A stretch of 26,340 bases of DNA from a virus: the IMG/VR virus record IMGVR_UViG_3300025011_000752, positions 1 to 26,340 of that record, one strand, 5' to 3'. Positions 1 through 26,340 of the stretch are shown in pieces. A program made the position numbers and the translations under genes. The notes below the pieces were generated by a model. That model made no database searches. It was not told where the DNA came from and worked only from the letters and a program-made list of their open reading frames with translations. The number at the start of each line of letters is the position of its first letter. Within the stretch, counting starts at the first letter, position 1.

Positions 1-215
1 TCTAACAATTATATTAGATATTCAAATAGATTAATATAAAGTATTACAAGTAGTCTTCAATTTATTAAAAGAGAAGATAGAAGGTGTGATTCACACCTAG
101 TTAAATTAAAAACTTAACAAAGTAGATATATCTTGTCTATATGAATTCCACGTTTTATTCAGAATTTAAAAAAGTTTAACAAAAGTAAAATATAATAGTT
201 AGGAGGAATTAAACT
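1..215 (+). promoter_or_regulatory. Upstream region of the methyltransferase gene, with a palindrome
   Basis: No gene is convincing here; a short open stretch ending at about position 39 could be the tail of a gene beyond the left edge. A near-perfect palindrome lies at 82-98 (AGGTGTGA, one central T, TCACACCT). It has no T-tract, so it is more likely a protein-binding site than a terminator. TATAAT occurs at 191-196, but it sits only a few bases before the ribosome binding site AGGAGG (201-206) and has no matching -35 box, so a promoter there is uncertain. Confidence 0.4.
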
Positions 216-1016
216 ATAGAATTAAATAAAATATATTCAGGTGATTGTTTAGAATTAATGAAGAATATTGATAATAAGAGTGTAGATTTAATTTTATGTG
301 ACTTGCCATATGGTCAAACTGCAAGAAACAAATGGGATATTATTATACCTTTTAATGAATTATGGATGCATTATGAAAGAATAATCAAAGATAATGGTGC
401 AATGATTTTTACAGGCAAACAACCATTTACAAGTATGATGATTATGAGTAATCCTAAACATTATAAATATAATCTAGTATGGAGGAAAAATCTAAAAACA
501 GGCAATTTAAATGCTAGAAAAATGCCAATGGGATCATATGAGGACATAATGATATTTTATAAAAAATCTCCTACATACAATCCACAAAAAATTCCAAGAA
601 CATTTCAAGTACCTAGTGGAAATACTAAAAATTCTAAAACAACAAATTATGGCAAACAAAAAGAAGAATATATAGATAGACAAAGTGATTGGTTAATGCC
701 AGATGATGTAATTGATTATGAAGATGCGTATAGTTTAGATGCATTAGAATTAGAAAATGAAATGCTTTATATTAAATGTGTACATAATTCTAGTGGGAAA
801 TTACACCCTACTCAAAAACCAGTTGAATTATTTGAATACTTAATCAAAACATATACAAATGAAGGAGATTTAGTTTTAGACAATTGCATAGGTTCTGGTA
901 CAACTGCGATTGCATGTTTAAATACTAATCGTAATTACATAGGGATTGAAAAAGAAGAAAAATATTTTAACATTGCAAATGAAAGAATTAATCAGTTAAT
1001 TAATAAAAATACATAA
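216..1016 (+). CDS. Orphan DNA adenine/cytosine-N4 methyltransferase (beta class)
   Basis: Transfers a methyl group from S-adenosylmethionine to an exocyclic amino group of A or C in DNA. The catalytic tetrad DLPY (a DPPY variant common in phages) is at residues 29-32, HPTQKP at about 197-202, and the SAM-binding GSGTT at about 226-230. Catalytic motif first and SAM motif last is the beta-class order (DNA_methylase family, PF01555). There is no ATG at the family N-terminus. AGGAGG at 201-206 is followed nine bases later by ATA, which opens the typical beginning ELNKIYSGDCLELM; the first in-frame ATG (258) would remove this conserved SGDC stretch. No restriction partner is adjacent, so the likely role is self-methylation against host restriction. 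Target sequence unknown. Confidence 0.9.
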   Translation: MELNKIYSGDCLELMKNIDNKSVDLILCDLPYGQTARNKWDIIIPFNELWMHYERIIKDNGAMIFTGKQPFTSMMIMSNPKHYKYNLVWRKNLKTGNLNARKMPMGSYEDIMIFYKKSPTYNPQKIPRTFQVPSGNTKNSKTTNYGKQKEEYIDRQSDWLMPDDVIDYEDAYSLDALELENEMLYIKCVHNSSGKLHPTQKPVELFEYLIKTYTNEGDLVLDNCIGSGTTAIACLNTNRNYIGIEKEEKYFNIANERINQLINKNT

Positions 1017-1049
1017 AAATAAAATCAACATAAAACGAACATTTGATCA

Positions 1050-1101
1050 CAATATAGGTAAAATTACCAATTTCCCAATATTTCTGATTTTGCCTATATT
1101 G
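1050..1101 (+). other. 15-bp hairpin downstream of the methyltransferase gene
   Basis: Positions 1050-1064 pair with 1087-1101 over 15 bp including one G-T pair, around a 22-nt loop. Inside it GGTAA/TTACC (1057-1068) can form a competing small hairpin. No clean T-tract follows, so it may be a weak terminator or an RNA-processing or regulatory structure. Confidence 0.45.
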
Positions 1102-1118
1102 ATGCTTATAAACACTTA

Positions 1119-1215
1119 ATTTATAAGGGTTTATAAACCATACAAACAAGAAATATAATAAATACCTAAAAATATTGTTATCAAATATCGGTTTTATGCT
1201 GATTTTAGAAAGGAG
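1119..1215 (+). promoter_or_regulatory. Leader with shared repeat and -10-like box
   Basis: The 15-mer ATTTATAAGGGTTTA at 1119-1133 recurs exactly at 7165-7179, also in a gap before a gene. TATAAT is at 1154-1159. The following leader up to the ribosome binding site resembles the leader at 4414-4467: both have AATATAATAAATA, then TATCAAAT, CG and TGATTT(T)A before AGAAAGGAG. This suggests a shared phage control element. No good -35 box is visible. Confidence 0.4.
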
Positions 1216-1220
1216 AAATT

Positions 1221-1376
1221 ATGGAAAGAGAAATTATTAAAAATGATATAAATTCTGAATACCCATATCCAGAAAATGATTGGTTTCATCAGATAATAGA
1301 AGTTATTGATGCTTTATATTTTGGAGAAAAACTTAAGTATTTAAAAGAAAAATATAAAAATAAAGGAGAAATGTAA
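1221..1376 (+). CDS. Small acidic protein, unknown (51 aa)
   Basis: Not recognised. ATG at 1221 follows AAAGGAG at good spacing. The protein begins MEREIIKNDINSEYPYPEN, is charged, and has no Cys pairs or membrane segment. Its last codons contain the ribosome binding site (AAAGGAG) of the next gene, so the two are translationally linked. It is the first gene of the small-protein run after the methyltransferase. Confidence 0.65.
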   Translation: MEREIIKNDINSEYPYPENDWFHQIIEVIDALYFGEKLKYLKEKYKNKGEM

Positions 1377-1378
1377 TC

Positions 1379-1540
1379 ATGATTAATTTAAGTAAAGAAG
1401 ATATAAATATTCTAATGAATTTAATAAGTGAAAAAATTGTAGATATGAAAAGTAGGCAAAATGAAATAGATTTAAATAAATTTGAAAAAATAATTTTATT
1501 AAGTGTAAAAATAGAAAATGAATGGTTAAAATTAAATTAA
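1379..1540 (+). CDS. Small helical protein, unknown (53 aa)
   Basis: Not recognised. Starts two bases after the stop of the previous gene, with the ribosome binding site inside that gene's end. The sequence (MINLSKEDINILMNLISEK...) looks entirely helical with charged and aliphatic residues alternating. Some overlapping reverse-strand frames are open here but lack a ribosome binding site. Confidence 0.6.
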   Translation: MINLSKEDINILMNLISEKIVDMKSRQNEIDLNKFEKIILLSVKIENEWLKLN

Positions 1541-1562
1541 ATAATAAAGGAGAAATGTAATT

Positions 1563-2183
1563 ATGACACCAAAAGCAACACATTTTATATATGATGAATC
1601 AGGAAATCTATTCGGAACTATCTATAAAACTATGAAAGGAAATGAGAAAGTTAAAGTTGTTATTTTAGATGGTAAATTCAATATTAATAGCGGATTTGTA
1701 TTAAGAGATTTAAATTTAGGCAGAAATGTTTATGATTCTTATATGTTTAATATATTAAATGAAATATTATCATTGCCTAAATATGATACAATTAATCAAG
1801 TAGAATCTAAACAAATCAATCAAAAAGAAACAATACAAAATGAACAACAAATACAACCAATTAAATTACCTATTCTAATGTATGAAATTCAATTAGGTGA
1901 TTTTAAAGTTGTATGTGAAGATTGTAATATCAATGGAAAAGTTAATGATGATTGTGAAAAATGCAATGGTGATGGTACATATTTTGAAGAAAAATGGATT
2001 GTATCAGACAATCTAGTAAAAATTATTAAAATTGATAGATGTAAAACTAATGGATATTTGAGGTATTATGATAGAATAGATTCTGCATATAGCGAATCAG
2101 AATTGTATTTACATTTTACTAAGGAAGATGCAAAGTTAGAATGTGATAGAAGAAATAGAAAATTGAATAAGAAAGGAGAATAA
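1563..2183 (+). CDS. Unknown protein with a CxxC-type zinc knuckle (206 aa)
   Basis: Function unknown. The N-terminal half looks like a compact beta-rich domain (residues 1-75), followed by an N/Q-rich linker (about 80-100). The C-terminal part has CEDCNINGKVNDDCEKCNGDG at about 119-139, a DnaJ-like pair of CxxC motifs that probably binds one zinc ion. It is preceded by AAAGGAG and lies in the same run as its neighbours. It could be a small nucleic-acid or protein-binding accessory factor, but nothing in the sequence fixes a role. Confidence 0.75.
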   Translation: MTPKATHFIYDESGNLFGTIYKTMKGNEKVKVVILDGKFNINSGFVLRDLNLGRNVYDSYMFNILNEILSLPKYDTINQVESKQINQKETIQNEQQIQPIKLPILMYEIQLGDFKVVCEDCNINGKVNDDCEKCNGDGTYFEEKWIVSDNLVKIIKIDRCKTNGYLRYYDRIDSAYSESELYLHFTKEDAKLECDRRNRKLNKKGE

Positions 2184-2190
2184 ATAATAT

Positions 2191-2367
2191 ATGAACAACA
2201 ATGAATCATATTACCTACAAGAATGGGAACGTGAATATTATCAATTAGAATTAATTAGAGTATTCCCATTACATAAAGATGTAATCAAATTATGGAATGA
2301 CATTGAGTTAATGGATTGTTACAATTGTGATTTTGATGGCAGAAGAAGTTATTTTTATGAGGATTAA
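2191..2367 (+). CDS. Small protein, unknown (58 aa)
   Basis: Not recognised. ATG at 2191 follows GAAAGGAG. Rich in Tyr, Glu and Trp, beginning MNNNESYYLQEWEREYYQLE, with one CYNC near the C-terminus (about residues 43-46). It starts eight bases after the stop of the upstream gene, so it is co-transcribed. Confidence 0.6.
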   Translation: MNNNESYYLQEWEREYYQLELIRVFPLHKDVIKLWNDIELMDCYNCDFDGRRSYFYED

Positions 2368-2407
2368 TAATATAAAATATAATAAATAAAAGGAGAAAAA
2401 TAAAATC

Positions 2408-3193
2408 ATGACTACTTTAAACTATGTAGAATTTTACGGTACTTTAGAAAAATCAAACAACACATTAATAAGAAAAATAAATAGATTTTTATATGATACT
2501 CCTATTTTAGAAATATCTATTAACAACAAAACATTCATAATTGATGTAGAAAATATTTTTAATAGAAAATTTCTATGTGACAAAAGTAACTGTGATATGA
2601 TTATCAAATATAAAAATGATAATCCTTTAAATGACATAGAATTTATAGATGGATCATGTTGTGAAACAGGTTCTTATAGAATGTCTGAGATAACAGAGCA
2701 ATATATAGATGAACATTTAGATGAGATATTGCCATACTTATCAGGTAAAAATCAAGATTATATAAGGGAATTTGGATGGAAATATAATAAGCAAGATTAT
2801 GATGACAATAGTACAGATTTCACAGATTATGATTTATGTATTTTTAGTTTTATAGAAAATGAGATGTCTTATTGTGCATTGCATAGATATGCTTTAGACA
2901 ATAATATTGATATTTTAGAAGTAAAACCTTTTGATTGCTATATGTTTCCATTAGATATTATAGAATATAATAATAAATATATTTTAACTACTGTATCTAA
3001 TGATTCAAGAAATGCTGATTTTAGCAGATGGCGAGACTATCATTGTTTTAATAAATGTATTATAAATAAAGACAAAGGTGTTCCTATGTATAAACATAGT
3101 AAAGATGTGTTAGTATCATTGTATGGAAAAGAATTATATGATAAATTAGATGAAATTTATAAAAGTGATGAATGGAAGAAAATGTTGAAATAA
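2408..3193 (+). CDS. Unknown phage protein (261 aa)
   Basis: Not recognised. ATG at 2408 follows AAAAGGAG with a rather long spacer of about 13 bases, as for several other genes here. Acidic and aromatic, no membrane segment. Cys residues cluster loosely (CDKSNC at about 58-63, CC at about 83-84), without a clear zinc finger. Its last codons overlap the most upstream possible ATG of the carbamoyltransferase (3172), and the carbamoyltransferase ribosome binding site lies about ten bases after its stop. Confidence 0.7.
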   Translation: MTTLNYVEFYGTLEKSNNTLIRKINRFLYDTPILEISINNKTFIIDVENIFNRKFLCDKSNCDMIIKYKNDNPLNDIEFIDGSCCETGSYRMSEITEQYIDEHLDEILPYLSGKNQDYIREFGWKYNKQDYDDNSTDFTDYDLCIFSFIENEMSYCALHRYALDNNIDILEVKPFDCYMFPLDIIEYNNKYILTTVSNDSRNADFSRWRDYHCFNKCIINKDKGVPMYKHSKDVLVSLYGKELYDKLDEIYKSDEWKKMLK

Positions 3194-3216
3194 TTTATAA
3201 AAAGGAGATGAATATT

Positions 3217-4164
3217 ATTAAAATAAATAATCAAACAAGATGCATTAACTCTAATCAATATACACTAGAAAATCTACTAAATCTATGCAATACAACAGAT
3301 AAAATAAAATCTATGTCACAAACTTCAGATGGATTAAAATACCTAAAAACAATTCTATCAGACAAACGTGCAATGCTCTATTTCAAACAACCATCAACTA
3401 GGACATTTTTATCCTTCCAAAATGCATGTAATATATTAGGAATATCTACATCTGAAATAAGAGATACTTCTACATCTTCAGAAACTAAAGGAGAAACCGA
3501 ATTAGATGCAATTAAAACTTTCTCACAATACTCTGATTTGATTATTATGAGACATCCATCTTCAGATTTTATATATGAAATATCAGACAATTTATCTAAC
3601 GAAACAAGAATAATTAATGCAGGAAGTGGTACAGACCAACATCCAACACAATCATTACTTGACTTCTATACTATATATAAATATGGTTTAGAAAATAAGA
3701 AAATTGCTTTTGTTGGTGATTTATTAAGAGGACGTACTGTTAGATCATTATCATTGTTATTAAATAAAGTTAATGGTACTAAATTATATTTTGTTTCACC
3801 TAAACAATTTCAAATTAAATCCGATATCTTAGAGCAATTGAATGTAGATTATGAAATTACTGATGATTTTAACAAGATATTACCTGATATGGATGTAGTG
3901 TATATGGTGAGATTGCAAGATGAATATAAAAATGAAGGTATTAATGAAAATGAAATTATTGATACTAGTAAATATTCAATTAATAGTAGCAATATAAATA
4001 AAATGAAAGATGATGCAATTATACTTCATCCATTACCTAGAAGAGATGAGATTAGTGTTGAGGTTGATAAAGATAAACGTGCAAAGTATTGGCAACAGTG
4101 TGAAAATGGAATGTGGGTGCGTGTTGCGTTAATTATGAGTATGTTCGGAATGAGTAAATTGTAA
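3217..4164 (+). CDS. pyrB: Aspartate carbamoyltransferase, catalytic chain (phage copy)
   Basis: Would join carbamoyl phosphate and aspartate to N-carbamoyl-aspartate, the first committed step of pyrimidine synthesis. Counted from ATT 3217: carbamoyl-phosphate loop PSTRTF at 59-64 (usual form STRTRLSFE), the 80s loop SSETKGE at 87-93, HPTQ at 142-145, RLQDEY near 232-237 and HPLPRRDE at 271-278. The last motif separates it from ornithine carbamoyltransferase (HCLP). Length (about 316 aa) is normal. No regulatory PyrI chain is nearby. The start is odd: AGGAG (3203-3207) abuts ATG 3208 with no spacing, and the next in-frame codons at usable distance are ATT 3214 and ATT 3217. ATG 3172, inside the upstream gene, lacks a ribosome binding site. 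Confidence 0.88.
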   Translation: MKINNQTRCINSNQYTLENLLNLCNTTDKIKSMSQTSDGLKYLKTILSDKRAMLYFKQPSTRTFLSFQNACNILGISTSEIRDTSTSSETKGETELDAIKTFSQYSDLIIMRHPSSDFIYEISDNLSNETRIINAGSGTDQHPTQSLLDFYTIYKYGLENKKIAFVGDLLRGRTVRSLSLLLNKVNGTKLYFVSPKQFQIKSDILEQLNVDYEITDDFNKILPDMDVVYMVRLQDEYKNEGINENEIIDTSKYSINSSNINKMKDDAIILHPLPRRDEISVEVDKDKRAKYWQQCENGMWVRVALIMSMFGMSKL

Positions 4165-4197
4165 AATTATTATATATCAAAAAGGAGAATAAATAAT

Positions 4198-4374
4198 ATG
4201 TCCACAAAAATATCACATGAAAAATACTTAGAAAATATTCTATATTCCGCAAAATTAACATTAAAAGAATTAGAAACATTGCATAGGATTAATATTGCAG
4301 TATATGAAGGGAAGAAAGAAATATTAACTAAACAAATTGAATCAATAGAAAAACAATTAGAAGCAAATAAATAG
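4198..4374 (+). CDS. Small helical protein, unknown (58 aa)
   Basis: Not recognised. ATG at 4198 follows AAAAAGGAG. Mostly helical with a coiled-coil-like C-terminal half (EGKKEILTKQIESIEKQLE, about residues 37-55). A reverse-strand frame across this region is open but has no ribosome binding site. Last gene before the promoter at 4393-4421. Confidence 0.6.
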   Translation: MSTKISHEKYLENILYSAKLTLKELETLHRINIAVYEGKKEILTKQIESIEKQLEANK

Positions 4375-4392
4375 AAAAATACAAAATAACTC

Positions 4393-4421
4393 TTGCAATT
4401 TTGACAGATTAGTAATATAAT
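4393..4421 (+). promoter_or_regulatory. Predicted sigma-A-type promoter
   Basis: TTGCAA (4393-4398) and TATAAT (4416-4421) are separated by exactly 17 bases. It lies between two genes and would drive the small-protein train from 4476 onward. A perfect TTGACA at 4401-4406 overlaps the spacer but has no -10 box at the right distance. Confidence 0.55.
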
Positions 4422-4475
4422 AAATATTAATATCAAATCGAACTTTTGTGATGATTTAAGAAAGGAGTAAATATC

Positions 4476-4673
4476 ATAATAAATTTAGATACAGAAAGAA
4501 AACTTCAAGAAATTTTAGAATACTTTTGTAAATATAAATGTGATAAAACTGAAATAGAAGAAAATATTATTGATATGGTAGAAGGTGATTTTACTGATAT
4601 ACAAATAGACGGAAATATATGTGGTATTTGCAAAGTAAGAGATTTTATTAGAGAGATTAGGGATGAATTTTAA
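4476..4673 (+). CDS. Small acidic protein with an ATA start, unknown (65 aa)
   Basis: An open frame without ATG, GTG or TTG near its beginning. AGGAG (4463-4467) is followed after eight bases by ATA 4476; ATC 4473 is the only other near candidate. Read from ATA the protein is (M)INLDTERKLQEILEYF and so on, with CKYKC in the middle and CGIC about 15 residues before the C-terminus, a possible four-Cys site. Codon use matches the neighbouring genes. The first in-frame ATG would cut the protein in half. Either initiation uses ATA or the start codon has decayed. Confidence 0.55.
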   Translation: MINLDTERKLQEILEYFCKYKCDKTEIEENIIDMVEGDFTDIQIDGNICGICKVRDFIREIRDEF

Positions 4674-4690
4674 AATAAAGGAGTAAACAT

Positions 4691-4963
4691 ATGTTAACCA
4701 AATTAGTTAATGATAAATTAATCAACAATAAACTACAAGAAATAATAAACTATTTTCAATTAGGTGAAGGTTATGATAAACATGAAATTATAACTGATAT
4801 ATTAGGTGAAATTAAAGAATTAAGAAATTATAGTGCAGATGAAATAGGACTTGAATGGGATAAAGAACATTTAATGATATTAGATGATTTTGTAAATGAA
4901 TTTTATAATTTAATTATTAAAAATGTATGCAATGTTTTAAAAAGTTTTAAGGATGGTAAATAA
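4691..4963 (+). CDS. Unknown phage protein (90 aa)
   Basis: Not recognised. ATG at 4691 follows AAAGGAG. Helical and acidic, no Cys pairs or membrane segment. Tightly spaced with both neighbours, so part of the 4.4-7.0 kb transcription unit. Confidence 0.7.
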   Translation: MLTKLVNDKLINNKLQEIINYFQLGEGYDKHEIITDILGEIKELRNYSADEIGLEWDKEHLMILDDFVNEFYNLIIKNVCNVLKSFKDGK

Positions 4964-4986
4964 TTTAGAAAGGAGTAAATAAGAAT

Positions 4987-5529
4987 ATGAGTATACAAGA
5001 AATATTAACTCAAAAATCTTATTGGTATCAAGATAATCAAAATTATATAATAGACACAGATTGGATAAATCAATATAAGCAACCTTCCCCATATCCTAAT
5101 TTTATTTGGTGGGATGAATATAAATTTAGAACTCTAAGATTATATTTTGAAATTGTTCTAAAAGAACGTACAGAAGAACATATAAAAAATACTAAACATG
5201 AACATAATGCTTATAAATCAAAATATGTAGTTACTATTTCAGGAGCAATTTCAGATGTTCCTTTACCAATTGAAATATGGGAATATCATGGCAATCCTTG
5301 GCATGGAGTAAATATTTATAGTGATTGTTTTTACTTTGGAAGAAAATACAAATATTTAGAAGAAGAGTATATAGGTAAGAAATTAGGAACTTCTAGTGCA
5401 TTAATAAAAGGATTTAATGATTTAAATGAAGCAAAAAGATTTGTTGAAATGTGTAAAATTAAAGCAATAGAAGATCATAAGAAAATTATAGAAGAAGATA
5501 AAGAAATAATAGAGATTATAAAGGAGTAA
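4987..5529 (+). CDS. Unknown phage protein (180 aa)
   Basis: Not recognised. ATG at 4987 follows GAAAGGAG. The first two thirds are aromatic-rich (repeated WW, YW and YF), suggesting a compact beta fold. The last 40 residues are a highly charged helix. The ribosome binding site of the next gene (AAGGAG) lies in its last codons, and the next ATG starts two bases after its stop region, indicating translational coupling. Confidence 0.72.
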   Translation: MSIQEILTQKSYWYQDNQNYIIDTDWINQYKQPSPYPNFIWWDEYKFRTLRLYFEIVLKERTEEHIKNTKHEHNAYKSKYVVTISGAISDVPLPIEIWEYHGNPWHGVNIYSDCFYFGRKYKYLEEEYIGKKLGTSSALIKGFNDLNEAKRFVEMCKIKAIEDHKKIIEEDKEIIEIIKE

Positions 5530-5530
5530 A

Positions 5531-5722
5531 ATGGATTTATTTAATATTATTAAAAACGATCATCCAAGTGCAAGAATACCATATAAATCTAAATATTGTC
5601 CACGTTGTAAAAATGAATTAATTAATCATGTTTATAAAAATAAAATTTATATGGTATGTCCTAATTACGAGAAATGTAATTATTATTATATAGATGTAAA
5701 AATACTATGTAGAAAGGAGTAA
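5531..5722 (+). CDS. Zinc-ribbon mini-protein (63 aa)
   Basis: A single zinc ribbon: CPRC at about residues 22-25, a loop, then CPNYEKC at about 43-49 with a trailing YYY. The CPxC-x(n)-CPNYxxC pattern resembles the topoisomerase C-terminal zinc ribbon and related nucleic-acid-binding ribbons. No other domain, so it may be a small nucleic-acid or protein-binding factor. First of six consecutive Cys-rich small genes. Confidence 0.7.
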   Translation: MDLFNIIKNDHPSARIPYKSKYCPRCKNELINHVYKNKIYMVCPNYEKCNYYYIDVKILCRKE

Positions 5723-5729
5723 ACAAATT

Positions 5730-5993
5730 ATGATAATTGATTTAACTGAATTTGATAAACTAAAGAAATTTATATTTGAAGAAGATATAAAAGAAACACA
5801 CCCTTATTCTACTGAATATTGTATTCAATGTATTCCAGAAGAAAATACTAATAATAAATGTGAATATCAAAAAATGTGTTTAAGATATCCCACTATATCT
5901 AATAGAGAAGATTATTATAATTTAGTTAAAGATTTGTTTGAAACTATTGAATTTATAATAGAAAATAAATCTAAAGAAAAATATGAAATTTAG
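5730..5993 (+). CDS. Cys-containing small protein, unknown (87 aa)
   Basis: ATG at 5730 follows GAAAGGAG. Four Cys residues cluster in the middle (CIQC, then C and C in NNKCEYQKMC, about residues 31-50), a possible metal site flanked by acidic helices. Not recognised. Co-directional and eight bases from its upstream neighbour. Confidence 0.65.
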   Translation: MIIDLTEFDKLKKFIFEEDIKETHPYSTEYCIQCIPEENTNNKCEYQKMCLRYPTISNREDYYNLVKDLFETIEFIIENKSKEKYEI

Positions 5994-6013
5994 AAAGGAG
6001 AAAAACGAATCAT

Positions 6014-6307
6014 ATGCCATTCGATTCAAAACACTATATAGATAGAAACAAATCACTTGTAGAATTAATAAGAAAAAATTTATTTAACTATGATAATGAC
6101 ACAAAACAAACTAAAAGAATCAAATTACAAAAATGTAAATACTGTTATTATATGAATAATAAAATATCACTTCAAGCATTCACAACATTTATTTGTAAGA
6201 ATTGTAATGATGAAATTATACACCATAATTCAAATGTTAATAAATATTGTATGGATTGTGCTAAAGAATTAAATATATGTTGTCATTGTGGTGCAGAAAT
6301 GGATTAG
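6014..6307 (+). CDS. Phage zinc-ribbon protein with several CxxC pairs (97 aa)
   Basis: The C-terminal two thirds hold CKYCYY, CKNC, CMDC and CCHCGAEMD (about residues 36-97), enough for two zinc ribbons. This arrangement (CxYC ... F-x-CxxC ... CxxCAKEL ... C-x-CG) is familiar from small hypothetical proteins of Firmicute phages, but no function is known to me. The N-terminal 35 residues are basic. ATG at 6014 has a long spacer from AAAGGAG. Confidence 0.72.
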   Translation: MPFDSKHYIDRNKSLVELIRKNLFNYDNDTKQTKRIKLQKCKYCYYMNNKISLQAFTTFICKNCNDEIIHHNSNVNKYCMDCAKELNICCHCGAEMD

Positions 6308-6355
6308 CGTTATGTTAGATATTAATTAAAATACCAAGAAAGGAGAATTTATAAT

Positions 6356-6550
6356 ATGGATAGAATTTCTAAAGCACAAAAAGCAGATGTATTAACTCAA
6401 TTTTCAGAAATGAAAAAAGAAGAAGGTAGGAAAGAAGAAAGAAAAAGGATTGCTGAAAAATTAGCGAATAAAAATTATTGTTATCTAATTTCTCATGAAA
6501 ATTGTACGGATAATTGTGTAATTTGCTTGGAGAAGTATTTAGAAACTTAA
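6356..6550 (+). CDS. Small charged protein with C-terminal Cys cluster (64 aa)
   Basis: Residues 1-40 are a highly charged helix (KKEEGRKEERKRIAEKLANK). Residues 40-60 carry four or five Cys (YCYLISHENCTDNCVICLE), a likely zinc knuckle. ATG 6356 follows GAAAGGAG. Role unknown. Confidence 0.65.
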   Translation: MDRISKAQKADVLTQFSEMKKEEGRKEERKRIAEKLANKNYCYLISHENCTDNCVICLEKYLET

Positions 6551-6582
6551 ATAAAATATAATACATAAAGGAGAGATATATT

Positions 6583-6726
6583 ATGAATAAGAAAACTTCT
6601 TATGGTATTTGTAAAAATGGTAAAATATATTGTCCTAATTGTAGAAGACTAATTAAAATAGAAAATGGTAAAAATATTACATTATGTTATTGTGTAAATT
6701 ATATTATAATTAAGAATGATAAGTAA
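6583..6726 (+). CDS. Very small Cys-rich protein (47 aa)
   Basis: ATG 6583 follows AAAGGAG. Contains CKNGKIYCPNC (about residues 10-20) and CYC (about 35-37), a minimal zinc-ribbon pattern. Short but with a good ribosome binding site and the same codon use as its neighbours. Not recognised. Confidence 0.6.
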   Translation: MNKKTSYGICKNGKIYCPNCRRLIKIENGKNITLCYCVNYIIIKNDK

Positions 6727-6752
6727 TAGAAAGAAAGGAGAATATAATATTA

Positions 6753-7043
6753 ATGAATAATAATTTAATATGCCCATTTTGTTTGCAAGATATTAACAAT
6801 CACGCATGGGATTGTGAAATGAATCCTGTTAATATAAATAATAATGAATATCAAAATAAAAATAGAATTGAATATAGCATAGTAGAAAGAATTCCGCATT
6901 GTCACATTTCTTGGTTAGAAAAAGGTATTGATAATTTTAAAAAACAAAATGAAAAAACAGATATGATTGATGGAAATATAACATTTCAAGAATTTTTGTT
7001 AAAATGGGTAAAAAATGATTTGAATAAAATTGTAAAATGTTAA
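6753..7043 (+). CDS. Small protein with N-terminal zinc motif (96 aa)
   Basis: Starts MNNNLICPFCLQDINNHAWDC: CPFC with a downstream His and Cys makes a CCHC-like knuckle in residues 7-21. The remainder is helical and unrecognised. It is the last gene before a strong terminator (7053-7089), so it closes the transcription unit that starts near 4.4 kb. Confidence 0.68.
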   Translation: MNNNLICPFCLQDINNHAWDCEMNPVNINNNEYQNKNRIEYSIVERIPHCHISWLEKGIDNFKKQNEKTDMIDGNITFQEFLLKWVKNDLNKIVKC

Positions 7044-7052
7044 AATTAATTT

Positions 7053-7089
7053 AAAAACGTAAACAAATTATTAAAATGTTTACGTTTTT
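7053..7089 (+). terminator. Rho-independent terminator
   Basis: Thirteen perfect base pairs (7053-7065 with 7077-7089), 11-nt loop, T-run in the distal arm and A-run in the proximal arm. It may work in both directions; rightward it ends the small-protein train. Confidence 0.8.
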
Positions 7090-7155
7090 AAAAACATAAA
7101 AATAATTAGCTAAAAATCATGAAAATATTAAATTTGCCAAAATTGACGATTGACA

Positions 7156-7179
7156 AAACCCTTGATTTATAAGGGTTTA
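7156..7179 (+). repeat. Hairpin repeat shared with position 1119
   Basis: AAACCCTT (7156-7163) pairs with AAGGGTTT (7171-7178) around GATTTAT. The right part (7165-7179) is identical to 1119-1133. At 1119 the left arm is degenerate. Both copies sit in the gap between a terminator or hairpin and the next gene, suggesting an operator-like element. TTGACA at 7150-7155 lies just before it, but no -10 box follows at a proper distance. Confidence 0.45.
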
Positions 7180-7235
7180 CAGGATCGAAAATCAGCATGA
7201 AATTCATCTTTTATTCAAAGTTAAAGGAGGATAAA

Positions 7236-7613
7236 ATGACAACATTAAATAATGTTAGTAATATTAAAGAATATTTAGACAATCCATATACTTATAAAGG
7301 AAGAGATACTATAAATAATTTTAGATATACTGGCGATGTTGAAGAAACAAAATATTATGAGACTAATGAATATATCATTTGTGAAGAAACTGATAGAAAT
7401 CAAATTACTATTTTTAGAAAAGATAATATGCCTGTAGAATCTTGGTATGATATGTGGAATATTAAAAATAAAATATGGGGAGATGAAGTTTTAGCTGTAG
7501 AGATATATCCCAAAAGAAGTGAATTAATTGATGGTTGTAATCAAAGACATTTATTTAAACTTAATATTGAAGGTAAAATAGATTTTGGAAATGCAAGTCA
7601 ATTAAAATTATAA
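7236..7613 (+). CDS. Phage protein resembling DUF7694 (125 aa)
   Basis: The start is ATG 7236 after AAAGGAGG; an upstream in-frame ATG (7197) has no ribosome binding site. The C-terminal half has SWYDMWNIKNKIWGDEVLAVE followed by IYPKRSELI and RHLF. To my memory this W-x(4)-K-x(3)-G-x(3)-A-x-E-x-YP pattern marks a family of small phage proteins of unknown function (DUF7694). It stands alone between a terminator and the RNA gene. Confidence 0.65.
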   Translation: MTTLNNVSNIKEYLDNPYTYKGRDTINNFRYTGDVEETKYYETNEYIICEETDRNQITIFRKDNMPVESWYDMWNIKNKIWGDEVLAVEIYPKRSELIDGCNQRHLFKLNIEGKIDFGNASQLKL

Positions 7614-7647
7614 GCAAAACAAATTTAACAAAATATAAAAATAATTG

Positions 7648-7676
7648 TTGACAACGCATAAACAAAATGGTAAAAT
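7648..7676 (+). promoter_or_regulatory. Strong promoter of the long noncoding RNA
   Basis: Perfect -35 TTGACA (7648-7653), 17-base spacer, -10 TAAAAT (7671-7676). Transcription would begin near 7683. It is the best promoter in the window and there is no open reading frame behind it. Confidence 0.8.
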
Positions 7677-7682
7677 AATAAT

Positions 7683-8293
7683 TGTAAGGAAGCAATAATA
7701 AAAACCTCGGAAAGCACTAAGGAGATTAGTAAGGGAGTGCAAGATGGGTATTGACATCAGATAACTAAAGTTCAATTCAATATCCTTTCTACTGTTGTGG
7801 GTTTCGGTAGATAAAAATGATTCTACAAGTATTAAAATTGTAAGTCTTAGGGTATCTCATTTAATAGTGAATGAGGAGTATATAATGGATTTATATAGTT
7901 ATTACAGAGTTCCTATATAATGGTAGTTATATAAGGGATGATTGAGAATACATGAAAACTCTGTTAATTTCTCAATCATAGTCTATAATGGTGGGAATGT
8001 AGACAAAAATATTTTAACCGAGAGTTACGGTGAGAATATAACTCATGTGTGAAGTTTGGATGGGTGTATGCACTTCATATGCATATGGGATGATTAATCT
8101 AATTAGTCATAAGTCTGTATCGGTGGGAATATAGACAAGTTTCACTCAATAATCAATTAACCATCAATCCCCAAAATTGATATGCAGTGGTCGAGCAAAC
8201 AATCTAATGTGGTTGTATAGACTAATCTGTGTTGGTTAGCACAGTTACATAATATGGTAGGTATTTTGGGTACCTACCATATTATGTATTTTT
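7683..8293 (+). ncRNA. Large structured noncoding RNA, about 610 nt, ROOL-like candidate
   Basis: A 704-bp gap between genes holds no credible reading frame but has a consensus promoter before it and a perfect terminator at its end. It is less A+T-rich than the flanking DNA and full of helices: 7746-7754/7777-7785 (9 bp), 7789-7794/7805-7810, 7856-7861/7870-7875, 7938-7948/7969-7979 (11 bp), 8050-8055/8072-8077, 8090-8096/8104-8110 and 8152-8158/8175-8181. 7904-7911 pairs with 7957-7964 inside the loop of the 11-bp helix, forming a pseudoknot. Three hairpins (7981-8004, 8022-8044, 8113-8136) share the loop GGTGRGAAT. Size, phage setting and Firmicute composition fit the ROOL class (about 600 nt); GOLLD is the next possibility. 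The class is inferred, not shown. Confidence 0.8.
8246..8293 (+). terminator. Rho-independent terminator of the noncoding RNA
   Basis: Eighteen perfect base pairs (8246-8263 with 8271-8288), 7-nt loop TTTTGGG, then TTTTT. It is one of the longest perfect stems in the window. Confidence 0.92.
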
Positions 8294-8317
8294 AAATAAA
8301 ATTAAGAGGTGTAAATA

Positions 8318-8596
8318 ATGGGTAAAATTAAAAAATTAACTATGAAAGATATTGAAACAGAAATTAAAAATAATACAAAAATATTAAACGAGATGTTAGA
8401 AAATAAAATAGATTATCTTATCTCTATTCTTGATAATAATGAAATATTTTTTCATAATCAATTAGAAAAAGAAGGTTTTATTTTTCCTATAAATGAAAAT
8501 AAAATGATAAAATTTTTATTACATTATATAGGTTTTACGGTGTTAGGTTTATATGAAGATTTAGGTTTAGATGATGATAAAAGTAATGATTATTAG
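8318..8596 (+). CDS. Small helical protein, unknown (92 aa)
   Basis: Not recognised. ATG 8318 follows AAGAGGTG. Begins with a Lys-rich helix and ends in an Asp-rich tail (LGLDDDKSNDY). First gene after the RNA terminator. It shares a unit with the next gene, whose ribosome binding site AGGAAGGAG begins at this gene's stop. Confidence 0.65.
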   Translation: MGKIKKLTMKDIETEIKNNTKILNEMLENKIDYLISILDNNEIFFHNQLEKEGFIFPINENKMIKFLLHYIGFTVLGLYEDLGLDDDKSNDY

Positions 8597-8609
8597 GAAG
8601 GAGTAGATA

Positions 8610-8978
8610 ATGGAAAATAAATTATATAATATTCATGTAGTAACTAAAATTGATAAACTTGATATATACATACATGAATTTAAAGTAAATAAGATAACTA
8701 AACAATATTATTTTTTAGATATGAAAAATTTTAGAAAACGAGATAAAAAGATGTTAATTAATAATATAAACAAAATATTTAAAAATGGTCGTGGTTTATG
8801 TATTTGGTGTGAAGAAAAAGATATTGAGTATTATAAGAATGTTTTAATATTAAGATTAAAAGAAAATTTAGAAAATGATAAAATAGAGTATGCAAAAATA
8901 AAAGATTATCAAATTGAGATAATTGATGATTATTTAAACATAGATGTTCATGATGAGATTAAGATTACAAAAATGTAA
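8610..8978 (+). CDS. Unknown phage protein (122 aa)
   Basis: Not recognised. ATG 8610 follows GAAGGAG. Alternating beta and helical pattern, with GRGLCIWCEEKD near residues 68-79 as its only distinctive stretch. No membrane segment. Lies 13 bases after its upstream neighbour. Confidence 0.65.
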   Translation: MENKLYNIHVVTKIDKLDIYIHEFKVNKITKQYYFLDMKNFRKRDKKMLINNINKIFKNGRGLCIWCEEKDIEYYKNVLILRLKENLENDKIEYAKIKDYQIEIIDDYLNIDVHDEIKITKM

Positions 8979-9070
8979 AACTGTAATGAGGTATTAAAAG
9001 TTAAATAATAAATGTTAAAATAGTATAGCAAAATGTAAATATAATTAAAATATAATAGGAGAACTTGCAA

Positions 9071-9119
9071 GTGAAATGGTGTGATCACACCTCCTGACGA
9101 GGAGGATATAAGGGATTTG
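9071..9119 (+). promoter_or_regulatory. Leader peptide and hairpin hiding a ribosome binding site
   Basis: AGGAGA (9057-9062) is ideally placed for GTG 9071, which opens an eight-residue peptide MKWCDHTS ending at TGA 9095-9097. The stop lies inside a perfect hairpin CCTCCT-GACG-AGGAGG (9090-9105) whose right arm is the ribosome binding site for the homing endonuclease frame. Translating the peptide would open the hairpin. Alternatively the TCC-TGA junction could permit a +1 shift straight into the endonuclease frame. A 14-bp perfect palindrome GGTGTGATCACACC (9078-9091) overlaps the leader. Confidence 0.5.
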
Positions 9120-10538
9120 AAGAAAGTATTTTTAGATAATTTACCTAGATATAAAGAAGGTAGATATAAAAATAAAATAAATTGGAAAAAATCAGTAGGG
9201 CATAAAGTTAAATTTATATATAATAATATCGAAGATGAAGTAGAAATTATTAAATATTATAATAAAAATAAAGAATATTATTTAAATATAAAATATAAAA
9301 ATGATATTATTTCTATAAATGTAGGGAATTTTACAAAATGTAGTTTAGGAGAAATATTAAAAATAAAAACTAATATATATAAATATAATATCAACGATAT
9401 AATAAAAACAAAAACTGGGGAAATAAAAATATTAGAACAAATAAGAATATTGAGAAAAATTGATACAGTAAAAAGTTATAAATATTTATGTTTAATAGAT
9501 GGAAATATAGATATAATTACTGAATATAATTTACAAAATGGCAAAGGATGTAATACATGTTATGGTAAAAAAATATTAATTGGATATAATGATTTATGGA
9601 CTACCCATCCTTATATTGCAAAATATTTAAAATATCCAGAAAGAGGATACAAAATAACTTATGGTAGTGGTGAATCAGAAATATTTGTTTGTCCTGATTG
9701 TGGATATGAAAAAGAATATAGAATCAATTATATGCATAATGGTTTTTCTTGTCCTCGTTGTGGAGATGGTTTGTCATATCCTAACAAATTTACTTTTAAT
9801 TTATTAGAACAATTATTAAGTAACAATTTTATTTCTGAATATAATCCAGATTGGATTAAACCTAAAAAATATGACTTTTATTTTGAATTAAATAATATTA
9901 AATATATACTTGAAATGGATGGTAGATTAGGGCATGGTAGATATAATCCATTAAGTGGTCAAACAGCAGAAGAATCTCAAGCAATAGATGATTACAAAAA
10001 TATAATGGCAGAAGAAAATGGTATAGAAGTTATAAGAATTGACTGTGAAAAAAGTGATTTAGATTATATAAAAGAAAATATATTACATAGTAGATTAAAT
10101 GAATTATTTGATTTATCAAATATTAATTGGTTGAAATGTCATGAATATGCATGTAGTAGTTTAGTTAAAATAGCATGTGATTTATGGAATAGTGGTATTA
10201 TAAGTACAACAGATATTAGCAATATAATGAAATTAAGTAAAAATACAATTAGAAACTACCTAAAACAAGGAGTTAAATTAGGATGGTGTGATTATGATCC
10301 TAAACTAGCATTTAAAAATAATGGAGGTAAAAATAAAAAAAGTATAATTCAATTATCTTTAAGAAATGAATATATTTCAGAATATGATAGTATAACTGAA
10401 ATAAAAAAACAATTAAATATAAATATTGGTAACATATCTGATTGTTGTAAAAATAAAAGAAATACATCTTATGGATTTAAATGGATATATAAAGAAGATT
10501 ATGAAAAATACATAGAAGATCAAAATAAAATTGCCTAA
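9117..10538 (+). CDS. Homing endonuclease, zinc-ribbon plus Vsr-like (EDxHD-type) nuclease
   Basis: A selfish free-standing nuclease. From TTG 9117: an N-terminal small beta domain, CxxC pairs at about 145/148, 192/195 and 212/215 (two zinc ribbons), then the nuclease core YILEMDGRLGHG with E266 and D268, and GIEVIRIDCE. It ends with a helix-turn-helix (NTIRNYLKQGVKLGW) and a NUMOD1-like DNA-recognition segment ending GFKWIY. The layout matches phage homing endonucleases of the I-Bth0305I/Vsr superfamily. Start choice is uncertain: the frame is open back to GTG 9081, which has poor spacing from its ribosome binding site; TTG 9117 lies 11 bases after AGGAGG; and entry by +1 shift from the leader peptide is possible. 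Related to the genes at 16645, 22117 and 24905. Confidence 0.85.
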   Translation: MKKVFLDNLPRYKEGRYKNKINWKKSVGHKVKFIYNNIEDEVEIIKYYNKNKEYYLNIKYKNDIISINVGNFTKCSLGEILKIKTNIYKYNINDIIKTKTGEIKILEQIRILRKIDTVKSYKYLCLIDGNIDIITEYNLQNGKGCNTCYGKKILIGYNDLWTTHPYIAKYLKYPERGYKITYGSGESEIFVCPDCGYEKEYRINYMHNGFSCPRCGDGLSYPNKFTFNLLEQLLSNNFISEYNPDWIKPKKYDFYFELNNIKYILEMDGRLGHGRYNPLSGQTAEESQAIDDYKNIMAEENGIEVIRIDCEKSDLDYIKENILHSRLNELFDLSNINWLKCHEYACSSLVKIACDLWNSGIISTTDISNIMKLSKNTIRNYLKQGVKLGWCDYDPKLAFKNNGGKNKKSIIQLSLRNEYISEYDSITEIKKQLNINIGNISDCCKNKRNTSYGFKWIYKEDYEKYIEDQNKIA

Positions 10539-10586
10539 ATACATATTAAAATAAATTTAATTTTACATATTAAAGGAGAACAAACC

Positions 10587-10772
10587 ATGAAACAAATAAA
10601 ATATTATAAATATAAAAATTTAAGTGAAAATCATACAACTCAAAATAGAATATATGAAGTTATAATATATGATAGTATTATTATTTATTTTGATGATTAT
10701 AGTGAAGTAAAAATAACCGATCTTTCTAATTTTGAATTGTCAACATTTGATGAATACGAAAAACAAAAATAG
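10587..10772 (+). CDS. Small protein, unknown (61 aa)
   Basis: ATG 10587 follows AAAGGAG. Tyr- and Asp-rich with a predicted beta pattern (EVIIYDSIIIYFDDYSEVKI). No recognised motif. Its stop codon overlaps a possible ATA start of the next short frame. Confidence 0.6.
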   Translation: MKQIKYYKYKNLSENHTTQNRIYEVIIYDSIIIYFDDYSEVKITDLSNFELSTFDEYEKQK

Positions 10773-10795
10773 AAGAATTAATTAAAGGAGCAAAA

Positions 10796-10909
10796 GTAAA
10801 ATATAAAGAAAATTATTATGAAAATAGAAGTGATATTATTAGAAATTATCATGTGAACAATGGTGATGTAGATTATCATTTGAAGACACATGTTAGTTAT
10901 ATGGAATAA
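10796..10909 (+). CDS. Short frame without a normal start, possibly a decayed gene (about 37 aa)
   Basis: An open frame behind AAAGGAG (10784-10790) that reads KYKENYYENRSDIIRNYHV and ends at 10909, with codon use like the neighbours but no ATG or TTG near the ribosome binding site; GTA 10796 is the in-frame codon at short spacing. The same frame is open back to ATA 10769, giving EELIKGAKVKYKENYY, which looks like a natural N-terminus and overlaps the preceding stop. It may start there, or be a remnant. Confidence 0.35.
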   Translation, partial: VKYKENYYENRSDIIRNYHVNNGDVDYHLKTHVSYME

Positions 10910-10930
10910 TTTAATTGAAAGGAGGTGAAA

Positions 10931-11110
10931 TTGATTATTTTACAATATGATAGAATAGAAATCTCAAGTATTGACGGAGTTAAAATTATTGAAAAAGATA
11001 ATAATGAAGATTCAATAATTAATTTTTCAGATTTTGTTATTAAATGTAGTTCAATTAATGCAAGTAATTTAAATTCGGATGGAATTAAAATCGTTGAAAC
11101 AGAAGAATAA
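10931..11110 (+). CDS. Small protein, unknown (60 aa)
   Basis: AGGAGG (10920-10925) is followed by TTG at 10931 (5 bases) and ATT at 10934 (8 bases). GTG 10925 overlaps the ribosome binding site and is unlikely. The product is acidic and beta-rich, with two similar DGVKIIEKD and DGIKIVETE segments that suggest a short internal repeat. Not recognised. Confidence 0.58.
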   Translation: MIILQYDRIEISSIDGVKIIEKDNNEDSIINFSDFVIKCSSINASNLNSDGIKIVETEE

Positions 11111-11131
11111 AATAATAAAGGAGATTAATTT

Positions 11132-11308
11132 ATGCATAATATTAAAGAAACAATTAAAAAAGACATTGATAATAATATTCCATTATATAAAAACGAGAAT
11201 GGTAAAGAAAGTGAATATTTATTAGATCAAGAACAATTTAATAATATATGTAAAATTAAACCTGAATGGGTTAAAAATTTTTGCAAGAATTATATATTTA
11301 ATATTTAA
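11132..11308 (+). CDS. Small protein, unknown (58 aa)
   Basis: ATG 11132 follows AAAGGAG. Charged helical protein with two Cys near the C-terminus (ICKIKPEWVKNFCKNY). No family recognised. Ends the small unit before the gap at 11309-11420, which holds an 8-bp hairpin (11356-11363/11369-11376) and no clear promoter. Confidence 0.6.
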   Translation: MHNIKETIKKDIDNNIPLYKNENGKESEYLLDQEQFNNICKIKPEWVKNFCKNYIFNI

Positions 11309-11420
11309 TAATATAATGCGTTAATTAATCAAATATATTTCAATCATCCAACAATTAATATAGTAAAACTATATTAAAATAAGGGTTGTGACCTACACTA
11401 ATTTAGAAAGGATGATACTT

Positions 11421-11783
11421 ATGACAAACGTATCGAATAAGTTAAATGCAACATTGAATTGCAGACTTGACCCATCAGGAGTAGAAAATTTACAAAAGAA
11501 ATTAAAATCTTATAATCTAGGAAAAGAGTTTAATTATGCAGTTGCAGTATTAAAGTTATCTATTGCCAATGGTGAAAATACTATGCGAAGTGTTGTAGAT
11601 ATTAATCTTATCCCAAAAATTCAATACATAACTCCATTTGTCAGTGAAGAATTAGCAAGAAAATATGAAGATGAATTATTATGTCTTGATAAGTTAATAA
11701 TGTTTTTACCAGTAGGTGAAGATGGTAGAGTAATTTTGAAAAATATTAATATTAATAATGTGATGAATGAGATTTATAGTTAA
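11421..11783 (+). CDS. Unknown phage protein (120 aa)
   Basis: The start is taken as ATG 11421, about ten bases after AAAGG; GTG 11388 upstream has no ribosome binding site. The product (MTNVSNKLNATLNCRLD...) looks like a mixed alpha/beta protein with a long amphipathic helix (VENLQKKLKSYNLGKEFNYA). The N-terminal NATLNCRLD strand followed by two helices slightly resembles ribbon-helix-helix regulators, but the match is weak. Confidence 0.6.
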   Translation: MTNVSNKLNATLNCRLDPSGVENLQKKLKSYNLGKEFNYAVAVLKLSIANGENTMRSVVDINLIPKIQYITPFVSEELARKYEDELLCLDKLIMFLPVGEDGRVILKNININNVMNEIYS

Positions 11784-11797
11784 GTAAATAGTTGGAA

Positions 11798-11824
11798 TAT
11801 AATAGTGGGGTGAAAAATCCCCAC
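11798..11824 (+). promoter_or_regulatory. TATAAT box followed by a GC-rich hairpin in a leader
   Basis: TATAAT at 11798-11803 is followed at once by GTGGGG (11805-11810) pairing with CCCCAC (11819-11824) over an 8-nt loop, then AAAATTTTATT. It could be a weak terminator after the gene ending at 11783, or a 5-prime stabilising hairpin of the next transcript. No -35 box is convincing. Confidence 0.45.
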
Positions 11825-11854
11825 AAAATTTTATTAAAAAGGAGAATATATATT

Positions 11855-12118
11855 ATGAATAGTTTAGAAAAGAAATATTTAATGGAGTATATAAATTCAT
11901 TAATTAATGAGAAAGTAAATAATTTAGAAGAAAGAATTGAGAAATTAGAAAAAGAAAATGAATTATTAAAAAATAAAACTAAAAAATGTAAACATGATTG
12001 GAAGGTAATATCCAAAGGTAATCCATTCAAAGTTCAAGATGGAGATATATTATGTTGGGAAACAGTTAAATGTAAAAAATGTGGTGATGAAGGTAAGCAA
12101 ATTGCAGAATATAAATAA
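11855..12118 (+). CDS. Coiled-coil zinc-finger small protein (87 aa)
   Basis: ATG 11855 follows AAAAAGGAG; the frame is open further upstream but only through the hairpin region. Residues 1-45 form a heptad-like coiled coil (NLEERIEKLEKENELLKNK). Residues 45-80 have CKHDWKV, then CWETVKCKKCGDEG, a typical zinc ribbon with one His/Cys pair and one CxxC. Probably a dimeric nucleic-acid-binding or adaptor protein; the exact role is unknown. Confidence 0.7.
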   Translation: MNSLEKKYLMEYINSLINEKVNNLEERIEKLEKENELLKNKTKKCKHDWKVISKGNPFKVQDGDILCWETVKCKKCGDEGKQIAEYK

Positions 12119-12139
12119 GAAAGGAGCAATAATAAACCT

Positions 12140-12727
12140 ATGTCGAAATCAAACTCAAACTCAAACATATGTAAACACCTATTAACCAATGAAAGTGAAA
12201 GAGGAATGGATCGTGCTATTATAGATTGGTATTGTGATAATAAAGAAAATTACATAAATCCATCAGAATGTATTAACTGTAATAATAAATATAGAAAACA
12301 AAAAGAAATAGTATACTTAGCAAATCCATATGGATTCTCTAAACAACAAAATGAAAAGTTATTACCTGAGATTATATCTAAAATTGAATCATTAGAATAT
12401 GAAGTATGGGAGCCGTTTAGAAAAAATAACCAAATAGATTTTGCAAATAAAAATTGGGCATATGATGTTGGTCAAGCAGATAAATCAGATGTTGAAAATT
12501 GTGATATTATATTTGCTATTGTAAATGGTACTCCACCAGATGAAGGTGTAATGATTGAATTAGGTATTGCAATTGCTTTAGGTAAAAAGATATATTTGTT
12601 TAGAGATGATTTTAGAAAATGCACTGATTCTGGTGAATATCCTTTAAATTTGATGTTATTTTGTGGATTAGGTAAAGATAATTGGAGAGATTTTTATTTT
12701 GAAAGTGTTGATGAGATTTTGTTTTAG
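12140..12727 (+). CDS. Nucleoside 2-deoxyribosyltransferase-like protein with N-terminal Cys motif
   Basis: Members of this fold exchange or remove the base of (deoxy)nucleosides or nucleotides. Residues 56-180 carry the family marks: VYLANPYGFS (substrate loop), DVENCDIIFAIVNG, and PDEGVMIELGIAIALGKKI, where D134 and E140 match the D-x-G-x(3)-E catalytic signature. Residues 1-50 hold C11, C32, C44 and C47, an added zinc-binding-like stretch that the basic enzymes lack. It lies just before thyX and other nucleotide genes, so a salvage role fits. Whether it is a transferase or a hydrolase (as in phage dCMP/dTMP glycosidases of this fold) cannot be told. Confidence 0.8.
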   Translation: MSKSNSNSNICKHLLTNESERGMDRAIIDWYCDNKENYINPSECINCNNKYRKQKEIVYLANPYGFSKQQNEKLLPEIISKIESLEYEVWEPFRKNNQIDFANKNWAYDVGQADKSDVENCDIIFAIVNGTPPDEGVMIELGIAIALGKKIYLFRDDFRKCTDSGEYPLNLMLFCGLGKDNWRDFYFESVDEILF

Positions 12728-12754
12728 GTTTTAAGTTAAATAGTATAAAAATAT

Positions 12755-12784
12755 AAATATAATTAAATATAATTAAATATAAAA
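12755..12784 (+). repeat. Tandem 10-bp AT repeat before thyX
   Basis: AAATATAATT at 12755-12764 and 12765-12774, then AAATATAAAA at 12775-12784, directly before the ribosome binding site of thyX. Each unit contains TATAAT or TATAAA, so it could be a stack of weak -10 boxes or an A/U-rich ribosome-recruiting stretch. Confidence 0.5.
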
Positions 12785-12798
12785 GGAGAATATCTATT

Positions 12799-13572
12799 AT
12801 GCAAGTAACATTATTAAATCCAGAGCAAGTTAAAAATATATTTAAAGAATGGGGAAATTTTGCGTGTGAATGTTACGCAACACCTCAAAAATATGCAGAA
12901 AAAGTAGGTAATAGTTGTTTTGAAACAGAACACTATAGTGGAAGTAGAACTGAATATATTAAATTCAAAATTGATGGTGTAGACAGAGGCGTAAATGAGC
13001 AAATCATGCGACATGAAATAGGCGTAAGACAATTTCCTATTGGTGAACATACATATGATGAGAATCCTAACAATATCATTAAAAATCTTAAATCATTTAG
13101 GTATGTAGATATGAATAATTACGAATATACTACACCTACTACTATTGATAGAATTCAAGAAGCAAAAGAAGAATATGATAGAATTAATAATGAAATAAAT
13201 AAAAGTAGAATTAAAATTAAGAATATCCTAATTAATAATAGAATAAAAGAAAAACAAGCAGTAGAAGATTCTAATTATGTATTACCTAGGGCAACAAATA
13301 CTACTTTAACTATTGGATTTACAATTGAAGCATTAATTCATTATATGCACAAAAGATTATGCACTAGAGCACAAGATTTTCATAGAAAAGTTGCAACAAT
13401 GATGAAGGATGAAGTTATTAAAGTATTGCCACAATTAAAAGATAGGTTAGTACCACAATGCGAGTATTTATTATGGTGTACAGAAGGTGAAAGAACTTGT
13501 GGGAGAAAACCTACTAAGGATGAATTAATCAATGAGTTAAATAGAAGTAAAATATTTACACCATTATTTTAA
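12799..13572 (+). CDS. thyX: FAD-dependent thymidylate synthase, ThyX type, with altered signature
   Basis: Makes dTMP from dUMP using methylene-tetrahydrofolate, FAD and NADPH. Supporting features: HYSGSRTEYIKFKIDGVDRGVNEQIMRHE (given by position 45-73), SFRYVD at 99-104, and the C-terminal block with LPRATNTTLTIGF (162-174) and HYMHKRLCTRAQ (181-192). The canonical signature RHRxxSxNxxSxRY is changed: R71-H72 is followed by Glu, and about 25 residues separate RHE from SFRY, where eight is usual. The overall length (257 aa) is normal, so the insertion seems compensated elsewhere. ATG 12799 follows AAAAGGAG. Next to other dNTP genes. Confidence 0.85.
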   Translation: MQVTLLNPEQVKNIFKEWGNFACECYATPQKYAEKVGNSCFETEHYSGSRTEYIKFKIDGVDRGVNEQIMRHEIGVRQFPIGEHTYDENPNNIIKNLKSFRYVDMNNYEYTTPTTIDRIQEAKEEYDRINNEINKSRIKIKNILINNRIKEKQAVEDSNYVLPRATNTTLTIGFTIEALIHYMHKRLCTRAQDFHRKVATMMKDEVIKVLPQLKDRLVPQCEYLLWCTEGERTCGRKPTKDELINELNRSKIFTPLF

Positions 13573-13618
13573 ATTGATAATATAAATATAATAAATAAAA
13601 AGGAGTAAAATTTAATAT

Positions 13619-14005
13619 ATGTCCAATTTAGAAGGTAAAATGAATGATACTGGACAAAGAATAAATTATGGTGAGAATGCAGCACAAAGAGAACCAGATA
13701 CAAATAAAGGTAGACCAGATTTAATTACTCCATTTGCTATGACAAGATTATCAAAATGGTATTGCCTTGGGAGTAAAAAATATGGTGATAGAAATTGGGA
13801 AAAGGGAATGCCATTTTCAAGATATACTGCATCATTAGAAAGACATTTAATTGCATGGAAAAAAGGTGATGAATCAGAAGATCATTTATCAGCAATTGCA
13901 TGGAATGCTTTTGCTATAATGCATCATCAAGAAATGGATGAATTGCAATGGGATGATATGCCACATTATTTGAGTAAGAAAAATGAGAAAGTTGAGGATA
14001 ATTAA
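13619..14005 (+). CDS. dATP/dGTP diphosphohydrolase N-terminal-type protein (128 aa)
   Basis: Matches the phage family formerly DUF5664 (PF18909, dATP/dGTP diphosphohydrolase N-terminal). The typical run is present: KGRPDLITPFAMTRLSKW, then YGDRNWEKGMPFSRYTASLERH, then DHLSAIAWNAFAIMHHQE. The family relates to the MazG-like all-alpha NTP pyrophosphatases, and E/H/D residues in these helices would hold the metal. Its likely role is trimming dNTP pools. It overlaps the next gene by one base (TAATG at 14003-14007), so the two are translationally coupled. Confidence 0.8.
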   Translation: MSNLEGKMNDTGQRINYGENAAQREPDTNKGRPDLITPFAMTRLSKWYCLGSKKYGDRNWEKGMPFSRYTASLERHLIAWKKGDESEDHLSAIAWNAFAIMHHQEMDELQWDDMPHYLSKKNEKVEDN

Positions 14006-14565
14006 TGAGTAAACAAAAATTCTTTGTAGATCTAGATTCGACCATTACTAATAGTGTTTTGGTATACACAAAAGTCTATAACAAAATATATCAATACTAT
14101 CCAGATTTTAAAATAGCAGATCCAAATAAACTAAAACAATATAATCTAAAAGATATCTGCCCTTTAGTTAATAATCCACTTGACATATTTGACCACGATT
14201 TATTCTTTAAATATTTAGAATTTATTAATGATAATACATATGAAGTTTTGGAAAAATTGAATAGAAAATATCAATTAATTATAGTGACAATTGGGACTCC
14301 GACTAATTTATCTAAAAAAGCATTATTTTTGAAAGAAAAGTTACCATTTATTAATGATTATATATTACTTTACAATGATGGATGCAAAGCAAATAAATCA
14401 ATTATAGATATGGAGAATGGAATTTTTATTGATGATGTAAGTAGCAATCTTTTTTCAAGTAATGCAAAAATAAAAATATTATATGGCAAGCGATTTGAAT
14501 GGAATATGGATTGGGAATGCGATTGGTGTTTCGATTGGAATGAAATTGAGTATAAATTTTTGTAG
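14005..14565 (+). CDS. HAD-family 5-prime-deoxyribonucleotidase-like phosphatase (186 aa)
   Basis: HAD motif I is D9-L-D11-S-T (FFVDLDSTITNS). Motif II is the VT in LIIVTIGTPTN (about residue 95), a Lys-rich stretch (SKKALFLKEK) supplies motif III, and FIDDVSSN (about 143-150) is motif IV. The order and size fit the 5-prime(3-prime)-deoxyribonucleotidases common in Firmicute phages, which dephosphorylate dNMPs. Coupled to the preceding diphosphohydrolase by a TAATG overlap, consistent with sequential dNTP to dNMP to nucleoside turnover. Specificity cannot be read from the sequence. Confidence 0.8.
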   Translation: MSKQKFFVDLDSTITNSVLVYTKVYNKIYQYYPDFKIADPNKLKQYNLKDICPLVNNPLDIFDHDLFFKYLEFINDNTYEVLEKLNRKYQLIIVTIGTPTNLSKKALFLKEKLPFINDYILLYNDGCKANKSIIDMENGIFIDDVSSNLFSSNAKIKILYGKRFEWNMDWECDWCFDWNEIEYKFL

Positions 14566-14634
14566 GATTGTTGTGATAGAAATAAGTCATTAATCAATTA
14601 GTCATGCATATATTTTTATGAGGTGAGGTTTCTT

Positions 14635-14769
14635 ATGGAGATAGAAATTGATTATACAATTATTACTCATGAAGAGTTTGAAAAAAGAATAAATGAATGT
14701 ATAGAATTAAAAGCAAAATTGTTTGTTGATTGGTTAAAAAATGAAATAAATAAAGATAGTAATGAATAA
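14635..14769 (+). CDS. Very small acidic protein before the integrase (44 aa)
   Basis: ATG 14635 follows GAGGTGAGG. The product is MEIEIDYTIITHEEFEKRI and so on, a short strand followed by a helix, 44 residues. Not recognised; its position just before the integrase, with a terminator right behind it, would suit a small regulator or directionality factor, but nothing in the sequence proves that. A reverse-strand frame near here lacks a ribosome binding site. Confidence 0.55.
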   Translation: MEIEIDYTIITHEEFEKRINECIELKAKLFVDWLKNEINKDSNE

Positions 14770-14799
14770 GAGTGGAAGTATTTCTACTCTTATTTTTTT
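14768..14799 (+). terminator. Rho-independent terminator
   Basis: Ten-bp stem (14768-14777 with 14782-14791, one G-T pair), loop GTAT, then A and seven T. It overlaps the stop codon of the 44-aa gene and separates the nucleotide genes from the integrase. Confidence 0.88.
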
Positions 14800-14800
14800 A

Positions 14801-14850
14801 TAAATACATATGCTAAAACAGTATTAAATACATATGCTTTATGGTATAAT
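14801..14850 (+). promoter_or_regulatory. Integrase promoter with two direct repeats
   Basis: TAAATACATATGCT occurs at 14801-14814 and again at 14825-14838, a 24-bp period. An extended -10 box TGGTATAAT is at 14842-14850, and the second repeat covers the -35 zone. This suggests a repressor operator or an integrase-related site. A related copy, ACATATGCTAAA, lies at 16530-16541 in the 3-prime end of the integrase gene. Confidence 0.55.
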
Positions 14851-14883
14851 AATCAACAATCATTTTATAAGGAGATTAATTTT

Positions 14884-16593
14884 ATGGATGAAAAAACATA
14901 TTGTATTTACATCAGGTGCTCCACAGAAGATCAAATAGAGGGATATTCACTAGAAATTCAAAAATCAAGATGTATGAAATTTATTAATGCAATACCTAAT
15001 GCAGTTTATTACGATACTTATGCAGATGAAGGAATCTCTGCAACAGATCCTTTAGAGAAAAGAAAAGGGTTAATGAGGTTATTATTAGATGCTCAAGATA
15101 ATAAATTTGACTGTATTATAATATTAGCATCTGATCGTTTAATAAGAATGTCTGAACACGATCAATATATTTTCTATGCATTAATGAAATATGATATTGA
15201 GGTAAGAACATGCACTAATGAATTACTTACTGATAATTCACCTATGGGTGAGTTTATGCGAAAAGTTAGAATTGCAATTAGTGAATTAGAAGTCAAACTT
15301 CTATCTTTTCGTGTTAAAGGTGCTATGCAAGTCAAGGCTGAGAAGGGTGAATTTAAGGGTGGGCAATTAGTGTACGGAGTAATTCATTGGGATAAAGAAA
15401 ATCAAAAAATGATATTTGATGAGCAAAAAATTGAACAAATTAAATTAATTTATGATTTATATGTTAATAAATTAAGAGGAATGACCACTATTAGAGATAT
15501 ACTTAATAATTCTGATAATTTATACATTGATAAAAATAATGAAGAAACTTTATGGAATAAAGATAGAATTGGAGGTGTATTAAATACACCTATGTATTGT
15601 GGTTATCATTATCACAATACTAAATATTCAAAATTTGATATACATGAAGATAATACAAAATTTAAAGATAAATCAGAATGGCAATTATATCCAATAAACT
15701 ATATTAAACCTATTATCTCTAAAGAAATGTGGGATAAAGCACAAGAAATAAAAGATAAACGTGGTAAAAAAATTATATCAAGTATACCAAATAAAACAAC
15801 ATGGTTGTTGACAGGTATGCTTTATTGTGGTTGTTGTGGAACACCAATGCAAGGACATCCTATAATAAATAAGAAAAAATTAAAAAATGGTGAAATAGCA
15901 GAATATGATTGTTCTGATTATATATGTATAGGAAGGACAAGCAAGGGTGGTAAATATTGTAAAGCAAAACATATAGTTAAAAAGAAAATTGAAAAAATAG
16001 TATATGAAAAAGTATTAAAATATCTTAATGATTTAATAGAAAAATTAGATAAAATATTAAATGAACAAAAAGCAATTAAAAATTTAATTAATCAAGAAAA
16101 TAAAGTTGATACTAAAGAAATAGATCATATAAATAAAGAAATAAATAAAATTAACAAGAAAATTGATAAGTATTATAAAGACTATGAGAATGAAGAAATT
16201 ACAGCAAAAGTTTTAACTCCTGCAATAAATAGATTAAACCAAGAAAAAGAAAAAATGGAGAGTAAACTTTTTGAATTAAATAAAGTCATTAATAAAAATG
16301 ATAATACTAATGAAGAACTTAAAAATTATTTAAATAAATTAAAAGAATGGGAAAAAGATTTTAAATCAGATGATATAGTGATTAAAAAAATGGCATTACA
16401 GAAATTAGTTGATTATATTGAAGTAATTGGTAGTCCTATTAGGAATGGGAAAGATAGATTAAGGATTGTATTTTATTCTGATGGCATATGTAATGAAGAG
16501 TATTTTCCCACCCCAAAACACTCTCAAACACATATGCTAAACAACAATAATTTGAGTGATAGAGCAATTAAAATATTAAATAAAATAATTTAA
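14884..16593 (+). CDS. int: Large serine recombinase (phage integrase), 569 aa
   Basis: Catalyses site-specific insertion and excision. The N-terminal resolvase domain has YIRCSTEDQ with the nucleophile Ser13 and SDRLIRM for the Arg cluster. The recombinase domain spans about 150-300 (GQLVYGVIHW to CGYHYHNTKY). A zinc ribbon follows with CGCCG near 318, then C and C in YICIGR and KYCKAKH. Next comes a long coiled coil (about 375-480), usual for this class and used in synapse control. Length and domain order are normal. It has its own extended -10 promoter and ends in a bidirectional terminator. It implies a temperate phage; no excision factor or att site is proven. Confidence 0.93.
   Translation: MDEKTYCIYIRCSTEDQIEGYSLEIQKSRCMKFINAIPNAVYYDTYADEGISATDPLEKRKGLMRLLLDAQDNKFDCIIILASDRLIRMSEHDQYIFYALMKYDIEVRTCTNELLTDNSPMGEFMRKVRIAISELEVKLLSFRVKGAMQVKAEKGEFKGGQLVYGVIHWDKENQKMIFDEQKIEQIKLIYDLYVNKLRGMTTIRDILNNSDNLYIDKNNEETLWNKDRIGGVLNTPMYCGYHYHNTKYSKFDIHEDNTKFKDKSEWQLYPINYIKPIISKEMWDKAQEIKDKRGKKIISSIPNKTTWLLTGMLYCGCCGTPMQGHPIINKKKLKNGEIAEYDCSDYICIGRTSKGGKYCKAKHIVKKKIEKIVYEKVLKYLNDLIEKLDKILNEQKAIKNLINQENKVDTKEIDHINKEINKINKKIDKYYKDYENEEITAKVLTPAINRLNQEKEKMESKLFELNKVINKNDNTNEELKNYLNKLKEWEKDFKSDDIVIKKMALQKLVDYIEVIGSPIRNGKDRLRIVFYSDGICNEEYFPTPKHSQTHMLNNNNLSDRAIKILNKII
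16530..16541 (+). repeat. Third copy of the ACATATGCTAAA element
   Basis: Identical over 12 bases to 14806-14817, and 15 of 16 when extended leftward. It lies inside the last coding part of the integrase. With the promoter copies it brackets the gene, as att half-sites or binding sites might. Confidence 0.35.
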
Positions 16594-16641
16594 AAATTAA
16601 CCTACACATTTTTTAATTTAGATGATGTGTAGGTTAATTTT
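16593..16641. terminator. Bidirectional terminator between convergent genes
   Basis: Seventeen perfect base pairs (16593-16609 with 16625-16641), 15-nt loop, A-tract on one side and T-tract on the other. It serves the integrase from the left and the endonuclease remnant from the right. Confidence 0.88.
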
Positions 16642-16644
16642 ATT

Positions 16645-17990
16645 CTAATAATCAAATTCACTATTTTCTATCAAATAATATCTCAAATATTTCTCAATAT
16701 TATCATACTCCCAATAAGGTATTCTAATTAGTTGAATATTATTTTTAGCACAATATAAATTCTTCTTCATATCATTTTTAACTTGTTGTTTAAATTTTTC
16801 TATTGCTCTTTCCATAGAAATTCCACCAAAACGTACTGGTCTAAAATGTTGAATTCCATCATGTTCAATTAAAATTCTTAACTTCGTTTGCTCTTTATCC
16901 CAAAAAGTAGAAATGTCAAATTTTAATAATCTTCCACCAATACCTAGTAAATCATTAAAAATATATTGTCTACTATATGGAATATTAATACAATTAAATA
17001 TTTCATATAGTCTTTCTTCTCCTTTAGAATAACTACATTCAGGACAACGAAAATCACGAAGATTTGAATTTGATATTTTTCTAAGATAATCTTTATGCTT
17101 GCCTTCAGGACATTTCCAATATACTTCTTTTGATGACCAAGGAGGATATTCATATGGTGAATTATTATTTTTATTACTCCATAAATACAATAAATTTTTA
17201 TCTTCTAACAATTTACCTAAACTATCCAAAGGATGAACTTTACCACTAGCAAAAATATCACAGTATGGGCATCTACTTCCACTGGTGAAACTATTAGGAG
17301 TAGTATCGTAACTTCCATGATATTTTTTATCTTGGCATTTTATATATATATAATTTTATTATTACTACCATAATTAATTTCCCAAGGATTAAATATATTC
17401 TTTTCGTAATCCCAATATTTTTCTAAAGCATTATCTCCATATGTATCAATTAAATATTGGGCAAATGAATTGCATTTATCACATTGAATAAACCCATTAT
17501 TTCTTTTAGTAATATTGCTAATACGTTTTAATTCACTTTTATGAATTAATTTTGGACATTTAAAATAATATGTATTTTCTGTACCAAAAGTAATTTCACT
17601 TGGTTTGCAATCATTTAATTCATAATCCCATCTATCAAGAACATCTTGACGATTATTTTCAATACACCATTGCTCAAAACTAATAAATTTTTTATGGTTA
17701 TTTTTAGCACATTTCTGACAATAATATTTTCCATCATTTTTAATATATTTACTATAATTTCTCCACTCAACATTTATAAATTCTTTACCACATCCATCAC
17801 ATTCGATATTTACTTTTGCTGTACTGCCATTAGGTAAATCATCAACTCTTACCAATATCTTAGAATTTCTTGGAACTTGTAATTTGCCATATTTATTTTT
17901 TATTTTTGGTAAATCATAATTTAAATCTTCATAATATTTCAAATTAGTATTACTTAAACTTACTTCTGCATATTTACTAATCAATCCCAT
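16645..17990 (-). pseudogene. Homing endonuclease gene split by a TA-repeat frameshift
   Basis: Two frames form one protein. The upstream part (17340-17990, 216 aa, ATG 17990) has N-terminal zinc-ribbon repeats (CDGC, CQKC, CDKC) and breaks at NYGSNNKIIYI. The rest (frame open from about 17338 to 16645) continues CQDKKYHGSYDTTPNS, then CPYC, CPEC and the nuclease core LIEHDGIQHF with NNIQLIRIPY. The break lies in a run of six TA units (about 17341-17352); removing one unit joins the frames into about 445 residues. The core E-x-D-G-x-x-H fits the Vsr-like homing endonucleases. The C-terminal part has a TTG at 17229 but no clear ribosome binding site. Either inactive or switched by slippage. 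Confidence 0.8.
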
Positions 17991-18086
17991 TATTCACAAC
18001 ATCCTCTCTAAATGTATTTTAATTTTCTTCAAAACCAAACTTCCTTACATCTCTCTGAATTCATAAATCACCATAAAAATAAAAAG

Positions 18087-18111
18087 AAGGATGGCAGAGA
18101 GTACCATCCTT
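18087..18111 (-). terminator. Leftward terminator
   Basis: AAGGATGG (18087-18094) pairs with CCATCCTT (18104-18111). Read leftward the stem is followed by CTTTTTATTTTTA. Confidence 0.75.
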
Positions 18112-18159
18112 ATAAGCAAATTGATCAGATTCGCCTATCTTTAAATAAACACAATAAAA

Positions 18160-18183
18160 AAGAACAGATTAATTTCTGTTCTT
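18160..18183 (-). terminator. Leftward terminator
   Basis: AAGAACAG (18160-18167) pairs with CTGTTCTT (18176-18183). Read leftward the stem runs into TTTTTATTG. It lies only 50 bases before the next leftward terminator. Confidence 0.7.
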
Positions 18184-18294
18184 AAAATTCTTAAAATTTA
18201 TCAATATTAAATTATCTATTACATATTTACCACACTAATCAAAACAAAAATCCCATTCACACAATAGTCTAGGCGAAAACCTTTGTCTGTCTTA

Positions 18295-18318
18295 TTTTCC
18301 CCAGTTAACTGGGGAAAA
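18295..18318. repeat. Perfect 24-bp palindrome
   Basis: TTTTCCCCAG, central TTAA, CTGGGGAAAA: every base is matched across the centre. It has no trailing T-tract beyond the arm in either direction, so it is better read as a protein-binding site or a stable RNA hairpin than as a plain terminator. It contains one of the few G+C-rich runs in this region. Confidence 0.6.
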
Positions 18319-18558
18319 GTAATCCATCCAAATATTAATTTTTATTTGTCTTTTATTATAATGGTAATGGAATAATAAAAGTGTCACTTTCTGAAATACC
18401 TATATGTAAGTAAATGTATCTCTAAATTATACAATTATCTATGTAATAAAATGGGTACATTTTTGCTAAATCATGTATAGAAAAGTTAAACATTTCTAAT
18501 ACACCACGTAGAGAATAATTGTAGCAATTTTACTTAAATTTCTATGTGATAATTAAAA

Positions 18559-18615
18559 ATAGTGTTATTTTTACTAAATCATAATTTATACATGATTTAG
18601 TATTTTTAACACTAT
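18559..18615 (-). terminator. Long compound hairpin after the helicase gene
   Basis: Outer stem 18559-18567/18607-18615 (9 bp), a symmetric 4-nt internal loop, inner stem 18572-18582/18592-18602 (11 bp). Read leftward the stem is followed by TTTTTAATT. It lies immediately after the helicase stop. The inner-arm sequence CTAAATCATGTATA is present again, inverted relative to the right arm, at 18469-18482. Confidence 0.7.
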
Positions 18616-18620
18616 CAAAA

Positions 18621-20090
18621 TTAAATTTTAGATATTATCCAATATCTTTTATTTTTTAATTCTCCAAATGTCTCTCTTTCACTATCTACAAAATATTTTA
18701 AATTATTTTCTTCAAATAATGCATTAATAGTTTTTAATCCAATTGATCCATGATTTGCTTTAGGACTATTTAATAATTTATCAAGTAATGTTTCTTTAAA
18801 TTTCTTTTGTTCATCTTTAAACATTTTTATTCTAACTAATTTATTTAATATATCTTCTAACACTAATTCATCTAACTTTTTCTCTAAACAGGTATACTTC
18901 ATATCTAATACACCCATCCTTTCAAACAATTTATTTTTAAATCCATCTTCTTTATCTTTTAAAATTTCTTCATATAATTCTTCATTTTTCTTATATGTAT
19001 AATACATTAATTCATTTAACTTTTTACTTATTCTTAATTCTTCCTCATTGATAATATCATAAATTAAATTTCCATATGTATTTTTATGACCATACTCCTG
19101 TATTAATTTAATATCTCCATTTTCAACTAGAAAATTTGCATAAGTTAATTTATCTTTTATATTCTCTAATTTACGAGATATTGAATTGCCCTTTTTATCT
19201 TTTATGTATAAAATTATTTTCTCATTTCCTTGTATCCTCTTTCTACCAATACATTGTATGATACTAGACAAATCAGCAATATCTACAATCAAGTGTTTAA
19301 TTTTATCATCTTTTAAATTAAAACCACAATCTGCAACTTTCGTACAGCAAAGCACTTGTTCTTCAAATTTTTCATTTTCTTCAATATAAGTTATTTTCTC
19401 AGAATCAACATATTGACGATAATTATAATTGTTGTTTGAACAGTAAAATACATGTGAATCTAGCAGTTTGCTCATTTCATATGCTTTCTTTGCACTAGTA
19501 AAATATATTGCTTTTTCATCAGGTGGTAAAAAGAATAATAATTTACCTATAGTTTTATCATTCTCATAGAAATATAATTCCTTAATAAAATTATAATCAT
19601 TTTCTATATAATAATGGTTAATTTCTAATTTAAGTTTTTCTGTTAAATATCCTTTTATAAAATTTGCTGTTGCTGTCATAAATATTTTTATTGCATTTTG
19701 ATTCATTACCCAATTAAATGATACATCAGTATTGAATATAAATTCACTTTCTTCACAAAAATGGTGTGCTTCATCACAGATTATATAATCAAAATCTATA
19801 AAATCTGCAATTATTTCACTTTTAGTTAATATTACTTCTGATAAATGCTGATAAGTTTTTATTGTGATATTCTCATTATCTCCTATTTCTACTTCTGATT
19901 GTTTTTTAATAATTGTTCTATTAACTAATATTAATATTCTTTTTGTATTATCATATTGAGATAGAGTATGTTTAATAAAATGAGATTTTCCTTTGCCAGT
20001 TGGGGATTCAATAAATATTATTTTATCTGAATTCCATTTTTCTATTTCTTCTGTTTTAATTAAATCTGAAATATATTCCTGTTTGCTCAT
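18621..20090 (-). CDS. SF2 (DEAH-type) helicase (489 aa)
   Basis: An ATP-driven nucleic-acid motor. Walker A is SPTGKGKS (29-36), motif Ia ILILVNRT (52-59), motif II DEAH (106-109), motif III TATAN (139-143), and motifs V/VI are TKVADCGFNLK (250-260) and QCIGRKR (279-285). The C-terminal 180 residues are helical and unrecognised. ATG 20090 follows AAGGAGG. It starts 23 bases after the 73-aa gene, so the pair is one unit. Replication or recombination is the likely setting, but no primase or nuclease lies alongside. Confidence 0.88.
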   Translation of the reverse strand: MSKQEYISDLIKTEEIEKWNSDKIIFIESPTGKGKSHFIKHTLSQYDNTKRILILVNRTIIKKQSEVEIGDNENITIKTYQHLSEVILTKSEIIADFIDFDYIICDEAHHFCEESEFIFNTDVSFNWVMNQNAIKIFMTATANFIKGYLTEKLKLEINHYYIENDYNFIKELYFYENDKTIGKLLFFLPPDEKAIYFTSAKKAYEMSKLLDSHVFYCSNNNYNYRQYVDSEKITYIEENEKFEEQVLCCTKVADCGFNLKDDKIKHLIVDIADLSSIIQCIGRKRIQGNEKIILYIKDKKGNSISRKLENIKDKLTYANFLVENGDIKLIQEYGHKNTYGNLIYDIINEEELRISKKLNELMYYTYKKNEELYEEILKDKEDGFKNKLFERMGVLDMKYTCLEKKLDELVLEDILNKLVRIKMFKDEQKKFKETLLDKLLNSPKANHGSIGLKTINALFEENNLKYFVDSERETFGELKNKRYWIISKI

Positions 20091-20113
20091 GATATTTGAA
20101 TAACCTCCTTGAA

Positions 20114-20335
20114 CTAGATGTTTGAATGATTGGAGATAATATTATTAATTATCTCCTTGTCTATCGAATATTTTTTCATTGCATTTCTTATTTCTTTTGA
20201 ATCTCTAAATATAAATACATTTTTATTTTTATTCTTTAAATCTTCACGTTGATCAATGAGAATAAATCTACTCATCATCAAAAACCCTGCAAGCGATTGA
20301 GAATGTATTGTTACTACAGGAATTTTATTTTCCAT
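20114..20335 (-). CDS. Small DUF5659-like phage protein (73 aa)
   Basis: The sequence has the pattern IHSQSLAGFLMMSRFILID, then KNKNVFIFRDSKEIRNAM. To my memory this is the DUF5659 pattern: a Ser/Gln-Leu-Ala start, a conserved FxF strand and a final helix. The two identical 62-aa proteins at 23900 and 25873 have a similar layout (CYSLNLRNYL, then FWLYIDNEQLNKHL). Function unknown. ATG 20335 follows AAGGAG. It has a long leader with a terminator-like hairpin at 20386-20412 and is followed by the helicase. Confidence 0.65.
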   Translation of the reverse strand: MENKIPVVTIHSQSLAGFLMMSRFILIDQREDLKNKNKNVFIFRDSKEIRNAMKKYSIDKEIINNIISNHSNI

Positions 20336-20675
20336 GTATAATCAAACTCCTTATTATTTATTTAAAATTTATAAATCACAAAACGAAAAAACACCTCAAT
20401 TAAGAAGTGTCTATTTTATCATTTCCTCACAAATTTCACTCCAAATCAACTCTTAAAACCATCCTAACCTAAACTTACACCTAATCAAAATTATCTCTTG
20501 AAATAACCTTAAAATTTCGCAATATTTAAAATATGGTAAAATAATACAACCTACAAACCATTGTAAATAGTAGGTTTGTAGGTTGTAGAGATTTGAGGTG
20601 TTTTTTATTAAAATTTACTATCAATATAAAAAAATTTGAATAAAACAACAATTTTATTCAAATATTAAATTTAAT
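20336..20675. other. Noncoding block bracketed by 14-bp inverted repeats
   Basis: No gene seen. AAAAAACACCTCAA at 20386-20399 is the exact inverse of 20593-20606, with about 190 bases between. Inside lies a 15-bp perfect stem (20545-20559/20573-20587, 13-nt loop) that reads leftward into TTATTTT and probably ends the peptidase transcript. Read leftward, 20412-20386 forms ACACTTC-TTAATT-GAGGTGT followed by T6, a terminator in the leader of the 73-aa gene. The distant inverse copy could pair with its right arm, as an antiterminator would. Confidence 0.5.
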
Positions 20676-20786
20676 CTAAAATCTAGATAATTTAGGAATA
20701 AACTTATTGAAATTCATTTCTTCATTTGGATTAATATTAAATAATTTATTTATAATTTCTATTATTTTGTTTTTAGCAGTAAAAAT
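20676..20786 (-). CDS. Tiny frame with an ATT start, unknown (36 aa)
   Basis: AAAGGAG (20800-20794) is followed seven bases later by ATT 20786, and the frame runs to a stop at 20676: (M)FTAKNKIIEIINKLFNINP and so on. There is no ATG, GTG or TTG at the start. Composition resembles the other small phage proteins (helical, Lys/Ile/Asn-rich). It is either a micro-protein using ATT or a decayed gene. Confidence 0.4.
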   Translation of the reverse strand: MFTAKNKIIEIINKLFNINPNEEMNFNKFIPKLSRF

Positions 20787-20834
20787 AAAAATTCTCCTTT
20801 GTTATTATTATTTATTTTTGCAATACATATAAAT

Positions 20835-20929
20835 TTACATCCTCTACATTCCAATTAACTACCATATTCCCTTCAAATCACGATAGGGGAGAAGTGGGGA
20901 AGAGGTAAATTAAAAGAGAGAGGATGTAA
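20835..20929 (-). other. 11-bp inverted repeat enclosing a purine-rich stretch
   Basis: TTACATCCTCT (20835-20845) is inverted at 20919-20929, separated by 73 bases that include a run of G-rich purines (about 20884-20905) on the plus strand. It lies between the peptidase gene and the tiny ATT frame. It could be an RNA structure in the intergenic part of the transcript. Confidence 0.35.
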
Positions 20930-20969
20930 TTGTTATATTTGTTGTTATATTTGTTATTATGTTTATAAT

Positions 20970-22010
20970 TTAATTATAAACTAAGAAACTATCCTTATAT
21001 CCTAATACTTTAATATACTCTAAATATTTTCTCGCATTTGATTCTTGAGAAAAACAGTTGAGTTGTATTTTAAAATATCCATCTTTTTCTACTATATATG
21101 TAGATAAATTTTTCTTCTTCAATTGCTCAACAAAATTATCCGCATTTGATTTTATAGAGTAACTGCCAATTTGCACTCGCCAATATTTCTTTTTCATGAT
21201 TAAATCCGTTGAACTCCACATCTCCGAAATAAAGTTCATTCCTTCTTGTGATTTCCAATTAATTAAATCATAAGGTATATGAAATCTTCCTTTATCTCCA
21301 TATTTAACATTCCAACTATTTGTTCCTGTGACAAATCCTTTTTTAGTAACACCATTCTTATATGTATAAGTCATGTCATCATCGTATTTTACAATGGAAA
21401 CGCCATGTCCACCATGAAATGAGCCACTTGGAGCAGAAATATATCCATTTTCACAATCTATAAAACTATCAGTAACTATTAATCCTGTTAAAATAGGACT
21501 TAATCTTAATGTTTTCTTAATGTTATTAATAGATAAATCAGTTATTCTAGCATAACCAGTAATCCTATATTGTTTTGCTTTTTCAATCATTTCATTTGTT
21601 ATATTAGGAAAACCAAATGGACTTTGTAATAAATCATATGATAAATCATCTTCTGGTAATATTCCATAATTTAATAATACACTTAACATCGTACGAGGAT
21701 ACGTTCCTTCTTGAAAAGGTATACCATCATATTTCTTTGCTAAAGTATACGCATATAATGGTGAAAATCCATTAGTGTTAGGTAAATCACCTTCAAATTT
21801 TTCATGTATATGTTTTATACTTGATGCTGCCCATGCTACACAAGAACCAAAATTTTTCTGGTCTCCTATTTTTCTATCATAGTCAATCCATGAAAATTTA
21901 GAATCTGATGCTATATTTAAATCTAATGGAATACAACAAGATATATTAAAATCTCTAATATCATCAGGGGATGGTATATAACCTTGAGTAAAATTTTGTT
22001 TGATGGTGAT
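20970..22010 (-). CDS. Papain-like (C1) cysteine peptidase with C-terminal SPOR domain (about 346 aa)
   Basis: A papain-fold protease: GSCVAWAASS with nucleophile about C57, SFHGGHGVSIV with H202, and GTNSWNVKYGDKGRF with N231. Residues about 277-346 form a SPOR-type repeat (YWRVQIGSYSIKSNADNFVEQ, by position), which binds peptidoglycan stripped of peptides. No signal peptide or membrane segment. It lies next to the endolysin genes, so a cell-wall or lysis-related role, or cleavage of host surface proteins, is plausible. Start: GTG 22019 overlaps the ribosome binding site AGGAGG (22024-22019) and cannot be used; ATC 22010 lies eight bases after it and gives (M)TIKQNFTQGYIPSP. Confidence 0.85.
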   Translation of the reverse strand: MTIKQNFTQGYIPSPDDIRDFNISCCIPLDLNIASDSKFSWIDYDRKIGDQKNFGSCVAWAASSIKHIHEKFEGDLPNTNGFSPLYAYTLAKKYDGIPFQEGTYPRTMLSVLLNYGILPEDDLSYDLLQSPFGFPNITNEMIEKAKQYRITGYARITDLSINNIKKTLRLSPILTGLIVTDSFIDCENGYISAPSGSFHGGHGVSIVKYDDDMTYTYKNGVTKKGFVTGTNSWNVKYGDKGRFHIPYDLINWKSQEGMNFISEMWSSTDLIMKKKYWRVQIGSYSIKSNADNFVEQLKKKNLSTYIVEKDGYFKIQLNCFSQESNARKYLEYIKVLGYKDSFLVYN

Positions 22011-22116
22011 AAAAAACACCTCCTTTTTAATTATTAGTTTTATATTATCTAATGGAAATTATATACTATTTAATAATAACCTTTTTATTAACTCCATCAT
22101 AATCTACTGTTTTACT

Positions 22117-23853
22117 CTAGACTATATTCATCATATATTCATCATAGTACATCCAACGTAATTTTTCTCCTGTTTCTGGATGTTTACCTGCCGATTTTTG
22201 TCTTCCTTTGCAACAATGACTAATACTACATTTATTACAATTATAAAATATTGATGCTTCTTTATTTGAATTAAATATTTTATTAGTAGTTAAACATATA
22301 ATTTTTTTATTTTTATATTTAATATTATTTATTTCTTCATTGCTAAACAATTTTCTTGGATTAATTAAATATTCATCATAGAATTGCCATTGTAAATAAT
22401 AATCATTTATAATTTCTTCACTGCATATAAATTTACCTTTACAAAACATATCAATCATATTATAACTACAATTATAATGCTTACTCGCTTCAGATATTGA
22501 ATGATATACCATTTTATTATTTAAACAAATTACTTTTTTAGACGAAGATATAATATTATTTATCTCTGGATTATAATTACACCATCCTAATTCTGCTCCT
22601 TGTTTAAGGTATCTTTTAATTGTGGCACTATGTAATTTAAATTTATCTACAATATTATTAATATTATTTTCATTATTCCATATATTACAAACATTTTTAA
22701 CCAAATTATTACATGCAAATTCAGCACATTTATTCCAGTCTATATTATCTTCTTTAAATTTTAATAACTTAGGTAATTCACTATTCATAATACTATTTTT
22801 AATCCATTCTAATTTACTATACCTACAATCTAAAATTATGTAATTTATAATATCATTTTGTTTTGCTAATTGTTCTTTTATTTTATCATTATATTGTATT
22901 TCTTTTAAATTATCCCAATTACCTTTTGTCTCTATATAATGTTGTTCTCCATGTGTTTCTACGATTGTATTTATATTATTTATATAAAAATCATATCTAT
23001 ATTTATCACACCATTTAAATGTTTTTTTAGATAATTGTACTTGAAAATTATTATCTAAAATTTGTTCTAATAAGTTAAACATAAATTTTTCTGGATATGA
23101 TTTTCCACTTGAAGAGCATATACATCTAAATCCATGTGTAATTAATACATCCATACTCATTTTCTTTTCATATCCACAATCAGGGCAAATCATTGGGATT
23201 TCTTTTTGTGAACCATAAGAATATTTATATGCATCTTCTTTATTAACTAAATAAATACTAAATTGTGGATGTGTTATAAATACAGTATTACATTGATTAC
23301 AACTAATACCACATCTATAGTTAATAAAAGTATTTATACTTTTTAATTCACTTTCATGTTCAGGATGATCTAAACACTTAAACCAATATCCTTTTTTATT
23401 AAAACCATGTGAACTATAAGTCACATCACTAGGAGTTAATTTATTTTCATTTTTATCAACATTTAATTCATAATCCCATCGTGCCATTATTCTATTTGCT
23501 TCTTCTTTGGATAAATTTTCGTAACACCAATCATAAAAAGAAATACTATTTTTTAACTTTGTTTTTCTTGATTTTACTAACCCAAATAATCTATTAACAC
23601 ATTTCTGACAATAATATTTACCATCTTCACGAACAATATTATTATAACTTTTATATTCCATAGGTTTTAAATATGGATTTTCACAATCTTCACAATCACA
23701 TTTAACTTCTACTAAAGCATGACTACCTTTTGTTAAATCTTTTATATCTACTTCAAATTCATCACCCATTTTAGTATAAGGATAACCTTTTAATTCATAA
23801 TATTTTCTAGTTCTAGAATTCCATTTAATTTTTATAGTTTTTGATAATAACAT
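22117..23853 (-). CDS. Homing endonuclease, intact, zinc ribbons plus Vsr-like core (578 aa)
   Basis: Start taken at ATG 23853 (MLLSKTIKIKW), after GGAGAG; an upstream in-frame start overlaps the previous gene. The N-terminus has the KGYPYTKMGDEFEV module shared with the gene at 24905-25816, then CxxC pairs (CDCEDC, CQKC, CNQC, CPDC). The nuclease core is NTIVETHGEQHYIE (E-x-H-G-x-x-H). It is followed by a helix-turn-helix (ATIKRYLKQGAELGW), nearly identical to that of the 9117 gene, and two NUMOD1-like repeats ending LQWQF and LRWMY. All elements are present, so it is probably active. It sits between two lysis-region genes, behind a copy of the 62-aa gene. Confidence 0.88.
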   Translation of the reverse strand: MLLSKTIKIKWNSRTRKYYELKGYPYTKMGDEFEVDIKDLTKGSHALVEVKCDCEDCENPYLKPMEYKSYNNIVREDGKYYCQKCVNRLFGLVKSRKTKLKNSISFYDWCYENLSKEEANRIMARWDYELNVDKNENKLTPSDVTYSSHGFNKKGYWFKCLDHPEHESELKSINTFINYRCGISCNQCNTVFITHPQFSIYLVNKEDAYKYSYGSQKEIPMICPDCGYEKKMSMDVLITHGFRCICSSSGKSYPEKFMFNLLEQILDNNFQVQLSKKTFKWCDKYRYDFYINNINTIVETHGEQHYIETKGNWDNLKEIQYNDKIKEQLAKQNDIINYIILDCRYSKLEWIKNSIMNSELPKLLKFKEDNIDWNKCAEFACNNLVKNVCNIWNNENNINNIVDKFKLHSATIKRYLKQGAELGWCNYNPEINNIISSSKKVICLNNKMVYHSISEASKHYNCSYNMIDMFCKGKFICSEEIINDYYLQWQFYDEYLINPRKLFSNEEINNIKYKNKKIICLTTNKIFNSNKEASIFYNCNKCSISHCCKGRQKSAGKHPETGEKLRWMYYDEYMMNIV

Positions 23854-23892
23854 ATAAATTCTCTCCTTCACTTTAAAAATTTTTACAAAATA

Positions 23893-23923
23893 AAAAGAAC
23901 TAAATTTTTGGTTTAGTTCTTTT
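23893..23923 (-). terminator. Terminator overlapping the end of the 62-aa gene, copy 1
   Basis: Twelve perfect base pairs (23893-23904 with 23912-23923), 7-nt loop, T-rich tail when read leftward. The stop codon of the 62-aa gene lies in the stem, and the homing endonuclease leader follows. The same hairpin is at 25866-25896. Confidence 0.8.
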
Positions 23924-24088
23924 CCACTCAATTAAATGTTTATTCAATTGTTCATTGTCAATATATAACCAAAACATTTTATGATTATTAGGATTGAGTG
24001 CCACAAGTTTATATTTTACTTTTTTAGATGTTAAATAATTGCGTAAATTTAAACTGTAGCAAGGGAATAATTGAATATCATTATTCAT
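23900..24088 (-). CDS. Small DUF5659-like protein, copy 1 (62 aa)
   Basis: Reads MNNDIQLFPCYSLNLRNYL, then a KLVALNPNNHKMFWLY strand pair and a C-terminal helix ending KRTKPKI. Identical to the product of 25873-26061. The CYSxNLRxYL ... FW-x-Y ... W layout resembles small phage proteins of the DUF5659 type. Function unknown. ATG 24088 follows GAGG. Lies between the endolysin and a homing endonuclease. Confidence 0.72.
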   Translation of the reverse strand: MNNDIQLFPCYSLNLRNYLTSKKVKYKLVALNPNNHKMFWLYIDNEQLNKHLIEWKRTKPKI

Positions 24089-24122
24089 ATAATATACCTC
24101 ATTATATTTATTATTAAGTTAT

Positions 24123-24860
24123 TTATTTGATACTAATAGTTTTTGTCTTATCATCCCATTCCACAGTTTTACCAAACATATTAGCTAAATCTTTTACTTG
24201 CATGTAAATATGTCCGTCAATATTATAATTTTCCACAAATACATCCTTATTATTTACTTTTACATTTGCTTTATTTTTAGTATTTAATATTGCCATATCG
24301 TTATTAATTTCATCCTTTTTATTGTTGTTGTTGTTATTTTCTTGTTTTTCTTTATAATTAACTACTTTATCAACAAACCATTTCTTATCAATACTTGTAC
24401 CTGGACATGTTTTAGGATTGTATTCTCTATGAAAAACAATACCTTTAGTACCTAAGTTATAATAATTAATTCCCCAATTTACAAATTTAATAATAGAATT
24501 TAATTGTTCACCTTCTAATTTATCATGCCCTATATCAAAATTACCTATCATTTCAATTGCTAAAAAACACAATGAATTTCTACCTGATACAGAGGCAGGA
24601 ATAATATTAAAATCTCTTCCTGTGACCCATTTGCCATCTGGTAAGAGTGAAAGATGTTGTCCAATCGCTTGCCATCCTAGATTATTCATATGATAGTTTC
24701 TCATTCCTTCTTGTAACGCAATGCCATTACTTCCATTGAAATCTTTGTGTTCAGGTTTCCACGTATGATGAATTTGATATTCTGAGAATTTTCTTGTCCA
24801 TTTAAAATTCTTAGTGTAAGTGATTAATTCATCTGTGGTTAAAATTTTAAAATTGCTCAT
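24123..24860 (-). CDS. Endolysin: N-acetylmuramoyl-L-alanine amidase with C-terminal stalk-like domain (245 aa)
   Basis: Cuts the bond between muramic acid and the stem peptide at the end of infection. The amidase_2/PGRP domain spans about 25-170: zinc ligands H31, H144 and C152 (in QIHHTW, VFHREY and KTCPGT), and E103 in AIEMIGNF as a likely catalytic or structural acid. After an N/K-rich linker (about 172-190) comes a short domain (195-245, ending LANMFGKTVEWDDKTKTISIK, by position) like the copper-amine-oxidase-type stalk domains of clostridial wall enzymes. It has no signal peptide, so release would need a holin. ATG 24860 follows AAAAGGAG. Confidence 0.92.
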   Translation of the reverse strand: MSNFKILTTDELITYTKNFKWTRKFSEYQIHHTWKPEHKDFNGSNGIALQEGMRNYHMNNLGWQAIGQHLSLLPDGKWVTGRDFNIIPASVSGRNSLCFLAIEMIGNFDIGHDKLEGEQLNSIIKFVNWGINYYNLGTKGIVFHREYNPKTCPGTSIDKKWFVDKVVNYKEKQENNNNNNKKDEINNDMAILNTKNKANVKVNNKDVFVENYNIDGHIYMQVKDLANMFGKTVEWDDKTKTISIK

Positions 24861-24904
24861 TTTTAATTAATCTCTCCTTTTTTATTTATTTTTTAAAACT
24901 TCAA

Positions 24905-25816
24905 TTAACTAATAATTTTCCAATCATCTAAAGTTATAGATGTAAATGTTCTACCGCTATAAATCAATTTATCTATTGCTTCTTTTAATTGTTCTAAAGT
25001 AGGTAGTAATACACCACTCTTGATTCTTGATATTTTCCAACCCTGAGATTTTGAAAATTCATCTCTACGTCTATCTTTTTGTTGATCTTGATGCCAATAC
25101 CATGCATCATACTAAATATTAATTTTAAAAACACCAATAAATAATCCAATATCTAAATTTATTCTACTCAATGGATAATTTAATTTAACATTATATCCAT
25201 TGTCTTTTAGTAAATTATATATGTATAATTGTTGAGATGATGTTTGACATGCCCCATTTTTATAAAATGATTGTCTAATTTCCCCCTGTATTTCTTCATT
25301 TTGCGAAGGAAATTCTACACCATATTTATCTAAACAAGTTTGTTTAGTTTTATCTATATATTCTTTAGTTTGTGTATAATTTTTCTTACCGTACTTGTCT
25401 AGCATGGTTTGTTTTAATTTTTCTTTTATTTTTTCTGATTGAAAAGTACATTCAACACCATATTTATCTAAGCAAGTATTTTTTGTTTTTTGTTTAACTT
25501 CTGATAATTTATTAGTGCTATCTACATTATAAATAATCATATTACTTTCTTTTATTTTTATACTTTTACACTTTTTGCAACAATCTTTATGTACTATTGA
25601 ATTAATATTTTTAGATAAATAATCATTATAAGACCTATTTATTATAATTCCACAATAATCACATAGCACTAAAATATCTATATTACTACCTTCACTTAAA
25701 TCTTCTACTTTAACTAAAAATTCATCTCCCATTTTAGTATAAAAATATCCTTTAGATTTAAAATGTTTTATATTTGCAGGATTCCACTTAACCTTTACCC
25801 AATCACTAATTAACAT
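24905..25816 (-). pseudogene. Homing endonuclease interrupted by an amber codon at its catalytic Glu
   Basis: ATG 25816 (after AAGGGAG) opens a frame of 234 codons: the KGYFYTKMGDEFLV zinc module shared with 22117-23853, then about four 23-residue repeats (TCLDKYGVExxxQ type, DUF7487/NUMOD-like DNA recognition), then SQQLYIYNLLKDNGYNV and INLDIGLFIGVFKINI. TAG follows at 25112-25114. The same frame continues YDAWYWHQD, RDEF, GWKISRIKS and LLPT to a stop at 24905, exactly the C-terminal half of this Vsr-like family, in which Glu normally stands at the TAG position (KIxIEYD). One change (GAG to TAG) explains it. Recently inactivated, or rescued by suppression. Confidence 0.85.
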
Positions 25817-25857
25817 ATAATTTTCTCCCTTCACTTTAAAAATTTCTATAAAATTAA

Positions 25858-26066
25858 ACAAAATAAAAAGAACTAAATTTTTGGTTTAGTTCTTTTCCAC
25901 TCAATTAAATGTTTATTCAATTGTTCATTGTCAATATATAACCAAAACATTTTATGATTATTAGGATTGAGTGCCACAAGTTTATATTTTACTTTTTTAG
26001 ATGTTAAATAATTGCGTAAATTTAAACTGTAGCAAGGGAATAATTGAATATCATTATTCATATAAT
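25858..26066 (-). repeat. 209-bp exact direct repeat, copy 2
   Basis: Second copy of 23885-24093, 1973 bp away in the same orientation, no difference seen. Homologous recombination between the copies would delete the endolysin and the broken endonuclease gene. Confidence 0.92.
25873..26061 (-). CDS. Small DUF5659-like protein, copy 2 (62 aa)
   Basis: Product identical to that of 23900-24088. ATG 26061 follows AAGGATG. Upstream DNA differs from copy 1 beyond the repeat, so the two copies have different ribosome binding sites and perhaps different expression. Overlaps a terminator hairpin at 25866-25896. Confidence 0.72.
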   Translation of the reverse strand: MNNDIQLFPCYSLNLRNYLTSKKVKYKLVALNPNNHKMFWLYIDNEQLNKHLIEWKRTKPKI

Positions 26067-26083
26067 CATCCTTAAATTATTAT

Positions 26084-26311
26084 TTATTTCTCACTAATTC
26101 CTTTACTAACTATCTCGCCAATTTTATCATTTATTGCTTTAGTGATTTGTTCATTGATAATATTATTACTATTTACATTCTTGACATCTACATTATTATT
26201 TTTATGATAATTGCAATATGTAGAGTATATACTTGAAGAAACAATAATAATTGCAGTTACAAAAATAAATCCTCTTTTTATAATCTCATATTTCCCTTTT
26301 GTCCTCTCCAC
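26084..26311 (-). CDS. Small one-span membrane protein, possibly partial (75 aa or longer)
   Basis: A basic start (ERTKGKYEIIKRG) is followed by one membrane segment (FIFVTAIIIVSSSIYSTYC, about residues 15-33) and an Asn-rich then helical tail. Position before the endolysin on the same strand suggests a lysis function such as a holin or spanin-like partner, but no family is recognised. GTG 26311 lacks a good ribosome binding site and the frame stays open (KEKNETCIQ...) to the right edge, so the true start may lie outside the window. Confidence 0.6.
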   Translation of the reverse strand: MERTKGKYEIIKRGFIFVTAIIIVSSSIYSTYCNYHKNNNVDVKNVNSNNIINEQITKAINDKIGEIVSKGISEK

Positions 26312-26340
26312 CTGAATACAAGTTTCATTTTTCTCTTTGT

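Follow-up and report, generated by a model that had tools for sequence, protein, structure and literature searches.

A phage locus that almost certainly encodes a large folded RNA of an apparently undescribed family

Organization of the locus

The window is the whole stretch of viral DNA that was analyzed, positions 1 to 26,340 of record IMGVR_UViG_3300025011_000752 (26,340 nt, one strand). In its left part a gap separates an ORF ending at 7613 from an ORF starting at 8318, and no ORF of 60 amino acids or more is found in 7614-8317 on either strand. The approximately 600-nt stretch in this gap is almost certainly the gene for a large folded RNA and not for a protein (Table 1). At the head of the gap lies a sigma-70-type promoter (7648-7676, TTGACA-N17-TAAAAT with a TG before the -10 box), which is an 11/12 match and ranks first among the 38 promoter-like sites in a scan of 6500-9500. 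The gap is closed by a terminator-like hairpin whose 18-bp stem is a perfect inverted repeat (8246-8263 / 8271-8288); its loop measures 7 nt and a T run follows, and only 0.1 such sites are expected in shuffles. The limits of the RNA were set by the -10 box (start) and by the hairpin and T run (end), and transcription would proceed from the 7648-7676 promoter. Termination may be leaky, given the short T run and the A/T-rich stem beside it. A sequence-only reading of the window had already proposed this promoter and the perfect 18-bp terminator at the two ends of a gap without a reading frame, and both were recovered here.

Elsewhere, the window encodes an aspartate/ornithine carbamoyltransferase-like protein (3172-4164; PF02729 and PF00185, E about 1e-30), which is unusual in a phage and is common to eight related contigs, and a nucleotide-metabolism cluster (12140-14565) with a nucleoside deoxyribosyltransferase, a ThyX-type thymidylate synthase, a dATP/dGTP diphosphohydrolase-like protein and an NT5C-like nucleotidase. 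Taken with the carbamoyltransferase, the cluster may be a hint of modified DNA bases or of altered nucleotide pools. The 26 kb also contain at least five genes that resemble those of homing endonucleases (9081-10538, 16645-17229, 17340-17990, 22117-23931, and 25112-25861). The protein encoded at 13619-14005 has a 63% match in one of the genomes searched at class level around a Clostridium genome, and with the base composition and the ribosome-binding sites this is at most a hint of a Clostridia-like host.

Table 1. Positions of the features described in this study, in window coordinates unless a relative is named.
Feature	Position	Strand	Evidence or remarks
Promoter with A/T-rich upstream element	7623..7676	+	-35 TTGACA 7648-7653, -10 TAAAAT 7671-7676
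Large structured non-coding RNA, ~610 nt (predicted limits)	7683..8293	+	Full-length homologues, no Rfam family, compensatory changes
P1	GCACT 7714-7718 / AGTGC 7736-7740	+	Paired in 3/3 homologues, one G-U change
P2	GGGTATTGA 7746-7754 / TCAATATCC 7777-7785	+	Two double compensatory changes, three homologues
P3 hairpin, loop TTGTGGGTTT	7788..7811	+	Loop invariant; stem survives two one-sided changes
Domain copy 1 (P7, P8, PK1, P9)	7812..8014	+	Single L015 copy matched at 82.8% over 145 nt, E=2e-39
Pseudoknot PK1	ACAGAGTT 7904-7911 / AACTCTGT 7957-7964	+	6-8 pairs in 3/3 homologues, no covariation
P8, 11-bp helix	7938-7948 / 7969-7979	+	Perfect in window; one compensatory and one G-U change in homologues
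P9 hairpin, GTCTATA-AUGGUGGGAA-UGUAGAC	7981..8004	+	GGUGGGAA loop conserved, one G-U change in stem
Domain copy 2, shortened tandem copy	8018..8138	+	Collinear matches to the single domain of L015
P10	8160..8191 (ATCAAT 8163-8168 / ATTGAT 8176-8181)	+	Loop CCCCAAA; possible base ACCA/TGGT
P11, loop TTGGTTAG	CTGTG 8227-8231 / CACAG 8240-8244	+	Loop invariant; two double compensatory changes
P12, terminator-like hairpin and T run	8246..8293	+	Perfect 18 bp; six double compensatory changes
Putative loop-loop contact K1	CCCAAAAT (P10 loop, 8170-8177) / ATTTTGGG (P12 loop, 8263-8270)	+	Complementarity
63-66-aa membrane-like protein (relatives)	L024 13779-13970; L023 6070-6261; L020 13772-13969; L025 13211-13411

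Homologues and an internal domain duplication

A short internal repeat, GGTGGGAATRTAGACAA, was scanned as a probe against IMG/VR and matched seven contigs, two of which (L014 and L015) contain the whole element. The L015 homologue (4479-5164) shows about 67.5% identity over 745 nt and the L014 homologue (5849-5145, reverse strand) shows 73% over 368 nt and 83% over 145 nt; E-values go down to 2e-64, and identity ranges from 67 to 83% by segment. Further motif scans of IMG/VR returned L014 and L015 again, the remainder being chance matches. BLASTN searches against named phages and plasmids gave matches of 30-45 nt only and no homologue, bacterial genome contigs yielded none in two motif scans, and the neighboring proteins (7197-7613 and 8318-8596) yielded no relatives when used as search handles. 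A covariance model of the 3' domain found no match in 391 + 399 + 28 bacterial genomes, a set that includes no known positive. Below, the RNA of the window and those of L014 and L015 are referred to as the three homologues.

In the three-way alignment, long invariant blocks (up to 24 nt) alternate with variable ones, and no reading frame is shared across the three homologues, in agreement with the gap having been read as non-coding. In the window RNA no sense frame exceeds 41 codons, and the one of this length starts with TTG and lacks conservation. A 73-codon frame of L014 is reduced to 42 codons in L015, with a different C-terminal part, and its equivalent in the window is cut by a stop after a few codons. 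Inside the RNA a micro-ORF, MDLYSYYRVPI (window 7880-7915), lies behind GAGGAG and has the counterparts MNLYSYYRVPIYR in L014 and MNLYSYDRVSV in L015. The short frames of the window and L014 were considered as genes and set aside, as they probably are by-products of the conservation of the RNA.

A domain of about 200 nt, reaching from the CCGAGAG hairpin to the GGUGGGAA hairpin, is present once in L014 and L015 and twice in tandem in the window. The second copy in the window matches L015 at 89% over 56 nt, 87.5% over 24 nt and 86% over 36 nt, and contains the CCGAGAG module with a GGUGAGAA loop (8022-8044), a GGGATGATT hairpin, and a second GGUGGGAA hairpin (8113-8136) which repeats P9. Module shuffling was considered for the displaced CCGAGAG module and was dropped, tandem duplication of the domain being the simpler explanation. 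The duplication offers natural variants for structural work.

Conserved structure of the RNA

The three homologues have at least nine (about ten) helices in common, which bears out the at least seven helices and the pseudoknot counted earlier from the window by itself. The 3' strand of the pseudoknot PK1 (AACTCTGT) sits in the loop of P8, and the core of PK1, ACAGAG/CTCTGT (7904-7909 / 7959-7964), is found in all three. The same sequence-only reading had suggested that homologous phage gaps be aligned and tested for covarying pairs; the alignment contains compensatory changes in P2, P8, P11, and P12. For P11 and P12 together (MAFFT alignment), 97% of the cells pair and eight pairs have changed on both sides, a result equaled in none of 500 shuffles, and controls with slid partners gave no such changes. 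Outside the 3' hairpin region, covariation among the three homologues is modest: in PK1, P8, and P9 pairing is near perfect and sequence variation is small, so covariation is weak there because little varies. Folding energy of the window RNA relative to dinucleotide shuffles corresponds to z = -6.2 with the terminator hairpin and z = -2.7 without it, and the homologous RNAs without their terminator hairpins gave z = -2.1 and -2.0.

The loop of P12 (TTTTGGG, 8264-8270) is invariant and the 13-nt top of this hairpin, GGTATTTTGGGTA, is identical in all three homologues. The stem of P12 thus varies and its top is constant, which a plain terminator would not be expected to need. P10 is likewise embedded in a 24-nt run that is invariant in the three homologues. 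The loops of P10 and P12 contain the only pair of complementary 8-mers conserved in all three (K1), and since any such pair arises in 386 of 2000 shuffles (19%), this complementarity is no more than suggestive. K1 is possibly a kissing contact of the two apical loops, and loop-loop complementarity of this kind would make multimerization of the RNA possible. A long conserved structure with promoter and terminator and with no conserved ORF places the element in the broad group of large structured non-coding RNAs of phages. Both the homologues and the compensatory changes support the earlier proposal that the phage has a gene here for a large structured RNA, with a promoter and a 3' hairpin of its own.

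Comparison with Rfam families

With respect to its class, the sequence-only reading had favored ROOL and had named a diverged GOLLD or a new family as the other options, with a search of the Rfam ROOL, GOLLD, and OLE covariance models as the check. At gathering level no Rfam family, including group I and II introns, tmRNA and RNase P, matched the window. A cmscan with 4227 families at E<=10 on the window, L014, and L015 RNAs did not find ROOL, GOLLD or OLE; the weak matches in the gap were to plastid, miRNA and snoRNA hairpin models only and represent chance hairpins. Searches of the three records with RF03087 alone (ROOL, gathering score 99.1 bits) or RF02032 alone (GOLLD, 150 bits) were empty. 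As a positive control, the same cmscan setting recovered the ROOL described for plasmid pMP118 of Ligilactobacillus salivarius (PMC5643018) with 130.4 bits (E=1.8e-28); this control covers the ROOL model, and the negative results for GOLLD (RF02032) and OLE (RF01071) stand without a control of their own. Loci of ROOL and GOLLD are often, though not universally, near tRNA islands in phages and prophages (PMC12286853), and no tRNA was found in the window or in nine fetched relative loci, the records being fragments. Neither ROOL nor a diverged GOLLD is therefore supported, and the new family is the best fit. The family is absent from Rfam 15 and apparently undescribed.

A promoter slot with alternative occupants

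The three RNA-bearing phages have the aspartate carbamoyltransferase-like gene and other genes in common, and five further relatives (L020, L021, L023, L024, and L025) were found via this gene. The RNA is absent from all five, even from L020, whose long flanks match the window at 93-96% identity. At the corresponding place all five have a consensus promoter, and in four of them (all but L021) it is followed by a gene for a membrane-like protein of 63-66 amino acids. This protein is conserved, has two hydrophobic stretches (IYIPWW.FLIIFICSGFGYAYY...), and gave no significant match in Pfam or PHROGs and none in named phages. In a search of the records it was confined to these four relatives, the three RNA-bearing records being without it, and no phage record contains the protein together with the RNA; with records that are fragments, absence of either gene elsewhere in those genomes is unproven. 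L021 has kept the window promoter (94% over 67 nt, 7623-7689), followed by a 360-aa ORF and no RNA.

Behind the slot, the gene that follows the RNA in L015 is, by eye, the counterpart of the one next to the membrane-like gene of L023, and the gene after the RNA in L014 is the counterpart of window 11388-11783 and of the L020 gene after the slot. By the matching downstream genes and the corresponding promoters, RNA and protein are alternative occupants of one promoter slot, and the RNA is, as far as these records show, an accessory phage element. The promoter element itself (A/T-rich stretch, TTGACA, 17 nt, TAAAAT) recurs in the relatives before other transcription units, several times shortly before a strong AGGAGGTGA-like ribosome-binding site, so it is probably a standard promoter of this phage group. 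Close relatives without the RNA thus exist, and the exchange provides natural pairs with and without it under a corresponding promoter, which to our knowledge is new for large phage RNAs. We know of no function for the large "ornate" RNAs of phages, and the role of the membrane-like protein might point to that of the RNA.

A second conserved non-coding element was observed in three phages (window 11351-11409; L014 near 5146-5090; L020 14165-14225). It consists of a hairpin, AATATAGT-AAA-ACTATATT, followed by AAAATAAGGGTTGTGACCTACACT, lies directly upstream of the start of a 131-aa gene, and is possibly a short cis-regulatory leader.

Possible roles of the RNA

The reading that we prefer, held with roughly even confidence, is that of an accessory, stand-alone, trans-acting structural RNA of about 610 nt that would be ROOL- or GOLLD-like in kind and belong to a separate family. 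It is based on the conserved promoter, the helices and pseudoknot, the 3' hairpin with T run, the lack of a conserved frame and the occupancy of the slot. The host sigma-70-type RNA polymerase would read the promoter during infection, the transcript would stop at the 3' hairpin, and the RNA would fold into a compact body in which the conserved loops (GGUGRGAA hairpins, CCCCAAA and UUUUGGG) could form tertiary or intermolecular contacts. In the infected cell it might act as a scaffold or assembly, as proposed for ROOL and GOLLD. The different genes behind the three RNAs speak against control of one particular downstream gene, and the domain duplication would suit a scaffold better than a switch. 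A bolder version, which we regard as doubtful, is that the RNA represents a new class without relation to ROOL or GOLLD, assembles via loop-loop contacts into a multi-copy particle and serves in infected cells the purpose that the small membrane protein serves in sister phages with its gene in this promoter slot.

A cis-acting role is the main alternative, though a less probable one. The RNA would then be a long 5' leader of the downstream genes whose 3' hairpin stops most transcription, and read-through would activate these genes. The trigger could be a ligand, the RNA itself (compare the HK022 put RNA) or, on the pattern of lambda pR'/6S RNA/tR', a Q-type antiterminator at the promoter. Read-through and a cis role are made possible by the next gene, which starts from about 25 nt (window and L015) to about 70 nt (L014) past the hairpin with no strong promoter in between. 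In addition, a search behind the membrane-like gene gave no terminator in three relatives, so that transcription of the downstream genes there seems to come from the same promoter; the window encodes a Q-like antitermination protein (1563-2183; PHROG 127, a weak match at E=2.4e-6), and the downstream region holds nucleotide-metabolism genes such as those for thymidylate synthase and nucleoside deoxyribosyltransferase. However, the three RNAs occupy a corresponding position and yet precede unlike genes, the immediate downstream gene being different in all three phages, which weighs against gene-specific control and not against general antitermination. The relatives, moreover, have this operon and do without the RNA. 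Known attenuators mostly stay far below 600 nt, and an internal domain duplication is not typical of them.

The remaining explanations are less likely than both the stand-alone RNA and the leader. The RNA contains three hairpins whose loops are nearly identical (7981-8004, 8022-8044, and 8113-8136) and could be a CsrB-like decoy, in which repeated GGUGRGAA-loop hairpins bind and titrate a protein of the host or the phage as a means of host takeover or counter-defence. We consider this unlikely, as the exact GGUGGGAA loop is kept in only one hairpin of L015; a CsrA sponge in particular was rejected, because GGA is not enriched (10 occurrences vs. 9.9 in dinucleotide shuffles). A true ROOL or GOLLD member that has diverged beyond the Rfam models would be similar in size, in its phage setting and in having multiple pseudoknots or kissing loops (PMC12286853), but is improbable given three homologues without a match at E<=10, where the same method gave a genuine ROOL 130 bits, and no tRNA nearby. 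Least probable by far is that the locus is not an RNA gene and represents a decayed coding region or chance structure: the region is indeed A/T-rich and has no known proteins, but the homologue comparison largely refutes it, as compensatory changes keep the helices, invariant blocks reach 24 nt and no frame is shared.

Comparison with known phage RNAs

The arrangement of a phage promoter, an untranslated leader, a terminator and an operon resembles lambda pR' 6S RNA and the HK022 put leaders, and the window also codes for a Q-like protein. In lambda, the genes behind 6S are late genes. The RNA of the window is about three times longer than 6S and put, and its structure is conserved across phages. 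With GOLLD (RF02032) the RNA of the window shares being a large phage RNA, but it is shorter, does not match the model and has no tRNA nearby. ROOL (RF03087) differs from it in the same two respects, model match and tRNA neighborhood in the fetched loci, and the domain present in one or two copies and the slot swapped with a protein gene also set the phage RNA apart. ROOL has been reported to form a homo-oligomeric RNA nanocage, of which the K1 complementarity would be at most a hint in the phage RNA. The two are nevertheless alike in their length of about 600 nt, their location in phages or prophages, their own transcription unit (predicted for the RNA of the window), and their many helices and pseudoknots.
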